Assembly: GCF_023806565.1 (NCBI RefSeq)
Contig: NZ_JAMTDV010000062.1
Location: 25,198-89,197, forward strand
Reading direction: 5' to 3'
DNA: 64,000 nt
DNA from: Accumulibacter sp.
GTDB lineage: Bacteria; Pseudomonadota; Gammaproteobacteria; Burkholderiales; Rhodocyclaceae
Part shown: in pieces, positions 1 to 64,000 of the stretch
Numbering within the stretch: the first letter of the stretch is position 1
How the letters are laid out: each line of letters starts with the position of its first letter
Translations under genes and position numbers: made by a program
The notes under the pieces: model-generated
Databases searched by the model: none
Told to the model about the DNA's origin: nothing
What the model saw: the letters and a program-made list of their open reading frames with translations, nothing else

Positions 1-608
1 GTCAGATGCGCGTGCCGCCGGCGATGCTGCTGGCCGAGATGGGGGGCCTGGTGACTGCCGTTACCGAACTGCCTGACGGCCGCCTGGTGATGATGATGGA
101 CGTCGAGAAGGTCCTCTCGGAAACGACCGGCTATGATGACGAAATCGTCTACCGCAATATCAAGCCGATCGGGAATTCGGGCTTGACCGTGTTTTTTGCG
201 GACGATTCGGCGGTCGCGCGCAAGCAGATCCGGCGGACGCTGGAAGCGATGGGGGTGAAATACGTGTCCACGATCAACGGTCGGGAGGCTTGGGAAGAAC
301 TCGAAAAAATGGCGGACTATGCGCAGGCGTCCGGTCAGGCTGTAACGGAACTGATCAGCCTGTTGCTCACCGACATTGAAATGCCGGAGATGGACGGTTA
401 CATTCTGACCAAGAAGGTGAAGTCCGACCCGCGATTCGCCGGCGTGCCGGTGATCATGCATTCATCACTGTCCGGCATGTCGAATCAGCAACTCGGCAAG
501 TCCGTCGGCGTGGACGAATATGTGCCCAAGTTCGAACCGCAGCGTCTTTCGGAAACCTTGGCGCGCAGACTGCGGCACGAACTTCCGGCGGTGGGACAGT
601 TGACCTGA
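1..608 (+). CDS. cheV: Chemotaxis coupling protein CheV, 5'-truncated by window edge
   Basis: The visible part is the end of a CheW-like coupling domain followed by a response-regulator receiver domain, the architecture of CheV. CheV links chemoreceptors to CheA and is tuned by phosphorylation of its receiver. The receiver shows the acidic pair in FFADDS, the phosphoacceptor in LLTDIEMPEMDG, and a late lysine in VPKFEP. The protein is closely similar to the complete CheV encoded just downstream; both share the stretch DPRFAGVPV followed by MHSSLS. The frame is open to the first base of the window, so the true start and most of the CheW domain lie outside. It ends 33 bases before the next cheV start, which suggests co-transcription. 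Confidence 0.9.
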   Translation, partial: QMRVPPAMLLAEMGGLVTAVTELPDGRLVMMMDVEKVLSETTGYDDEIVYRNIKPIGNSGLTVFFADDSAVARKQIRRTLEAMGVKYVSTINGREAWEELEKMADYAQASGQAVTELISLLLTDIEMPEMDGYILTKKVKSDPRFAGVPVIMHSSLSGMSNQQLGKSVGVDEYVPKFEPQRLSETLARRLRHELPAVGQLT

Positions 609-641
609 TAGCGGATTGCCCGATCATTCTGGAGCGACACG

Positions 642-1580
642 ATGGATATGGCCGAACGGAAAAAGCTGCTCGACGGCGTCGATGCCCGCACCCGGCTTGC
701 CGGTTCGAACAAGATGGAGATCTTGCTGTTCTCGCTGGGAACGCGCGAAACGTTCGGGATCAACGTGTTCAAGGTGCGGGAAGTCGGGCGGACGCCGCAC
801 ATCACCCGGACACCGAACATGCCGCGCGGCGTCGAAGGGCTGATTTCTCTGCGCGGCAATGTCATTCCGGTGCTCTCGCTGATTTCCTTTCTCGAGCACA
901 AGGAGCAACCCGAGGGCTACGGGGGAACCATGATGGTCGCCGAGTTCTCCAAACGCACGCTGGGTTTCCTGGTGCATGAAGTCGATCGCATCATCCGCGT
1001 AGACTGGGAGAAGGTGAAGGCGCCGGAAACGGTACTGTCGAGCAATCAGGGTCTGATCACCGCGGTCACTGAACTCGACAACGGAAAGCTGGTGTCGATT
1101 CTCGACGTCGAGCAGATTCTCGCCAATGCCTTTGGCGAGGCGGTCATCGTCGACATTCCGCCGGCCAACGTCGAGGAAGAAGTCAGCGTGTTCTTTGCGG
1201 ACGATTCGGTGGTCGCCCGACGGAAGATCGCCGAGGTGCTCGACAAGCTCGGCGTCCGAAACAAACAGGCGACGAACGGAGCAGAGGCCTGGAGTCGGCT
1301 GCAGGCGATCGCCACGCACGCAGTGCATACCGGGCGAGCGGTGCGCGACGAGATCCGGCTGATTCTCGTCGATGCCGAGATGCCCGAGATGGACGGTTAC
1401 GTGCTGACCAAGAACATCAAGGGCGACCCCCGCTTTGCCGGCGTGCCGGTGGTCATGCACTCGTCGCTATCGTCCCAAGCGAATCATGCGATGGGCAAGG
1501 CGGTGGGGGTGGACGCCTACGTCGGCAAGTTCGACGCCGGCGTTCTTGCCGATACCCTGCGTCCGCTGCTTGAACGTTGA
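642..1580 (+). CDS. cheV: Chemotaxis coupling protein CheV, complete
   Basis: This 312-residue protein has a CheW-like domain (about residues 22-165) and a receiver domain (about 182-312). Visible receiver residues are the acidic pair D187-D188, the phosphoacceptor D244 in LVDAEMPEMDG, and the lysine in VGKFDA. CheV proteins scaffold CheA to receptors, and phosphorylation of the receiver adjusts signalling or acts as a phosphate sink. The ATG is preceded by GGAGCGACACG, a usable ribosome-binding site. It is the second of two adjacent cheV genes and sits directly upstream of cheY, cheZ and cheA. The length is normal for the family. Confidence 0.95.
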   Translation: MDMAERKKLLDGVDARTRLAGSNKMEILLFSLGTRETFGINVFKVREVGRTPHITRTPNMPRGVEGLISLRGNVIPVLSLISFLEHKEQPEGYGGTMMVAEFSKRTLGFLVHEVDRIIRVDWEKVKAPETVLSSNQGLITAVTELDNGKLVSILDVEQILANAFGEAVIVDIPPANVEEEVSVFFADDSVVARRKIAEVLDKLGVRNKQATNGAEAWSRLQAIATHAVHTGRAVRDEIRLILVDAEMPEMDGYVLTKNIKGDPRFAGVPVVMHSSLSSQANHAMGKAVGVDAYVGKFDAGVLADTLRPLLER

Positions 1581-1629
1581 ACGCCTGGGCAGAACTCCTC
1601 GCGAGCGCACGACGGGCGGAGCTTCTCGC

Positions 1630-1645
1630 TGGCAGATGCAATGCA
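1630..1645 (+). promoter_or_regulatory. Candidate sigma-54 promoter of cheY
   Basis: The 16 bases read TGGCAGA, four bases, then ATGCA. They keep the essential -24 GG and -12 GC at the correct spacing against the consensus TGGCACG-N4-TTGCA. The pattern closely resembles the candidate promoter found before fliF. Transcription would begin near base 1656, 25 bases before the cheY start. This is a motif match only. Confidence 0.5.
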
Positions 1646-1680
1646 GGCGCTGAACAAACCGAAGCAATCAGGAGTACGAC

Positions 1681-2070
1681 ATGGCTGATCCAAAGATGCG
1701 AATTCTGGTGGTTGACGATTTCTCGACGATGCGACGCATCGTCAGGAATCTCCTCAAGGAACTCGGTTTCGTCAACGTCGATGAGGCGGAAGACGGTGCG
1801 GTCGCACTCAAGAAGCTGCAGGGAGGAGGATTCGAGTTTGTGGTGACCGACTGGAACATGCCGAACATGGACGGTTTGCAGCTGCTCAAGGAAATTCGCA
1901 GTACGCCGGCGCTCAGGAACCTGCCGGTGATGATGATTACCGCCGAGGCGAAGAAGGAAAACATCATCGCGGCCGCACAGGCGGGGGCAAGCGGCTATAT
2001 CGTCAAGCCTTTCACGGCGACGACGCTGGCCGAGAAGCTGCAGAAGATCTTCGACAAGATGGGTGGCTGA
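1681..2070 (+). CDS. cheY: Chemotaxis response regulator CheY
   Basis: This is a 129-residue single-domain receiver. When phosphorylated by CheA, CheY binds FliM at the flagellar switch and changes the direction of rotation. The functional residues fall at the same numbers as in Escherichia coli CheY: acidic pair D12-D13, phosphoacceptor D57 ([12 protein letters not shown]), T87 and K109. The start is preceded by AGGAGTACGAC. It follows the complete cheV after a 100-base gap holding a candidate sigma-54 promoter, and its end overlaps the region just before cheZ, so the two are probably translationally coupled. Confidence 0.97.
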
Positions 2071-2071
2071 G

Positions 2072-2911
2072 ATGAGCAACGTCGATCAATCCGGGGATTC
2101 CCGCGAACTCGAGGAACTGTTCGACACCATCGCTGCTGGAATCGCGGCGATGCCGGCACCACCTGCCGAGTCGCTGTCAGGGCACGGGCGCGTGGCGGAC
2201 GCAACGACCGACAGCGACGAACTGCAGGCACTGTTCGATTCGGTTGCCGCCGGACAAGGCGCGGGCAATGGCGAAGCGGTCGCGGGTGGCGCGCAGTGGC
2301 AGTCGCAGGAGAGGGTGTTTCAGCGGGTGGGCCAGATGACCAGGCAGCTGCACGACACGCTCGGCCAACTCGGTTACCACGAACTCCTCGAGAGTACCGC
2401 GGCGGCGATTCCCGATGCCAAGGACCGGCTCCACTACGTGGTCAATCTGACCGAGCAGGCGGCCTGCCGCGTATTGAATGCGACGGACATCGCGAACCCG
2501 ATACAGGACGAACTGGAGGCGGGCTCGGCTGCCCTGGCCGCGAAATGGGACGCGCTGTTCGCCAACCGGATGGGCGTAGACGAGTTCAGGCAACTCGCCG
2601 AAGAGACGCGTTCGTTTCTCAAGGATGGTCTGCCGGGGAAAACTGGAGCGACCAAGGCACAGCTGCTCGAAATCGTCATGGCCCAGGATTTTCAGGATCT
2701 GACCGGGCAGGTGATCAAGAAGATCATCACGGTCGCGCAGGAGCTCGAGGCCCAACTGATGGGGGTACTCATCGAATCCCTGCCGGGCGAGCGGCGGACC
2801 GATTCGCTGATGAGCCTGCTCAACGGGCCGGTGATCAACGCCGAAGGGCGCGGCGATGTCGTAACCACGCAGCAACAGGTCGACGAGCTGCTCGGCAGCC
2901 TGGGATTCTAG
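2072..2911 (+). CDS. cheZ: CheY-P phosphatase CheZ
   Basis: CheZ removes phosphate from CheY-P and so ends the turning signal. The family signature QDFQDLTGQ is present at residues 205-213, including the aspartate (D209) and catalytic glutamine (Q213) inferred from E. coli CheZ. The ATG at 2072 is chosen because its product begins MSNVDQS directly after the cheY stop. A GTG at 2063 would add three residues. At 279 residues it is longer than the E. coli protein (214); the extra length is at the N terminus, where a short motif (ELxxLFD[T/S][I/V]AAG) occurs twice, at about residues 12-23 and 50-61. The gene lies between cheY and cheA. Confidence 0.93.
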   Translation: MSNVDQSGDSRELEELFDTIAAGIAAMPAPPAESLSGHGRVADATTDSDELQALFDSVAAGQGAGNGEAVAGGAQWQSQERVFQRVGQMTRQLHDTLGQLGYHELLESTAAAIPDAKDRLHYVVNLTEQAACRVLNATDIANPIQDELEAGSAALAAKWDALFANRMGVDEFRQLAEETRSFLKDGLPGKTGATKAQLLEIVMAQDFQDLTGQVIKKIITVAQELEAQLMGVLIESLPGERRTDSLMSLLNGPVINAEGRGDVVTTQQQVDELLGSLGF

Positions 2912-2921
2912 GAGGTTCGGG

Positions 2922-4811
2922 ATGAGCGATTTTGCCGGGATGGAGGATCTCCTCAAGGATTTCTTGCAGGAGGCCGGTGACCTCCTGTCGGATGTCGACA
3001 ACAAGCTGGTCGATCTCGAGCGGAGTCCCGATGATCGCCAGTTGCTGAACGATATCTTCCGGGGTTTTCATACGATCAAGGGTGGCGCCGGCTTCCTCAA
3101 CGCGGGCGAGTTGGTCACTCTCTGCCACTTGACCGAGAACCTGTTCGACAAGCTCAGGAACGCGGAGATGGCGCTCACGCCGGGATTGATGGATACCATC
3201 CTTGAGGCGACCCGGAGCGTGCGCGGCATGTTCGGCGAAATCGCGCAGGGCACCCAGCCACGTCCGGCTGCGGCCGAGGTAATCGCCGACCTGCGGGCGG
3301 CGCTCGCCGGCGAGATTGACGCCGCACCCGCCGCTGGGGCCGACACCGTGGTCGAAGAGGGTCCGGATTGGCAAGCGCTGCACCAGGCGGTGACAGGTCA
3401 GGGGGGCATGCCCGGTGTCGCCGCAGCGCAGCGCGTGTCGACCGATTCCCGTGATGCGCCGCCAGCGGTCGACGAGCCCCTGCTGCAGCCACATTTTCCT
3501 CCCGAGGGGCGTCGCGCAAGCGACCGGCCCGGTGCTGCGGCGAGTGGTGTTCCTTCCGGGCGCCGGGCCGACGAGAAAGCCGCCGCGCGCGAGACGACGA
3601 TTCGCGTCGATATTTCGCGCCTCGACCAGGTGCTCAATCTGTCCGGGGAGATCGGCCTGACGAAAAATCGGCTGACCAGCCTGCGCGCCGACATTATCGC
3701 TGGCCGGACCGACTCCGAGACGCTGCAGGCGCTCGATCAGGCGGTCAGCCAGCTAGACCTGCTCGTTTCCGACCTGCAGAACTCGGTGATGAAGACGCGA
3801 ATGCAGCCGATCGGCCGCCTGTTCCAGAAATACCCGCGCATCGCACGCGATCTGGCGCGCCAACTCGGCAAGGACGTTGAACTGACGCTGGTCGGCGAAG
3901 AAACCGAGGTCGACAAGACGATGATCGAGGACTTGGCCGACCCGCTGATCCACCTGATCCGCAACGCAGTCGATCATGGAGTCGAATCCCCGGACGAGCG
4001 CCGCCTGGCGGGCAAACGGCCGAAGAGTGTCGTCCGTCTGGAAGCGCGGCAGGAGGGGGACCACATCGTCCTGATCATTGCCGACGACGGGCGCGGCATG
4101 AGTCCCGAGCGGATTCGGGCCAAGGCGATCGAGAAGAACATCATCAGTGAAGAGGACGCCAACACCCTGGATGACCGGCAGAGTCTGAACCTGATCTTTC
4201 TGCCCGGGTTCTCGACGATGTCGCAGGCTTCGGCCGTTTCCGGTCGGGGGGTCGGCATGGATGTGGTCAAGACCAACATCCAGAAACTCAACGGCACGAT
4301 CGAAATCCGCTCGGAGCCGGGTAACGGGTCGGTGTTCACCATTTCACTGCCGCTGACCCTGGCGATCCTGCCGGTTCTCCTCGTTCTCCTGGGGGATCAG
4401 CCGTTCGCGCTGCCGCTGTCGATGGTCAGGGAGATCCTGCCGATCGATCCGCAGCGGATGCAGGAAGTCGGTGGCAGGGAGACGCTGGTGGTACGTGGCG
4501 AGGTGCTGCCGGTGATCGCGCTGTCGCGCCTGCTTGGTTGGCCGCAGGTGCAGGAGCCGGAATACGGAGTGCTGATGCAGGCTGCCGAGCGGAGTTTCAT
4601 CCTTGCCGTGGACAATTTTGCCGGACGCGACGATGCCGTGATCAAGGCGCTCGACGACTTCCGTCCGCGCGGGGTGGCCGGAGTGACGACGCTGTCGAAC
4701 GGCCAGATCGTCCTGATTCTGGATATGAAAGAACTGCTTGCCGATCTCGCCACGGTCGCCGACCGGGATGCGCGCAGTGTAGCGACGCGCGCGCTCGAGG
4801 TTTTCGCCTGA
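2922..4811 (+). CDS. cheA: Chemotaxis histidine kinase CheA
   Basis: CheA is the receptor-coupled kinase that phosphorylates CheY and CheB. This 629-residue protein has an N-terminal Hpt domain with phosphoacceptor H50 in FHTIKGGAGF. A low-complexity Ala/Pro/Arg-rich linker follows (about 112-223), then the dimerisation segment starting near TTIRVDISRLD, an ATPase domain containing IRNAVDHGVE and DDGRGMS, and a C-terminal CheW-like domain (about 490-625). No segment resembling the P2 CheY-binding domain is evident in the linker. The ATG follows GGAGGTTCGGG, ten bases after the cheZ stop. It is the last gene of the visible chemotaxis group; the next gene begins 170 bases on. Confidence 0.96.
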   Translation: MSDFAGMEDLLKDFLQEAGDLLSDVDNKLVDLERSPDDRQLLNDIFRGFHTIKGGAGFLNAGELVTLCHLTENLFDKLRNAEMALTPGLMDTILEATRSVRGMFGEIAQGTQPRPAAAEVIADLRAALAGEIDAAPAAGADTVVEEGPDWQALHQAVTGQGGMPGVAAAQRVSTDSRDAPPAVDEPLLQPHFPPEGRRASDRPGAAASGVPSGRRADEKAAARETTIRVDISRLDQVLNLSGEIGLTKNRLTSLRADIIAGRTDSETLQALDQAVSQLDLLVSDLQNSVMKTRMQPIGRLFQKYPRIARDLARQLGKDVELTLVGEETEVDKTMIEDLADPLIHLIRNAVDHGVESPDERRLAGKRPKSVVRLEARQEGDHIVLIIADDGRGMSPERIRAKAIEKNIISEEDANTLDDRQSLNLIFLPGFSTMSQASAVSGRGVGMDVVKTNIQKLNGTIEIRSEPGNGSVFTISLPLTLAILPVLLVLLGDQPFALPLSMVREILPIDPQRMQEVGGRETLVVRGEVLPVIALSRLLGWPQVQEPEYGVLMQAAERSFILAVDNFAGRDDAVIKALDDFRPRGVAGVTTLSNGQIVLILDMKELLADLATVADRDARSVATRALEVFA

Positions 4812-4981
4812 CGGAACTTGCGAACAGGAGGACGCAAGCAAAATCTGGCGAAACCGGTGCGCCTCCGAGACAATTGTTGTTCCTGCGCAACTAAGCGAGA
4901 ATCCGCCTAAATAGAAGCTCATAATCCTCTCTTTTAACGGTTGTTTTTCTATAATGGCCTCGAGTAATACGGAAGCTCGAC
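4812..4981 (+). promoter_or_regulatory. Intergenic region before flhB with promoter-like motifs
   Basis: This 170-base gap is visibly richer in A and T than its surroundings. A perfect TATAAT lies at 4950-4955, though no good -35 box is seen 16-18 bases upstream. A weaker sigma-54-like match begins TGGCGAA at 4846, with GTGC at the -12 position (bases 4857-4860). The flhB start is preceded by GGAAGCTCGAC. Which motif is used cannot be decided from sequence. Confidence 0.4.
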
Positions 4982-6121
4982 ATGGCTGAGGAAAGCGACC
5001 TCGAAAGGACCGAACAGGCGTCGCCAAGACGCCTGGAACAGGCACGCGAGGAGGGACAGGTACCGCGTTCGCGCGAGGTTGGCGCGTTCCTGATCCTGAT
5101 CGTCGCGGCAGCGGCCTTCTGGCTGATCGGGCCGTGGATGGTGCAGCGACTGTTGGCTGTTTTCCGGCGAGGTCTGCAGGTCGACCAGAGCCTGGCGCAC
5201 GATCCGTCGTTGGTTCTGCTCCGTCTCGCCGATGTTTCGCTCGACGGCTTGCTGATTTGCGCTCCCCTGTTCGTCGCACTGCTCGTTGCGGCGCTGCTCG
5301 CGCCTTTCTTCCTTGGCAGCTGGAGCTTCTCTCCGAAAGCCCTGCTGCCTGACTTGGGGCGGCTCGATCCGCTCGCGGGACTGGCCCGCGTGTTTTCCTG
5401 GAGCGGCCTGGTCGAGTTGCTCAAGGCCGTGGCCAAGGCCTCCCTGCTCGGTGGGGTTGCCGTGTGGGTTCTGTGGAACGAGCGGGATGATCTTCTCGCC
5501 ATGTTTGCCCAATCCCTTCCGGCCGGCCTGGCCAGCGCCGGCCATCTGCTCACCTTTACCTTCTTTGTGATCGTCGCGGCGATGTCGCTGATCGTCGCCG
5601 TCGATGTCCCATTCCAGCTCTGGCACTACCACGACAAGCTGAAGATGAGCCGCCAGGAACTCAAGCAGGAAGGCAAGGAGCTGGAGGGAAATCCCGAGGT
5701 CAAAGGGCGCATCCGGCGTCTGCAGCGTGAAGCGGCGCGCAAGCGGATGATGGCAGCCGTCCCGATGGCCGATGTCATCGTTACCAATCCCACTCACTAC
5801 GCGGTGGCTGTCGCCTACAAGAGCGGCATGCGGGCGCCGAAGGTGCTGGCCAAGGGAATGGGGGAGATCGCCCTGACGATCCGTCGGGTCGCCGGCGAAA
5901 ACGAGATTCCGATGATCGAGGCGGCGCCGCTGGCGCGCGCCCTGTATCGTCATGTCGAGCTTGATGCGGAAATCCCGGCGACGCTGTACGCGGCGGTGGC
6001 CGAGGTGCTGGCGTATATTTATCAGTTGAGCACTTGGCGGCACAGTGGCGGCAACCGTCCGCTGCCGCCGCGCACGCTTGCCGTTCTTGACGAGCATCTT
6101 GCGGAGGCAGGCGATGGCTGA
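4982..6121 (+). CDS. flhB: Flagellar export gate protein FlhB
   Basis: FlhB is an inner-membrane component of the flagellar type III export gate that switches substrate specificity from rod/hook to filament proteins. The 379-residue product has a polar N terminus (SDLERTEQASPRRLEQAREEG region), four hydrophobic segments within about residues 33-215, and a cytoplasmic C-terminal domain. The self-cleavage motif NPTH is present with cleavage expected between N269 and P270. The length is normal. It is the first gene of the flhB-flhA-flhF-flhG-fliA-motC-motD run; its last eight bases overlap the start of flhA. Confidence 0.96.
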   Translation: MAEESDLERTEQASPRRLEQAREEGQVPRSREVGAFLILIVAAAAFWLIGPWMVQRLLAVFRRGLQVDQSLAHDPSLVLLRLADVSLDGLLICAPLFVALLVAALLAPFFLGSWSFSPKALLPDLGRLDPLAGLARVFSWSGLVELLKAVAKASLLGGVAVWVLWNERDDLLAMFAQSLPAGLASAGHLLTFTFFVIVAAMSLIVAVDVPFQLWHYHDKLKMSRQELKQEGKELEGNPEVKGRIRRLQREAARKRMMAAVPMADVIVTNPTHYAVAVAYKSGMRAPKVLAKGMGEIALTIRRVAGENEIPMIEAAPLARALYRHVELDAEIPATLYAAVAEVLAYIYQLSTWRHSGGNRPLPPRTLAVLDEHLAEAGDG

Positions 6122-8198
6122 CGCAAGCGTGGCGCTGCGCGTGATCTTCGACCGTCTCGGTCAGCGACAACTGGCGGGTCCGGGGCTGATCCTGCTGATC
6201 CTGGCGATGATGGTTCTGCCATTGCCGCCGTTTGTCCTGGATCTGTTCTTCACCTTCAACATTGCAATTTCGGTGATCGTCATGCTGGTGGCGATGAGCG
6301 TGATGAAGCCGCTCGACTTTTCCGTCTTTCCCACCGTCCTGCTGGTGACGACCCTCTTGCGTCTGTCGCTGAACGTGGCTTCGACGCGGGTCGTCCTGCT
6401 CGAAGGGCATACCGGTCCGGGCGCGGCCGGGCGCGTGATCGAAGCCTTCGGACATTTCCTGGTCGGCGGCAACTATGTGGTCGGCCTGGTAGTGTTCACG
6501 ATTCTCGTCGTCATCAATTTCGTGGTCATCACCAAGGGTGCGGGACGGGTGGCCGAGGTGGCTGCGCGCTTCACCCTCGACGGCATGCCGGGCAAACAGA
6601 TGGCAATCGATGCCGATCTCAATGCCGGCCTGATCGGTGAGGAGGAGGCGCGCAAGCGCCGCGCCGGCATTGCCCAGGAAGCCGACTTTTTTGGTTCGAT
6701 GGACGGCGCCTCGAAGTTCGTTCGCGGTGACGCGGTGGCCGGCATCCTGATCATGTTGATCAATGTTTTTGGCGGCCTGTTCGTCGGGGTTCTGCAACAC
6801 GATCTGGATCTCGGCACGGCCGCGCGCACCTATACCCTGCTGACGATTGGCGATGGCTTGGTGGCGCAGATTCCGGCACTGATCATTTCGATCGCCGCGG
6901 GTATGGTGGTGACGCGCGTCGGCGATGATCAGGACGTCTCGCAGCAGTTCGTCGCACAGCTTTTCGACAACCCCAAGCTGCTGTTCCTGACTGCCGGGAT
7001 CATCGGTCTGCTGGGTCTGATCCCCGGCATGCCCAATTTCGTCTTTCTGCTGTTGGCCAGCATGTTCGCGGTGATGGCCGCGCGACTCGAAAAGCGGCAG
7101 GGCACCGTTGCGCCGGTGCCGGTGACGGTTGCGCCGTCGGTCGCGCGCGAAACCCAGGAGGCCAGTTGGAGCGATGTCACGCCGCTCGACGTGCTCGGCC
7201 TCGAAGTCGGCTATCGTCTGATCCCGCTGGTCGACAAATCGCAGGACGGTGAATTGCTGCGCCGGATCCGCGGCATCCGCAAGAAGTTCGCGCAGGAAGT
7301 GGGATTCCTCGTGTCGCCCGTGCACATTCGTGACAATCTGGAACTGAAACCGAACGCTTACAAGATCGTCCTCAAGGGCGTCGAGATCGGCGACGGCGAG
7401 GCATTTCCCGGAAGCCTGCTGGCGATCAATCCGGGACGGGTGGCCGGCGATCTCCCCGGCACGGCCACCAAGGACCCCGCTTTCGGGCTGCCGGCGGTGT
7501 GGATCGACCCGGCCCTGCGCGAGCAGGCGCAGGCCTACGGCTATACGGTGGTCGATGCCAGTACGGTAGTCGCGACACACCTCAATCACCTGATCCTGAC
7601 GCACGCTGCCGAACTGCTGGGGCGTCAGGAGACGCAGGCGCTGCTCGATCACGTGGCCAAGGACATGCCGAAACTCGTCGAAGATCTGGTGCCCAAGGCC
7701 CTGCCCCTCGGCGTCGTGCAAAAAGTGTTGCGCAACCTGCTCGATGAGGGCGTGCACCTGCGCGACATGCGCACGGTGATCGAGACCCTGGCCGACGGCG
7801 CACCACGCTCGCAGGACCCCGAGATATTGACCGCACAGGTGCGGACCAGTCTCGGGCGCGCGATCGTCCAGGAACTCTTTCCGGGCAACACCGAGATGCA
7901 GGTGATGTCGCTCGAGCCACGGCTCGAGCGCCTCCTGCTGCAGGCGGTTGCCGGCGGTGGCGATGGCGCCGGCATCGAACCGGGCCTGGCGGATACGCTG
8001 CTGCGTGAGGCGGTCGCGGCGGCGCAGCGTCAGGAAGCGGTCGGATCGCCGATGGTCCTGCTGGTTCCGGGGACCTTGCGCACGCTCCTGTCGCGCTTCC
8101 TGCGTCGCAGCATTTCCCAGTTGAAGGTCCTGGCGCACGCGGAAGTGCCTGAAAGCAGGACGATCAAGGTGACCTCCATCATTGGACAAAGAGCATGA
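6114..8198 (+). CDS. flhA: Flagellar export gate protein FlhA
   Basis: FlhA forms the nonameric ring of the type III export gate and uses its cytoplasmic domain to dock chaperone-substrate complexes. The 694-residue protein has a hydrophobic N-terminal half with about eight membrane segments. The conserved family block is visible (RVAEVAARFTLDGMPGKQM, then IDADLNAGLI). A long soluble C-terminal domain starts near residue 330. The ATG at 6114 gives the standard N terminus and overlaps the flhB stop by eight bases; an upstream in-frame start at 6045 would lie deep inside flhB and is not favoured. The stop overlaps the flhF start (ATGA). Confidence 0.96.
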   Translation: MADASVALRVIFDRLGQRQLAGPGLILLILAMMVLPLPPFVLDLFFTFNIAISVIVMLVAMSVMKPLDFSVFPTVLLVTTLLRLSLNVASTRVVLLEGHTGPGAAGRVIEAFGHFLVGGNYVVGLVVFTILVVINFVVITKGAGRVAEVAARFTLDGMPGKQMAIDADLNAGLIGEEEARKRRAGIAQEADFFGSMDGASKFVRGDAVAGILIMLINVFGGLFVGVLQHDLDLGTAARTYTLLTIGDGLVAQIPALIISIAAGMVVTRVGDDQDVSQQFVAQLFDNPKLLFLTAGIIGLLGLIPGMPNFVFLLLASMFAVMAARLEKRQGTVAPVPVTVAPSVARETQEASWSDVTPLDVLGLEVGYRLIPLVDKSQDGELLRRIRGIRKKFAQEVGFLVSPVHIRDNLELKPNAYKIVLKGVEIGDGEAFPGSLLAINPGRVAGDLPGTATKDPAFGLPAVWIDPALREQAQAYGYTVVDASTVVATHLNHLILTHAAELLGRQETQALLDHVAKDMPKLVEDLVPKALPLGVVQKVLRNLLDEGVHLRDMRTVIETLADGAPRSQDPEILTAQVRTSLGRAIVQELFPGNTEMQVMSLEPRLERLLLQAVAGGGDGAGIEPGLADTLLREAVAAAQRQEAVGSPMVLLVPGTLRTLLSRFLRRSISQLKVLAHAEVPESRTIKVTSIIGQRA

Positions 8199-9532
8199 AC
8201 GTCAGGAAATTTATCGCCGCGACGGCGCGAGACGCATTGCGCAAGGTCAAGGAGACGCTCGGACCAGACGCGATCATTCTGTCCAACCGCGGGATTCCCG
8301 GCGGCGTGGAGATCATGGCGGTGGCCGCTGGCGATATGGAAATGATCGTACCGACGGCGGAACGCCCAGCGCCACGGGCCAGGGAGCCGGTGCCCGCTGC
8401 GCTGGCCAGTCCGCCGTTGGCGCGGGCCGGCGTCCCGCCACAAGTGCCGCCAGCGGCAGTGCCGCTGGCGGCGGGCCAATCCAGTACGCGAACCGCGCGT
8501 CCGCTGCCGCCGCTGGCGGCAAGACCGCTGCCGCAGGTGGACCTGCCGCGGGCGCAGGCGAGCAACGAGCCCAAGCCGGAGGCCGAGGTGGTTCCGGCGG
8601 CAGTGATCGAGGAAATCCGTACCCTGCGCAGGCTCGTCGAGCAGCAACTGGCCGGCTTTGCCTGGGGCGAATCGGCGCGGGCGGCACCGGTGAAGACAGA
8701 AATTCTTCGCCAGATACTCGATGCCGGCTTTTCGCCGCAGTTTGCTCGCCGTCTCCTGCTCGATCTGCCCGGCGATCTGGACAGCGGCGCAGCGCTGGCC
8801 TGGGTCAAGGCGGGCGCCGAGCGCAGTTTGCTGGCGATCGACAGCGACACCGACATCGTTGATCGGGGCGGCATCTACGCGCTGGTTGGACCGACCGGCG
8901 TCGGCAAGACAACAACTACCGCCAAGCTTGCGGCGCGCTGCGTGTTGCGTCACGGGGCGAGGAAGCTCGCTCTGGTGACGACCGACGCTTACCGCATCGG
9001 GGCCCACGAACAGTTGCGAATATACGGACAGATTCTCGGCGTCTCGGTGCATCTGGCGAGGGATGCGAGCGATCTGCGCGCCACCCTGCGCAACCTGCAG
9101 CACACGCATATGGTGCTGATCGACACCATGGGCATGAGTCAGCGTGACCGCATGGTCGGCGAACAGGTAGCCATGTTTGCCGACGGCAAGGTCCGGTCGC
9201 TGCTGCTGCTTCCGGCAACCAGCCGCGGCGACACACTGGACGACGTTGTCCGCTCGTACGGCCGATTGGACCTTGCCGGGTGTATCCTGACGAAGATCGA
9301 CGAGGCGGCGAGCCTCGCGGCATCGCTCGACGTGATCATCCGGCAAGGTCTGTGCCTGCACTACGTTTCGAACGGGCAGCGGGTGCCCGAAGACCTGCAT
9401 CTGCCAAATCGGCAATACCTGCTGCACCGCGCGTTCAAGGACCTGCCGGAGAATTCGCCGCATCGTCTGACCGGCGTCGAACCGAGCCTGATGATGGCCG
9501 CCGGCGGTGGCCTGTGGTCCGCCGGGGGATAG
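8195..9532 (+). CDS. flhF: Flagellar biosynthesis GTPase FlhF
   Basis: FlhF is an SRP-type GTPase that sets the place, and often the number, of polar flagella. The 445-residue protein has a short conserved N-terminal motif (MNVRKFIAATARDALRKVK). A Pro/Ala-rich low-complexity stretch (about 55-135), a helical N domain and the NG GTPase domain follow. The P-loop GPTGVGKT is at residues 232-239, with later motifs TTDAYRIGA, LIDTMGM and LTKIDEA. Finding flhF next to flhG points to polar flagellation, as in Vibrio and Pseudomonas. The start overlaps the flhA stop. Confidence 0.95.
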   Translation: MNVRKFIAATARDALRKVKETLGPDAIILSNRGIPGGVEIMAVAAGDMEMIVPTAERPAPRAREPVPAALASPPLARAGVPPQVPPAAVPLAAGQSSTRTARPLPPLAARPLPQVDLPRAQASNEPKPEAEVVPAAVIEEIRTLRRLVEQQLAGFAWGESARAAPVKTEILRQILDAGFSPQFARRLLLDLPGDLDSGAALAWVKAGAERSLLAIDSDTDIVDRGGIYALVGPTGVGKTTTTAKLAARCVLRHGARKLALVTTDAYRIGAHEQLRIYGQILGVSVHLARDASDLRATLRNLQHTHMVLIDTMGMSQRDRMVGEQVAMFADGKVRSLLLLPATSRGDTLDDVVRSYGRLDLAGCILTKIDEAASLAASLDVIIRQGLCLHYVSNGQRVPEDLHLPNRQYLLHRAFKDLPENSPHRLTGVEPSLMMAAGGGLWSAGG

Positions 9533-9533
9533 C

Positions 9534-10418
9534 GTGCCCAGGTTCCGCGAAGATCAGGCGGCCGGTTTGCGCCGCCTGCTGGGGCGTCGGCAGGCTCGCG
9601 TCGTAACCTTCGTCGCCGGCAGTGTCGGCGTCGGCAAGAGCGTCCTTGTCGCGAATCTGGCGGCTGCTCTGGCTCGCCAGGGCCGGCAGGTGTTGGTGGT
9701 GGACGAGAACACCGACGACGGCATCGCCGCGTCCTACGGGGCATTCGCAGCGACCGATCTGCAGCAGGTGATCAACCGCGAGAAATCCTTGTCCGAGGTG
9801 GTGCTTTCGCTGGCACCCGGAATCCGCGCCGTGCCGGCGGCGACGCTGGTCAGGCAGTTGGCCACGTTCGGTCAGGCCGAGCAGTCCATTCTGCTCGACT
9901 GCTTTCGCGAGATGGGGCAGCCGGCGGACGTTGTGCTGGTCGACGCCTCGCTGGATCACCCGCTCGGCTTCTCGCCGCTCGGTCTGGCGGCGCAGGAGAC
10001 CGTCATCGTCGTCTCGCCCGGCATGCAGGCGATCACCGAAGCCTATGCGTTGATCAAGAAGGTCAGTCTCGGATACTCGCGCAGGCATTTCCGTCTGCTG
10101 GTAAACCGGGCGCGGGCGGCCGCCGAGGCGCGCGCGATTTACGAAAACATGGAACAGGTGTCTCGCAGTCGCCGGCTCGCCCGTCTCGACTATGCGGGCT
10201 ACGTGCCCTTCGACGACCATCTGCGACAGGCGTTCAGACTGTGCCAGCCGGTTGCCGGCTTGTTTCCGGAATCGCCGGCGGCGCGGGCGTGTCATCGCGT
10301 CGCCAGCGAAGTTCTGAATTGGCCGGCGGACGACGACGTGGTCGGCGGGCTCGAACATTTCGTGCAACAACTGCTACACTTGAGCCACCGTATCGATCCA
10401 GCCGCTATCTACGCCTGA
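9534..10418 (+). CDS. flhG: MinD-like ATPase FlhG (FleN), flagellar number regulator
   Basis: FlhG/FleN is a ParA/MinD-family ATPase that antagonises FlhF and limits flagellar number. The 294-residue protein has the deviant Walker A segment GSVGVGKS at about residues 29-36, followed by NLAAALARQGRQVLVVDEN and, further on, the VLVDASLD region. The GTG at 9534 is selected because it lies two bases after the flhF stop and is preceded by GGGGGAT. An alternative GTG at 9507 lies inside flhF. The C-terminal part is conserved poorly, as is common in the family. It precedes fliA. Confidence 0.9.
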   Translation: MPRFREDQAAGLRRLLGRRQARVVTFVAGSVGVGKSVLVANLAAALARQGRQVLVVDENTDDGIAASYGAFAATDLQQVINREKSLSEVVLSLAPGIRAVPAATLVRQLATFGQAEQSILLDCFREMGQPADVVLVDASLDHPLGFSPLGLAAQETVIVVSPGMQAITEAYALIKKVSLGYSRRHFRLLVNRARAAAEARAIYENMEQVSRSRRLARLDYAGYVPFDDHLRQAFRLCQPVAGLFPESPAARACHRVASEVLNWPADDDVVGGLEHFVQQLLHLSHRIDPAAIYA

Positions 10419-10435
10419 TAGCCCTCCCAACATGC

Positions 10436-11182
10436 ATGTATAACGCTGCTGGTCAGCTCAACCGGGATCAGCTGGTCCAGCGCTTTGCACCGCTGGTGCG
10501 GCGCATCGCCTGTCACCTGATGGCTCGTTTGCCGGCCAGCGTGGAAGTGGATGATCTGGTGCAAAACGGAATGCTCGGCCTGCTCGACGCGGTCGGCCGC
10601 TTTCAGTCGGGAATGGCGGCGCAGTTCGAGGCCTATGTTGCGCAGCGCGTGCGTGGCGCCATGCTCGACGGGCTGCGCGAGAACGACTGGCTGCCGCGCA
10701 GCTTGCGTCGCAACTCTCGGCGCATCGAGCTGGCGATCGCCCAGCTCGAACAGGAGAACGGCCGCGCCCCGACCGAACAGGAACTCGCCAATGCTCTGGG
10801 CATGTCTCTTGCGGACTACCAGAAGATGCTGCAGGATTCCCGCGGGCATCAGCTGGTCTATCTGGAGGACATGGTCGCCGAGCGTGGCGAGGATTTCCTC
10901 GAACGCCATCTGGTGGACGCCGATGCCGATCCGTCCGCGCTGTTCGAAGACGAGGATATGCGTCGGGCGCTGATCCAGGCGATCGATCTGTTGCCGGAGC
11001 GGGAAAAGCTGATGATGGCCCTGTACTACGAGCAGGATCTCAACCTGCGCGAAATCGGCGAGGTCATGGGGGTCACCGAGTCACGCGTGTGTCAGTTGCA
11101 CAGCCAGGCGGTGATGCGTTTGCGTTCCCGCCTGTTTGACGACGCGGGTGGCAAGCCGACGAGAGCCGGGCGCCGTGGATAG
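10436..11182 (+). CDS. fliA: Flagellar sigma factor FliA (sigma-28)
   Basis: FliA directs RNA polymerase to late flagellar and chemotaxis promoters. This 248-residue protein shows region 2 (VDDLVQNGMLGLLDAVGRF, then YVAQRVRGAMLDGLRE), region 3 and region 4 (LPEREKLMMALYYEQDLNL, then a helix-turn-helix ending VTESRVCQLHSQAV). The ATG at 10436 gives the usual N terminus; longer in-frame options run into flhG. Two good sigma-28-type promoters, before flgM and flgK, are likely targets within this window. Its anti-sigma factor FlgM is encoded at 13.2-13.5 kb. The end overlaps motC by eight bases. Confidence 0.96.
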   Translation: MYNAAGQLNRDQLVQRFAPLVRRIACHLMARLPASVEVDDLVQNGMLGLLDAVGRFQSGMAAQFEAYVAQRVRGAMLDGLRENDWLPRSLRRNSRRIELAIAQLEQENGRAPTEQELANALGMSLADYQKMLQDSRGHQLVYLEDMVAERGEDFLERHLVDADADPSALFEDEDMRRALIQAIDLLPEREKLMMALYYEQDLNLREIGEVMGVTESRVCQLHSQAVMRLRSRLFDDAGGKPTRAGRRG

Positions 11183-11915
11183 GACCAGTGTCGCCGGCCT
11201 GCTGATCGGTTTGCTGGCAATCGTCGGCGGGCAGATCCTGGAGGGCGGTCACATCGGGTCGCTGTCGCAGCCGACTGCCTTTCTGATCGTGGTCGGCGGT
11301 ACGCTGGGCGCAGTGATGCTGCAGAGTCCCTACACCACGTTCGTGCGCGGCATTCGCATGGCGAAATGGACCTGGTCGCCGCCGGTGGTCAACCATCAGC
11401 AACTGATCCAGCAGATCACCGGCTGGAGCCAGGTGTCGCGGCGCGAGGGCCTGCTGGCGCTGGACGCGATCGTCGGCGAGTTGCAGGACGGGTTTACCCG
11501 CAAGGGCCTGCAACTGGTGGTCGATGGCGCCGAGCCGGAAAGGCTGCGCGAGGTGCTGGAAGTCGAGATCGGCACCTTTGAACAGGAGATGAAACTTTCG
11601 GCCAGGGTCTGGGAGGCGGCTGGCGGCTATTCGCCGACCATCGGCATTCTCGGCGCGGTGATGGGACTCATCCACGTAATGGAGAATCTGTCCGATCCAT
11701 CGAAGCTCGGAGCCGGGATCGCCGTCGCCTTTGTTGCGACGATTTATGGCGTCGGCCTGGCCAACCTGGTCTATCTGCCGATCGCCAACAAGCTGAAGAC
11801 GCACGTCAACCGGCTCATCGTGCAACGCGAAATGATTGTCGACGGCTTGGTCGGCATCGCCAATGGCGACAATCCCCGGATCATCGAGAGCCGCCTGCGC
11901 GGCTACATCTTCTGA
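11175..11915 (+). CDS. motC: Flagellar motor stator protein MotC (MotA family)
   Basis: This 246-residue membrane protein belongs to the MotA/TolQ/ExbB family. It has hydrophobic segments near residues 5-25 and 32-48, then two near 145-170 and 180-205, separated by a long cytoplasmic loop (about 60-140). The segment YSPTIGILGAVMGLIHVM carries the conserved Pro-Gly pattern of the third membrane helix. With MotD it should form a stator unit that couples ion flow to rotation. The GTG at 11175 overlaps the end of fliA by eight bases. Its position between fliA and motD matches the MotCD pair of Pseudomonas rather than a free-standing motAB locus, hence the gene symbol. Confidence 0.88.
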   Translation: MDRTSVAGLLIGLLAIVGGQILEGGHIGSLSQPTAFLIVVGGTLGAVMLQSPYTTFVRGIRMAKWTWSPPVVNHQQLIQQITGWSQVSRREGLLALDAIVGELQDGFTRKGLQLVVDGAEPERLREVLEVEIGTFEQEMKLSARVWEAAGGYSPTIGILGAVMGLIHVMENLSDPSKLGAGIAVAFVATIYGVGLANLVYLPIANKLKTHVNRLIVQREMIVDGLVGIANGDNPRIIESRLRGYIF

Positions 11916-11918
11916 GCC

Positions 11919-12707
11919 ATGGGCAGGCGAAAACGCGAAGATGAGCGCGACAATCACGAGCGCTGGCTCGTTTCGTACGCGGATTTCATCACCCTGCTGT
12001 TTGCCTTTTTCGTCGTGATGTACGCGCTTTCATCGGTAAACGAGGGTAAGTATCGAATCCTGAGCAACTCGATGCTCACCGCTTTTCGCAACATTCCCAG
12101 CAGCGGTGGCGGCCAGACGCCGATGAACATGCCTCCATCTGCGCCACTCCTGCAGAAGCCCGCTGAGGCGGTCCCGACACAGGAGGTGGTCAAGGCGCAA
12201 CAGCGCGACAAGATGCGCAATGTCGCCAAGCAAATCCTCGAAGTGATGGCGCCGCTGATCGAGCAGGGCAAGGTTCGCGTGCTCGAGACCAGCCGCGGCG
12301 TGAGCATAGAAATCAACGACAGCATCCTGTTTTCGCCCGGTCAGGCGCAGTTGCAGGCGCCGCTGGTGAAGGCCATGCAATCGATCGCCGAGGTGCTGGT
12401 ACCGGCCGAATTTCCGATCACGATCGAGGGGCATACCGACAACGTGCCGATCAAGAACACGCAGTTTCCATCCAACTGGGAGCTTTCCGCAGTACGTGCA
12501 ACCACTGTCCTGCGCCTGTTCGCCGACTCGGGAGTGGCCGCCGAGCGGTTGACTGCGATCGGATATGCCGATACGCGTCCGGTCGAACCCAACCTATTGG
12601 CCGACGGCAGGGCACGCAATCGTCGGGTGACGATTCTGATCGATTCGGACATTCCGGAAAAGGGAACCGAGGTCACGCTGCACGCACCGCCAGCCGAGCC
12701 CAGGTAG
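11919..12707 (+). CDS. motD: Flagellar motor stator protein MotD (MotB family)
   Basis: This 262-residue protein has a single N-terminal membrane helix with the ion-binding aspartate D22 in SYADFITLLFAFFVVMYAL. A linker follows, then a C-terminal OmpA-like peptidoglycan-binding domain (about residues 125-250) containing IEGHTDNVPI and NWELSAVRA. It anchors the stator to the cell wall and pairs with MotC, encoded three bases upstream. It ends the long plus-strand unit that starts at flhB and converges on flgN, whose stop is 35 bases away. No convincing terminator hairpin is visible in that gap. Confidence 0.92.
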   Translation: MGRRKREDERDNHERWLVSYADFITLLFAFFVVMYALSSVNEGKYRILSNSMLTAFRNIPSSGGGQTPMNMPPSAPLLQKPAEAVPTQEVVKAQQRDKMRNVAKQILEVMAPLIEQGKVRVLETSRGVSIEINDSILFSPGQAQLQAPLVKAMQSIAEVLVPAEFPITIEGHTDNVPIKNTQFPSNWELSAVRATTVLRLFADSGVAAERLTAIGYADTRPVEPNLLADGRARNRRVTILIDSDIPEKGTEVTLHAPPAEPR

Positions 12708-12742
12708 CAGGGAGCGGCGCGCTCGGACGACGGCTCGTTGTT

Positions 12743-13222
12743 TCAGGCGCAGTCGCTGATGCGGTGGCTGCCGACCCGCGTATTCTGCCCGTCCGGCCCA
12801 TACAGGCCAAGCGGCGTCCCGAGCAGTGCCTGCAGCGCCTGCGTGTTGTGCTGCATGCGCAAGGCGATCAGTTCGCCATTGACGCGATTCAACTCGCGCG
12901 CCCGGGTGGCCAGGGCAAGCAGCGAAGACCACAGCCCGCGCGCGCCGTCGGCGTCGGGTTGCATGGCAAGCAGGGCGGACATGCCGGCGCGATCCGCAGC
13001 CAGTCCGGCCGCGACAAGCGCCTGGCTGCGGCGGTCGGCAATGCTCGCCAGTGCCGCGGCAAGTTCGTTCTTTTTCTCCACCAGGGCCGGCAGATCGTCG
13101 GTTCTGCCCTTGCCGAGCATCTCCTGTTCCTTTTCGAGCAGTGCCACGAAGCCTTGCATGTCGGCAACTTCGGCCGCGATCGTCGGCAGGAAACTGGTCG
13201 TCAGGTTACCCGTCGTTGCCAT
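12743..13222 (-). CDS. flgN: Flagellar chaperone FlgN
   Basis: FlgN is the export chaperone for the hook-filament junction proteins FlgK and FlgL. The 159-residue product is helical and charged, with the typical FlgN pattern of an N-terminal helix rich in Glu/Leu (FVALLEKEQEMLGKGRTDDL) and a long second helix (LWSSLLALATRARELNRVNG). It lacks a signal peptide. It lies 14 bases downstream of flgM on the same strand, the usual flgMN arrangement, and so is probably transcribed from the sigma-28 promoter before flgM and from flgA read-through. Confidence 0.88.
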   Translation of the reverse strand: MATTGNLTTSFLPTIAAEVADMQGFVALLEKEQEMLGKGRTDDLPALVEKKNELAAALASIADRRSQALVAAGLAADRAGMSALLAMQPDADGARGLWSSLLALATRARELNRVNGELIALRMQHNTQALQALLGTPLGLYGPDGQNTRVGSHRISDCA

Positions 13223-13236
13223 TGCAATTGCGCCAG

Positions 13237-13518
13237 TCAGGTCTGCCGCCGTGCACCGACGAGTTCGCTGGCCGAGGCAATCACGCTGTCGGCGATCGCC
13301 TCGGAATTGATTTCGAAGCGGCCCTCGGCGATCGCTTGTTTGATTTCAGCGACCCGGCTCGCATCGAAGGTCGTTGCTTCCCCGGGGAACTGCAGTTGTG
13401 CGGCCAGTTCGCTGAGATGGACTTCCGCCGCGGCGCCACTTGCCGGCTGGGTGACGGCGGCACGTTGCCGCGTCGTGCTGACACTGCTCGTGGTACTTGT
13501 TGTGCTGTCGATCTTCAC
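13237..13518 (-). CDS. flgM: Anti-sigma-28 factor FlgM
   Basis: FlgM binds and inhibits FliA until the hook is finished, then is exported through the flagellum. The 93-residue product is low-complexity at the N terminus (MKIDSTTSTTSSVSTTRQ) and has the conserved C-terminal inhibitor segment with VAEIKQAIAEGRFEINSEAI. The GTG at 13518 is chosen because it gives the family-typical MKI start and follows AAGGGAACGACC. Longer in-frame starts run back into the promoter and flgA. A sigma-28 promoter lies 35 bases upstream, allowing FliA to control its own inhibitor. Confidence 0.93.
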   Translation of the reverse strand: MKIDSTTSTTSSVSTTRQRAAVTQPASGAAAEVHLSELAAQLQFPGEATTFDASRVAEIKQAIAEGRFEINSEAIADSVIASASELVGARRQT

Positions 13519-13552
13519 GGTCGTTCCCTTTGAACGATTGTTCCCAACCAAG

Positions 13553-13579
13553 GATACGGCCGAGAACGGCTGAACTTTA
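13553..13579 (-). promoter_or_regulatory. Sigma-28 (FliA) promoter of flgM
   Basis: On the minus strand the site reads TAAAGTTC, 11 bases, then GCCGTATC. The sigma-28 consensus is TAAAGTTT-N11-GCCGATAA, so the -35 box matches at seven of eight positions and spacing is exact. Transcription would start about 25 bases before the flgM start codon. It lies in the gap between the flgA stop and flgM. Confidence 0.8.
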
Positions 13580-13630
13580 GCACTTTTTCGCTGCAGCAAC
13601 ATGCCGCCTACGATACCGATGGCACTCTTG

Positions 13631-14335
13631 TCAGTACGCCACGTCGACGATGCCACCGCTGCGAGCGACACCGCTGACCACCTGTCCGGACGCGGTCCGC
13701 ACCTGGACAATCTGGCCGTCGCTGGCATTGTTGAGTGCCTTTCCCTCGTTGCTGACCGTGAAACCGTCGCCGCTGGACACCAGCTTGACACTTTGTCCCT
13801 GGCGCACAGCCCAGGCGGCAAGCAGCAGATCGCCGCGCAACGGTTGCCCGGCAGCGATGCCGTTCCTGACCGTCTTGCCGAGCGCTTGCGCCGGCTCGGT
13901 GACGACGCTGGCCGGCAGCGTGCCAAGATCCCCGGTCTGTGTCAGCAGGTCGGCGCTGGTGACGATCTGGCCCGCTGCCAGCTGCCGCGCAGTGACCACG
14001 TAGTTGCCGGAAATCTTCACCGTGACCGGCACATACACCGTCCACGCGATCGGTGCCACGCAGCGTACGGCGACCGTGGTCTTTCCCCAGAGCCGGCTTC
14101 CCGGCGGCAGGAATGGCTCGAACGCACTGCATGGGGCGAGCTGTGCATGCTGATCGAGCGATCCCACGCTGTAGGCGACTTTCCCCGGCAATCCCTGCGT
14201 CTGGATGCGGAGAAACTGATCGAGCGCGGCAGACAACGAAGCCTGCGCGTTCGCGCCGCAACTTGTCACGGCCAGCACGATGGACAGCACTGCCGGCGAG
14301 CGGCCAAGAGGTCGGAAGAGGCGGCAAGTGTGCAT
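13631..14335 (-). CDS. flgA: P-ring assembly chaperone FlgA
   Basis: FlgA is a periplasmic protein needed for assembly of FlgI into the P ring. The 234-residue product has an N-terminal signal peptide (hydrophobic [17 protein letters not shown], cleavage expected near residue 30). The C-terminal SAF/FlgA domain begins near [19 protein letters not shown]. The final segment ([20 protein letters not shown], then [15 protein letters not shown]) is typical of FlgA. The ATG at 14335 is the best start because it places the signal peptide at the N terminus; no strong ribosome-binding site is seen. It is divergent from flgB and upstream of flgM. Confidence 0.93.
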
Positions 14336-14491
14336 TTCGCCATTCTGCCTGAATCCGCCTGGCGAGCGAAGCCTGCTCAGGTGCCTGACGATGCACGGCC
14401 GGCGGCAATATTTGCCGCAGATCCGGCAAGGCAGCGCCCGGCTCGGCGCGGTACATCGCCGAATTCCTCTCCAGCGCCCGGTCCTGGTGCT

Positions 14492-14507
14492 TGGCACGAG
14501 TATTGCG
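14492..14507 (+). promoter_or_regulatory. Sigma-54 promoter of the flgBCDEFGHIJKL operon
   Basis: The site reads TGGCACG, four bases, TTGCG. It matches the sigma-54 consensus TGGCACG-N4-TTGCW at every position but the last, with the invariant GG and GC in place. Transcription would begin near base 14518, giving a short leader before the flgB ATG at 14541. The NtrC-type activator FlrC encoded at 37.9 kb is the natural candidate regulator. Confidence 0.85.
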
Positions 14508-14540
14508 TGGTACCTTCGCACGACATCGCGAGGGGAGATC

Positions 14541-14948
14541 ATGGTGGTCAACAAGCTGGACGGTGCGCTTTTTCTACAGCAACAGGCGCTGACCCTGCGC
14601 GCCAACCGGCAGCAGATCCTTGCCGGCAACATCGCCAATGCCGACACACCACATTATCAGGCGAAGGATTTCGACTTTGCTGCGGCATTGCATGCAGCAC
14701 TTGCCGGCGGGAGTGCCGGCAACCTCGCGCTGGCGAACACTTCGCCGCGCCACTTGCCGGGAAGCATGACAGGCGGCCCGCTGCGCCTGCTCTATCGGCA
14801 GCCGATACAGCCGAGCGCCGACGGCAACACCGTCAATATGGACATCGAGCGAGCGCAGTTCGCCGAGAACGCCATCGACTACGAGGCGGGGGTGAGTTTC
14901 CTTACCCAGCAGATCCGGAGTCTGCTCGCCGCGGTGCAGGCGCAATGA
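14541..14948 (+). CDS. flgB: Flagellar proximal rod protein FlgB
   Basis: FlgB is one of the proximal rod subunits and is exported without a cleaved signal. The 135-residue protein has the N-terminal rod motif [19 protein letters not shown] and the C-terminal helix [16 protein letters not shown]. The start is preceded by AGGGGAGATC. It opens the flg operon directly behind the sigma-54 promoter; its stop overlaps the flgC start (ATGA). Length is normal for FlgB. Confidence 0.95.
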
Positions 14949-15349
14949 GCAATTTCGGCACCTTTCGAGTGGCGGGCAGCGCGCTGACCGCACAGTCGCT
15001 ACGCCTTAACGCGGTTGCCAGCAACCTCGCGAACGCGGACAGCGTGGTCAGCTCCGACGGTCAGCCGTATCGCGCGCGCCACGTGGTGTTCGCGGCAACG
15101 CCGATGGAAAGTGCCGCCGCACAAGGAGTGCGCGTCACGCAGGTGGTCGAGGACAGCGGTCCGGGGCGACTGGTTTATGACCCGCGCAATCCGGGCGCCG
15201 ACGCACGTGGCTACGTCACGATGCCGAACGTGAACGTGGTCGACGAGATGACCGACATGATCTCGGCAGCGCGTTCGTACCAGACCAACGTCGAAGTGAT
15301 GAATACCGCCAAACAATTGCTGCTCAAGACACTGACGCTTGGCCAGTAG
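14945..15349 (+). CDS. flgC: Flagellar proximal rod protein FlgC
   Basis: FlgC is the second proximal rod subunit. The 134-residue product carries the N-terminal [16 protein letters not shown] motif, the central RARHVVF segment, and the conserved C-terminal block containing [20 protein letters not shown] followed by [11 protein letters not shown]. It starts in a four-base overlap with flgB, implying translational coupling, and ends 20 bases before flgD. Confidence 0.96.
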
Positions 15350-15369
15350 GAATCGAACAGGAGAAGGCA

Positions 15370-16059
15370 ATGGCAACCGTGCAATCGACCAATAATTCAT
15401 CCAGCGACGTCTTCGCCGCGCTCAACGCCTCGAAGACAGGCGGCAACAATGCCGCGTCGACCTCGACCAGTGAGGCAGTGCAGGATCGCTTTCTCAAGCT
15501 GCTGGTGACCCAACTGAAGAACCAGGACCCTCTCAACCCGCTCGACAACGCTGCGGTGACGACCCAGATGTCGCAGATCAACACGGTGACCGGCATCGAA
15601 AGGCTGAACGCGACGCTCGCCAGTTTGCTCGGCAGTTACCAAGATAGCGAAGCGATGCAGGCTGCCGGACTGATCGGGAAGAACGTGCTCGTGTCCGGAT
15701 CGACCTTGTCGCTGAGCGGCGGCACGGCATATGGTGGCGTCAATCTGGGCGCGCCGGCCGACAACGTGACGGTGACAATCCTCGATGCTGCTGGCAGGGT
15801 GGTGCAGAGCCAGAGCCTCGGCGCACGCGCTGCGGGCAGCTTCAGCTTTGCCTGGGACGGCAGGACGGATGCCGGCGGTTCGGCGGCGCCGGGCAATTAC
15901 CGGTTCACGGTCAGCGCCGTGCGCGGTACCGACAAGGTGGCGGCGGACACCCTGCAGGTCGGTACGGTTTCTGCGCTCGTCCGTGGCGCCGACGGCGTTC
16001 AGTTGGATCTTGCCGGCCTCGGCAGGGTTGCTTTCAACAAGGTCCAGCAGATTCTCTAG
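15370..16059 (+). CDS. flgD: Hook assembly cap protein FlgD
   Basis: FlgD caps the growing hook and is required for FlgE polymerisation. The 229-residue product has the conserved N-terminal region FLKLLVTQLKNQDPLNPLDN, then a C-terminal domain of paired beta folds containing FAWDGRTDAGG and APGNYRFTVSA. The ATG follows AGGAGAAGGCA. It sits between flgC and flgE, 15 bases before the latter. Confidence 0.95.
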   Translation: MATVQSTNNSSSDVFAALNASKTGGNNAASTSTSEAVQDRFLKLLVTQLKNQDPLNPLDNAAVTTQMSQINTVTGIERLNATLASLLGSYQDSEAMQAAGLIGKNVLVSGSTLSLSGGTAYGGVNLGAPADNVTVTILDAAGRVVQSQSLGARAAGSFSFAWDGRTDAGGSAAPGNYRFTVSAVRGTDKVAADTLQVGTVSALVRGADGVQLDLAGLGRVAFNKVQQIL

Positions 16060-16074
16060 CGACGGGGGGCAAGG

Positions 16075-17331
16075 ATGAGTTTCCAACAGGGTTTGAGTGG
16101 TCTGGATGCGGCGTCTTCGGCGCTCGACGTGATCGGCAACAACGTGGCGAATGCGAGTACCGTCGGGTTCAAGAGTGCGACCGCCGATTTCTCCGATGTC
16201 TTCGCCGCTTCGTTGGGGATTGTCGGCGCTTCTCAGGTCGGCATCGGGGTCGGCGTGTCGGCGATCGAGCAGCAGTTCACGCAGGGCAACCTGACTACCA
16301 CCAACAATGCGATGGACCTGGCGATCAACGGCGGTGGATTCTTTCGCATGAGCAGCAACGGATCGGTGAGCTACACGCGCAATGGCCAGTTCCATGTCGA
16401 CAAGGAGGGTTACATCATCAACGACAAGAAACTTCGCCTGACCGGATACCCGGCTGGGGTGAATGGCCAGATTTCCCCGTCGAACCCCATTGAACTGCAG
16501 TTGTCCGCCAGCCAGATCGCGCCCCGCGCAACGAGCGATCCACTGTCGGGCGAACTGCGTGCGGTGGTCAACCTGGATTCTCGCGACGTGCCGCCGGAAC
16601 TCACGCCCTTCGACTTCGCCAATCCGGGAACCTACAATTTCTCGACCGCCGTGACCGTTTTCGACACCCTGGGTGTGGCGCACAATCTGACCACCTATTA
16701 CGTTCTCAATCCACCAGCGACCCCACCCAGCGGTGGTCAGTGGACGGTATGGGCGACCCTCGACGGTGCCAATCCACAACAGCTTCCTGGCGGAAACCTG
16801 ATTTTCGACACCTCGGGCGCGCTGACCGCCGCGACGGCAACGCACACGCTTCCCACCTGGAACCTGAGCAGCGGTGCCGCCACGCCGTGGTCGCCGGGAA
16901 CCATCAACTTTACCGGAACCACCCAGTATGGCAGCGAATCGAGCGTCGACCGCCTCACCCAGGGCGGCTACACTTCCGGCAGTCTCGTCGGTATCGGCGT
17001 CGGTAGCGACGGCGTCGTGCAGGGGCGCTACAGCAACGGTCAGACGCGCAACATGGGGCAGGTGGTGCTCGCCACCTTTGCCGACCCGAACGGATTGCTG
17101 AATCTGGGCAACAATGAATGGGCGCTGACCTCGCTCTCCGGTCCCGAACTGGTCGGCGCGCCGGCGACGGGCAGTCGCGGCGTATTGCAGTCGGCGGCAG
17201 TCGAGGATTCCAACGTAGACCTGACCAAACAATTGGTCGACATGATCACGGCACAGCGCAACTACCAGGCCAACGCGCAAACGATCAAGACCCAGGACCA
17301 GGTCATGCAGACTCTGGTCAACCTGCGGTAG
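16075..17331 (+). CDS. flgE: Flagellar hook protein FlgE
   Basis: FlgE is the structural subunit of the hook. The 418-residue protein starts MSFQQGLSGLDAASSALDVI followed by GNNVANASTVGFK, the rod/hook N-terminal signature, and ends with the matching C-terminal helix (VDMITAQRNYQANAQTIKTQ). The middle carries the hook surface domain, with YTRNGQFHVDKEGYI marking the FlgE family. Length is normal. It is preceded by a strong GGGGGGCAAGG ribosome-binding site, as expected for a highly expressed structural gene. Confidence 0.96.
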   Translation: MSFQQGLSGLDAASSALDVIGNNVANASTVGFKSATADFSDVFAASLGIVGASQVGIGVGVSAIEQQFTQGNLTTTNNAMDLAINGGGFFRMSSNGSVSYTRNGQFHVDKEGYIINDKKLRLTGYPAGVNGQISPSNPIELQLSASQIAPRATSDPLSGELRAVVNLDSRDVPPELTPFDFANPGTYNFSTAVTVFDTLGVAHNLTTYYVLNPPATPPSGGQWTVWATLDGANPQQLPGGNLIFDTSGALTAATATHTLPTWNLSSGAATPWSPGTINFTGTTQYGSESSVDRLTQGGYTSGSLVGIGVGSDGVVQGRYSNGQTRNMGQVVLATFADPNGLLNLGNNEWALTSLSGPELVGAPATGSRGVLQSAAVEDSNVDLTKQLVDMITAQRNYQANAQTIKTQDQVMQTLVNLR

Positions 17332-17360
17332 TCGGTCGGTTCAGGGGTGACAGGGGAACA

Positions 17361-18110
17361 ATGGACCGTCTGATCTTCACGGCGATGACTGGCGCCAGCC
17401 AGGCTGCCATGCAGCAGGCCGGTGTGGCGCAGAATCTGGCCAACGTGTCGACCGTCGGCTACCGTGCAATCGAGTACCGCTCGCGCGCCGTGCCCGTCCT
17501 TGGCCCGGGTGCGGCGACGCGTGCGTTTGCGGTCGATGCCTCGATCGCCAACGCATTCGACCAGGGGCCGCTAACCACTACCGGTCGGCCGCTGGACGTC
17601 GCTGTCGAGGGTGCAGGCTGGATTGCCGTGCTGGGGAGCGACGGGCGCGAGGCCTATACCCGTGCCGGAAACCTCAGGACCGATGCCAATGGGCTGCTGC
17701 AGACCAGCGCCGGCTCTCTCGTGCTCGGTGAGGGCGGGCCGATCGCGCTGCCGCCCGACAACAACATCGTGATTGCCGCCGACGGCACGGTTTCGAGTAT
17801 CCCGCGGGTTGGCGCCGGAGCGCTCAACAGTGTCAACGTGGTCGGTCAGATCAAACTGGTGAATCCTCCGGAAAGCGATCTGGTGCGCGGTGACGATGGC
17901 CTGTTCCGCACTCGCAACGGTGTCCCCGCACTTGCCGACGAGAATGTGAAGCTGGTTCCCGAGGCGCTTGAGGGAAGCAACGTCAACTCGGTCGATGCGA
18001 TGGTCCGCATGATCAGCCTGGCGCGGCAGTTCGAAATGCAGGTCAGGATGCTGCAGACTGCCGACGCGAACGCGCGTTCAGCCACGCAGATTCTGACCAT
18101 CAATTCCTGA
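17361..18110 (+). CDS. flgF: Flagellar proximal rod protein FlgF
   Basis: FlgF is a proximal rod subunit of 249 residues. It has the N-terminal motif [16 protein letters not shown], the middle segment [18 protein letters not shown], and the C-terminal block containing [20 protein letters not shown]. The ATG at 17361 follows AGGGGAACA; an in-frame start further upstream would lie inside flgE. It is followed by flgG after ten bases. Confidence 0.94.
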
Positions 18111-18120
18111 CGGAACAAAC

Positions 18121-18903
18121 ATGATCCGTTCGCTATGGACCGCCAGCACCGGCCTCAACGCGCAGCAGGTGCAGATCGATGTCATCGCCAACAACCTCGC
18201 GAACGTCAGCACGAACGGCTTCAAGCAGGCGCGCGGGATTTTCGCCGACTTGCTGTATCAGACCATTCGTCAGCCGGGAGCCCAGTCGTCGCAGATCACG
18301 CAGATCCCGGACGGTCTGCAGATTGGCTTGGGGACGACTCCGGTGTCCACGGGTCGCATCTTTACGCAGGGCTCCCTGCAGCAAACCGGCAACAGCCTCG
18401 ATCTCGCGATCGACGGCGCCGGCTTCTTTCAAGTACTGCTGCCCGACGGGACGACTGCCTACACACGCGACGGATCGTTTCAGAAGGACAATCAGGGGCA
18501 GATCGTCACCGCCAACGGCTACCCCTTGCAGCCAGTGATCACCATTCCGCAGAACGCGTTGACGGTCACCATCGGCACCGACGGCGTGGTCAGCATCACG
18601 CAGCCCAATTCCTCGGCGACGGTGCAGATCGGGACCATCCAGGTGGCGACCTTCATCAACAATGGCGGCTTGCAGAGCATTGGCGAGAACCTCTACCTGG
18701 AAACGGCATCGAGTGGCACGCCGACGCCGAATACTCCCGGAACGAATGGATCTGGTGTCGTCGTGCAGTATTACGTGGAGGCGTCGAATGTCAATGTTGC
18801 GGAACAGATGGTGATGATGATTCAGACCCAGCGTGCCTACGAGCTCAATGCCAAGGTGGTGTCGACCTCCGACGCGATGCTGGCGCGCCTGACGCAGTTG
18901 TAG
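18121..18903 (+). CDS. flgG: Flagellar distal rod protein FlgG
   Basis: FlgG forms the distal rod that crosses the periplasm through the P and L rings. The 260-residue product has the canonical start [20 protein letters not shown], then [13 protein letters not shown], and the C-terminal [20 protein letters not shown]. Length and sequence are typical. The following gene, flgH, begins ten bases after the stop. Confidence 0.97.
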
Positions 18904-18913
18904 GGGGCGGAGC

Positions 18914-19591
18914 ATGCGCATTCGATCGTTTTTGCCCCTGAGCGCGCTGTACTTGCTCGCCCTGAGCGCGTGCACGACCGTTCCACCAACCAACGTGCAT
19001 CAGCCGATGAGCGCACGCCCTGCGGACCGACCCGAAGCGCTCGCCGCACGCTTGGCGGCGACCGGCAGCATCTACCAGGCGGGAGCCTCGCGGACACTGT
19101 TCGAGGACCGTCGGGCGCGCTACGTCGGCGACACGATCACCGTGACGATCACCGAAAACACCTCGGCGGCGACCAAGTCGGCCACCGATGTTTCGCGAAC
19201 CGGCAGCATCAGCGCGTCGTCGGGACCGAACGTCAATCTGCCCGGGAAATCGCTCTACGAGCTCAAAGGCAGCAGCAGCAATACCGCCGCCGGCAAGGGG
19301 GATGCGGCGGCCAACAACGTGTTCACCGGCACCATCACGGTGACTGTGATCGAAGTGCTGGCGAATGGCAATTTGCTGGTCTCCGGAGAGAAACAGGTGG
19401 CGATCGGGCACGGACAGGAATACATCCGCCTGTCAGGCATCGTCAATCCCTATTTCGTCAATGCGGCCAATACCATCGCGTCCTCCCAGATTGCCGACGC
19501 ACGCATCGAATACAAGGAGAGTGGCGCGATCAGCGAAGCGCAGGTGATGGGCTGGTTGGCACGATTCTTCCTTTCGGTTCTGCCTTACTGA
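18914..19591 (+). CDS. flgH: Flagellar L-ring lipoprotein FlgH
   Basis: FlgH builds the outer-membrane L ring. The 225-residue product has a lipoprotein signal peptide with lipobox LSAC and lipidated C20. The conserved FlgH segments RARYVGDTITVTITENTSA, VIEVLANGNLLVSGEKQ and YIRLSGIV are present. It ends with the typical C-terminal WLARFFLSVLPY. The ATG is preceded by GGGGGCGGAGC. It lies between flgG and flgI. Confidence 0.96.
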   Translation: MRIRSFLPLSALYLLALSACTTVPPTNVHQPMSARPADRPEALAARLAATGSIYQAGASRTLFEDRRARYVGDTITVTITENTSAATKSATDVSRTGSISASSGPNVNLPGKSLYELKGSSSNTAAGKGDAAANNVFTGTITVTVIEVLANGNLLVSGEKQVAIGHGQEYIRLSGIVNPYFVNAANTIASSQIADARIEYKESGAISEAQVMGWLARFFLSVLPY

Positions 19592-19603
19592 GGAGCGCAC
19601 GCC

Positions 19604-20734
19604 ATGCCCCCGAAATCCGATGCTCGAACTGGCAGATGTTGGTATCGGACGGCAGTTCTTGCCGTCCTGTGGATCTTGAGTACCTCGGCCGTCGCCGAAC
19701 GGATCAAGGATCTGGCGTCGGTGCAGGGAGTGCGCAACAATCAACTGGTCGGCTACGGCCTGGTCGTCGGTCTCGACGGAACCGGCGATCAGACGACGCA
19801 GACACCATTCACCACACAGAGCATCATCAACATGCTGGCGCAGCTCGGAACGACACTGTCTACCACGCAATCGCTGCAGCTAAAGAACGTTGCGGCGGTG
19901 ATGGTGACGGCGAACCTGCCACCGTTCGCGAGAATCGGGCAACAGATCGATGTCACCGTATCGTCAATGGGCAACGCCAAGAGCCTGCGCGGCGGAACGC
20001 TCGTGATGACGCCGCTGAAAGGTGCCGACGGTCAGATCTACGCGCAGGCGCAGGGCAATTTGCTGGTTCCTGGAGCCGGTGCGTCGGCCCCTGGCGCCAG
20101 GGTGCTGGTCAACCATCTGCTTGCCGGTCGTATCGTCGGTGGCGCGACCGTCGAGCGAGAAGTGCCGACGGCGCTTGGGCAGGGGCAGTTCGTCCACTAC
20201 GAGATGGGCACGACCGATTTCGGTACCACGCAACGGGTCGTCGATGTCATCAATCGCGAGATCGGGCCAGGTACGGCGCAGGCGGTCGACGGGCGACTGA
20301 TTCGCGTCAGTGCTCCGGAAGAAGCCAACAGCCGCGTTGCCTTTCTGGGTCGGCTCGAGAATCTCGAAGTGCGTCCAACGAAGGCGGTCGCCAAGGTGAT
20401 CATCAATCCGCGCACCGGCTCGGTAGTCATGAACCAGACGGTGACGATCGATTCCTGTGCCGTTGCGCATGGCAATCTCTCCGTGGTCATCAATACCGAG
20501 CAGAAGGTCAGCCAGCCTAACCCGCTGGCGGCAGGACAGACGGTGACGACGACGCAAAGCGAAATCGAAGTCAAGCAGGGTGGCGGCTCGCTCATCCAGT
20601 TGAAGGCGGGAGTCAGTCTGGCCGAGGTGGTCAAGGCGATCAACGCGCTTGGTGCCGGGCCCCAGGACTTGCTTTCCATCCTGCAATCGATGAAAGCGGC
20701 CGGTGCGTTGCGTGCCGACCTCGAGATCATTTGA
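19604..20734 (+). CDS. flgI: Flagellar P-ring protein FlgI
   Basis: FlgI forms the periplasmic P ring around the rod. The 376-residue protein has a cleavable signal peptide, with cleavage likely after AVA at about residue 31. Conserved blocks follow: [35 protein letters not shown] and [11 protein letters not shown]. FlgA, encoded at 13.6-14.3 kb, is its assembly chaperone. The ATG follows GAGGAGCGCACGCC. Length is typical. Confidence 0.97.
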
Positions 20735-20774
20735 ACCCCGTGTCCGGTAACCGGCCAAACACCGTCTTCAACCC

Positions 20775-21701
20775 ATGAGATCGTCCGATCCGATCCTCAA
20801 TCGTCTGGCCATCGACCCGGCCGTCGCCAACGACCTGCGCACCCGGCTTCGGCAGGACCCACAAGGCGGGGCCAAGGCGACGGCGCGGCAGTTCGAGGGC
20901 ATGTTGATGCACGTGATGCTGAAAAGCATGCGCGACGCGAGTCCGCAGGGCAGCCTGTTGGACAACGAGCAAAGCCGATTCTTTACCGCCATCGGCGATC
21001 AGCAACTGGCGCAGAATCTTGCCGCGCAGGCGCCGCTGGGTTTCGCCAATTCGATCGAGCGCCAGTTGCAGCGGCAATTGGCCGGGAATGCGGCCGCTAG
21101 CGCGGGCTTGCCGGATGCCGCTTCACCACCGGCGGCACGGCTGGCGACGACCCGTGTCGGCGCAGAGCGCCCGGTCGGCCGATCGAGCGCGGGAACGCCG
21201 ATTGGCGCCACGGCACCGGCAGCGTCGGCCAGCACGCGCGATTTTGCCGACCAGGTCCGACCGTATGCCGTCGACGCGGCGGCTCTGACCGGCGTGCCGG
21301 CCGATTTTCTCGTCGCCCACGCGGCACTCGAAAGTGGCTGGGGGAAGCACGAGATCCGGAACACCGATGGCACGCGCACGTTCAATCTCTTTGGCATCAA
21401 GGCTGGACGAAAGTGGTCGGGCCCGACGGTGGAAGCGTCGACCACCGAGTTCGTCAATGGCCAGGCGCAATCGGTGCGCGCGAAATTCCGCGTCTATGCT
21501 TCGTACGCCGAGGCATTCGAGGACTATGGCAGACTGCTCAGCAGCAATCCCCGTTTCGCCGGCGTCATTGGTCAGCAGGATGGCGCGCAGTTTGCCCGTG
21601 CATTACAACAGGCGGGCTACGCTACCGATCCGCTATACGCCGAGAAGCTGACACGCGTCATTGGCGCGACGGCGCCGCGACCGACACTTGCCGCGACTTG
21701 A
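20775..21701 (+). CDS. flgJ: Rod-cap muramidase FlgJ
   Basis: FlgJ is a rod scaffold protein with a cell-wall hydrolase that opens peptidoglycan for the growing rod. The 308-residue product has an N-terminal rod-binding domain (about residues 5-100, with FEGMLMHVMLKSMRDA), an Ala/Pro-rich linker, and a C-terminal glucosaminidase domain (about 155-300). The catalytic glutamate is E186 in ALESGWGK, and NLFGIKAG is also present. It is therefore the two-domain form, not the single-domain form found in some other bacteria. No good ribosome-binding site precedes the ATG. Confidence 0.95.
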   Translation: MRSSDPILNRLAIDPAVANDLRTRLRQDPQGGAKATARQFEGMLMHVMLKSMRDASPQGSLLDNEQSRFFTAIGDQQLAQNLAAQAPLGFANSIERQLQRQLAGNAAASAGLPDAASPPAARLATTRVGAERPVGRSSAGTPIGATAPAASASTRDFADQVRPYAVDAAALTGVPADFLVAHAALESGWGKHEIRNTDGTRTFNLFGIKAGRKWSGPTVEASTTEFVNGQAQSVRAKFRVYASYAEAFEDYGRLLSSNPRFAGVIGQQDGAQFARALQQAGYATDPLYAEKLTRVIGATAPRPTLAAT

Positions 21702-21722
21702 ACGAGGTGACACTTGCGGGCC

Positions 21723-21749
21723 TAAACACGGGCAGGGAATCGCCGTTTA
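21723..21749 (+). promoter_or_regulatory. Sigma-28 (FliA) promoter of flgKL
   Basis: The site reads TAAA, 15 bases, then GCCGTTTA, close to the sigma-28 consensus TAAA-N15-GCCGATAA with exact spacing. It lies in the 75-base gap between flgJ and flgK. Late expression of the junction proteins FlgK and FlgL from such a promoter is known in several gammaproteobacteria. Confidence 0.75.
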
Positions 21750-21776
21750 CGTGACAATCAAGAAGGATCTGACGGC

Positions 21777-23822
21777 ATGAGCACAGGAATCATCAGCACC
21801 GGTGTCAGTGGTCTGAACGCCGCCCAGTTCGGCCTGCAAACCACTGAACACAATATCGCCAACGCCAACACCCCTGGATTTACGCGTCAACGGACGATTC
21901 AGGCGACCACTCCCGGCCTGCAGACGGGCTCTGGTTTCGTCGGTCAGGGCGCGCAGGTCGCCACGATCGAACGCATCTACAGCAGTTTTCTGACCGACCA
22001 GGTCAATCGCTCGCAGAGCAGCGCCAGTGGGCTGGACAGCTACGCGGCGCAAATCGCGCAGATCGACGGCATGCTGGCCGATGCGACGACTGGCCTGTCA
22101 CCGGCTCTCCAGGATTTCTTCACCAGCGTGCAGCAGGTCGCGGCCAATCCCTCGCAGTTGCCGAGTCGTCAGGCCATGATCTCCGCTGCCCAGGCCCTGG
22201 TCGACCGCTACCAGTCGATGGGGGATCAACTGACGCAAATGTCCGACGGCATCAATAGCGAAATCAACTCGACGGTTGCCGGAATCAATTCGTACGCCGA
22301 GCAGATTGCCTCGCTCAACCAGAAGATCGGCGTTGCCGAAGCCGCTACGGGCCAACCCGCGAATGACCTGCTGGATGGTCGCGACCAGTTGCTCGCGCAA
22401 CTGAACAAGCTGATCAAGGCTACGACGACCACCAACAGCGATGGCAGCATCAATGTATTTGTCGGCAGCGGTCAGCAACTGGTCGTCGGTGCCCAGGCGA
22501 TGAGCCTCGCCACATTGCCATCGGCCAGTGACCCGTCGCGTCTGGCAGTGGCCCTGAAGACTGGCACAGGGGGCACCCCGCAGGAGATCCCGGAATCGCT
22601 GCTCAACGGCGGCAGTCTTGGCGGCTTGCTGGCGTTTCGCACCGAGTCTCTGGATACTGCGCGCAGCGAACTGGGGCGCAACGCCGTGTCTCTGGCCCTG
22701 ACTTTCAATGCCCAGAGCGCGCTCGGTCAGGACCTGCTCGGTCAATCGCAGCTTTCGGCGGCGCCCAACGGTTTTTCTCCGAATCTGTTTTCGATTTCTG
22801 CTCCGACGGTCATTCCCAACAGCCGCAACCCGGTCGGCAGCCCGTCGGTCAGTGCCACCTTCGTGACGCCGCCGCCGTACAGCGGCAACTTCTACACCGA
22901 TCTTGGCGCCAGCGACTACCGCTTGACCTCCGACGGGAGCAGCGTGACGCTGACTCGCCTCAGCGACAACCAGCAGTGGTCCGCCGCCGGAACGGACACG
23001 TTGGCGCTGAACGCGCAGGCGGCAACGCAGGGTTTCACCCTCGGTTCTGCTACGCTGTTGGCGGGGTCGAGCTATCTCATCCAGCCAAGCCGTGACGCCG
23101 CGCGCAAGATTTCGCTGAATCCGGCGCTGGCTGCAGATCCTCGGCTGATCACTGCGGCCGGGCCGGTTCGCACAGCTCTCGGCGCGGCCAATACCGGCGG
23201 TGCAACGATCTCGGCAGGTAATGCCGGACCTGGCTATGCGGCCGCGGTTGCGGCGATGCCGATTACCCTCAGCTACCAGAACGGCCGGCTGCAAGGGTTC
23301 ACCGTGGGCTCGCTGGTTGCGCTCGATGGCGCTACGCCTGTCACCATCGATGCGTCCGGTAGCCTTCCTTACACCAGTGGGGAGACCATCACGCTGGTCG
23401 GTTCGGTTGCCAGCACGCCTTCGACCGGTTTCAGCTTTGCGATATCGGGCTCGCCGAACAACGGCGATACCTTCCGGATCGCTCGGAATACGGGAGGTAC
23501 CGCCGACGGACGCAACGCGCTGGCTCTCGCACAGTTGCAGACGCAGGACACGATGTCCGGCAAGACCGCCTCGTTTCAGCAGGCATACGCGCAGTTGGTC
23601 AGCGAGACCGGGAACAAGGCACGCCAGGTGCAGGTTTCGGGCGATGCGCAAAAGTCGCTTCTCGATCAGGCCCAGAGCAGCCGTGATTCGCTTTCCGGGG
23701 TGAATCTCGACGAGGAGGCGGCCAATCTGCTGCGCTATCAGCAGGCCTATCAGGCGTCGGCCAAAGCTCTGCAGATCGGTGCCAGTCTTTTCGACACGAT
23801 TCTGCAGATCGCAGCTCGCTGA
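21777..23822 (+). CDS. flgK: Hook-filament junction protein FlgK (HAP1)
   Basis: FlgK is the first junction protein between hook and filament. The 681-residue product has the N-terminal signature containing GVSGLNAAQFGLQTTEHNIA, followed by NANTPGFTRQR. A variable middle of beta-rich, Ser/Thr/Gly-rich sequence follows, and the conserved C terminus has SGVNLDEEAANLLRYQQAYQ followed by ASAKALQIGASLFDTIL. It is longer than the enteric protein (about 550 residues); the extra length is in the surface-exposed middle. A sigma-28 promoter and GAAGGATC precede it. Confidence 0.95.
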   Translation: MSTGIISTGVSGLNAAQFGLQTTEHNIANANTPGFTRQRTIQATTPGLQTGSGFVGQGAQVATIERIYSSFLTDQVNRSQSSASGLDSYAAQIAQIDGMLADATTGLSPALQDFFTSVQQVAANPSQLPSRQAMISAAQALVDRYQSMGDQLTQMSDGINSEINSTVAGINSYAEQIASLNQKIGVAEAATGQPANDLLDGRDQLLAQLNKLIKATTTTNSDGSINVFVGSGQQLVVGAQAMSLATLPSASDPSRLAVALKTGTGGTPQEIPESLLNGGSLGGLLAFRTESLDTARSELGRNAVSLALTFNAQSALGQDLLGQSQLSAAPNGFSPNLFSISAPTVIPNSRNPVGSPSVSATFVTPPPYSGNFYTDLGASDYRLTSDGSSVTLTRLSDNQQWSAAGTDTLALNAQAATQGFTLGSATLLAGSSYLIQPSRDAARKISLNPALAADPRLITAAGPVRTALGAANTGGATISAGNAGPGYAAAVAAMPITLSYQNGRLQGFTVGSLVALDGATPVTIDASGSLPYTSGETITLVGSVASTPSTGFSFAISGSPNNGDTFRIARNTGGTADGRNALALAQLQTQDTMSGKTASFQQAYAQLVSETGNKARQVQVSGDAQKSLLDQAQSSRDSLSGVNLDEEAANLLRYQQAYQASAKALQIGASLFDTILQIAAR

Positions 23823-23832
23823 GGAGAGTCCG

Positions 23833-25173
23833 ATGCGCATCAGTACCACTCAGATTTACGCGGCGGGCCTGGTCGGAATGGAGCAGAACCAGAGTCAGGT
23901 CCTCAAGTTGCAGAACCGGATCGCCAGCGGGCGCCGTATCCTGACTCCGGCGGACGACCCGGTGGCCGCTGCGCGCGTGCTCGAAGTTACGCAAACCAAG
24001 GACGTGGCCGCGGAGTACGCGCGCAACCAGGGCGATGCGAGCAACCGCCTCGGCATGATCGACGATCAGCTCACTGCCCTGACCGATCTCCTGCAGAGTG
24101 TTCGCAGCCGAACCGTTCAGGCGGCCAACACGGTGCTTTCGGACAGCGACCGAGTGGCGATCGCGACCGAGCTCCAGGCGCGACTGGACGAGATGCTCGG
24201 GATCGCCAACAGCCGCAGCGCAGAAGGGGACTACCTGTTTTCTGGCTACCAGGGGACGGCCATTCCCTTTGTGCGCACCGCCGCGTCATCCACTTCCACC
24301 TCGTCGTCGGTCGCCTATTTCGGTGACGATGGCGAACGCCTCTTGCAAGTGAGTCCGTCGCAGCAACTGGCGGCCAACATCGCGGGTAGCGACCTGTTCA
24401 TGAACGTCAGGGAAGGAAACGGGAATTTCTCGACGGCCGCCGGCGGCAACGGGCCAGGCCTTCCCAATCAGGGAACGGGGATGATCGATGCCGGTTCCCT
24501 GCTTGATCGACAGAAGTGGCAAGGCGCTTTGAACAATGATTCGCTGTGGCAGGGGAGCAGCCAGCGCGAGGTTCAGATCCGGTTCTCTTCGGTCGCCGGG
24601 GTCAGCAGCTATCAGCTCTTCGATGCTTCGACAAACGCCCCGCCGGCGGCGCCGCTGGCACCCAGGGCAATTGGGCCAGTGCAGAGCTTTACTCCTGGCC
24701 AGACCATTCCCGTGGTGAACAGCACGACCACCCCACCCACCGATTTCGGAGCGCAAGTCGTGATCGATGGTTCGCCCGTCGACGGCGATACTTTCATCGT
24801 CAAGCCTAGTGCCAACAAGAGCATGTTTCAGACCGTGCAGGAAATGCTCGACTTGCTGCGATCGCCGGTAGACTCGGGCACGGCGAGGACCGCGTTCTCC
24901 GTGCAGATGCAGGCACACCTCAACAATCTGGATCAGGCGCTGGCCAATGTTGGCCGGGTGCAGGCGACCGTCGGGGCGCGTTTGCAGGTCCTGGACGGTC
25001 TAAGCAGTAGTTCATCGGCGCTTGACGTGCAGTACCAGCAGACTTTGTCGGGCTTGCAGGATCTGGACTACGCGCAGGCGATCTCGGATTTCACCAGGCA
25101 GCAGACCAGCCTCGAGGCGGCGCAGAAGTCGTTCGTGCAGATCGCCGGCCTGAGTCTTTTCAAGTATCTCTAG
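23833..25173 (+). CDS. flgL: Hook-filament junction protein FlgL (HAP3)
   Basis: FlgL is the second junction protein and is related to flagellin at both ends. The 446-residue product starts MRISTTQIYAAGLVGMEQNQ and carries LQNRIASGRRILTPADDPVA, a flagellin-like N-terminal segment. It ends with LDYAQAISDFTRQQTSLEAA followed by QKSFVQIAGLSLFKYL. The ATG at 23833 follows GAGGAGAGTCCG; an upstream in-frame start inside flgK is not favoured. It continues directly into a small lipoprotein gene 17 bases downstream. Confidence 0.94.
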   Translation: MRISTTQIYAAGLVGMEQNQSQVLKLQNRIASGRRILTPADDPVAAARVLEVTQTKDVAAEYARNQGDASNRLGMIDDQLTALTDLLQSVRSRTVQAANTVLSDSDRVAIATELQARLDEMLGIANSRSAEGDYLFSGYQGTAIPFVRTAASSTSTSSSVAYFGDDGERLLQVSPSQQLAANIAGSDLFMNVREGNGNFSTAAGGNGPGLPNQGTGMIDAGSLLDRQKWQGALNNDSLWQGSSQREVQIRFSSVAGVSSYQLFDASTNAPPAAPLAPRAIGPVQSFTPGQTIPVVNSTTTPPTDFGAQVVIDGSPVDGDTFIVKPSANKSMFQTVQEMLDLLRSPVDSGTARTAFSVQMQAHLNNLDQALANVGRVQATVGARLQVLDGLSSSSSALDVQYQQTLSGLQDLDYAQAISDFTRQQTSLEAAQKSFVQIAGLSLFKYL

Positions 25174-25190
25174 AGGGAGGAAAGACTCGC

Positions 25191-25721
25191 ATGCGATCGA
25201 GCGCCGTTTGGTCGCTGGCGCTGCTGCTGAATGCCTGTGGCAGCGTGGACTGGAACGCGTCGCCACGCGCCGAGGGCAAACGGGCCGACTATTCCTTCAT
25301 GCAGTCGCCGAATCCGACCGTGCAGGTGGATCCGCCCAGAGGCGCTGCACTCATCGGAAGCGCGGCCTACGCCGTGAACTACGCGAGTGGTGCCGAATAT
25401 CTTTCTCCCGCTGCTGTCGCGGCGCTTGCCGCCTACGCCATTTATGATCCCTTGGCACCCAACTGGACGATCGAGGAAAGAATTCTCGACAGCGAGAGCT
25501 ATCACCTTTCGATGCGTGCCAAGAGCTTCCGTACTGGTGGCGACGGCGAATCCGCCCTGATTCTCCGGCGTCGCGCGCTACAGTTACAGCGCGAAAGAGG
25601 ATTCCCCGCGTACCGGGTGCTCGAGTATTCGGAGGGTATCGAGTCGACGACCCCGTTTACCCATCGCTACGCCGAGGGAGTGATTCAACTCGTCCGCTCT
25701 GATCCACCCCGGAAGCCTTAG
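25191..25721 (+). CDS. Unrecognised lipoprotein closing the flg operon
   Basis: I do not recognise this 176-residue protein. It has a short signal peptide with a possible lipobox LNAC, giving lipidated C16 and an N-terminal CGSVDWN. The mature part contains PNPTVQVDPPRGAALIGSAA, a hydrophobic stretch (AALAAYAIYDPLAPNW) and several charged segments. It has its own strong ribosome-binding site (GAGGGAGGAAAG) 17 bases after flgL, so it looks like the last gene of the operon. Its stop codon overlaps the fliR stop on the opposite strand by shared bases 25718-25721. A role in the flagellum is an inference from position only. Confidence 0.8.
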   Translation: MRSSAVWSLALLLNACGSVDWNASPRAEGKRADYSFMQSPNPTVQVDPPRGAALIGSAAYAVNYASGAEYLSPAAVAALAAYAIYDPLAPNWTIEERILDSESYHLSMRAKSFRTGGDGESALILRRRALQLQRERGFPAYRVLEYSEGIESTTPFTHRYAEGVIQLVRSDPPRKP

Positions 25722-26497
25722 TGAACGGGCGCTGCCGCCAGCATGGCTGCGAGACCGCGCTCGAACATATGCTGTAGCGGGGCGCTCGCATACGACAGGG
25801 CGAGCATCAGGGCGGTGAAGCCGAGCGCGATGGTGAGGGGAAAGCCGATTGCCATCAGGTTGAGCTGTGGCGCCGCGCGGCTCAGGATGGCGAGCGCAAG
25901 GTTGGTGATCAGCAGCGCAACGACCACCGGCAGCGCGAGGAGCAATCCCGAGGAAAAGAGGATCGCACCGGAAGTCGCCAGGTTCGATCCGATCTCGGCG
26001 GATAGCGAGGGTGTGCTCACCGGCAATACGGTGAAGCTCTGCACCAGCGTTGCGATCACCATCAGGTGACCATTGATCGCGAGAAAAGTCAGCAGCGCGA
26101 GAAGACCCAGAAACTCCGACACCACTGCCGTCTGGCCGGCACTCTGGGGGTCGTACGAGCTGGCAAAACCGAGGCCCATCTGCAGGCTGATCAGGTTGCC
26201 CGCCATGTCGACCGCCGCAAATACCAGGCGCATGACGAATCCCATCGCGAAGCCGATGAACATTTCCCGGGCGAGGAGCAGCAGGCCGGTTGCCGACGCC
26301 GGATCGATGCGGGGCATCGACGGCAGCACCGGCGCGATTGCAATGGCGATCGCAAGGCCGAGCATCAGCCGGACCTGTACGGTCAGCGCGAGATTGTCGA
26401 ACGGCGGCGACGCCACCAGGAGGGCGAGAATGCGTGCCAACGGGAAGAAAAAAGCCGTTACCCAGGCGTTGATCTCGGCGCTGCTCACACTGATCAT
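25718..26497 (-). CDS. fliR: Flagellar export gate protein FliR
   Basis: FliR is part of the FliPQR core of the type III export gate. The 259-residue product is strongly hydrophobic with about six membrane segments. It contains the typical MISVSSAEINAWVTAFFFPL start and the segments RLMLGLAIAIAIAPVLP and MGLGFASSYDPQSAGQTAVV. It is the last gene of the fliF-to-fliR unit, 12 bases after fliQ, and its stop codon overlaps that of the convergent lipoprotein gene. Confidence 0.95.
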   Translation of the reverse strand: MISVSSAEINAWVTAFFFPLARILALLVASPPFDNLALTVQVRLMLGLAIAIAIAPVLPSMPRIDPASATGLLLLAREMFIGFAMGFVMRLVFAAVDMAGNLISLQMGLGFASSYDPQSAGQTAVVSEFLGLLALLTFLAINGHLMVIATLVQSFTVLPVSTPSLSAEIGSNLATSGAILFSSGLLLALPVVVALLITNLALAILSRAAPQLNLMAIGFPLTIALGFTALMLALSYASAPLQHMFERGLAAMLAAAPVH

Positions 26498-26509
26498 GGC
26501 ATGGCCCGC

Positions 26510-26779
26510 TCAGCCAATCAGCAAAGGGATGTTCTCGAACAAACGGCGCACGTAGTCCACCATGATCTCCAGCATCCACGGGCCGGCGAGCAACAGGATG
26601 AGGAACATCCCGACGAGCTTGGGAATGAAGGACAGCGTCTGCTCGTTGATCTGGGTTGCCGCCTGGAAGACGCTGACGATCAGGCCAATTGCCAAGGCCG
26701 CCAGGAGTAGCGGTCCGGCCATCAGCAAGGTCATTTCGACCGCCTGACGTCCGATCTGCATGACCACTTCGGGCGTCAC
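26510..26779 (-). CDS. fliQ: Flagellar export gate protein FliQ
   Basis: FliQ is a small membrane subunit of the export gate. The 89-residue product has two hydrophobic hairpin helices (about residues 15-38 and 50-75) and the family segments [20 protein letters not shown] and [18 protein letters not shown]. It starts with GTG in a four-base overlap with the fliP stop, a sign of translational coupling. Size is normal. Confidence 0.95.
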
Positions 26780-27522
26780 GCGGCAAAGCTCGCGACCAAC
26801 GAGCCCAGTAGCAGGTGCCAGCCATCTACCAGGACGAACAGCATCAGCTTCAAGGGCAGCGCCACCATCACTGGCGACATCATCATCATGCCCATCGACA
26901 TCAGCACGCTGGCCACGACCATGTCGACGATCAGAAACGGGATGAAAATGATGAAGCCGATCTGAAAGGCAGTCTTCAACTCGCTGGTGACGAAAGCCGG
27001 GATCAGCAGGCGCATCGGGATGTCGTCGGTGGAGGCGAAGCTCGGCGTTCTGGTGATGCGTGCGAACAGTGCGATGTCGGCTTCCCGCGTCTGTTTGAGC
27101 ATGAACTTGCGCAAGGGCACGGCGCCGCGCTCGACGGCCTGCAGGTAGGTGATCCGGTTCTCCGAGAGCGGCAGATAGGCGTCGGAGTAGAGGTCGTCGA
27201 GCACCGGCGACATGACGAAAAATGTCAGGAAAAGCGCGAGGCCGACCAGCACCTGATTGGGCGGCGAGGTTTGTGTGCCGAGCGCATGCCGCAACAACGA
27301 AAGGACGATGATGATGCGTGTGAAGCTGGTCATCATCAGCAGCGCAGCCGGCAGGAAGGTGAGCGCGGTCAGCGTCAGCAGCGTCTGGATCGACAGGCTG
27401 TAGGTCTGGACACCGTCGGCGCCGGCAGTGCTGGTCAGCATCGGCAGGCCACCGGCCTGGGCCCAGGCGGCCATTGGTGCGAACAGTGCGAGCAGCGTGG
27501 CGAAGTGCTTAGCTGCCTTCAT
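26776..27522 (-). CDS. fliP: Flagellar export gate protein FliP
   Basis: FliP forms the pentameric pore core of the flagellar export gate. The 248-residue precursor has a cleavable N-terminal signal ([18 protein letters not shown]), as known for FliP, then membrane segments with [20 protein letters not shown] and the diagnostic [20 protein letters not shown]. The C-terminal part has [19 protein letters not shown]. The start overlaps the end of fliO by 14 bases and the stop overlaps fliQ. Confidence 0.96.
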
Positions 27523-27958
27523 TCTTTCGTTCAGTGATCTGCTTCAGCCACTGTGCAAAATGCCGCTCGCCATCGCTGGCTGCTTTCAGCTCGCCTTTCG
27601 GCAGCGTGTGCAGGGTGCGGATCTGTCCTGGTACCAGCCCCACGACGATCCAGGTGTCAGCGATTTCCACCAGCACAATACGCTCGCGGGTGCCGATCAT
27701 CAGGCCGCCAACCACTCGCAAGGGGCCGCTGCTGCCGAATCCGCGACCGCCGTTGACTTTGCGCAGCAGGTACCCGGCGAGAAACACCACCCCGATGACC
27801 ACGAGCAGAGCGACTACCGTCTGCAGCAGCAAGCCGGCGGAAACTCCCGGCGCCTCACCAGCCACCGCCTGTGCCCCGGCGCGGGTCGACAGCAGCGCAA
27901 GCAACAGACCGGACGGGCTGTGGGTGCTGCGGTAGCGGATGAAATCCAAGTGTCGCAT
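27509..27958 (-). CDS. fliO: Flagellar export assembly protein FliO
   Basis: FliO helps assemble the FliP ring. The product (149 residues from the ATG at 27958) has a hydrophobic, signal-like N terminus ([16 protein letters not shown]) and one clear membrane helix ([20 protein letters not shown]). A cytoplasmic domain follows with [24 protein letters not shown] at 27979 would add seven residues; neither start has a good ribosome-binding site, so the start is uncertain. It lies between fliN and fliP, its normal position. Confidence 0.85.
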
Positions 27959-28075
27959 CGATCGGGAGGCCAGAACCAAGGGAGCTGGCTGCTATCTTAA
28001 AGCAAGCGAGGAGAAGATCAACTGGTCGCGCCCAGGCGGTAGCCGTCGAGAATCAGTACAGGAACCGATCGGCTT

Positions 28076-28510
28076 TCAATGTCCGATCTTGCGCGCCCTT
28101 TCCGATGGGGTGACGATGTCGGTCAGACGAATCCCGTACTTGTCATTGACCACCACCACTTCGCCCTGCGCGATCAGGGTGCCGTTGACGAAGACGTTCA
28201 GTGGTTCGCCGGCCATTGCGTCCAGCTCGACCACCGAACCATGCGCCAGTTGCAGGAGGTTCTTGATGGTGATCTTGGTGCGCCCGAGCTCGACGGTGAT
28301 CTGCACCGGAATGTCGAGGATCAAGTCGAGCTCGTTCATCAGCGAGGCCTTGTTGTCCTCTCCGTCAAAATGCGGGAAGAGGTCGGCGGGCGGCGGGTTG
28401 CTTGCCGACGAGCCATCACTCATCGACTGTTGTTCAGCCATCGCCGCGGCCCAGTCGTCGTCGAGAGCGGTGCCGTCGTCAGCCGGATTCGCGAATTCGT
28501 CTTCAGCCAT
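28076..28510 (-). CDS. fliN: Flagellar switch protein FliN
   Basis: FliN is the most abundant protein of the C-ring switch complex. The 144-residue product has an acidic, disordered N terminus (MAEDEFANPADDGTALDDDW) and a C-terminal SpoA-type domain (about residues 70-144) with LDLILDIPVQITVELGRTKI and VVVVNDKYGIRLTDIV. The ATG at 28510 overlaps the end of fliM by eight bases; a longer in-frame version would extend into fliM. A 117-base gap separates it from the fliO start. Confidence 0.95.
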   Translation of the reverse strand: MAEDEFANPADDGTALDDDWAAAMAEQQSMSDGSSASNPPPADLFPHFDGEDNKASLMNELDLILDIPVQITVELGRTKITIKNLLQLAHGSVVELDAMAGEPLNVFVNGTLIAQGEVVVVNDKYGIRLTDIVTPSERARKIGH

Positions 28511-29507
28511 TGCTTCCTCCGAGAGCAGGTTCCGGTTCCTCGCACGAGAGGAAGCGGTCGATCTTGAGCGCATACTTTCCGCCCTGCTGCCCGTACCGGC
28601 ATTCCATCAGCGGCACGTCGTCGACCAGGGCGACGGTCTTTTCCGGGATGTCCAGCGAAATGACGTCGCCTACCTTCATCGTCAGGATCTGGCGGAGGCT
28701 GAGAGTCCGCATCGCCAGTCTCGCCGTGATCTCCACTTCTGCGTCCTTTAGCTGCTTGCGCAACATGATGATCCAGCGGCGGTCGGATGACAGCTGGTCG
28801 CTCTGCATGCCGCTGTAGAGCAGGTCGCGAATCGGTTCGAGCATCGAGTATGGAAAACAGATGTGCATGTCGGCGTTAGAGCCGCTCAATTCGAGCGAGA
28901 AAGTCGTCGCTATGACAATCTCGGATGGCGTCGCGATGTTCGCGAATTGCGAATTCATCTCCGAGCGGACGTACTCGAAATCCATCTCGTACACCGGTTT
29001 CCACGATCGCGCGTATTCGCTGAAAACCACTCCAAGCAAGCCCTGGATGATGCGCTGTTCAGTCGGAGTGAAATCCCGTCCCTCGACTCGCGTGTGGAAG
29101 CGGCCGTCGCCGCCGAACATGTTGTCGACGACCAGAAACACCAGGCTGGGATCGAAGACGACCAAGGCTGTGCCACGTAACGGCTTGGCCGCAACCAGAT
29201 TCAGGTTGGCCGGAACTACCAGGTTGCGGGTGAACTCGCTGTATTTCTGGACGCGGATCGAGCCAACGGCGATTTCGACACTGCGCTGGAGGTAGTTGAA
29301 CAGTCCAATGCGCAGGTAGCGGGCAAAACGCTCATTGACCAGATCGAGAGTCGGCATGCGGCCACGAACGATCCGCTCCTGCGTTCCCAGATTGTAGGTA
29401 CGTGCGCCTTCGACAGGCTCGTCGGATGGTTCGGGTTCGTCGGCCTCGCCGCTGACGCCCTTGAGCAGAGCGTCGACTTCGTCCTGCGAGAGGAAGTCCG
29501 AACTCAT
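28503..29507 (-). CDS. fliM: Flagellar switch protein FliM
   Basis: FliM binds CheY-P and transmits the signal to FliG. The 334-residue product has the N-terminal CheY-binding peptide (SSDFLSQDEVDALLKGV), the middle domain with LGTQERIVRGRMPTLDLVNE, and a C-terminal SpoA-like domain shared with FliN (MKVGDVISLDIPEKTVALVD). The start lies six bases after the fliL stop. CheY encoded at 1.7 kb is the expected partner. Confidence 0.97.
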   Translation of the reverse strand: MSSDFLSQDEVDALLKGVSGEADEPEPSDEPVEGARTYNLGTQERIVRGRMPTLDLVNERFARYLRIGLFNYLQRSVEIAVGSIRVQKYSEFTRNLVVPANLNLVAAKPLRGTALVVFDPSLVFLVVDNMFGGDGRFHTRVEGRDFTPTEQRIIQGLLGVVFSEYARSWKPVYEMDFEYVRSEMNSQFANIATPSEIVIATTFSLELSGSNADMHICFPYSMLEPIRDLLYSGMQSDQLSSDRRWIIMLRKQLKDAEVEITARLAMRTLSLRQILTMKVGDVISLDIPEKTVALVDDVPLMECRYGQQGGKYALKIDRFLSCEEPEPALGGSNG

Positions 29508-29513
29508 CGCCGA

Positions 29514-30059
29514 TCACTGGATGATGAACGAAGTAAACAGTACCTCTTTGACCGGCCAGTCGTGCTTCTTGCCTCTGCCGGCGGGGTCAAGTATGCCGTT
29601 GATCTTGTCCTTGATTTCCTCGGCGAGCTGTTCCTTGCCGCCTGTGGTGACCAGGTCTGAAGCCTTCTTGCTTGATAGCAGCAGGGTCAGGTCGTTGCGC
29701 AGCTTGGGCATGTATACCTTGAGCTGTTCGGCAGTCTGCGCCTCGTCGACCTCGACCGAAACGACCAGTTGCAGGTATTGGTCGCCATGTTCCGGTACGA
29801 GGTTCACGGTGAAGGCGTCGAGCGCAACGTAGACCGGTGGCGCATTCCTGTCGGTCTTCTTGCGTTTGACCGGCTTGGCCTTCTCCACAGCGACTTCATC
29901 CTCGTCGTCGCGATCGGGCGAGTGTTTCAACAGCACGAACGCGGTCACTGCGCCGACGCCAAGAAGCAGCACCAGGGCGGCGATGATGATCAACAACTTC
30001 TTGTTCTTGGCCGGCGCGCCGCCCGCGCCCTCGGCTGCCGGCTTTGTGTCCTTGGCCAT
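29514..30059 (-). CDS. fliL: Stator-associated membrane protein FliL
   Basis: FliL is an inner-membrane protein near the basal body that supports stator function. The 181-residue product has an N-terminal cytoplasmic tail, one membrane helix (about residues 21-44, KLLIIIAALVLLLGVGAVTA), a charged linker (DRDDEDEVAVEKAKPVKRKK), and a periplasmic domain with VYVALDAFTVNLV and YLQLVVSVEV. The ATG is preceded by AGGGAGAG. It lies between fliK and fliM. Confidence 0.93.
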   Translation of the reverse strand: MAKDTKPAAEGAGGAPAKNKKLLIIIAALVLLLGVGAVTAFVLLKHSPDRDDEDEVAVEKAKPVKRKKTDRNAPPVYVALDAFTVNLVPEHGDQYLQLVVSVEVDEAQTAEQLKVYMPKLRNDLTLLLSSKKASDLVTTGGKEQLAEEIKDKINGILDPAGRGKKHDWPVKEVLFTSFIIQ

Positions 30060-30135
30060 TGCGAAAATCTCTCCCTGGGTCCTGCCGCCTCTGTCGTTCC
30101 GGCTGTCGCGCGCAGCGCCGGCGGCGAGGCGGTCT

Positions 30136-31170
30136 CTACGCGAAAATGTCGATCAATCCATGACCGCAGCGGGTGACGACGGTCTTGCCCGGCAGCGCGC
30201 TGGCGGAATCACCGGCAAGTATAGCGTTATCGGCGGCGACACGGGGCTGGCGCGGTTGTCCCGGTTGATCGCCCGTTTGCCGCTGGAAAGATTCGCTACC
30301 CACACTAACCTGGCCGAGGTCGATGCCCGCCAAGGCGAACATTTCGCGCAGGCGCGGCACGGCTGCTTCGATGGTGCCACGCACGTCGGCGCTGGGCGAG
30401 ACGAAGTGGGCGTCGGCGCTCTCCTTGTTGACGTTCAGGATGATATCGATCGATCCCAGCTGTGGCGGGTGCAGGCTCAATTGCGCTACCTGTCGGTCGT
30501 TTCCCGCCAACCACAACAGTTTGTGGCCAAATTCGCTGCTCCAGGCGGGGTCGTGCAGTGGCACGTCGAGTTCGCGCGGGGCTTCGCGGCCGGCCACTGC
30601 AGCGTGCGGCGGCGGAGCGTTGAGATGCGCCAGGGTGACTGTAGTCGCGACCGGTTCGCTCTCGCCACGGGCGGCACGTTCGAAGGAACGGGCAGCGAGT
30701 TGGGCAACGGCAAATCTTGCCGCTTCGCCGTCGATGGCGGCGGAGCCGGCCGCCGGTGGCTGCCGGTCGTCGCCAATCGGCAGCTGGCTGCCGGCCACAT
30801 TGCCGGCAGCGGTTGTCACGGAGGCTGTCGGCGAGCCATCGATCGCTCCCGTAGTGGTCGGACTGGTCGTCGATCTGGTCGCGACGGGAGCAGCAACTCC
30901 CGCAAGAGCTGGCGAGAAGCCTGGCGTGGCCAGGAGCGCTGGATCGGCTGCCGTCGGGTCGACCTTCGGCGTTACGGTCCCGTCGTCGCGGGCCGCTGTC
31001 GCGTCGCGATCGCGGCTGATTGCGGCGGGGTTCGCCTCGGTGGCCGGCAGGCCGAACAGGATGTTGGCAAAGTCGACACTGTCATCCGGCTGATCGGTGG
31101 CCGTCCTGCCGTTATCGATGTTTGCTCGAACGGGCGTTCCGGTGGACGCGGAAACAATGGCAATGCTCAT
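30136..31170 (-). CDS. fliK: Hook-length control protein FliK
   Basis: FliK measures hook length and triggers the FlhB specificity switch. The 344-residue product is low-complexity, Ala/Thr/Pro-rich, through about residue 215. The conserved C-terminal hook-length domain contains LSLHPPQLGSIDIILNVNKE and FVSPSADVRGTIEAAVPRLR. The ATG at 31170 is preceded by AGGGAGAGATC; a start 33 bases upstream lacks such a site. The divergent N-terminal half is normal for the family. Confidence 0.92.
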   Translation of the reverse strand: MSIAIVSASTGTPVRANIDNGRTATDQPDDSVDFANILFGLPATEANPAAISRDRDATAARDDGTVTPKVDPTAADPALLATPGFSPALAGVAAPVATRSTTSPTTTGAIDGSPTASVTTAAGNVAGSQLPIGDDRQPPAAGSAAIDGEAARFAVAQLAARSFERAARGESEPVATTVTLAHLNAPPPHAAVAGREAPRELDVPLHDPAWSSEFGHKLLWLAGNDRQVAQLSLHPPQLGSIDIILNVNKESADAHFVSPSADVRGTIEAAVPRLREMFALAGIDLGQVSVGSESFQRQTGDQPGQPRQPRVAADNAILAGDSASALPGKTVVTRCGHGLIDIFA

Positions 31171-31230
31171 GATCTCTCCCTCTCCGAAAGCGGCAGCCAA
31201 CATCCAAGCAACAAACGTGCCTCTCCGCTC

Positions 31231-31677
31231 TCACGACTCGTGTGCGTCGTCGCAGCTGCGGGCGGCGAACTCGTCCTGGGTTTTTTGCTCGAGGCGAAAT
31301 TCGAGTCGTTCTTCGCTGGCTCGGTGGCGGGCGGAGAGAGTGTCGAAGGCCTGCAGTCGGTTGCGGCGATTTTGCCACTCGGCCTGACCGGCAGCGGTGT
31401 CCGCCTGCTGGCGGCCGACTGCCTGGGTCTGCTGCTCGATCACTTCGTCGAGGCGGTCGAGAAAGTCCTGGTAGTTGCGCCACGCCGGTTGCCCGAGCCC
31501 GTCCTGGGCAGCTTGGCGAAAGCGGGCGCTGTACTCGTCGCGATACTGCAGCAGCATGTCGAGCTTTTGCCGGGCATCGCGTTCCGCCGCCAGCAGGCGA
31601 GCCAGGCTCAGCGTCGCCTCGTCGCTACGGCGGCGCATCAGTTCGAGTACCGTCTGCAGGGCGAAAGGTCTGCTCAC
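31231..31677 (-). CDS. fliJ: Flagellar export chaperone FliJ
   Basis: FliJ is the coiled-coil stalk of the flagellar export ATPase complex. The 148-residue product is almost entirely helical and charged, with the N-terminal FALQTVLELMRRRSDEATLS and central DARQKLDMLLQYRDEYSARF. The GTG at 31677 gives the normal FliJ length; a longer in-frame alternative would begin inside fliI. Its ribosome-binding site is weak, which suggests translation linked to fliI. fliK follows after 60 bases. Confidence 0.88.
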   Translation of the reverse strand: MSRPFALQTVLELMRRRSDEATLSLARLLAAERDARQKLDMLLQYRDEYSARFRQAAQDGLGQPAWRNYQDFLDRLDEVIEQQTQAVGRQQADTAAGQAEWQNRRNRLQAFDTLSARHRASEERLEFRLEQKTQDEFAARSCDDAHES

Positions 31678-31720
31678 GACCAATCCGCGGCCCGATCCGA
31701 GGACGCGCAAAGTGGTTCGG

Positions 31721-33145
31721 TCACGGTTCCGCACCAAACAGGGCGAACAACTCGGTCACACTCTGCGCAAACCCGGCGCGCTGACTCAGGCTCTGCTGCA
31801 ATAGTTCCTCGAATCGCGGATAGATCGCGATCGCCTGGTCGAGCTGCGGGTCGGAGCCAGCGGCGTAGGCACCCACGCTGATCAGATCGCGCGATCGCTG
31901 ATAGCGCGCGAACAGACTCCTGAACCTCCGGATGTGTTCGAGGTGTGCAGGGTTTACCAAGTTCACCATGGCGCGCGAGATCGACTGTTCGACGTCGATT
32001 GCCGGATAGTGACCGGCGTCGGCCAAGGTTCGCGAGAGCACGATGTGACCGTCGAGGATGGCTCTCGCGGCATCGACTACGGGATCCTGCTGATCGTCAC
32101 CCTCCGCCAGTACTGTGTAGAAGCCAGTGATCGAACCACCGCCGTCGGCGCCATTTCCGGCGCGCTCGACAAGCTGCGGTAGTCGCGCGAAAACCGACGG
32201 CGGGTAGCCGCGAGTGACCGGTGGCTCGCCGATCGCGAGAGCGATCTCTCGCTGCGCCATCGCATAGCGGGTCAGCGAGTCCATGATCAGCAGCACATGA
32301 CGGCCCTGGTCGCGGAAATACTCGGCGATACAGGTTGCGTAGGCCGCCCCCTGCAGGCGCATCAGAGGGCTTACATCGGCCGGGGCGGCAACGACTACCG
32401 AACGGTCGAGTCCTTCCTCACCGAGAATCTGCTCGATGAACTCCTTGACTTCGCGACCACGCTCGCCGATCAGGCCGACGACGGTGACGTCGGCTTCGGT
32501 ATAGCGCGCCATCATCCCGAGCAGAACGCTCTTGCCCACGCCGGAACCGGCGAACAATCCCATGCGCTGGCCGCGGCCGACGGACAGCAGGGCATTTATG
32601 GCTCGCACTCCGACGTCGAGCGGCTCCTTGATAGGCGCTCGGGACATCGGGTTGACCGGTCGACTCTGCAGCGGCCGCAGGAATTTCGCACGCAACGGGC
32701 CGAGTCGATCGAGCGGTCTGCCGGCGCCGTCGATGATGCGACCAAGCAAGGATTCGCCGACGGGAACGAGTTTGGCGCGATCAATCGAGCGCCGGCGTGC
32801 CGGTGAAGGCAGGCCGACCCGCGGCGGCTGCGCGGGGATATCGAGGGCGACCACGCGGGCCCCGGGCGACAGGCCATAGACATCCTCCGACGGCATCAGG
32901 AAGATGCGTTCGCCATGGAAGCCGACCACCTCGGCCTCGATCGACGAGCCACCGATGGGAGTGATCCGGCAGGAACTGCCGAGTGGCAACTTGAGTCCCG
33001 ATGCTTCCATCACCAGACCGTTGATTCGCGTCAGGTGGCCGCTTGGCAGCAGTGAATTGGCCTGACTGGCGGTTTGCCGACAGCCGTCCAGAAAGTCGCG
33101 CCAAGCGACCAGGTGGCGATTGTCCCGAATCTCGTGCCCGTTCAT
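31721..33145 (-). CDS. fliI: Flagellar export ATPase FliI
   Basis: FliI is the hexameric ATPase that energises export and releases chaperones. The 474-residue product has a Walker A segment AGSGVGKS at about residues 199-206 and the Walker B region [34 protein letters not shown] and [18 protein letters not shown] are hallmarks of FliI and related type III ATPases. The ATG at 33145 overlaps the fliH stop (ATGA) and is preferred over a start 18 bases upstream. Length is typical. Confidence 0.96.
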
Positions 33146-33855
33146 CCCCGCACATCCAGCCATTCCTGGCTCACACCGATGGCCTCGATGACTCGCCGCC
33201 AGCGTGTTTCCACGGTTGCGTCCACTTCGCCAGCGCCCAGTTCGACGCGACAGCCACCAGCGCTGAGTGCGCTGTCATCGATGATTCGCCAATTGGCGTG
33301 CGCCAGCCGCTCGCCGAGATGGCTGCGTACCAGAGCCGCATCTTGCGGATTGACGAAAAGCATGGGCTGTCCGTGGTGGCCGTGCAGCGTGCTGACTGCT
33401 TCTCTGACTACCGGCAGGAGCAGTTCGGGACGCACGCGCAGACTCTGGCGCAAGACCTGATTCGCTATCTCGATTGCCAGGCCCAGCAACTGGTCGGCGA
33501 CATTCTGGTCGATTTCTGCCAGCGCCTGCTGCAGGTTGTCCATCAGTGCCGCAAGGGTCGTCGCTGCATCCTTGGCCGCTGTGCTGCCGGTGGCGTATCC
33601 GGCTGCATAGCCGTCCGCGTATCCGGATGCACGTGCTTCTTCTTCGATACGTTGGACGTCCTCGGCGGTGGGCAGGACTACTGCCGGTTCCGGCGGCGCG
33701 GGCTCGGCCGCGATCGTCGGCGCGAGCGGCGAGAGCGCTTCCACCGCTGGCGGTTCGGAAGGAAGCTGCGCGGCGCGCTGCTCCGTCGCGAAGGCAGCCA
33801 CCTCCCAGCGCTGGTAGGCGGTCAATTTCTCCTTCGGGATAAGCCGATCCTTCAT
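33142..33855 (-). CDS. fliH: Export ATPase regulator FliH
   Basis: FliH is the peripheral stalk and negative regulator of FliI and also links the ATPase to the C ring. The 237-residue product has a charged N terminus ([20 protein letters not shown]), an Ala/Glu/Pro-rich middle, Gly-rich spacing near [19 protein letters not shown], and a helical C-terminal domain with [18 protein letters not shown]. The repeated AxxxG/GxxxG-like pattern ([12 protein letters not shown]) is a known feature of FliH. It lies eight bases after fliG. Confidence 0.92.
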
Positions 33856-33863
33856 CGGCGTGC

Positions 33864-34862
33864 TCAGACCATTTGTTCGCCACCCGCACCGCCGAGCACG
33901 ATCTGCCCTTCGTCAGCCAGGCGTCGAACGATCTTGAGGATTTCCTTCTGTTCGGCCTCGACTTCCGACAGGCGAACCGGTCCACGCGAATCGAGATCTT
34001 CACGCAGCATTTCTGCTGCACGCTGCGACATGTTCTTGAAGATTTTCTCGCGCAGCGGTTCGCTCGCTCCCTTCATGGCCAGGATCAGCGATTCCGACTG
34101 GATTTCGCGCAGCAGCAGCTGAATTGCCCGGTCTTCGAGCTCGAGCAGATTTTCGAAAACGAACATCTCGTCGAGAATCCTCTGCGCCAGATCGGGATCG
34201 TATTCGCGGATCGAGTCGAGGACCGCGGCTTCATTGGCGCTGCCCATCGAATTGAGCATTTCGGCGACGGCACGCACGCCACCCATGGCCGACTTCTTCA
34301 TGCTGGTAGAACCCGAAAGCAGACGGAGCATCACCTCGTTCAGTTCCTTCAACGCCTCCGGCAAAATGCCTTCGAGCGTCGCGATGCGAAGGATCACGTC
34401 ATTGCGCAGCCGCTCGGTGAACTGGTTGAGGACCTCGCTGGCATGGTCGTGCGCCAGGTGGACAAGAATCGTGGCAATAATCTGCGGATGTTCATTCTTG
34501 ATCAGATCGGCCACCGTCGCGGCATCCATCCATTTCAGGCCTTCGATGCCGTTGGTCTCGCCGGGTTGCAGAATGCGGGAGATCAGGTTGGACGCCTTGT
34601 CGTCACCGAGAGCCTTGGTGAGGACCGAGCGTACGTAGCTGCTGGTGTCTACGCGCACCGCTGCCGACTCTGCAGCCGATTGCTGGAACTCCGCGAGCAC
34701 CTCATCGACACGCGTGCGCGGCACCGATGTCAGTCCGGCCATGGCATGTCCAAGCCTCTGCACATCCTTCGGTCCGAGATGCTTGAGCACTTCGGCGGCA
34801 TGATCCTCGCCGAGAGCGATCAACAGAATCGCACTTTTCTCCACACCGACTTCAGCTGGCAT
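33864..34862 (-). CDS. fliG: Flagellar motor switch protein FliG
   Basis: FliG is the rotor protein that interacts with the stator and generates torque. The 332-residue product begins with KSAILLIALGEDHAAEVLKH, has the central domain with EHPQIIATILVHLAHDHASE, and the C-terminal torque helix region with DDRAIQLLLREI-like sequence (LEDRAIQLLLREIQSESLIL). Length is normal. Its start overlaps the fliF stop by eleven bases, consistent with the fixed one-to-one FliF-FliG stoichiometry. Confidence 0.97.
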   Translation of the reverse strand: MPAEVGVEKSAILLIALGEDHAAEVLKHLGPKDVQRLGHAMAGLTSVPRTRVDEVLAEFQQSAAESAAVRVDTSSYVRSVLTKALGDDKASNLISRILQPGETNGIEGLKWMDAATVADLIKNEHPQIIATILVHLAHDHASEVLNQFTERLRNDVILRIATLEGILPEALKELNEVMLRLLSGSTSMKKSAMGGVRAVAEMLNSMGSANEAAVLDSIREYDPDLAQRILDEMFVFENLLELEDRAIQLLLREIQSESLILAMKGASEPLREKIFKNMSQRAAEMLREDLDSRGPVRLSEVEAEQKEILKIVRRLADEGQIVLGGAGGEQMV

Positions 34863-36582
34863 TGGCGCCGATCCATTCCTTGATGATGCTGGCTACGAGC
34901 TGCGGGTCCTGCTGCGCCAGTTCGCGCGCTTCGGCGAGCCGCTTTTCGAGCAATTCGGCGGCGGTCGGAACGTGCTCGTGAGCAGCCCCCGCCTCTTCCT
35001 CATCCGCCAGCACGTCGATGTTGCTGCCCACGCTGGCAGTGCTTCCCGGCGGGCCTTGAAGCATGGTCTTGAGCAATGGTCGCACGACAGCGAGCAGCAG
35101 GTAGGCGATGATACCGGCAATCGCACCGTACTTGACGAGGTCCTTGAGCAGCGCGAGTATTTCGGGGTCGCGCCAGGCCGGCAGGACTTCTTCCTTCTCA
35201 CTCGCAGTGAACGACGCAGTGGCCACCGACAGCGTATCGCCTCGCTCCTTGCTGAAGCCCATCGCCTCCTTGACGAGATCGCTGATCTGCTTCAGTTCGG
35301 CGTCCGGCAGCGGTTTGCTGACTGCCTTTCCGTCCTTGCCGATTTCCTTGCGCTGATTGACGACGACCGCACCCGAGAGGCGTTTGATGGTACCCACAGA
35401 CTGCTTGACATGGCGGATCGTCTTGTCCACCTCGTAGTTGATCGTCGAGTTCTTGCTGGTGCTGATCGGCTGCCCGACACTGGCGATCGGTGCCTGCACG
35501 CCTGCGGCGTTGATCTGTCCCGGCACGGGGCGGGCGCCGCTGGTCGCGGCGGCAGGCGCCGGAGGCTGGGTCACTGGCGCGCTGGCCGGCGCGGGAGGCT
35601 GGTTGCTGAGTGCGCCGGGAATGCCCTGCGCATTCGGGTTGGTGGTCGCGGACTCGCTGATCTGCTGACTGCGAATGCTGACGTCCGGTGGTGCCGCGTT
35701 GGGTCGATGCGTTTCGGCAGTCTGTTCGGCTTCGGAGAAGTCGATGTCGGCGGCGATCTGCACGCGCGCGTTGCCCACGCCTACGATCGGCGTCACGATG
35801 TCCTCGACCCGCTTGATGATGCTCGCCTCGACTTCCTGGACGTACTTGACCTGCGTCGGGTCCAGGCCGGCTTCGAGCAGGCGGCTCTTCATCTGCGACA
35901 GCAGGGTGCCGCTCTGGTCGAGCACGGTGACGCTGGACGCTGCCAGTTGTGGCACGCTGGCGGCGACCAGATTCTGGATTCCGGCGATCTGGGCGGCGTC
36001 GAGCGATCGTCCGGGATAGACGTTGAGCATCACTGACGCCGACGGCCTGAGCTCCTCCCGCATGAAGACGCTTGGCTTCGGAATTGCCAGGTGAACGCGC
36101 GCAGCCTGCACCGCCGCGATCGACTGGATAGTGCGCGACAATTCCCCTTCGAGACCGCGTTGGTAATTGACCTGTTCAGCAAACTGGCTGATGCCGAACT
36201 TCTGGCTTTCCATCAATTCGAAACCGACGGCGCCGCCGCGCGGCAGTCCCTGTGCCGCGAGGCGCAACCGGACATCATGTACCCGGCTGGCGGGAACCAG
36301 AATGGCGCTGCCGGAGTCACTGAACTTGAACGGGACATTCATCTGTTCGAGTGCGGCGATGATTGCACCGCCGTCGCGCTCGCCGATGTTCGAAAACAGG
36401 ATCCTGAACTCGCTTTGCCGGAACAGCATTGCCGCCGTGACGAGGAGGGCGATCACGGCTGCGACCGACACCATGAGCACCACCTTTTGCTGGTTGTTCA
36501 GACGTGCCAAAGCTTCGCGCGCGCGATCCAGTGGACTATCCGTGCCAGCAGTGGGGGTGCTTTCGGTTTCGGCTGTCGCCAT
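34852..36582 (-). CDS. fliF: Flagellar MS-ring protein FliF
   Basis: FliF forms the inner-membrane MS ring, the foundation of the basal body. The 576-residue product has a first membrane helix near residues 35-57 (KVVLMVSVAAVIALLVTAAM). Periplasmic ring domains follow with VPFKFSDSGSAILVPASRVH and SFERGLEGELSRT-like sequence (NYQRGLEGELSRTI). A Pro/Ala-rich spacer, a second helix near 490-510, and an acidic C-terminal FliG-binding tail complete it. The ATG at 36582 is chosen because it removes about 50 residues of unrelated, promoter-derived sequence. It is the first gene of the long minus-strand operon. Confidence 0.95.
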   Translation of the reverse strand: MATAETESTPTAGTDSPLDRAREALARLNNQQKVVLMVSVAAVIALLVTAAMLFRQSEFRILFSNIGERDGGAIIAALEQMNVPFKFSDSGSAILVPASRVHDVRLRLAAQGLPRGGAVGFELMESQKFGISQFAEQVNYQRGLEGELSRTIQSIAAVQAARVHLAIPKPSVFMREELRPSASVMLNVYPGRSLDAAQIAGIQNLVAASVPQLAASSVTVLDQSGTLLSQMKSRLLEAGLDPTQVKYVQEVEASIIKRVEDIVTPIVGVGNARVQIAADIDFSEAEQTAETHRPNAAPPDVSIRSQQISESATTNPNAQGIPGALSNQPPAPASAPVTQPPAPAAATSGARPVPGQINAAGVQAPIASVGQPISTSKNSTINYEVDKTIRHVKQSVGTIKRLSGAVVVNQRKEIGKDGKAVSKPLPDAELKQISDLVKEAMGFSKERGDTLSVATASFTASEKEEVLPAWRDPEILALLKDLVKYGAIAGIIAYLLLAVVRPLLKTMLQGPPGSTASVGSNIDVLADEEEAGAAHEHVPTAAELLEKRLAEARELAQQDPQLVASIIKEWIGANAS

Positions 36583-36600
36583 CCTGTGATTTGGTGATGA

Positions 36601-36618
36601 GCCTGCAATCGAGCAGGC
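36601..36618. repeat. Perfect dyad in the fliF/flrB intergenic region
   Basis: GCCTGC and GCAGGC flank six bases (AATCGA). The dyad lies in the untranslated leader of fliF, downstream of its candidate sigma-54 start near 36657. It could be a hairpin in the leader or a regulator-binding site; nothing in the sequence decides. Confidence 0.45.
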
Positions 36619-36667
36619 AAAGAGAGCGAAAAAGGATTGATAATTCTCCCTTATTGTAGCTGTTAAT

Positions 36668-36683
36668 TGCATGGGACCTGCCA
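36668..36683 (-). promoter_or_regulatory. Candidate sigma-54 promoter of the fliF operon
   Basis: On the minus strand the bases read TGGCAGG, four bases, ATGCA. The invariant -24 GG and -12 GC are present with exact spacing. The site is divergent to, and immediately in front of, the flrB start. Transcription would begin near 36657, about 75 bases before the fliF ATG. The same TGGCAG plus ATGCA variant occurs before cheY. Confidence 0.65.
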
Positions 36684-36687
36684 TCGG

Positions 36688-37860
36688 ATGAATGAGGCGG
36701 TAGACGCGCCGGGTCGGGAAACGCAGGAACTGCAACGTGCTTTCGACCTGTTCAACCAGGTTTCACGGGCACTGACCCTGGCCTACCAGGAATTGCAGGG
36801 ACGCGTCGAATCATTGACGGCCGAGCTGGCAGTGGCCAATGGCGAACTGCGTCGCCAATACGAGGCAAAGGAGGCGCTTTCGGAGCGCCTGTCGCTGTTG
36901 CTCAACGCCTTGCCGGCAGGGGTGGTGGTGCTCGACAGCTCGGCCTGTGTCAGCGAGGCCAATCCTGCCGCGCTGCAGCTGTTCGGTCCGGCGGTGGTCG
37001 GTGCCGTCTGGCCGCTGCTGGTACAGACAAGATTGGTGGCGACCGACGCGCCGGGTGAATGGCAATTCGCAGACCGGCGCCTGTCGATCGTCGAAAGTCC
37101 GCTTGATTCGGCTGGTGGACGGATTCTGCTGATTCACGATGTCACCGCGGCGCACGGCCTGAAGGTCGAGCTCGAACGCAAGCAGCGCCTGGCAGCGATG
37201 GGCGAGATGGCGGCGGCGCTGGCGCACCAGTTGCGAACTCCACTGGCGACGGCGTTGCTGTACAGTGCCAACCTCGGTCGAGCCGATCTCGCCGAAGCGG
37301 CTCGCGCCCGCTTTGCGGAAAAAACCATGGCGCAGTTGCAGCGCCTCGAACGCTTGATCCAGGAGGTGCTGCTCTTTGCACGCGGCGAGAGCATTGGTCG
37401 TGACGTGATTCCCGTCGGCCAGTTGCTTGGCGACGCAGCGCAAACCGTGCAGCCCTTGTTTCTGGAGAAGAACGTCGCTTTTCGGGTAGACTGCCGAGTT
37501 GGCGAGATGGCCGTTACCGGCAGTCGCAAAGCCTTGGCGGGGGCATTGGTGAATCTGCTCGAGAATGCCCTGCAGGCCTGTGTCGCCGGCGGGCAGGTGA
37601 TGCTCGAGGCCACCCACGTTGACGCGCAACTGTGCATCAGCGTACGCGATACCGGTGCCGGAATTGCACCGGAGGTGCGGCCGCGCGTCTTCGAGCCTTT
37701 CTTCACGACGCGCGGGCACGGAACCGGACTCGGTCTGGCGATCGCGCTTGGCGTGGCGCGGGCGCACGGAGGCACGATCAAGGTCAATTCGATCGCCGGC
37801 GAGGGATCGGAATTCATCGTTCTGCTGCCTGGCGATGCGGCGGCAGACCGAGCGGACTGA
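36688..37860 (+). CDS. flrB: Soluble flagellar sensor kinase FlrB (FleS)
   Basis: FlrB/FleS phosphorylates FlrC/FleR to switch on sigma-54-dependent hook and basal-body genes. The 390-residue protein has no membrane segment. It has an N-terminal helical stretch, a PAS-like domain (about residues 65-155), the dimerisation segment with phosphoacceptor H180 in MAAALAHQLRTPLATAL, and an ATPase domain with LVNLLENALQA and RDTGAGIAPE. The ATG at 36688 is preferred; a TTG 21 bases upstream would lie inside the divergent fliF promoter. flrC follows nine bases after its stop. Confidence 0.92.
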   Translation: MNEAVDAPGRETQELQRAFDLFNQVSRALTLAYQELQGRVESLTAELAVANGELRRQYEAKEALSERLSLLLNALPAGVVVLDSSACVSEANPAALQLFGPAVVGAVWPLLVQTRLVATDAPGEWQFADRRLSIVESPLDSAGGRILLIHDVTAAHGLKVELERKQRLAAMGEMAAALAHQLRTPLATALLYSANLGRADLAEAARARFAEKTMAQLQRLERLIQEVLLFARGESIGRDVIPVGQLLGDAAQTVQPLFLEKNVAFRVDCRVGEMAVTGSRKALAGALVNLLENALQACVAGGQVMLEATHVDAQLCISVRDTGAGIAPEVRPRVFEPFFTTRGHGTGLGLAIALGVARAHGGTIKVNSIAGEGSEFIVLLPGDAAADRAD

Positions 37861-37869
37861 ACGAAGGCG

Positions 37870-39228
37870 ATGGCACGAGTTTTACCGATTCTGGTCGTCG
37901 AGGACGACGCGGCGCTGCGCGAGGCAGTCAGTGATACCCTCGAGCTCGCGGGTCAGAGCGTGCTTTCGGTCGCCGATGGCGACGAGGCTCTGCAGCTCCT
38001 GGCAAGGCAGTCCGTCTCGCTGGTGGTCAGCGACGTGCGCATGCTACCAATCGACGGCATCACGCTGCTCAGGGAGATTCGCAGCCGCTTTCCGGAGTTG
38101 CCGGTCGTCCTGATGACTGCTTTCGGTGATGTCGACCGGGCGGTGGAAGCCATGCGCGCCGGCGCCTGCGACTTCCTGCTCAAGCCCTTCGAGCCGCAGG
38201 CTCTGCTCGAACACGTGATGCGCTACCGCTTGCCGGAGTCGCTCGACGATGAGCGAGTGATTGCCAGCGATCCGGCGAGCAGCAGTCTGTTCGCTCTCGC
38301 CCGGCGCGTCGCCCAGACTGACGCCACGGTCCTGCTCACCGGCGAGAGCGGAGTGGGCAAGGAAGTGGTGGCGCGCTACATTCACCGGAATTCAGCGCGC
38401 GCTGGCGGTCCGTTCGTTGCCATCAACTGTGCTGCGATTCCGGACAGCCTGCTGGAAGCGACGCTCTTCGGTCACGAGAAGGGTGCTTTCAGCGGCGCGC
38501 AACAGGCGCAGGCAGGCAAGTTCGAACAGGCTCAGAACGGTACGCTGCTGCTCGACGAGATCACCGAAATGCCCCTTGCCCTGCAGGCCAAGCTGCTGCG
38601 GGTTCTACAAGAGCGGGAGGTGGAGCGGGTGGGCGGCAAGCGACCGATTGCGCTCGATATCCGCGTCATCGCCACCTCCAATCGCGACATTGCGGACAGC
38701 GTGGCGAAAGGCCTGTTTCGCGAGGATCTGTTCTATCGGCTGAACGTTTTCCCGCTGCTCATCCCCGGGTTGCGGCAACGTCATCGGGACATCGTTCCTC
38801 TGGCGCGACATTTCCTGGCGGCACACGGCGGCAGAGCGGGTCGTCCGCGTCTGCGTCTCTCCCCAGCCGCTGAGGCCGCCTTGCAACGCCACTCGTGGCC
38901 CGGTAATGTGCGCGAGTTGGAGAACATCATCCAGCGGGCGGTGATTCTCGCAGCCGGCGACCTTGTCGACGTCGATGCGCTGCACCTTGCGGTCGATCGC
39001 GCAATCGATCCGCAGGCGATCGAGGGCAGCACAGAGCCGGCCGGCACACAATCCGTTTCGGCGGAAGCGAGCCACGACATGCGGGAGGTGGAGCGCGCAC
39101 ACATCCTGCACACCCTGCAGGCGGTGGGAGGATCACGCAAGCTGGCCGGGCAGAGGCTTGGCATTCCCGAGCGGACCTTGCGCTACAAGTTGCGACAATA
39201 TCGTATGGAGGGCTATCTGAAAGGGTGA
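37870..39228 (+). CDS. flrC: Sigma-54-dependent flagellar activator FlrC (FleR)
   Basis: FlrC/FleR is an NtrC-family regulator. The 452-residue product has a receiver domain with phosphoacceptor D55, an AAA+ domain with Walker A GESGVGKE (residues 158-165), and a C-terminal Fis-type helix-turn-helix (GGSRKLAGQRLGIPERTLRY). The loop that contacts sigma-54 reads GAFSGA (205-210), where most relatives have GAFTGA. The likely targets are the sigma-54-type sites before flgB, fliE, fliF and possibly cheY. The gene follows flrB by nine bases and precedes fliE. Confidence 0.95.
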   Translation: MARVLPILVVEDDAALREAVSDTLELAGQSVLSVADGDEALQLLARQSVSLVVSDVRMLPIDGITLLREIRSRFPELPVVLMTAFGDVDRAVEAMRAGACDFLLKPFEPQALLEHVMRYRLPESLDDERVIASDPASSSLFALARRVAQTDATVLLTGESGVGKEVVARYIHRNSARAGGPFVAINCAAIPDSLLEATLFGHEKGAFSGAQQAQAGKFEQAQNGTLLLDEITEMPLALQAKLLRVLQEREVERVGGKRPIALDIRVIATSNRDIADSVAKGLFREDLFYRLNVFPLLIPGLRQRHRDIVPLARHFLAAHGGRAGRPRLRLSPAAEAALQRHSWPGNVRELENIIQRAVILAAGDLVDVDALHLAVDRAIDPQAIEGSTEPAGTQSVSAEASHDMREVERAHILHTLQAVGGSRKLAGQRLGIPERTLRYKLRQYRMEGYLKG

Positions 39229-39249
39229 TCGCCCATGTGGTGTTCGTTC

Positions 39250-39265
39250 TGGCGCAATAGTTGCT
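39250..39265 (+). promoter_or_regulatory. Sigma-54 promoter of fliE
   Basis: The bases read TGGCGCA, four bases, TTGCT, with the invariant GG and GC correctly spaced. The expected start is near 39276, 22 bases before the fliE ATG. It lies just downstream of flrC, so fliE can be expressed separately from flrBC. Confidence 0.7.
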
Positions 39266-39297
39266 TGAATGAATCGGGCGGGAAAGGAAAAAATCGT

Positions 39298-39624
39298 ATG
39301 GATACCAAGGGTATTGACCAGATGTTGAGCATGTTGCAAGCAAGTTCGCTGGCAGCGGCCGGCGGTCGCCCCGATGAGGCGCAGACCACGTCGGCGGCCG
39401 GGGTGGACTTTGCGCAGGTGCTGCAGACTTCAATCGCCCAAGTCAGTCAGACGCAGCAAAGGGCGGAGGCGATGGCGGCAAGTTTTGCCGGCGGCAACAG
39501 TAACGAGAATCTGCACGAGGTGATGATCGAGCTGCAGAAGGCGAACATATCCTTTCAGGAAATGATTCAAGTGCGCAACAAACTCGTCTCAGCGTATCAC
39601 GACGTGATGAACATGCAGGTCTGA
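39298..39624 (+). CDS. fliE: Flagellar MS-ring/rod junction protein FliE
   Basis: FliE joins the MS ring to the rod. The 108-residue product has a disordered N terminus and the conserved C-terminal half containing NSNENLHEVMIELQKANISF followed by QEMIQVRNKLVSAYHDVMNM. The ATG at 39298 is chosen for the family length and is preceded by GGAAAGGAAAAAATCGT. In this genome it is separate from fliF, which is transcribed the other way about 2.7 kb upstream; it has its own sigma-54 promoter. Confidence 0.94.
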   Translation: MDTKGIDQMLSMLQASSLAAAGGRPDEAQTTSAAGVDFAQVLQTSIAQVSQTQQRAEAMAASFAGGNSNENLHEVMIELQKANISFQEMIQVRNKLVSAYHDVMNMQV

Positions 39625-39658
39625 ATCTATCTCGCGCTACAACGTATGTGGCGCAGAC

Positions 39659-39687
39659 TTGTATTTGTGGCCAGCGGCTCGCATAAT
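39659..39687 (+). promoter_or_regulatory. Candidate sigma-70 promoter of ssrA
   Basis: TTGTAT at 39659-39664 and CATAAT at 39682-39687 are separated by exactly 17 bases. The -10 box is good (five of six), while the -35 box keeps only TTG. The predicted start near 39693 agrees with where the acceptor piece of the tmRNA should begin. Confidence 0.55.
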
Positions 39688-39692
39688 GCTCG

Positions 39693-39923
39693 ACATGGTC
39701 GTAATTCCGGCAAGCCGGAAGCGTTCTGGACGCGGGTTCGATTCCCGCCACCTCCACCACTGCGGGGGTGTACTGGTTTCGACAGGGTGACAGATGGGGA
39801 GCAGGCGACCCGAAAGGCGACGGACGTAATCCGAGCAAATCCATAAACGCCAACGATGAGCGTTTCGCACTGGCCGCTTGAGGCCTGCTGAGGACGTAGC
39901 CGTCCGATAAACAGAATGGCTAT
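39693..39923 (+). ncRNA. ssrA: Circularly permuted two-piece tmRNA
   Basis: The normally 3' part of tmRNA comes first. A T stem GCGGG/CCCGC closes the loop TTCGATT (39732-39748). CACCTCC follows (39749-39755), then A and CCA ending at 39759. After four bases (39760-39763) the normally 5' part begins with GGGGGTG (39764-39770), then TACTGGTTTCGACAGGG, like the start of ordinary tmRNAs. GGGGGTG pairs with CACCTCC as a seven-base acceptor stem with one G-U pair. A hairpin (TTCCGG/CCGGAA around CAAG) lies in the acceptor piece. The encoded tag is ANDERFALAA. tmRNA rescues stalled ribosomes with SmpB. The outer ends (39693 and 39923) are estimates; the internal ends follow from the stem and the CCA. 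Confidence 0.93.
39849..39881 (+). CDS. tmRNA proteolysis-tag reading frame
   Basis: The resume codon is GCC at 39849, followed by codons for NDERFALAA and a TGA stop at 39879-39881. The encoded tag ANDERFALAA ends in the LAA degron recognised by ClpXP-type proteases. It is part of ssrA, not a free gene. Confidence 0.9.
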   Translation, partial: ANDERFALAA

Positions 39924-39947
39924 CGGTGGGGGCCCCGGCCCCCACCG
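39924..39947 (+). terminator. GC-rich hairpin after ssrA
   Basis: A perfect ten-base stem (CGGTGGGGGC with GCCCCCACCG) around the loop CCCG directly follows the tmRNA coding piece. Only three T residues follow (TCGTTTACC), so it is a moderate terminator or a processing structure. Confidence 0.55.
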
Positions 39948-40185
39948 TCGTTTACCCCGCTCTTTCCCCGGCGATGCGAGGGCAGCCGCCCCGCGAATCG
40001 TCGCTGGCGGCACGAGCAGGCAGTTTGCCAAGAAATCGTCGCGAGCAGGCCGCGATGCAAAGCGCGCGCGAACGACAAAACAGTGTGCACAGAGTGTGCG
40101 CAGGAAGGGGCGCGAAGGAGAAAAAGCGCAGAACGGCCGCGCCAAGCCTATCCACGAGCTCCGAGAGTTCCGACAGACCGTCGGG
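39948..40185. other. Intergenic stretch without recognisable gene
   Basis: No supported coding region, RNA or repeat is seen here. It lies between the hairpin after ssrA and the stop of the minus-strand gene at 40186. Frames open across it lack a ribosome-binding site and a family-like product. Confidence 0.5.
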
Positions 40186-40551
40186 TCAGGTATCCTGGGC
40201 CGCGTGGCCGACTTGCTGAGTGTGGCAGTCACCAAAGCCGGTCACCTGCGATTCGAGTTCGTCGAAGGTGCAGGCCGGTTTCTGGCTCAGTTGCGCCAAG
40301 CGCCGAAGCAGCCGCTGCTGGGCAAAGACTTGCGAAGGATCGGGCTTGCCCAACAGGTATTCCGAGCCGCGCTTGGTCTTCACCACCATCGAGTTCACAT
40401 CCACGCTGTAACCGGTAACGGGGGACGTCCTGATATGTGACGACGTCGGGAAGCGAGGATTGCTGCCATAGACTCGACCTTCAATACACACCAGCGACTC
40501 ACCGTCGCGGGTAATGAGTTCGAGCATCTTCCAGTTGTTCAGAATGTTCAT
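40186..40551 (-). CDS. Conserved-looking hypothetical protein, 121 residues
   Basis: I cannot name this protein. It begins MNILNNWKMLELITRDGESL and contains IEGRVYGSNPRFPTSSHIRT, then VTGYSVDVNSMVVKTKRGSE. Asparagine- and threonine-rich beta-like sequence is followed by a helical tail. There is no signal peptide or membrane helix. The ATG follows CTGGAGCAACGCAA, a good ribosome-binding site. The gene and its upstream region are visibly lower in GC than the flagellar genes. A TAGAAT box (rc of 40600-40605) about 50 bases upstream could be its -10 element. It lies between ssrA and a phosphotransferase gene. Confidence 0.65.
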   Translation of the reverse strand: MNILNNWKMLELITRDGESLVCIEGRVYGSNPRFPTSSHIRTSPVTGYSVDVNSMVVKTKRGSEYLLGKPDPSQVFAQQRLLRRLAQLSQKPACTFDELESQVTGFGDCHTQQVGHAAQDT

Positions 40552-40739
40552 TGCGTTGCTCCAGCATCTGCGAGACGCGAAGTTCCGAAAGACTACCGCA
40601 TTCTACGCGATAAATCGACTCTGTGAGTGCTTGCCGGAAAACTCCGCGAGTCGTTCGCACGTATCCGGTGACATCGCCGTTTGCGCTCCCGATCGGACAC
40701 TTAGGCGGCAAGCAAGAATCTTGCCAATCGCTCGATAAC
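40552..40739. other. Lower-GC intergenic stretch
   Basis: This 188-base gap between two minus-strand genes contains a possible -10 box (TAGAAT on the minus strand at 40605-40600). A minus-strand frame crossing it (40753 to 40499) has no ribosome-binding site and overlaps the next gene, so I do not call it. Confidence 0.4.
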
Positions 40740-40895
40740 CTATTGTTTCTCATTAAAGCAGACTCTTAGAATCTTTTTCCGCAGTCCACGGCGGACGGCG
40801 ATGTAAAGTTTTTCGACATCCGATTCCGGCAAGAAGGCGGCGAGGCCATGCGCGGCAAAGGAGCACAGTTCGGCGTGCACAGCAGTCTGATTCAC
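40740..40895 (-). CDS. Small unknown protein, 51 residues
   Basis: A GTG at 40895 is preceded by a perfect AGGAGG with five bases of spacing, ten bases after the stop of the phosphotransferase/ATPase gene, and the frame runs to TAG at 40740. The product starts VNQTAVHAELCSFAAHGLAA and continues FLPESDVEKLYIAVRRGLRK, ending with a basic tail (KKILRVCFNEKQ). It has no signal peptide. The strong ribosome-binding site and tight spacing suggest it is translated together with the upstream gene. I recognise no family and propose no function. Confidence 0.55.
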   Translation of the reverse strand: MNQTAVHAELCSFAAHGLAAFLPESDVEKLYIAVRRGLRKKILRVCFNEKQ

Positions 40896-40905
40896 ATACA
40901 CCTCC

Positions 40906-42420
40906 TCACAGTGGCAGGTTCCATGGCTGCAGGACATGCTCGATCTCTTCCGCGCCCAGCACCTCGATGCGCGCCAACTGCCGCTCCAGTACCGCAAGCG
41001 TTGCCTCGGATGCATCGCTACCCTTGGCCAGCCGGCCGCGAATTCGCGCACGCAGTTGCGTTGGTTTGGCCTGCGGCGCGATGATGAAGAAAGCGACTCC
41101 GGCCTGCCGTGCCAGCTCGCGAAAGACGTCGCGCCGCGAGCGCTCGAGGAAGGCGGCGTCGACGATTACCGACCAGCCGGCAGCGAGCAGCATGGACGTC
41201 AGTTCGCGCAGTCGTTCGTAGGTGAGTTCCCCGGCCTTGGCGGAGTAGATGCCGCTGTTGGTGGTTGAGCCACTGGCGGCATTGGCTACCAGTCCGAACA
41301 GGCGCTTGCGCTCGACGTCGGAACGCAGGCGCAGCGTTGCCGCCGCCTGATCGCGCAGCAGGAGCAGCCGAGACGCACGGCTCTTGCCGCATCCCGCGAC
41401 GCCGTGAGTGATGATCAACCGCGCTGGTGGTGGCGCGATCAGGCGCTCGGCCAGTGCCAGATAGTGAACTGCCTGAGCCGCATCGACTCCGGTCTGCCTC
41501 GCCCGAATCGCTGCCACCTTCGCGCGCACGAGAGCCCGATACACGGCATAGAAGCGCAGAACCCGGACCGCGTCGTAGTCACCGGTGCGCGCCAGCCACT
41601 CGTTTGTCAGCCAGCAGGCCAGACCGGGTTGACCGTGGTCGAGCAGGTCGACGTAGGTGAACGCGATCTCACTGGCCACGTCGATCCAGCGCAGGTCTTC
41701 GCTGAATTCGATGCAGTCGAACAGCGTTATCTGGTCATCGATCAGTACCAGGTTGGCGAGATGCAGGTCGCCGTGACATTCGCGTATCCGGCCCGCTGTC
41801 TTGCGCGCGGCAAGATGGGGTTGCAGGCGTGCCGACTCCGCTGACGTCCATTCGGCCAGCCGCGCTAGACGCTCCCGTGCCGCGCCTTCGCCCAACAGGC
41901 CTGGCAATTCGTCGAAATTCTCGCGCACCGGACCCAGAACCTGTACAGCGTCACCAAAGCGGCTCGTCGGCGCGGCGACGGCTGCAAGTTCATGGAAGGT
42001 GGCGATCGTGCCAGCGAGTTCGGAGACGTGTTGCGCCCGCAATTGCCCGCGCCGGCAGAGTCGGTCCAGGCGGCCGCTTTCGGAGAAACGACGCATCTTT
42101 ACCGCGAATTCGATCACCGTGCCGGTGCCGCCGATCCTCGGGTTCTCCGCCGGGCCGACGATCGCGACGACTGCCAGATACAGCCGCGGCGAATAGCGGC
42201 GGTTGAGACGCACCTCGGCTTCGCAGCAGATTTGCCGTCGAGCAAGCGTACCGTAATCGAGAAAGGGCAGTACGACCGGTTTTTTGATCTTGTAGACGAA
42301 ATCGCCCGCCAGCAGCAGCCATGACGCGTGCGTTTCGATCAGCTCCACACTCGTTGCCGGGTCGGGATAGCGTTCCGGATCGAGCAGCGCAGCGATAAGC
42401 GGTGGCAGGGACTTGTTCAT
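40906..42420 (-). CDS. Bifunctional aminoglycoside-phosphotransferase-like / P-loop ATPase fusion
   Basis: The 504-residue protein joins two parts. The N-terminal part (about 1-330) resembles aminoglycoside/choline phosphotransferases, with the catalytic ECHGDLHLANLVLIDD and the metal-binding LFDCIEFSEDLRW. The C-terminal part (about 335-504) is a nucleotide-kinase-like P-loop domain with THGVAGCGKSRASRLLLL and VIVDAAFLERSRRD. Such fusions are known in proteobacteria, but the substrate is not known; antibiotic modification should not be assumed. The ATG follows AAGGTACGAAACG. Its own promoter region is shared with the divergent channel gene. Confidence 0.85.
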   Translation of the reverse strand: MNKSLPPLIAALLDPERYPDPATSVELIETHASWLLLAGDFVYKIKKPVVLPFLDYGTLARRQICCEAEVRLNRRYSPRLYLAVVAIVGPAENPRIGGTGTVIEFAVKMRRFSESGRLDRLCRRGQLRAQHVSELAGTIATFHELAAVAAPTSRFGDAVQVLGPVRENFDELPGLLGEGAARERLARLAEWTSAESARLQPHLAARKTAGRIRECHGDLHLANLVLIDDQITLFDCIEFSEDLRWIDVASEIAFTYVDLLDHGQPGLACWLTNEWLARTGDYDAVRVLRFYAVYRALVRAKVAAIRARQTGVDAAQAVHYLALAERLIAPPPARLIITHGVAGCGKSRASRLLLLRDQAAATLRLRSDVERKRLFGLVANAASGSTTNSGIYSAKAGELTYERLRELTSMLLAAGWSVIVDAAFLERSRRDVFRELARQAGVAFFIIAPQAKPTQLRARIRGRLAKGSDASEATLAVLERQLARIEVLGAEEIEHVLQPWNLPL

Positions 42421-42735
42421 CGTTTCGTACCTTGCGGGTTGCCGGCAACAAGGACCTTCGCCATTCGGTGAGCTTGCCTGGGCGCCGGCTGTTGGCCGTC
42501 AGGCTCGTGTCGCCGAAGTCTCCGGACCAGCCGGGGTTGACGCTGCGGCCGGAGCCTGCGGAATCGTTACGCATCTCGATCGGCTGCGCGAGTCAGCAAT
42601 CTACACCCTTGACGCGGACAAGGCACCTGCGGCGCCTGGCGGTGATCAGTCGGCGCTTTCGCGGCCGCATTTGACGCGTTCGGGTCGAGCGCGGATACTT
42701 GGTCCTGGGCGCGGAAAGGTTCGCGTGGGGGGGCG
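42421..42735. other. Divergent intergenic region, no gene recognised
   Basis: These 315 bases separate the phosphotransferase/ATPase gene (minus) from the potassium-channel gene (plus) and must hold both promoters. It is GC-rich; I see no clear -35/-10 pair, repeat or RNA. A frame across it encodes nothing family-like. Confidence 0.5.
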
Positions 42736-44403
42736 GTGCTACGCAGGGTGCATCAGGGTTTGCAACGATCGACCTGGCGTCTGCTAGGTCTGTTGGTGAG
42801 CATGCCGGCGGCAGTGGTGCTGTTCGGCAGCATCTTCATGGTCGCTTCGGAATACCTCGAGGGCCGGCAGCTCGATTTCTGGCAGAGTCTGGAATGGGCC
42901 TCGGAGACGCTGACGACTACTGGCTACGGTGCCTACGCGCCGTGGACACATCCGCTGATGATCGTCTTCGTCATCCTGACGCAGTTCGTCGGGATGTTCT
43001 TTCTCGTCCTCGTTTTTCCGTTCTATGTCATGCCCTACATCGAGGAGCGCTTCGAGGTGCGCCTGCCGCACGTGTTGCCGGAGATGCTTGGTAGCGTACT
43101 GTTCTATCGCTACGGGCCGGCGATCGAGGCACTGCTCGACGAGTTCCAGCGGACGGCCACACCCTTCGTCGTTTTCGAGGAAGACATGGAGCTCGCACGC
43201 AACCTGCGCAATCGAGGCTACGATGTGGTCTTCGGCAAGCTAGACGAAGAGCCTGAAGTGCTTTCGGGGGTCGAGCAGGCACGCGCCGTGGTCGCCAACG
43301 CCGATGACCACGGCAACGCGATCTGCATTCTGATTGCCCGCGAACGCGGTTTCAAAGGGCCGATTTACGCGCTGGCCGGCGATCCGCTGTACCGGCCTCC
43401 GATGCTGCAGGTTGGTGCCAGCGAGGTGTTCACCCCTTCGCATGTACTCGCGGCGGCTCTGGCGGCGCGTGCCAGCCGACGCATCAGCCCGCCGGCCGAG
43501 GGAATGCACCTGCTCGGCAGCCAGGTAGGGCTGGCCGAGTTCCGGGTGCGTGCCAGCAGCCCGCTCGCCGGCAAGCGGCTCGGTGATCTGCAGTTGCGAG
43601 TGCGCCATGGAGTAACCGTGATCGGGCAGTGGAGCTGCGGCTCGTTCCATAGTGCGAGCGGGCCCGATACGCGCATCGAGGCGGGAGCCATTCTCGTCGT
43701 CGTCGGCGCGCAGGCCAACCTGGCGAAAGTCGAGCGTCTGGCGCTGCCGATTCGTCGTCGCGGCCCGATCGTGCTCGCTGGTTACGGTGACGTCGGCAGA
43801 AAGTTCGTCGAGATGCTGCATGATGCCGGCGAAACGGCAATCGTGATCGACCGTGAGGCGGTGGCAGGCGTTGATGTGGTCGGCAACGTGCTCGAACTGG
43901 CGACGATGGAGCAGGCACGGGTGCGCGAGGCGAGCGCCGTCGTACTCGCCCTGAGCAACGACAGCGAAGGCGTTTTCGCCACCGCCGTCCTGCGCGATCG
44001 CGCCCCCGACGCACCGTTGATCGTGCGCGCCAACCGCGCGCAGAACATTCCCCGCCTGTACCAGGCGGGGGCCGATTTTGCCCTCTCCGTGGGTCAGGTC
44101 GCCGGCCAGATTCTGGCGTATCACTTGCGCGGCGAGCAGGCGGTTGCGGTCGAACATCGCCTCAAGTTCATTCGCGTCGCCGCCGGCCAGCTTGCCGGCG
44201 GTCATCCGTGGCGCGATCGGGTAAACGAGCGCACCGGGGCGGCAGTGGTCGCGGTCGAGCACCGCGGCAAGGTCTTCGTCGAGTTTGACGACGCCTTCAT
44301 GGTCGACCCGGACGACACCGTCTTCGTCTGCGGCACGCCGGGCGCTCTGGAGCAGTATCTGCGCGAATTCGCGACAACGCTGGTCGATACCCGGCGGGTC
44401 TGA
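42736..44403 (+). CDS. Potassium channel protein with two TrkA-N/TrkA-C (RCK) modules
   Basis: The 555-residue protein has two membrane helices (about 17-38 and 74-97) flanking a pore loop with the potassium selectivity sequence TTGYG at residues 61-65. Two cytoplasmic regulatory modules follow, each a NAD-binding RCK domain (first with PFVVFEEDMELARNLRNRGY, second with GPIVLAGYGDVGRKFVEML) plus a TrkA-C-type domain. It is probably a ligand-gated inner-membrane K+ channel. The start is GTG, preceded by a run of seven G bases. The gene converges on a CorA-like gene with six bases between stops. Confidence 0.85.
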   Translation: MLRRVHQGLQRSTWRLLGLLVSMPAAVVLFGSIFMVASEYLEGRQLDFWQSLEWASETLTTTGYGAYAPWTHPLMIVFVILTQFVGMFFLVLVFPFYVMPYIEERFEVRLPHVLPEMLGSVLFYRYGPAIEALLDEFQRTATPFVVFEEDMELARNLRNRGYDVVFGKLDEEPEVLSGVEQARAVVANADDHGNAICILIARERGFKGPIYALAGDPLYRPPMLQVGASEVFTPSHVLAAALAARASRRISPPAEGMHLLGSQVGLAEFRVRASSPLAGKRLGDLQLRVRHGVTVIGQWSCGSFHSASGPDTRIEAGAILVVVGAQANLAKVERLALPIRRRGPIVLAGYGDVGRKFVEMLHDAGETAIVIDREAVAGVDVVGNVLELATMEQARVREASAVVLALSNDSEGVFATAVLRDRAPDAPLIVRANRAQNIPRLYQAGADFALSVGQVAGQILAYHLRGEQAVAVEHRLKFIRVAAGQLAGGHPWRDRVNERTGAAVVAVEHRGKVFVEFDDAFMVDPDDTVFVCGTPGALEQYLREFATTLVDTRRV

Positions 44404-44409
44404 CGCCCA

Positions 44410-46074
44410 TCAGCCGGCGTCCGACGGCCTTTTTTTCCTGCGCCAAACGGATGCCAGTGTGGACAGCTTCTCGCGCGGCGAGAGGCGCTCATCCGACAAC
44501 GCTTCGAGGAAGTCGGACAGTCTCTTGGACTTGACGACGGCGTAGCCCGTGACGAGTGCAGACGGGATGAGCACCAGCAGGAAGAACAGGATGCGGTCGG
44601 GCAAGGGGTCGTCTGCGGCAGCGATCAGATTGATACCGAGGAAACCGGTGCTGATCGTCGCGATCAGGCCGGCGGTCGTCACCACGGTCAGTCGGACGAC
44701 CGTGTTCGCCTGCCGGCGCAGGCTGTCGCTGTCGAGGTACTGGCTCATGTCCTGAATTTCCTCGCGCAGCTCGCTATAAAGCGCTTCCGTGCCCAAGTGG
44801 TCGCGGGTCATGGCGAACAATGCTCGCGCCTGCGCCTGGTCGGAGATCTCGTGAAACCAGTAGCGATGGCTGAAGCGCAGGAAGACCTCGAGAATCTGCC
44901 GGATGGCGCGCTTGAACTGCTTGACTGATTCGGCGTTGCCGATATCGAGCCGATTGAGCGCCGTGACCAGGCGATCGGACAGCATCAACAGTGCCGCCTT
45001 GTGGAAGTGCGGGATCAGTGCCAGCAGGAAGAACTGGTGCCGAAACTGGCCGAGTAGACCTTTCTCCAGGCCGCTGAAATAGGGGTCGTGTGCGCTGCCG
45101 ACCATCACAAAGGCATGGCCACAGCTGAGCAGGCGGGTTCCCGGTTCCTCCGCCTGCGGATGCCAGAAGCGGTCGAAGCAATAGCGTGCTTCGAACCCAT
45201 CGAGGTGCTGGTCGGAGTAGGGTAGCGAACCCCTTTTCCCGGCTCCGGTGACCAGCACCAGGCGGGCGAAATCGCCACGGCTCAAGCTGTGTGGATCGTC
45301 CATCGCCAGATAGGAGAGCAGTGGCATGCGGTGATACTCGATCTGCCGGTAGCGGACCGGACCGTCCTCGGCGGAATGGTGGAGTACCAGTGGCCGCAGC
45401 AGGAATTCCCAGTGTGCGGAGAGGCATGGCGAACGGAAGCGGCCGACGAAGGACAGATACTTGTCGCGCTTCTCATAGTCGGACACCGCCAGCACTCGTC
45501 CGTCCGGCCCAAGCCACTCGGCGCGTTTGAGGCAATGGCCACCGCTGCCGTCATCATCCCAGTAGGGCGGATACGAACGACCGAAGCGGTACAGGGTTTC
45601 CTGCACCTGGCGGAGATCGAGGTCATCGGCGGCGATCTCGACGACGAGGATGACGACGTCGATGTCGTAGAAGAAGTACAGGTCGAGGCGCACGATTTCG
45701 AAGTCGATCGGTTCACCGCTTTCCTTGAAGGTCATCCTCGCTTTCGCCACGTCGTGGCGGCGGAAGACCCGGATAGGCGACTCACCGTACCTGGCAACCG
45801 TGTCATGGCCTCCGATCTCCCCATAGAGAAAGCGTTGCACGTAGGGGAGGAAGGTGACGAATTCGCTGTAATGGCGCTCGTGGAAGTGGCCGGGAGCCCC
45901 GGAAAACTCGTCGGCGAGTTCGCGCCACGGGTTGTCGGCGGTTTGTTGTTCGAGCATCTGCGAGTGGCTCGCGAACGGCGCCCTCTCGGCCAAAGGCATC
46001 AATTGAAGCGGCCATAGCAGGATCTGCCGGAAATGGCGGACGTGCTGCTCGCTGGCGTTGGTTCCTCGTTCCAT
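44410..46074 (-). CDS. CorA-like membrane protein, large N-terminal cytoplasmic domain
   Basis: The 554-residue protein is mostly soluble and ends in two membrane helices (about 473-495 and 503-525). The first of these ends in GFLGINL, resembling the GMN motif of CorA-type divalent-cation channels but without the exact GMN. The long acidic N-terminal domain (Tyr/Phe/Asp-rich) is typical of CorA-like proteins of betaproteobacteria. Cation transport is thus plausible, not proven. The ATG at 46074 follows GGAGGACTTGCAC and removes 26 unlikely residues. It is tail-to-tail with the potassium-channel gene. Confidence 0.65.
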   Translation of the reverse strand: MERGTNASEQHVRHFRQILLWPLQLMPLAERAPFASHSQMLEQQTADNPWRELADEFSGAPGHFHERHYSEFVTFLPYVQRFLYGEIGGHDTVARYGESPIRVFRRHDVAKARMTFKESGEPIDFEIVRLDLYFFYDIDVVILVVEIAADDLDLRQVQETLYRFGRSYPPYWDDDGSGGHCLKRAEWLGPDGRVLAVSDYEKRDKYLSFVGRFRSPCLSAHWEFLLRPLVLHHSAEDGPVRYRQIEYHRMPLLSYLAMDDPHSLSRGDFARLVLVTGAGKRGSLPYSDQHLDGFEARYCFDRFWHPQAEEPGTRLLSCGHAFVMVGSAHDPYFSGLEKGLLGQFRHQFFLLALIPHFHKAALLMLSDRLVTALNRLDIGNAESVKQFKRAIRQILEVFLRFSHRYWFHEISDQAQARALFAMTRDHLGTEALYSELREEIQDMSQYLDSDSLRRQANTVVRLTVVTTAGLIATISTGFLGINLIAAADDPLPDRILFFLLVLIPSALVTGYAVVKSKRLSDFLEALSDERLSPREKLSTLASVWRRKKRPSDAG

Positions 46075-46181
46075 GTGCAAGTCCTCCGGGGTGGACCGCA
46101 TGCTGACGGTATCTGTTCGGCAACTCCTGCTGGCTCGCAAGAGTAGCGTCAATCGACCCCGCTGTCAGCGGCTGTTGGCAG

Positions 46182-47099
46182 TCACCCTCGGATTTCGGCG
46201 AGCAGACGGGCGACCATGCGCTCGGCCTGGTGCAGGTAGCCGCTGCCGAACAGGTTCAGGTGATTCAGTACGTGGTAGAGGTTGTACAGCATCTTGCGCT
46301 GCGCGAAGCCGTCCGCCAGCGGCCACGCCTCGCGATAGGCGGCGTAAAAACTGTCGGGGAAGCCGCCGAACAGTTCGCTCATTGCCAGGTCGGTCTCGCG
46401 GTCGCCGAAATACACCGCTGGATCGAAAAGAGCCAGCAGTCCCGCATCGTCGATCGCCGCGTTGCCGTGCCACAGGTCACCGTGCAGCAGGCTGGGCTCC
46501 GGCCGATGGTCGACGAACAGTGCCGCGAGCGTTTCCGCCAGGCGTTCGCCGTCGGCAACCAGCCTCTTGTGCTGCGCGTCGCGTCTGGCGAGTTCGAGCT
46601 GTGGCAGCAGGCGCCTCCGGGCGAAAAAGAAGGGCCAGGCACGATGCTCGGCGTTATGTTGCGGTGTGCTGCCGATGAAGTTGTCCCGCCGCCAGCCGAA
46701 GTGGGAGCCCCGGATTCGGTGCAGAGCGGCCAACGCGTGCCCGGCTGCGATCCCGTGCGCACGTTCGCGCAGCGTCTGCAGGGGTAGATGCTCGAGCACC
46801 AGGAAGGCGTGCCGGTCACTCGCTCCGTGTCCCACGACGCGAGGCACGCGTAGTGCCGGGCATGCCGCCAGCGCGCTCAAGCCGTCGGCTTCGGCGGCAA
46901 ACATTGCCGTGAGGGTGACGTCGTTCACCTTCACGAAATAGCGGTTGCCGCCGCTCTCGACGAGAAGCGCTCGCGATATCGAACCACCGCCAATCTCGCT
47001 GACCGCGTCCACTCTCGCAGGCAACCCGGTGTCGTTGCCGATCGCTGTACTCAGGGCGGCAAGCAGTGCGGGATCGAGAGCGTGTCGCAGGGGATTCAT
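46182..47099 (-). CDS. Fructosamine/ketosamine kinase family protein
   Basis: The 305-residue product belongs to the fructosamine-3-kinase family, relatives of aminoglycoside phosphotransferases that phosphorylate sugars attached to proteins so the bond breaks. Visible marks are the N-terminal SEIGGGSISRALLVESGGNR with YFVKVN, the catalytic LLHGDLWHGNAAIDD, and the metal-binding LFDPAVYFGDRETDLAM. Most bacterial members have the form of YniA. The ATG at 47099 follows GGAAGCCG; a longer in-frame alternative has no ribosome-binding site. It is 107 bases from the CorA-like gene on the same strand. Confidence 0.9.
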   Translation of the reverse strand: MNPLRHALDPALLAALSTAIGNDTGLPARVDAVSEIGGGSISRALLVESGGNRYFVKVNDVTLTAMFAAEADGLSALAACPALRVPRVVGHGASDRHAFLVLEHLPLQTLRERAHGIAAGHALAALHRIRGSHFGWRRDNFIGSTPQHNAEHRAWPFFFARRRLLPQLELARRDAQHKRLVADGERLAETLAALFVDHRPEPSLLHGDLWHGNAAIDDAGLLALFDPAVYFGDRETDLAMSELFGGFPDSFYAAYREAWPLADGFAQRKMLYNLYHVLNHLNLFGSGYLHQAERMVARLLAEIRG

Positions 47100-47357
47100 C
47101 GGCTTCCGGTCGCCCTCGGTAGTCGACGCAAGCGCTCGCCGTGGCCGACGGGAGGCAGCGCCCGGGCTGCCGCCAGACCCTGGCCGAATAGCTTGCACGC
47201 GTCGCCAGGTTTACTCGCATCGGCGATTATGTTGTGATAGCAGGACGATTCCGGCGCCTTCACCAATTCGGTGGATCCGCGCCAGCAGTGTCGGCTCGGC
47301 CACCTCCCGAATCGGGTCATCGCTGGCATTCGTCTCGTCCCATTTTCGGAGCGCATC

Positions 47358-47663
47358 ATGAGAAAAATCTATCTGCCGCTAGTTTTCGCCTTCCTTGCTG
47401 TCGCCGTTGCGGCCTGCGGCCAAAAGGAAAACGCTGCGGCCAAGGTCGAAGCAGCGAAGGTCGAGGCCGCGAAGGTTGCCAACGAGGCGGCGCAGAAAGC
47501 CGACGACGCTGCCAAGAAGGCCGGAGCCGCCGTCGGCGCCGCAGCCGAAGCCACCAAGGAAGCTGGCAAGGAGATGGTCGCCAAGGCAGCCGATGCCACC
47601 AAGGAGGCAGCCGACGCAACCAAGGAAGCGGCCGACAAGGCAAAAGCGGCAGTCGGCAAGTAG
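47358..47663 (+). CDS. Small Ala/Lys-rich lipoprotein
   Basis: The 101-residue product has a lipoprotein signal (MRKIYLPLVFAFLAVAVAAC, lipidated C20). The mature part is made of alanine/lysine/glutamate repeats such as AAKVEAAKVEAAKVA and ATKEAADATKEAADK. This predicts a long helix or coiled coil, of the kind seen in several envelope-associated lipoproteins. No function can be assigned. The ATG follows GGAGCGCATC. The low complexity may mimic sequence similarity to histone H1-like proteins, which I do not claim. Confidence 0.75.
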   Translation: MRKIYLPLVFAFLAVAVAACGQKENAAAKVEAAKVEAAKVANEAAQKADDAAKKAGAAVGAAAEATKEAGKEMVAKAADATKEAADATKEAADKAKAAVGK

Positions 47664-47700
47664 TCACGCGCGGGCCGCACGACTCGCGCGAAAGGCCTTT

Positions 47701-47742
47701 GCCGTCCGCTGTCGTCGCCTTCGGCCGTCGGCAGCGGACGGC
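47701..47742. terminator. Strong hairpin between convergent genes
   Basis: GCCGTCCGCTG and CAGCGGACGGC are perfect 11-base inverted copies around a 20-base loop that itself contains GCC/GGC. It lies between the lipoprotein gene (plus) and the diguanylate cyclase gene (minus), so it could stop transcription from both sides. There is no clear T run on either side. Confidence 0.5.
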
Positions 47743-47773
47743 CCGAATCCTGCATTGGCAACGGTCGTGGCTG

Positions 47774-49261
47774 TCAACTGGTCTCGCCTGGTCGTACCGG
47801 GTGCTGTCCCTTTTGCCGCTTGTTGCCGGGAGCATTGTCCTGCGCCGCCGCTGGCCGCAAGTACGCGAAGAACTGGCGGTCTGCACCCAGCATGTGTTTG
47901 GTGACCACGTCGTAGGTGAGAAACTGGAACACTTCACCGACGCCCTGCCTGCCGCCGCGGTAGTCCTCGAGCAGTTTTTGCGCCTTGCTCGCGAGTTCCG
48001 CATGCAGGACCTTGTGCTCGGCGATACCCGGGAAACCTGCGGCGGCGACGATCGCTTCCTCGTCGCGAAAATGCTCCAGGACGTCGCCAATCAGGCGATC
48101 GACCATCACACCGACGCGATCGACGGATTGCTCGGAAAGGATCGCTCCGAGCAGTTCGTTGGCATCGGCAAACAACTGCCGGTGACCGTGGTCGATGCGT
48201 TCGTCGCCGCTCTCGAAAGCTGGGCGCCAGACCAGCTGGACGAAATTGGCGACGACGTATTCCGCAGTGCTCTCAGGCATCGTTGGGTCGGGCGCGAGCT
48301 GCACCTGATTGCGGCCCGATTCTTTTGCCCGGTAAAGTGCCTGGTCGGCGCGCTCGAACCACTCTTGCCAGTTTTCGCCGCGTTTGCATTCGGCGACACC
48401 AATGCTGACGGTCAGTCGTCCGACGACCGGAAAGGCCGCCGCGGCAATCTGTCGGCGCAAGCGCTCGGCCAGCGTCGCAGCCGCACTGCGCCGCGAGTTG
48501 GGACAGAGCACGACGAACTCTTCGCCACCCCAGCGTGCCAGTGAGTCGGTGCCGCGCAGTCTGAGCTGGACCAGCGAGGTCAGCGCCTGCAGTACCTGAT
48601 CGCCCGCAGGATGCCCGTGCTGATCGTTGATCCTCTTGAAAAAATCGACGTCGATGAGAAGCAGGCTGAGCGGCTGTTCGTAGCGGTCAAGGCGATCCAT
48701 TTCGTTGCGCACACACTCTTCCAAGCGTCGCCGGTTCCAGGCGCCGGTGAGACGGTCGGTGCTCGCCATCTGTTCCAGTTCGAGGACCGTCTGTTGCAGA
48801 TCGAAATGCGCCTGCTGCAAGCGGTCCAGCGCTTGCTGGATGGTTGCACTCCGCGGCGCGACGGAAAGGTGGTGAATCATCGAGGCAATCGCGCAAAGTT
48901 GCTTGCTGTCGGCACCAAGGATCGGCAGCTTCAGCCAGCGGTACTGGCTCGTCTGACCGTTGTCCGCCAGTGCGACTTCCAGCGATGCGGCGGCCGCGCC
49001 GTTGATGATGGTCTCGTCGCTGTGTGCCAGCGCTCTCAGCAACGGCGTCGGTAGCAGGTCGCTTTCCAGTTTGCCGGTCAGGCTCTCGGCGCCGGGGTGC
49101 AGGAGCCGAGTCATCACCCGGTTACCCAGTTGGTAGCGCCCGTCCAGCCCTTTTACGCCAAAGCCAAGGCCTTCGCCACTTGGCATCATCAGTGCCAACA
49201 GCCCCGACATCGGGATCATGCCGTCCCTGGCGAGAATCTCGTTCAATTCGTTTTCTTTCAT
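47774..49261 (-). CDS. Diguanylate cyclase with C-terminal hemerythrin domain
   Basis: The protein (495 residues from the ATG at 49261) has an N-terminal sensory region (about 1-140). A GGDEF domain follows with active-site RWGGEEFVVL and, five residues before it, an inhibitory RxxD site (RGTD). A C-terminal bacteriohemerythrin domain carries DHGHRQL, HFRDEE, EHKVLH and TKHMLGAD. It should make cyclic di-GMP in response to oxygen or redox state at a di-iron site. An ATG at 49279 would add six residues; neither start has a good ribosome-binding site. Cyclic di-GMP usually lowers motility, which is relevant next to a flagellar locus. Confidence 0.9.
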   Translation of the reverse strand: MKENELNEILARDGMIPMSGLLALMMPSGEGLGFGVKGLDGRYQLGNRVMTRLLHPGAESLTGKLESDLLPTPLLRALAHSDETIINGAAAASLEVALADNGQTSQYRWLKLPILGADSKQLCAIASMIHHLSVAPRSATIQQALDRLQQAHFDLQQTVLELEQMASTDRLTGAWNRRRLEECVRNEMDRLDRYEQPLSLLLIDVDFFKRINDQHGHPAGDQVLQALTSLVQLRLRGTDSLARWGGEEFVVLCPNSRRSAAATLAERLRRQIAAAAFPVVGRLTVSIGVAECKRGENWQEWFERADQALYRAKESGRNQVQLAPDPTMPESTAEYVVANFVQLVWRPAFESGDERIDHGHRQLFADANELLGAILSEQSVDRVGVMVDRLIGDVLEHFRDEEAIVAAAGFPGIAEHKVLHAELASKAQKLLEDYRGGRQGVGEVFQFLTYDVVTKHMLGADRQFFAYLRPAAAQDNAPGNKRQKGQHPVRPGETS

Positions 49262-49564
49262 CAGCGGGCAACTTTCCATGGTATGGTGTCGCTGGCCGAC
49301 CCCGTGCAAAACCGGTGGCGGCGCCAATGGCCAGGCAGTCGGTGGACCATTCTGCGATTCGCTGCGCTGCGCGGCAGTGACGCCGCGTTCTCGTCGTCTG
49401 GCATCGCCGCGTAGCGCGCGCCGTGCGTGGCGGAGCTTACCGCATTCCGGGGTCGAATTGAGTGCCCGACGACAATCCCGTTGCGCAACCGTGCCGAAAG
49501 ACCAGTCGCATGCCAGCCGACGCGCGTGCGGCGTCGTCCCGCGCGGAAGGATGACCGGGCAGGC
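49262..49564. other. Divergent intergenic region, no gene recognised
   Basis: About 300 GC-rich bases separate the diguanylate cyclase (minus) from the MATE exporter (plus). No promoter pair, RNA or repeat could be supported. Frames spanning it look non-coding. Confidence 0.45.
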
Positions 49565-50986
49565 ATGTCGGAGGATACTCCTGGCGGGATGCCCCCTTGC
49601 GCCCCGCCAGGGACAGGTAGTCCGTTCGGCCTCGTTCCTCACCGCCACGCCATGCTCGCCCTGCCGTCCCGCCTGATCCTCGCGCACGCCACGCCAGTCC
49701 TCATCGCCCAACTGGCGTCGATGGGGGTGATGGTCATTGACACGGTCCTGCTCGGTCACCATGCAACCACCGATCTGGCGGCGGTGGCGGTCGGCGGCGG
49801 CATCTATATCTCGGTGCTGTTTGCCCTGGCCGGCATCGTGCAGGCGGTGGCGCCGACCGTTGCGCAGCTGCACGGCGCGGGGCACGATCACGAAGTCGCC
49901 GGAGCGCTGCAGCAGGCATTCTGGCTGGGCATGCTGCTTGCCGTACCAGGCGCCGTGCTGCTGCTCAATCCGGCTTCCCTGCTGGCGCTATCGGATATCG
50001 ATACGGGCGTCGAAGAGCGGGCACGCGGCTATCTAGCATTGCTCGCGCTGGGCCTGCCGGCGGTTCTGTTCTATCGGACTTTCCATGCCTTTTGCAATGC
50101 CCTCGGCAGACCTCGCCCACTGCTGCTGATCAGCTTTGGCAGCACGCTGCTGCACGGTTTGATCGCCTGGTTGCTGGTCACCGGTCGTTGGGGTGGGGAG
50201 CCGCTCGGAGTGTTCGGTTGTGGCGTGGCGAACGCCACTGTCGGGTGGTTCTCGCTCCTTTGCGCCGTTGGCTACCTGCGTCACAGCAGGTCGCTGGCGC
50301 GCTACCGCCTTTTTTCCGACTGGCAGTTGCCACGCCGCAAGCCGCTCGGCGAGTTGTTTCGTCTCGGCTTGCCGATGGGCCTGTCACACCTTGTCGAAAT
50401 CTCCTCCTTTACGCTGATCGCGCTGTTCGTCGCGCAACTGGGAGCAACGGTCGTCGCCGGTCACCGCATCGTCGCCAACCTCGCGGCAATTTGCTACATG
50501 CTGCCGTTGGCGCTGGCCATCGCCACGCTGGCTCAGGTCGGGCAGGCTGCCGGTGCGCGCGACTGGCCGCGCGCCGAGCGCTCGATCGTTGCCGGATTGC
50601 TCTTGGCCGGGGGGCTGTCAGCCTTGCTCGGTCTTCTGCTGTGGTGGATCGCCGGGCCTCTGACAGCCGCCTACACGGACGACGTGGAAGTGCGCGCGGT
50701 GGCGGTGGGGCTACTCGGCTATGTTGCCTCCTATCAGTTTTTCGATGCGGTGCAGACGGTATCCGCGCACGCCTTGCGTGGATACCGGATCACCTTCCTG
50801 CCGATGTTGGTGCACGTCGGCTGCTTCTGGGGCGTCGGTCTGCTCGGGGGCCGGTGGCTGGCGTTTGCCGCGGCACCACCGATGGGGGCTGCGGGCTTCT
50901 GGCTGGCGTCGGTGTGCAGTCTGCTGTCTGCTGCGCTGCTGCTCGGCATCCTGCTCTGGCGCACGCAGCAGGTGGTCAAGCGCTAG
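49565..50986 (+). CDS. MATE-family multidrug/sodium antiporter (NorM-like)
   Basis: The protein (473 residues from the ATG at 49565) is very hydrophobic, with about twelve membrane segments arranged as two related halves, the form of multidrug and toxin extrusion transporters. Family-like sequence includes TTDLAAVAVGGGIYISVLFA, GIVQAVAPTVAQLHGAG and FRLGLPMGLSHLVEISSF. The ATG at 49652 would give 444 residues and start at the first membrane helix, so the start is uncertain. Substrate cannot be read from sequence. It precedes a chemoreceptor gene on the same strand after 187 bases. Confidence 0.88.
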   Translation: MSEDTPGGMPPCAPPGTGSPFGLVPHRHAMLALPSRLILAHATPVLIAQLASMGVMVIDTVLLGHHATTDLAAVAVGGGIYISVLFALAGIVQAVAPTVAQLHGAGHDHEVAGALQQAFWLGMLLAVPGAVLLLNPASLLALSDIDTGVEERARGYLALLALGLPAVLFYRTFHAFCNALGRPRPLLLISFGSTLLHGLIAWLLVTGRWGGEPLGVFGCGVANATVGWFSLLCAVGYLRHSRSLARYRLFSDWQLPRRKPLGELFRLGLPMGLSHLVEISSFTLIALFVAQLGATVVAGHRIVANLAAICYMLPLALAIATLAQVGQAAGARDWPRAERSIVAGLLLAGGLSALLGLLLWWIAGPLTAAYTDDVEVRAVAVGLLGYVASYQFFDAVQTVSAHALRGYRITFLPMLVHVGCFWGVGLLGGRWLAFAAAPPMGAAGFWLASVCSLLSAALLLGILLWRTQQVVKR

Positions 50987-51026
50987 CGCGGGATGGTGTC
51001 CGCAGCTGTCGGGGGCGGAGGAAGCC

Positions 51027-51054
51027 TAAAGCCTGCGGCGGAAATATCCGTTTA
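51027..51054 (+). promoter_or_regulatory. Possible sigma-28 promoter before the chemoreceptor
   Basis: TAAA at 51027-51030 is followed after 16 bases by TCCGTTTA, partly matching GCCGATAA, with one base more than the usual 15. Chemoreceptor genes are often controlled by FliA, so it fits the context but the match is weak. Confidence 0.3.
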
Positions 51055-51173
51055 CCTGGCGGGCGTTGATGGCGCACGTACGCGGCGGGATAGGCGCAGT
51101 GGCCCGGGATGGGCAACCAGCAATCCTTGACAGTGATGCGAAAATTCGGGAAGAATCCTCTAGGGGAGGTACC

Positions 51174-52298
51174 ATGTTCTGGTCGAAGCACGTACAAGAA
51201 AACCGGCAACTGCGCGCAAGACTCGACCAGACCGAGGCGGCGTTCGCAAGCCGTTCGCGAGAGCTGGAAGCGCTGCGTGGTGAGCGGGATCTCGCCGCGC
51301 GCGAGAGGGACGAACTACGTGCCCGTCAGGTCGTTCTCGGCGGAGTGTTCGAGCAGGTCGCCTGCTACGGCGAGTCGGCGCAACAGGTGCAGGGGTCGTT
51401 GGCACAACTCGCGGTGGTGTTGCAGGATGGGCGCGAACACGCGTTTCAGGCGGCCTCGGCGCTCGACGCCGATCTGATAACGGTCGGCCGCATGGCCGCC
51501 AATCTGCGCGAACTTTCGGAGCGAAGTGGCGCGATCTGCTCGCGGGTGGGAAGGCTCGACGAGCGAACCAACCAGGTGGGCAGCATCGTACAGCTGATCA
51601 AGGGCATTGCCGATCAGACCAATCTGCTCGCGCTCAACGCCGCGATCGAGGCGGCGCGTGCCGGCGAGCAGGGACGCGGCTTCGCCGTCGTCGCCGATGA
51701 GGTGCGCAAGCTCGCCGAACGCACGGCGACTGCGACGAACGAGATCGCCGCGCTGGTTGCCACGATTCAGCAGGAAACCCAGGAGTTCAAGGGGATGGCC
51801 GAACTGACCCCGCAGCAGGCGACGGAGTTCGTTCGCGATGGCGAGCAGGCCACTCGCAGCATGCTGGCGATCAAGGAACTGGCGGGAACCATGAGCCAGA
51901 CCATTGCCACCTCGGCGCTGTGCAGCTTCGTTGAGATTGCCAAGTTCGATCACCTGGTGTTCAAACTCGACGTCTACAAGGTTCTTCTCGGTATTTCGGC
52001 CAGGCAGCCGGCGGAGTTTTCCGACCACACCTCGTGTCGGCTCGGCAAGTGGTACTACGAGGGCGACGGCCGGAAGTGTTTCTCCGAACTGACGGGCTAC
52101 CGAGAGCTCGAGTCGCCGCACGCCAACGTTCATCGGCACGGCGTCGCGGCGGTCCAGCGCCATCAGGCGAGGGACTTCGCGCAGAGCGTGGCCGAACTCG
52201 CCGAGATGGAGCGGGCAAGTCGGAAGGTGCTCGAAGAACTCGATCGCCTGGCGCAGGCCGGGCACGCCGATCCGGGCATGCTTGCCGGGAATGGCTGA
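51174..52298 (+). CDS. Soluble chemoreceptor with zinc-binding CZB domain
   Basis: The 374-residue protein has no membrane segment. It begins with a coiled coil (about 10-60), has a methyl-accepting signalling domain whose tip includes [20 protein letters not shown] followed by [19 protein letters not shown] (about 142-183), and ends in a CZB domain (about 250-330). CZB ligands appear as H260, C288 in [10 protein letters not shown]316 and H320. It should signal to CheA/CheW from the cytoplasm; zinc or hypochlorous-acid sensing is known for some CZB proteins. The ATG follows GGGGAGGTACC. A possible sigma-28 site lies about 120 bases upstream. Confidence 0.93.
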
Positions 52299-52475
52299 GA
52301 TGCGTGCCAGCCGTGGGCCGTTGCTCGGCCGTGCCGTTTTCCGGGCGAAGATCGCCCGCGGATCGACCGCTGCGGCGAGATCTGCCCATTCGGCACTGCC
52401 TAGCGGAGCGGCCGCAGCGGCGGCCGCTCGCACTGGAGGGGGCTTTGCCATTGACGCGGTGATCGGGCGACCGAA

Positions 52476-52982
52476 ATGGACGATTACCTGAGCAAACCGT
52501 TCGTCACCGATTGCCTTTCGGCGGTTCTTCCGCGTTGGCTACCGCACGCCGGTACTGCGGAGGCCAGTTGGCCATTGCACTCTCCGCGGTCTGATTCCAC
52601 GATCGCCGAGCAGCCGCTCGATCGGCGTGCATTGGACGCCATCCGGGAACTGCCAGATGGCAGCGGTGTGCTGCTCCTGCGCAAGCTGATCCGTGCTTTC
52701 CTCGGCGATGCACCGCGCCGCCTCGCTGCGATGCGGGCGGCCGTGGATGCTGGCGATGCCGGCGGGCTGCGCGATGGCGCGCATCGCATGAAATCAAGCA
52801 GTGCGACGGTCGGTGCCGATCGGCTGGCGGCATTGTGCTCGGAACTGGAACTGCTCGCTCGCAGCGGCAGCGTCGAGGGCGCTGGAGCGCTGCTGACGAA
52901 GACGGAAGCAGAGCTGCCGCGCGTGCTTGTGGCGCTGCGGCAGCAACGGCAGCGACAAGGCAGGAGGAGCCCGTCTCGGTGA
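52476..52982 (+). pseudogene. Receiver-Hpt fragment of a hybrid sensor kinase
   Basis: The product (168 residues if the ATG is used) starts MDDYLSKPF, the sequence that normally ends a receiver domain. A linker and a complete Hpt domain follow (phosphoacceptor H103 in AHRMKSSSATVGADRLAALC). In frame upstream, only about eight codons (reading RGDRATE) look receiver-like before a TGA at 52452. The kinase and most of the receiver are missing and no ribosome-binding site is evident. I read it as the remaining end of a hybrid histidine kinase, perhaps lost by deletion next to the chemoreceptor gene. A small functional Hpt protein is an alternative. Confidence 0.6.
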
Positions 52983-53025
52983 ACCGGCCGGCGGCGTGCC
53001 ACAGCGGCGGGCCTCTGCGCGCGCA

Positions 53026-53514
53026 TCAGCACTCCCCTGGCCGCTTCGACACGCCTGCAGCTTGACGGGGAGCCGCGCTTCCACTTTGCGCGAAGCTCGC
53101 GATGCGCGCAATGGCGCGTTCAGCCTTGCCGCAACCGGGTCGTGCCGAGAGCGCCGCGCGTAGCGCCCGGATTGCCTGCGGGTAGCGCCGCAGGCGGAAG
53201 AGGATCAGCCCGAGCTCGTACCAGGCGCTGGCCAGTGTCGAGCCGTGGCCGCTGGCCGCCTGCAGGCATTGGGCCGAGGCCTGCAGGCGGTGGTCCACGC
53301 GAGCAGGCGTGTCGCCGGTGGCCGCGTCTGCCGCGCGGAAGGCCTGCATGGCCTGTTCGCGACGGCGCGTCCGGTAGTACACGAGACCGAGGAACTGCAG
53401 CGACACGATGTCGTCCGGGATCGCCTGCAGGATGCTGCGCGCGATCCATTCGGCCTGTAACAGGTCGCCGCTCTGGTAGAAGGTGCCGAGCAGGTCGAAC
53501 AGGGCGTCAATCAT
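53026..53514 (-). CDS. TPR-repeat protein
   Basis: The 162-residue product contains two clear tetratricopeptide-like units: one near DLLQAEWIARSILQAIPDDI and FLGLVYYRTRRREQAMQAF, another near ASAWYELGLILFRLRRYPQAIR and ALRAALSARPG. TPRs bind other proteins. It has no signal peptide. It follows the Do-type protease gene by 39 bases on the same strand, so it may belong to the same unit; its partner is unknown. Confidence 0.75.
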   Translation of the reverse strand: MIDALFDLLGTFYQSGDLLQAEWIARSILQAIPDDIVSLQFLGLVYYRTRRREQAMQAFRAADAATGDTPARVDHRLQASAQCLQAASGHGSTLASAWYELGLILFRLRRYPQAIRALRAALSARPGCGKAERAIARIASFAQSGSAAPRQAAGVSKRPGEC

Positions 53515-53553
53515 TGGCAGGCCGCGTCCGGCTGCCGGCAGTTTGCGCGCGCA

Positions 53554-54993
53554 TCAACCGAGTTCCACCGGGACGAAGATCTTCGCGTTGTCGCGCTCGA
53601 TCAACAGTGCCACGCTCTTGCCCGCCTTGTCGAGCAGGCTGCGCAGTTGGTCGACATCGCGTACCGTCTGGCCGTTGAGCGAAACGATGATGTCGCCGGG
53701 CCGGATGCCTGCCCGTGCGGCGGGCCCGCTGACGCTCTCGACGACCAGCCCGTCGGGATTTTCGACCTGATGGCGTTCGCTCGCCGTCAATGCCCGCAGC
53801 GCCAGACCAAGGCGCGACTTGTCGGCATCCCCATGCGCTGCCGAAGCGATGCGGGGGCCGGGAATCTCGCCGACCGCCAGCGTGAAATCGCGGCTCGCGC
53901 CCTTGCGCCAGACCTTCACGCGGATCTGCGTGCCCGGCTTGAGGGCGGCAATCAGTGGCGGCAGCTCCGATGACCGGCCGATGACGGTGTCGTTCAGCCT
54001 GAGGATGATGTCCCCCGCTTCGAGACCGGCGGCAGCCGCCGGACTGCCCTTTTCGACCGAGCTGACCAGTGCACCGGCCGAACTTTTCAGGCCGAACGAT
54101 TCGGCCAGCGATTGCGAAACTTCCTGGATGGTGACTCCGAGGCGGCCGTGGCTGACCTTGCCGTGCTGCACCAGTTGTTCCTTGACATTCATCGCCACGT
54201 CGATCGGGATGGCGAAGGAAATGCCCTGATAGCCGCCGCTGCGGCTGTAGATTTGCGAGTTGATGCCGATCACCTCGCCGTCGAGATTGAGCAGCGGACC
54301 GCCGGAGTTGCCGGGATTGACGGGCACGTCGGTCTGCAGGAAGGGCACGTAGCTGTCACCCGCCAGCGTGCGCGATTTTGCCGAAACGATACCGGCGGTG
54401 ACGCTGTTCTCGAAGCCGAAGGGGGAGCCGATCGCCACTACCCACTCGCCAACCCGTGTCCGCGCCGGGTCGCCGAGCCGCAGAACCGGCAGATCCCTGG
54501 TCTCGATGCGCAGTACCGCAACGTCTGTCAATTTGTCGAGGCCGACCACCTTGGCCCTGAATTCTCTCTTGTCGGTCAGTTTGACGGTGACCTCGTCGGC
54601 GTCGGCGACGACGTGCGCGTTGGTCAGGATCAGTCCGTCGGCACCGACGATGAAACCGGAGCCCTGGCCACGTGCGGGAGCCGGGTCGCGCGGCGCGGGC
54701 ATCCCGAAGCGGCGGAAAAATTCGAACATCGGATCGTCGGGGTCGATCGCACTGACCGTTTTCGACACGCCGCTGACACTGATATTGACCACTGCCGGGC
54801 CACTCTGCTCGACGATGCTGGTGAAATCGGGCAGCGTCATTGCCGATCGCGGTGGCGTTGCCGGGGCGGCAGCGACTGCGGCGATCGCCTCGCCGGGACG
54901 CATCGCTTCCGCGCCGAACCTGGCGTAGCCAGCGCCGATGGCGCTCAGCAGAGCCACTGCAAGCAGACTGCGTTTGAGGGTTTGTTTTTCCAT
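53554..54993 (-). CDS. Periplasmic serine protease of the Do/HtrA family (DegQ/MucD-like)
   Basis: The 479-residue precursor has a signal-peptide or N-terminal anchor (about 1-23), a trypsin-like domain with catalytic triad H127 (TNAHVV), D157 and S230 (GNSGGP), and two PDZ domains (about 280-370 and 390-475). Do-type proteases degrade or refold misfolded envelope proteins. The ATG follows CAGGAGATCAGC. It lies just downstream of a QseBC-like two-component pair on the same strand, a common position for envelope-stress proteases, so regulation by that pair is plausible. Confidence 0.95.
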   Translation of the reverse strand: MEKQTLKRSLLAVALLSAIGAGYARFGAEAMRPGEAIAAVAAAPATPPRSAMTLPDFTSIVEQSGPAVVNISVSGVSKTVSAIDPDDPMFEFFRRFGMPAPRDPAPARGQGSGFIVGADGLILTNAHVVADADEVTVKLTDKREFRAKVVGLDKLTDVAVLRIETRDLPVLRLGDPARTRVGEWVVAIGSPFGFENSVTAGIVSAKSRTLAGDSYVPFLQTDVPVNPGNSGGPLLNLDGEVIGINSQIYSRSGGYQGISFAIPIDVAMNVKEQLVQHGKVSHGRLGVTIQEVSQSLAESFGLKSSAGALVSSVEKGSPAAAAGLEAGDIILRLNDTVIGRSSELPPLIAALKPGTQIRVKVWRKGASRDFTLAVGEIPGPRIASAAHGDADKSRLGLALRALTASERHQVENPDGLVVESVSGPAARAGIRPGDIIVSLNGQTVRDVDQLRSLLDKAGKSVALLIERDNAKIFVPVELG

Positions 54994-55073
54994 GCTGATC
55001 TCCTGTTGTGCCTGAACGGGAAGCGCACGGCTTCCGAAGCACGCAACTTAGATCACTGCGACTTAAATCTGAC

Positions 55074-56390
55074 TTAAGGTGCGAGCGATCGGGAGAATTC
55101 GACGCGGGCGCGCAGGCCGCCCAGGGGCGCGTCGTCGAGTACGACGCATGCGCGATGACGATCGGCGATCGTCCTGACGATCGCCAGGCCGAGGCCGCTG
55201 CCCGCTTCGTCGGTCTGTGCGCGGCGATAGAAGCGGTCGAATACGCGTTGGCGCTCGTCTACGGGTATGCCGGGACCCGAGTCGCACACTTCGAGGAAGG
55301 CGCAGCGCGCATCTTCACCGCTGCTGACGTCTACCCTGCCGCCGATTGGCGTGTAACGAAGCGCGTTGCTCACCAGATTGCCGAGCAGGATGCGCAGCGC
55401 GTCTTCGTCACCGTCGACCCGCACCGCTTCGCTCGTCGGCGTTGCGCCGAGGTCGATTCGCCGGGCCTCGGCCAGCGGCAGATGCTCGGCGATGACGCGC
55501 ACTGCGAGTTCCACCAGGTTCACCGAGGTCGATTGGCGCTCGCCGCCACCGGGTTCCTGGCGGGCCAGGGTCAGCAATTGCTGCACGGTATGGGTGGCGC
55601 GCTGCAAGCCGCCCTTGAGTTCGCCGAAGGCCTCGGCGCGCGCTGCGGCGTCGCCGGCACGTTCGGCAAGTTGCGCCTGCAGGGCCAGCGCGGCGAGTGG
55701 CGTGCGCAGCTCGTGCGCCGCGTCGGCGATGAATTCGCGTTGCGCCGCGAGCGCGCGCGAGAGGCGGGCCAGCAGGTCGTTGAGAGCCGAGATCAGGGGT
55801 ACCACCTCGCCGGGCACCCCGCGAATCGGCAAGGGGTCGAGCGCCGTCGCCGTGCGCACGGTCACTGCCTGGGCAACGACATCGAGCGGGCGCAGACCAC
55901 GGCCGACGACGATCCAGATCAAGACGCCGAGCAGCGGCAGGGTCAGCAGAAAGGGCAGAATCGTTCGCAGGGCGGCGGCGAGAGCCAGTTGTTCGCGCAC
56001 CTGCATCGGCTGCGCCACCTGGATCATCTGGGCGCCGAACTGCAGGCCGAAAACCCGCCACTTGCCATGACCGGTGTCGATCGTGGCGAAGCCGAGAGGG
56101 GTCTGACGGGGAAGTTCCTGGCGCGGATGCGAAAGGTAGATACGGGTTCCGTCCGCACCCCAGATCTGGACCGAAAAATGCTGTGCGTCGTGGTCGGGCC
56201 CAAATTCGCGCGGCTGTGCATTCTGGAAGGCGTGGTCACGCAGCGACAGGGCCAACTGGCGCAGTTGATAGTCGAACATCTCGTGTGCCTCGTCGCGCGC
56301 CGTGCGGTACGTGGCAAGCGCACCGAGCAGCATGGTCAGGGTGATGGCCGACAACAAGGTGAGCAACAGTTGGTGCCGGATCGACTTCAT
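55074..56390 (-). CDS. Two-component sensor histidine kinase (QseC-like)
   Basis: The 438-residue protein has two membrane helices (about 10-27 and 145-163) enclosing a periplasmic sensor region, then a HAMP-like linker. The phosphoacceptor domain has H226 in FIADAAHELRTPLAAL, and the ATPase domain has LLGNLVSNALRYTP, EVCDSGPGIPVDER and SGLGLAIV. The layout matches the QseC/PmrB group. Its start overlaps the response-regulator stop (ATGA), so they are coupled. The signal it senses is unknown. Confidence 0.9.
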   Translation of the reverse strand: MKSIRHQLLLTLLSAITLTMLLGALATYRTARDEAHEMFDYQLRQLALSLRDHAFQNAQPREFGPDHDAQHFSVQIWGADGTRIYLSHPRQELPRQTPLGFATIDTGHGKWRVFGLQFGAQMIQVAQPMQVREQLALAAALRTILPFLLTLPLLGVLIWIVVGRGLRPLDVVAQAVTVRTATALDPLPIRGVPGEVVPLISALNDLLARLSRALAAQREFIADAAHELRTPLAALALQAQLAERAGDAAARAEAFGELKGGLQRATHTVQQLLTLARQEPGGGERQSTSVNLVELAVRVIAEHLPLAEARRIDLGATPTSEAVRVDGDEDALRILLGNLVSNALRYTPIGGRVDVSSGEDARCAFLEVCDSGPGIPVDERQRVFDRFYRRAQTDEAGSGLGLAIVRTIADRHRACVVLDDAPLGGLRARVEFSRSLAP

Positions 56391-57043
56391 GGCGGTACCA
56401 GATAACCGACGCCGCGGATGTTCCTGATCCGCTCGGCGCCGAGCTTGCGGCGCAGCGAATGGATATGGACCTCGACGGCGTTGCTTTCGATTTCCTCGCC
56501 CCAGCCGTAGATCCGCTCCTCGAGCCTCGCGCGCGACAGCGGTACTCCGGGCTGTTCGAGCAGTGCCTGCAACAGCGCAAACTCTCGCGCCGAGAGCGGT
56601 ACCGGCTGGCCGCTCCGGGTCAACTCGTGCGTCGCCGGATTCATGCGCAGGTCGCCAAGCACGATCACCGGGTCGGCGCGGCCGGCATGGCGACGCACGA
56701 CGGCGCGCATACGGGCGGCAAGTTCGTCGAGGTCGAAGGGCTTGACGAGGTAGTCGTCGGCACCGGTATCGAGTCCGGCGATACGGTCGGCAACGGAATC
56801 GCGGGCAGTAATCACCAGCACCGGAATGCGATTGTCGCTGCCGCGCAGCCTAGCGAGCAGTTCCAGACCGGACCTGCGAGGCAGTCCGAGGTCGAGCAGC
56901 AACATTTCGTAGGGCGTGGTCGCCAGCGCCAGCTCGGCGGCCTCTCCATCGCGCAGCCAGTCGACCGCATAGCCGTCCTGGCGCAGCCCCTGCTGCACGC
57001 TCTTGCCGATCATCGGGTCGTCCTCGACGAGCAGAACGCGCAT
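56387..57043 (-). CDS. OmpR-family response regulator (QseB/PmrA-like)
   Basis: The 218-residue product has a receiver domain with phosphoacceptor D51 (LLLDLGLPRRSG) and K101-like lysine in YLVKPFDLDELAARM, then a winged-helix DNA-binding domain (about 125-218) with PLSAREFALLQALLEQPGVP and a typical C-terminal RIRNIRGVGYLVPP. It precedes its kinase with a four-base overlap. The ATG follows AGGAAGGACG. Targets cannot be read; the adjacent Do-type protease gene is a candidate. Confidence 0.92.
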   Translation of the reverse strand: MRVLLVEDDPMIGKSVQQGLRQDGYAVDWLRDGEAAELALATTPYEMLLLDLGLPRRSGLELLARLRGSDNRIPVLVITARDSVADRIAGLDTGADDYLVKPFDLDELAARMRAVVRRHAGRADPVIVLGDLRMNPATHELTRSGQPVPLSAREFALLQALLEQPGVPLSRARLEERIYGWGEEIESNAVEVHIHSLRRKLGAERIRNIRGVGYLVPP

Positions 57044-57054
57044 CGTCCTTCCTC

Positions 57055-58008
57055 TTACGCTCCCGATGCCGGGTCAGCGGATGTCGATGGCGGCAGGTGG
57101 CGACGAGTGCAGTTGCCGGAAGAACCGGTATCGGCTGCCGGCGCCGGTCGTCCGCGAGTTTCCAGCCAGGCGGCGAACTCCGGGCCGATTTCGGGGTGCG
57201 CTTCGGCGAGGACCACGCTGGCCTGCATCAGTCCCAGCTTGCTGCCGCAGTCGTAACGCTGCCCGTGGTAGCGATAGGCGAGTACGCGTTCGCTCGCGAG
57301 CAAGGCAGCGATGCCGTCGGTGAGCTGGATTTCTCCGCCCGCACCGCGGGGCTGCGCGCGGATCAGGTCGAAAACTGCCGGGGTCAGCAGGTAGCGGCCG
57401 GCCACTGCCAGGTTGGAAGGGGCCATGCTGGGTTGCGGCTTTTCGATCAGCCCGTCGACATCGAGCAGATCGGCCGCCAGGAAGCCGCCGTGGACAATGC
57501 CATAGCGGCTGGTCTGGTCCTCGGGGACTTCCTGTATGGCGAGGATGCTGCAATGGTGCTCGGCGAACAGGTCGGTCATCTGCCGCAGGATCGGGGGGGC
57601 GCCGATCATCAGATCGTCGGCGAGCAGGACGGCAAAGGGCTCGCCGTGTACCAGTCGTTCGGCACAAAGGATCGCATGGCCGAGGCCGAGGGCTCGTGGC
57701 TGACGGACATACACACAGTCCATGTCGTCCGGCTTGATCGAGTGTACCAGCGCCATCAGCTCGTCCTTGCCGGTAGCGGCGAGTTCGGCCTCGAGTTCGT
57801 AGGCGGTGTCGAAATGGTCCTCGATCGATCGCTTGTTGCGGCCCGTGACGAAGATCATTTCCCGGATCCCCGCGGCATAGGCCTCTTCCACCGCGTACTG
57901 GATCAGCGGCTTGTCGACCACGGCCAGCATTTCCTTGGGGCTGGCCTTGGTCGCGGGCAGGAAACGCGTGCCCAGCCCGGCCACGGGGAAAACCGCCTTC
58001 TGAATCAT
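57055..58008 (-). CDS. galU: UTP-glucose-1-phosphate uridylyltransferase GalU
   Basis: GalU makes UDP-glucose from UTP and glucose-1-phosphate, the precursor for glycogen, polysaccharide and osmoregulated-glucan synthesis. The 317-residue product has the nucleotide-binding signature KAVFPVAGLGTRFLPATKAS, EMLAVVDKPLIQYAVEEA, and the conserved GGEIQLTDGIAALL and YRYHGQRYDCGSKLG. The ATG at 58008 follows AAGGTGATCGG; an in-frame start further upstream is less likely. Length is normal for bacterial GalU. Neighbours do not point to a dedicated pathway. Confidence 0.95.
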   Translation of the reverse strand: MIQKAVFPVAGLGTRFLPATKASPKEMLAVVDKPLIQYAVEEAYAAGIREMIFVTGRNKRSIEDHFDTAYELEAELAATGKDELMALVHSIKPDDMDCVYVRQPRALGLGHAILCAERLVHGEPFAVLLADDLMIGAPPILRQMTDLFAEHHCSILAIQEVPEDQTSRYGIVHGGFLAADLLDVDGLIEKPQPSMAPSNLAVAGRYLLTPAVFDLIRAQPRGAGGEIQLTDGIAALLASERVLAYRYHGQRYDCGSKLGLMQASVVLAEAHPEIGPEFAAWLETRGRPAPAADTGSSGNCTRRHLPPSTSADPASGA

Positions 58009-58090
58009 CCGATCACCTTTCTTCCTTGTCATCACCAAACCTTGCCTGGCATCGTCGGCAAACACGTCGCATGCGCGCGCAGCCCACGCT

Positions 58091-58402
58091 TCAGCCGATG
58101 TGTGCCGAACTCCACGCACTGCCTCCCCAAATTGCCAGCAAACACGCTAGCAGGAGCACGATGCGCGCTGCGCGGTAAACCCTGCTGCCGCCTTCGGCCA
58201 CGACGAGCAAGTGCAGGGCGCCCCAGGCGACGGCGATGCCGGCGATCAGGGGAATCCCGATTACCTGCAGCTCGATGGAGTTCAGCGCCAGGATTCGGCC
58301 TTCCCGCCAGGGTACCGCGACGAAAATGCCAAACGTCCACAACAGCGCCGTGCTGCCGACGGCGCAAAGCAAGGCGACGCTGCGGGTAATCCATTTTTCC
58401 AT
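58091..58402 (-). CDS. Small membrane protein of unknown function
   Basis: The 103-residue product has three predicted membrane helices (about 8-28, 43-67 and 77-95) joined by short loops. It starts MEKWITRSVALLCAVGSTAL. There is no family signature I recognise. The ATG follows GGAAGATCA. It lies between galU and a methyltransferase-like gene, all on the minus strand; no function is implied. Confidence 0.65.
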   Translation of the reverse strand: MEKWITRSVALLCAVGSTALLWTFGIFVAVPWREGRILALNSIELQVIGIPLIAGIAVAWGALHLLVVAEGGSRVYRAARIVLLLACLLAIWGGSAWSSAHIG

Positions 58403-58427
58403 TGATCTTCCGTCCGCGTCCTTTTCG

Positions 58428-59249
58428 TCAATAGAGGAACCGATCGTGCAACTCGTCGAGGTTCAGATGGTGCAGGATTCTTGCGAGCCGCGTCGCCGCG
58501 TTGCGCCGCACCGCGTCGGTGCGGCGGGCGATGATCAGCTCGTTCTTCAGCGAGTGTTCCCAGCCGACGAGTTCGGTAACCGCCACCTGGTACCCATGTG
58601 CTTCCAGTTGCAGGCAGCGCAGGACATTGGTCAGTTGGCTGCCGAACTCGCGGGTGTGGATCGGGTGTCGCCAGAGTTCGGACAACGGCGTGGTCGCAAA
58701 GGACTCGTTCTTTCGCCGGCGCAGGACGGCAGCGACCTCGGCCTGGCAGCAGGGGACGAGAACGATGTGTCTGGCCCGACGGTGCAGGGCAAAGCGGATG
58801 GCGTCGTCTGTGGCGGTGTCGCAGGCGTGCAGAGCGGTGACGATATCGACTCCGCCGGGCAGTTCCGTCGAGTCGATGCTATCCTCGACGCGCAGGCGCA
58901 GGAACGACATGCGCACAAAGCCAAGGCGTCCGGCCAGTTGGCGCGAGCGCTCGACGAGTTCGTCGCGCGCCTCGATGCCGTAGATGTGTCCGTCTTTCCG
59001 GTGCTTGAAGAACAGGTCGTACAGCAGAAATCCAAGGTACGACTTGCCGGCCCCATGGTCGGCCAGGATCGGGCCATTGCCATCGACGACGAGTTCGGCA
59101 AGCAGCGGTTCGATGAATTGGAAAAGGTGGTACACCTGCTTGAGTTTGCGCCGGCTGTCCTGATTGAGCTTGCCGTCACGAGTCAGGATATGCAGTTCCT
59201 TGAGCAGTTCGATCGACTGTCCTGGCCGGATTTCGGGATTCGTGGGCAA
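58428..59249 (-). CDS. Methyltransferase-like protein with atypical motif I
   Basis: The 273-residue protein resembles the METTL25/RRNAD1-like class of S-adenosylmethionine-dependent methyltransferases (an inference from its pattern, not a confirmed match). The place of the glycine-rich motif I reads ILADHGAGKSYLGFLLYD, followed by an acidic end to strand 2 (IYGIEARDEL), VTALHACDTATDDAI and IVLVPCCQAEV. The only start codon giving the full domain is TTG at 59249, with no good ribosome-binding site, so the N terminus is uncertain. It is divergent from the RbgA-type GTPase gene. Confidence 0.65.
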   Translation of the reverse strand: MPTNPEIRPGQSIELLKELHILTRDGKLNQDSRRKLKQVYHLFQFIEPLLAELVVDGNGPILADHGAGKSYLGFLLYDLFFKHRKDGHIYGIEARDELVERSRQLAGRLGFVRMSFLRLRVEDSIDSTELPGGVDIVTALHACDTATDDAIRFALHRRARHIVLVPCCQAEVAAVLRRRKNESFATTPLSELWRHPIHTREFGSQLTNVLRCLQLEAHGYQVAVTELVGWEHSLKNELIIARRTDAVRRNAATRLARILHHLNLDELHDRFLY

Positions 59250-59377
59250 GTTCTTGCTGCCGTGGTTCTCGCTAAACCCGCATTCTAGCGTCTTGCCCGT
59301 CGTCGCGGTGCGCGCGCAAGCGGCGCAACGGTCGAAGCAGTGGGATAATGCTTCGTTCGATAACCTCCGGACTTTGC

Positions 59378-60268
59378 ATGGCGATTCAGTGGTATCCCGG
59401 CCACATGGCCTCGGCGCGCAAGAAGGCGGCGGAAACGATGACCTCGATCGACGTGGTCATCGAGGTAGTCGATGCGCGCCTGCCCGAGGCGAGTACGAAT
59501 CCACTGGTGCGCGAACTTCGCCTGCACCGTCAGCGACCATGTCTCAAGGTGCTCAACAAGGCCGATCTCGCCGACCCGCAGGTGACGCAGGCCTGGCTCA
59601 ACTACTACAACCGGCAGGACGGCGTGCACGCGGTGGCGCTGTCGTGTCGCCGAGCCGGCGACGTGGCGCGCCTTCCCGCACTTTGCCAGACTCTCGCACC
59701 GCATCGCAGCGAGAGCACGAAACCTCTGCGCATGATGATCATGGGAATTCCGAACGTCGGCAAGTCGACGCTGATGAATGCCATGCTCAAGCGCAGGCTG
59801 GCCAAGGTGGGCGACGAACCGGCGGTGACCCGCTCGCAGCAGACTTCGCAGCTCGACATCCGGCATTCGATCACCGACACGCCGGGGCTGCTCTGGCCAA
59901 GGATCGAGTATCCGAGCGATGGGTTGATGCTTGCCGCGAGCAATGCGATCGGCCGCAACGCGATGATCGAGGACGAAGTGGCGATCTTCCTCGCCGGATT
60001 GTTGCTGGTGCGCTACCCTGCGCTGCTGGCGAAACGATATGGGCTGTCGGCCGACGCCATGGGCGTCGCCGACGCGGCGGGAATGATCGAGGAAATTGCC
60101 CGCCGGCGCAGCCTGCGTCGGCGCGGCGGCGAGCTCGATCGCGAAAAGGCGGCCAAGGTCCTGCTGCAGGATTACCGTGACGGCATGCTCGGCCGCATCA
60201 GCCTGGAGACGCCGGCCACGCGCAGCACCCTGCTGGCGACGGAACGGGTGAGCGAGGAAAGCGCGTAA
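59378..60268 (+). CDS. Ribosome-assembly GTPase of the RbgA/YlqF type
   Basis: The 296-residue product is a circularly permuted GTPase: the NKAD motif (LNKADLADPQ, G4) comes first, then the P-loop GIPNVGKSTLMN (G1) and DTPGLLWPR (G3). The start IQWYPGHMASARKKAAE is typical of RbgA. RbgA acts in late assembly of the large ribosomal subunit in Bacillus subtilis; the bacterial role here is inferred. The ATG at 59378 gives the typical N terminus. Its stop abuts the start of the acyltransferase gene (TAA then ATG). Confidence 0.92.
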   Translation: MAIQWYPGHMASARKKAAETMTSIDVVIEVVDARLPEASTNPLVRELRLHRQRPCLKVLNKADLADPQVTQAWLNYYNRQDGVHAVALSCRRAGDVARLPALCQTLAPHRSESTKPLRMMIMGIPNVGKSTLMNAMLKRRLAKVGDEPAVTRSQQTSQLDIRHSITDTPGLLWPRIEYPSDGLMLAASNAIGRNAMIEDEVAIFLAGLLLVRYPALLAKRYGLSADAMGVADAAGMIEEIARRRSLRRRGGELDREKAAKVLLQDYRDGMLGRISLETPATRSTLLATERVSEESA

Positions 60269-61177
60269 ATGCTGAATTTCCTGCCGGCATCCCTGCTCGG
60301 CCTGATCGCGTTCGTGCTGTTGCTGCTCAACTGCCTGTTCTGGGTGCCGATCCTGCTCGCGCTTGCGGTCGTCAAACTGCTGTTGCCGTTCACCGCCGCT
60401 CGTCTGCGTCTGGACCCCCTGCTGGTGGGGATCGCCGAGCGCTGGATTGCGTTCAACAGTTGCTGGATGGCGCTTACCCAGACAGCCGAGTGGGATGTCG
60501 AGGGGATCGCTGGACTCGACCGGCGTGGCTGGTACCTGGTCAACTGCAACCATCAATCGTGGGCCGACATTCTCGTCCTCCAGCACCTGTTGACCCGCCG
60601 CGTTCCCCTCCTCAAGTTCTTTCTGAAGCAGCAACTGGTCTGGGTGCCGATCATGGGATTGGCGTGGTGGGCTCTCGATTTCCCCTTCATGCGACGGCAC
60701 AGCGAAGAGGCAATCAAGGCGCACCCGGAACTGCGCGGCAAGGACCAGGAAGCGACGCGGCGGGCGTGCGAGAAGTTTTCGCTGATTCCGACCAGCGTCG
60801 TGAATTTCTGTGAAGGTACGCGCTTCACGAGCGCCAAGCACCAGCGGCAGAGGTCGCCGTATCGTCACCTGCTGAAACCCAAGGCTGGCGGCATCGCACT
60901 GGCGCTAAACGTGATGGGCGACAAGTTCCGCGCCATTCTCGACGTCACCATCGTCTATCCGGGTGGAGCTCCCGACTTCTGGGACTTTCTTTGCGGCCGC
61001 ATGAGATGTGTACGGGTTCGCGTGCGGACCTTGCCGGTGCCCAGGCATCTGGCGACCGGCGACTACGCCAGCGATCCCGAGATTCGCGAGGCCTTCCAGC
61101 AATGGCTGCGTCAGATCTGGCAGGCCAAGGATGAGCAGATCGACCACCTGCTCGATCTTCCCGCAGCCGGATCGTGA
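60269..61177 (+). CDS. PlsC-like lysophospholipid acyltransferase
   Basis: The 302-residue product begins with hydrophobic membrane segments (about residues 5-40) and has an acyltransferase domain with the catalytic HX4D motif in NHQSWAD and the substrate-binding FCEGTRF. This is the pattern of the 1-acyl-glycerol-3-phosphate acyltransferase family; the closest group by eye is that of E. coli YihG. Its exact lipid substrate is not readable. The ATG directly follows the stop of the GTPase gene, implying co-translation. Confidence 0.9.
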   Translation: MLNFLPASLLGLIAFVLLLLNCLFWVPILLALAVVKLLLPFTAARLRLDPLLVGIAERWIAFNSCWMALTQTAEWDVEGIAGLDRRGWYLVNCNHQSWADILVLQHLLTRRVPLLKFFLKQQLVWVPIMGLAWWALDFPFMRRHSEEAIKAHPELRGKDQEATRRACEKFSLIPTSVVNFCEGTRFTSAKHQRQRSPYRHLLKPKAGGIALALNVMGDKFRAILDVTIVYPGGAPDFWDFLCGRMRCVRVRVRTLPVPRHLATGDYASDPEIREAFQQWLRQIWQAKDEQIDHLLDLPAAGS

Positions 61178-61308
61178 GGGACGCCGGTGCCGGACAGGGG
61201 ATGCCGCAGCGAATCACCTCCGACAGCAATGCGCAGTTTCGTCCGCCTGACGTATCATCGCCGGTTCCTCGTTCTCGTTCCCGCGTGCAGGGTCGGCGGC
61301 GCCTAGCA

Positions 61309-63996
61309 ATGTCATCCATCCAGATCGTCCGAAGCAAACTGCAGCGTCCCCGGGTTTCCCGCGATCTGATCGTTCCCGGCGACCTGCTCGCGCGGCTGGA
61401 AACGGCTGGCTCTCGGCCGCTGACGCTGCTGGTGGCGCCGGCGGGCTATGGCAAGACCGCGCTCGTGGCCCACTGGCTGGAGGGTCGTGCTGGTCTGGCT
61501 GCCTGGCTCTCGCTGGACCAAACCGATAGTGATCCGGTCGTTTTCGCGACTTATCTGGTTGCCGCCGTGCGCACGGCGATCCCCGAGGCCTGCGCCGAGA
61601 CGTGGGAGTGCCTGGAGGCCGGGCGACAGGAGTCGCCCGCGCAGCTCGCGGGCAGTCTCAGCAACGATTTCGGCGTGTTGCCGGCGCCGCTGGTCGTGGT
61701 GCTCGACGACTACCAGCGGATCGATTCGCCGCAGACGCACGCCCTGCTCGATGCCATCCTGGCCCGCCCTGCGAACGCCTTGCACCTGGTGGTGATCGCC
61801 CGCCGCGATCCGCCGCTGTCGCTCGGGGCGCTGCGGGTGCGTCAGGCGATCGACGAAATTCGCTGGCGCGACCTGCAACTGGGCCCACGCGAAACGGCAT
61901 TGCTGCTCGAGCGCTGCGCCGGGCACACCGTCGACAGCCCCCTGCTTGACCGGGTACAGACTTGCGCCGAGGGCTGGCCGGTCGGTGTTCGCCTGGCGGC
62001 ACTCGCCGCGCGCCATGGCGACGACGCAGGGGATGCGGGCTTCGGCGGAAGTTCGCCACAGGTCTGGCAGTATTTTGTCGAGGAGGTAATGGCCGGGCAG
62101 AGTGCCGTGGCGCGCGAAGGCCTGTATCGGACGTCGATCCTCGAACGCTTCTGCGTGCCGCTGTGCGCAGCCTTGCTGGGCGAAGTCGCGGCGCCGGCGC
62201 AATGTCCTGGCGGGCATTCGTTCTTCGACTTCGTGGCGAACGGCGGCCTGCTCTGTTTCCCGGTCGGTGAGAGTGGCAAGTGGTACCGCCATCATCCCCT
62301 ATTCCGCGAGTTCCTGCAGAGGCAACTCGCTGTGCACAGTTCGCCGGCGGAGATCGCCGAAATGCATCGGCGAGCAGCGCTGTGGCTGGAAACGCAAGGC
62401 CTCCTCGAAGAGGCGATTGCGCATGCGCTCGCCGCCGACGGTGCGACGATCGCCGGGCAACTGTTGGCGCGGCATCGAACGCCATTGATGGAGAGGCAGC
62501 AGCGGCAACGGCTCGAACACTGTCTTCGCATCCTGCCCGCGGACACCGTCGAGAACAGTCCGCTGCTCCTGTTGCTGAAAGCCTGGCTGCTGCACCATCA
62601 GGGACGGCACGTCGAGATTCCGACCCTGCTCGAACGCATCGAGGCGCTGCACGAGTGTTCTGTTGACGCCGATGCCGCGGCGTCGGCCTTCCTGCGTGGC
62701 GGCGTGCTGGCCTTGCGCAGCCTGCAGCGATATCTGGAAGGCAGTGCGGAACTTGCACTGACGACCGCCGAGCTTGCCCTGCAGCACTTGCCGGACGACT
62801 GCCCGCCGGCCCGTGTCATCGCGCAGGCGGTGATTGCGGGGGCACGGCAAATGTGTGGCGATCTGCCAGGCGCCCGGCAGTCGATTCGTGACGCGCTGGC
62901 ACGCGCTCCGGGGCCGATCGACGAGTGTCAGGCGCCGCTGGTGGCGGCGCTGTGTTTCATCGACTGGATGGCGGCTGACCTGTCGGCCCTGCAGTGGACG
63001 GCCAACCAGTACTGTCGGATCGGCGAGATCGCGAGCGGCGATGCGGGCGGACTGGCGCTGGGTCGCTATTTCCACGGTCTGGTGTATTACCAGCGCAACG
63101 AACTGGCGCTGGCCGAGGCGACCCTGTTGCCGGCCTTGGCCGCGCCGAAGGCGCCTCGCCTCGGCTACCGCACCGAAGTGTCGTTCGTCCTGGCGGCGGT
63201 TTATCAGGCACTCGGACAGGCGGATCGCGCTCGCCAGATCATCGACTCGGTTTGTGCGCACTTGCTGCGCACGGGCGACGGGCCGGCACTGTTTCGCGCG
63301 CAGGCGCGTCAGGCCGACCTCGCCTTGCGGCAGGGGCGGCTCGACGAGGCGCGCGAGTGGGCGCGCAACTTCGACCCGGATCCGATCCACTTTGGCTACC
63401 GTTTCAGCAATGTGCCGCAGTTGACCCTGGCCCGGGTGTGGATCGCCGAGGGCAGTGGCGAAGATCGCGAGCAGGCAGGCCGCCTGCTGCAACTGCTCGA
63501 AGGCGAACTCGCCGCCCGTTGCAACGTCCGTTTCCTGATCGAGGTGCTGGCCTTGCAGGCGATGCTGCAGCAGGTGCAGGGAGAGACCACCGCCGCCTGT
63601 GAGGTGCTCGCTCGCGCCGTCGCGCTGGCGCAGCCGGGTGGTTTCATCCGCCTCTTCGTCGATCTCGGGCAGGAACTCGTGCCACCGCTGAAACGCCTGC
63701 ATCTTGCCCGGGGCAGCAGCGCTCGTCATGTCGCCCACATTCTCTCGGCGTTCGATGACGAATGGCTGGTGAGCGCCGGTCGCCAGCAAGTCGGCGCCGA
63801 CCTCACCCGCCGCGAACTGAAGATCCTCAAATTGCTCGCAGTGCGTCTGAGCAACGTCGAGATTTCAGAGGAATTGTGCATCTCGCGTGCGACGGTCAAG
63901 CGGCACACCCAGAACATCTACCGTAAGCTGCGTGCCTCGAGTCGCCGCGAGGCGGTCGTCCGGGCGAGAACCCTGAACATCCTTACCGACGGCTGA
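61309..63996 (+). CDS. MalT-like large LuxR-family transcriptional regulator
   Basis: The 895-residue protein has the form of the MalT/LAL group: an N-terminal ATP-binding STAND domain with P-loop APAGYGKT (about 43-50), VVLDDYQRID and RTSILERFC. A long TPR-like middle follows (about 400-820), with a C-terminal LuxR helix-turn-helix (LTRRELKILKLLAVRLSNVE, then CISRATVKRHTQNIYRKL). It should activate genes when a ligand binds; the ligand is unknown. The ATG at 61309 gives a normal N terminus (MSSIQIVRSKLQRP); an in-frame start at 61174 overlaps the preceding gene. Confidence 0.9.
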   Translation: MSSIQIVRSKLQRPRVSRDLIVPGDLLARLETAGSRPLTLLVAPAGYGKTALVAHWLEGRAGLAAWLSLDQTDSDPVVFATYLVAAVRTAIPEACAETWECLEAGRQESPAQLAGSLSNDFGVLPAPLVVVLDDYQRIDSPQTHALLDAILARPANALHLVVIARRDPPLSLGALRVRQAIDEIRWRDLQLGPRETALLLERCAGHTVDSPLLDRVQTCAEGWPVGVRLAALAARHGDDAGDAGFGGSSPQVWQYFVEEVMAGQSAVAREGLYRTSILERFCVPLCAALLGEVAAPAQCPGGHSFFDFVANGGLLCFPVGESGKWYRHHPLFREFLQRQLAVHSSPAEIAEMHRRAALWLETQGLLEEAIAHALAADGATIAGQLLARHRTPLMERQQRQRLEHCLRILPADTVENSPLLLLLKAWLLHHQGRHVEIPTLLERIEALHECSVDADAAASAFLRGGVLALRSLQRYLEGSAELALTTAELALQHLPDDCPPARVIAQAVIAGARQMCGDLPGARQSIRDALARAPGPIDECQAPLVAALCFIDWMAADLSALQWTANQYCRIGEIASGDAGGLALGRYFHGLVYYQRNELALAEATLLPALAAPKAPRLGYRTEVSFVLAAVYQALGQADRARQIIDSVCAHLLRTGDGPALFRAQARQADLALRQGRLDEAREWARNFDPDPIHFGYRFSNVPQLTLARVWIAEGSGEDREQAGRLLQLLEGELAARCNVRFLIEVLALQAMLQQVQGETTAACEVLARAVALAQPGGFIRLFVDLGQELVPPLKRLHLARGSSARHVAHILSAFDDEWLVSAGRQQVGADLTRRELKILKLLAVRLSNVEISEELCISRATVKRHTQNIYRKLRASSRREAVVRARTLNILTDG

Positions 63997-64000
63997 GCGC

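Follow-up and report, generated by a model that had tools for sequence, protein, structure and literature searches.

A circularly permuted tmRNA gene with a four-base spacer in Accumulibacter and two spacer classes among its Rhodocyclaceae relatives

Background

The tmRNA of Hodgkinia, an alphaproteobacterial symbiont, is encoded by a gene permuted in the same way as the one described here, and its coding and acceptor RNAs have been seen by small-RNA sequencing (PMC6581868). It differs in its 129-nt intervening sequence, which contains complementary stretches, and in the addition of CCA at its 3' ends (PMC6581868). Circularly permuted tRNA genes of algae and archaea likewise place the 3' half first, with a loop of 1-74 bp at the acceptor end, but the outer ends of these tRNAs are ligated into one chain, unlike those of a two-piece tmRNA (PMC3978253). 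The removal of an intervening sequence of just one base from a permuted archaeal tRNA is named there as a question whose answer will be intriguing (PMC3978253).

Two-piece tmRNA is also already known in phages, where ARAGORN suggested it for 53 of 133 unique tmRNAs (PMC9004378). In the consensus of the Rfam family RF01850 (beta_tmRNA), the acceptor piece ends in ACCc and is followed by a long intervening stretch. Here we examine a permuted tmRNA gene in a 64,000-nt stretch of Accumulibacter sp. DNA (the window), which resembles this consensus in the order of its pieces, its tRNA-like domain, its tag frame and its terminal hairpin but encodes CCA followed by only four bases. Our literature search found no report of spacer classes among such genes, although the likeliest places for one, Sharkady and Williams 2004 and Mao et al. 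2009, were outside its reach.

Results

A permuted tmRNA gene with an eight-base acceptor loop

The Rfam covariance model RF01850 matched the window at 39645-39950 with 221.7 bits (gathering threshold 84, E 3.7e-71) across all 331 model positions, RF04321 matched at 39697-39881 with 162.2 bits, and ARAGORN called a permuted tmRNA with the tag ANDERFALAA at the same locus. These three results agree with the first-pass annotation, which had proposed a permuted two-piece tmRNA gene, and confirm that window 39645-39950 is a real circularly permuted tmRNA gene of the beta type. The tag frame is complete, as the annotation had also claimed, with an alanine resume codon and a stop (GCC...TGA), and the coordinates it gave for the mature ends, with the four bases CTGC between them, are correct. 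The features of the locus are as follows.

39659-39687, + strand: probable promoter, with TTGTAT at 39659-39664, a 17-base gap and CATAAT at 39682-39687, lying close to the UUGA and UAuAAU columns in the RF01850 alignment
39694-39759, + strand, 5' end approximate: acceptor piece (tRNA-like 3' half with encoded CCA), from the RF01850 and RF04321 alignments and the sequence
39732-39748, + strand: T-arm GCGGG-TTCGATT-CCCGC, from sequence and fold
39749-39755, + strand: 3' strand of the acceptor stem, CACCTCC, from sequence and fold
39756, + strand: discriminator A (A73), from sequence
39757-39759, + strand: encoded CCA end, from sequence
39760-39763, + strand: four-base spacer CTGC, which maturation is expected to remove, from sequence and comparison with short-class genes
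39764-39947, + strand, 3' end approximate: coding piece, from the RF01850 alignment
39764-39770, + strand: 5' strand of the acceptor stem, GGGGGTG, from sequence and fold, with the predicted RNase P site directly before 39764 (mature G1)
39849-39881, + strand: tag frame ANDERFALAA and stop, from ARAGORN and sequence
39924-39947, + strand: terminal G+C hairpin, a probable terminator without a strong T run, from fold and the RF01850 terminal stem

The acceptor piece is encoded 5' of the coding piece, and the acceptor stem forms between the two through seven pairs, one of them G-U (CACCTCC with GGGGGTG). The mature ends of both pieces are predicted from this stem, and the mature RNA probably consists of two separate pieces. 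The long intervening stretch that extends the acceptor stem in RF01850 (a usual feature of the family, not a defining one) is absent from the window locus, which has an 8-nt loop instead. Folding of the 45-nt segment spanning the T-arm and acceptor stem recovered the predicted structure with ACCACUGC as the loop (z −2.5), in which CCA is single-stranded, as contact with RNase P through the RCCA motif would require. The stability of the whole 257-nt transcript was not unusual (z −0.8).

A strict sigma-70 scan of 39560-40060 found no promoter, and the promoter call thus rests on the RF01850 family model. The terminal hairpin at 39924-39947 was not detected by the terminator scan. The upstream neighbor of the tmRNA gene is fliE (PF02049).

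The host genome and its processing genes

The host Accumulibacter genome (3.71 Mb in 139 contigs) contains a single RF01850 match. No standard tmRNA was found in it, the best RF00023 match (37.6 bits, cut-off 47) lying inside the permuted gene. Apart from the permuted gene, which stands in for the one-piece gene, no tmRNA (ssrA) gene was found in this genome; at 99.85% completeness by the tool's figure, a missed second copy is unlikely but possible. Genes for SmpB (PF01668, 193.8 bits), RNase P RNA (323.6 bits) and RNase PH (381.1 bits) are all present. RNase T scored below its model cut-off in the host, as it did in all but one of 14 control genomes, and because of this the trimming enzyme is uncertain.

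RNase Z was also below its model cut-off in the host, where the best candidate was a partial metallo-hydrolase match of 60.1 bits against a cut-off of 292.95; the same model scored over the cut-off in 9 of the 14 controls. Among 199 Rhodocyclaceae genomes none exceeded it, and five gave near full-length matches of 240-268 bits, four of these being from genus g49, whose permuted tmRNA genes belong to the long class described below. A divergent RNase Z could escape the model cut-off. The idea that the short class tracks the presence of RNase Z was rejected, because a model that exceeds its cut-off in none of the 199 genomes separates nothing.

Two discrete spacer classes in Rhodocyclaceae

RF01850 scored over its cut-off in 75 of the 199 family genomes; 76 matches were fetched and 74 were parsed, with L074 (no T-arm) and L076 (a coding fragment) left out of the counts. 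These 74 genes form two classes, and no gene lies between them in length. The short class comprises 23 genes with an encoded CCA and exactly four further bases (CTGG in seven, CTGA in six, CAGG in six, CTGC in three and CGAC in one). Comparison with relatives thus makes the four-base spacer a fixed feature of the class (23 of 23) and extends what the first-pass annotation had seen at one locus. In the long class (51 genes), 26-51 nt follow A73 and usually form a hairpin that continues the acceptor stem. Bases 74-76 of its members are CCC in 22, CCT in 20 and CAG, CCG and CCA in three each, such that CCA is encoded in only L029, L039 and L063. The last of these is a mixed case, in which CCA is followed by 24 bases with no continuous stem extension.

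Pairing between positions 74-83 of the long-class genes and the bases before G1 was found in 452 of 490 cells (49 distinct sequences). When partners were shuffled between long-class sequences the mean was 377 (sd 5.4, maximum 403 in 2000 shuffles, which ignore relatedness), and when the register was slid by one or two positions only 212-243 of 441-490 cells paired. Position 76 covaries, with T-A in 19, C-G in 17 and G-C in three of the 49 sequences and no pair in ten. The contiguous extension is shorter than five pairs in 14 of the 51 genes, where early mismatches interrupt it. Two long-class examples are predicted to form hairpins of about 20 pairs (−30.1 kcal/mol, z −8.1, and −34.1 kcal/mol, z −6.8); the fold of the window sequence is instead a stem of seven pairs closed by an 8-nt loop. 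C74 and C75 pair with G residues in the predicted loops of two other short-class genes (with spacers CTGG and CAGG), indicating that an open loop is not universal in the short class.

Short-class genes occur in 11 genera (g1, g7, g13, g15, g23, g32, g40, g41, g46, g53 and g66), the one from g7 being a single fragment at a contig end, and both classes are present in g23 and g46. The family as a whole is a mosaic of tmRNA forms, with RF00023 over its cut-off in 111 and RF01850 in 75 of the 199 genomes. Nine genera (g18, g20, g27, g29, g31, g44, g52, g59 and g62) contain both the standard and the permuted form, and genomes G125 and G012 each contain both, possibly by contamination.

Short spacers beyond the family survey

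We scanned 84,980 species genomes with a pattern that allows 1-8 bases after CCA and obtained 48 loci, of which 45 passed a pairing test (L107, L113 and L117 failed). L124 was also dropped, since Rfam and ARAGORN see a tRNA there, and 44 loci were taken as permuted tmRNAs. Rfam was run on 11 of the 48 and upheld all seven of those that were kept (L078, L084, L092, L097, L102, L103 and L122). The count is a lower bound outside Rhodocyclaceae, as the pattern was not validated for alphaproteobacterial tmRNA, and also within the family, where L058 and its kin have a different D-loop and go unmatched. By sequence, 39 of the 44 are of the Rhodocyclaceae type, with spacers of four bases in 37, three in L078 and six in L084. 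When scan and family survey are pooled, 41 of 43 distinct Rhodocyclaceae-type short genes have four bases. The first spacer base is C in all 41 of these, the second is T in 34, A in six and G in one, the third is G in 35 and A in six, and the last is variable.

The other five scan loci carry spacers of 1-5 nt. L102, from a Rickettsiales MAG, is a permuted alpha-type tmRNA (1352-1676) with a single base between CCA and the 5' end, and L092, from a cyanobacterium, has a five-base spacer. So do L097 from Dyella sp. AtDHG13 (2045-2374), which encodes the tag GAKPIDANDNVYDQAIAA and is probably on a prophage because ERF and YqaJ recombination genes lie nearby, and L103 from Pseudogulbenkiania (6645-6946). 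L122 (226-533) is a permuted beta-type tmRNA with a four-base spacer on a contig labelled Mycobacteriaceae, a label that is likely due to mislabelling or misbinning. The tag of L097 is also found on the viral contig L186. Among the loci that failed the pairing test, L117 (5891-5973, Hydrogenophaga sp. MAG) is an 83-base RF00023 match of 68.5 bits directly after a tRNA-Ala gene and surrounded by many tRNA genes; it may be a tmRNA that lacks a tag region and belongs to a phage-like array of tRNA genes.

In a survey of 300 genomes of the order, RF01850 scored over its cut-off in 13, seven of them in Rhodocyclaceae. Five of the six genes from outside the family encode CCA and have 33-36 bases after A73, and the sixth, L140, encodes an odd tag and has five bases in its spacer. 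L140 and L103 share an identical TCGAC spacer and acceptor stem, and their tags (ANFDIYDVQHVA; GNQPSNLQVMQQFDVPTPANGDQYLNVA) do not end in ALAA. A phylum-wide pattern search of 398 genomes matched the host genome alone, an uninformative result given the same lack of validation for alphaproteobacterial tmRNA.

The same 1-8 base pattern, run on IMG/VR contigs (predicted viruses), gave 64 loci. L178 and L211 were dropped on pairing. L202, which formed six pairs in the loose test, was rejected as a permuted tmRNA because it is a tRNA beside a standard tmRNA. The remaining 61 all encode CCA, have spacers of 3-8 nt and form seven of seven acceptor pairs; 52 are permuted tmRNAs by ARAGORN and the other nine match RF04321. 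Four is the commonest spacer length among 45 distinct viral genes (19 genes), with three bases in four genes, five in 12, six in five, seven in four and eight in one. The viral genes thus resemble the window gene in their encoded CCA and short spacer but have various acceptor stems and often different tags, and longer spacers also occur: at least 114 viral loci whose spacers are ten bases or longer remain after the loose pairing test, some with hairpin-like stretches and others with unpaired ones. Several of the viral permuted tmRNAs have long or unusual tags that end, for example, in LPMAA or LKVA and not in ALAA.

The short class on the tmRNA tree

We built a tree from the mature pieces with the spacer excluded (93 rows, 241 columns). 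Left out were L073 and L075 (both short), L074, L076, exact duplicates, the distant tmRNAs L092, L097, L102, L103 and L122, and the non-permuted L107, L113, L117 and L124. The coding piece of L090 contributes only 119 bases. In the first tree, 32 of 43 short rows formed one supported cluster. Holding the short class as one clade made the tree 74.8 log units worse, and a single origin was rejected by the AU test (p 0.000573), which was run after that first tree had been inspected. As it is not one clade, the short class has probably had more than one origin or episode of spread. Only two class changes are forced if strongly supported branches alone are counted, and because the tree is short and its bootstrap not settled we claim more than one event but give no number.

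The clearest case of a separate switch is L041, whose spacer form is CCACTGG. In the acceptor piece L041 shares 98.4% identity with the long-class genes L031 and L037 and 96.9% with the short-class genes L057 and L110, and in the coding piece it shares 96.6% with long-class L042. It may also be the product of local recombination with a gene of the short class.

Discussion

The first-pass annotation had argued that so short a spacer limits the ways in which the precursor can be cut, which is reasonable but unproven. One RNase P cut and 3' trimming would be enough for it, and the long-class relatives provide the real contrast: in most of them a long hairpin caps the acceptor stem and CCA is not encoded. 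For the short-loop precursor we consider it probable, with some reserve, that RNase P makes a single cut before G39764, that exonucleases trim back to the encoded CCA, and that the two paired pieces work with SmpB. The acceptor stem of the transcript would be closed by eight bases, A-CCA-CUGC. Cleavage by RNase P before G39764 would give the coding piece its mature 5' end and free the acceptor piece with a four-base tail, and RNase PH or other 3' exonucleases would then trim CUGC; CCA addition would be unnecessary because CCA is encoded. Both pieces would stay paired and take part in trans-translation with SmpB. The order of cuts and the enzymes used are what we infer from the gene's layout and the host's gene content, and selection may have kept the spacer length at four.

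Phage T4 tRNA dimers with spacers of fewer than five nucleotides are processed by RNase P, and RNase P RNA from B. subtilis can cut selected 7-bp helices that have been joined to a trailer or loop, at lower efficiency than it cuts pre-tRNA (PMC11143913). RNase P normally uses the RCCA motif and leader positions −8 to −3, the latter via its protein (PMC11143913). In the closed loop these two contacts could not both be made at once, because CCA itself would sit at −7 to −5. This conflict would be lifted if a 3' endonuclease of the tRNase Z or RNase BN type opened the loop just after CCA and RNase P then removed the four-base leader, and the pair RNase P and tRNase Z has been suggested for two-piece tmRNA (PMC3985003). 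We nevertheless regard this route as unlikely, as RNase Z is over its cut-off neither in the host, with its 60.1-bit partial match, nor in any of the 199 family genomes, and the five matches of 240-268 bits come mostly from long-class g49. The same absence is why RNase P followed by exonucleases is favoured. It is highly improbable that the precursor stays uncut and works as a single permuted chain, since its CCA end would lie inside a loop and could not be charged, and since an alphaproteobacterial permuted tmRNA has been seen as separate fragments with the connecting loop cleaved (PMC7335160).

The length of the spacer itself calls for a similar weighing. Assembly can lose hairpins, and drafts or MAGs make up many of the genomes, but that the short spacer is an assembly error with a collapsed hairpin is scarcely credible: it occurs in the single-contig genomes G018, G158, G023 and G053, 41 distinct genes have four bases, and trimming a long form would not simply yield the short one, whose bases differ (CCACTGN). 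A length of four might instead reflect shared ancestry and be functionally meaningless, such that any short loop would do. Consistent with this are the supported cluster that holds most short rows, the small number of forced class changes, the three-base spacer of L078, the six-base spacer of L084, the spacers of 1-5 nt found in five further lineages, and the range of 3 to 8 nt in viruses. Against it stand the rejection of a one-clade short class (AU p 0.0006), the peak at four in the viral genes as well, and the 96-98% identity of L041 to long-class genes outside the spacer. The last of these means that a switch arrived once more at exactly four, unless recombination had copied the stretch. 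On balance we find mere shared ancestry doubtful as an explanation of the length.

In the long class a continuous hairpin hides the cut site, and a double-strand nuclease such as RNase III is therefore the natural guess for its opening; RNase III or E has been named for the 3' side of standard tmRNA (PMC3968760). There may thus be two opening routes, one in which a long hairpin (up to about 20 pairs) is opened by an RNase III-type nuclease and CCA is completed afterwards, and one in which a short loop is opened by RNase P alone with CCA encoded. Rhodocyclaceae lineages would have moved from the first to the second on more than one occasion, phages would have converged on the second, and four would be near the shortest spacer that RNase P readily cuts in a closed loop. 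We offer this wider scheme tentatively, as a possibility that falls short of probable.

Conclusions

What is added here is the existence of two discrete spacer classes, the fixed length of four in one of them and the repeated switch between classes. The four-base spacer is typical of one group of related bacteria and is not a one-off, and the presence of the short layout in viral sequences as well points to a simple way of cutting the RNA. Long-class family genes, with 26-51 nt after A73 that usually extend the stem through covarying pairs, can have mature pieces up to 96-98% identical to those of a short-class gene outside the spacer (L031 and L042 compared with L041). Sister genes with near-identical mature parts, one with an 8-nt loop and the other with a hairpin of about 20 pairs, amount to a natural experiment on the removal of intervening sequences. 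Because at least one short-class member, from Dechloromonas sp. H13, bears the title of a strain rather than that of a MAG, this class may be testable in culture.
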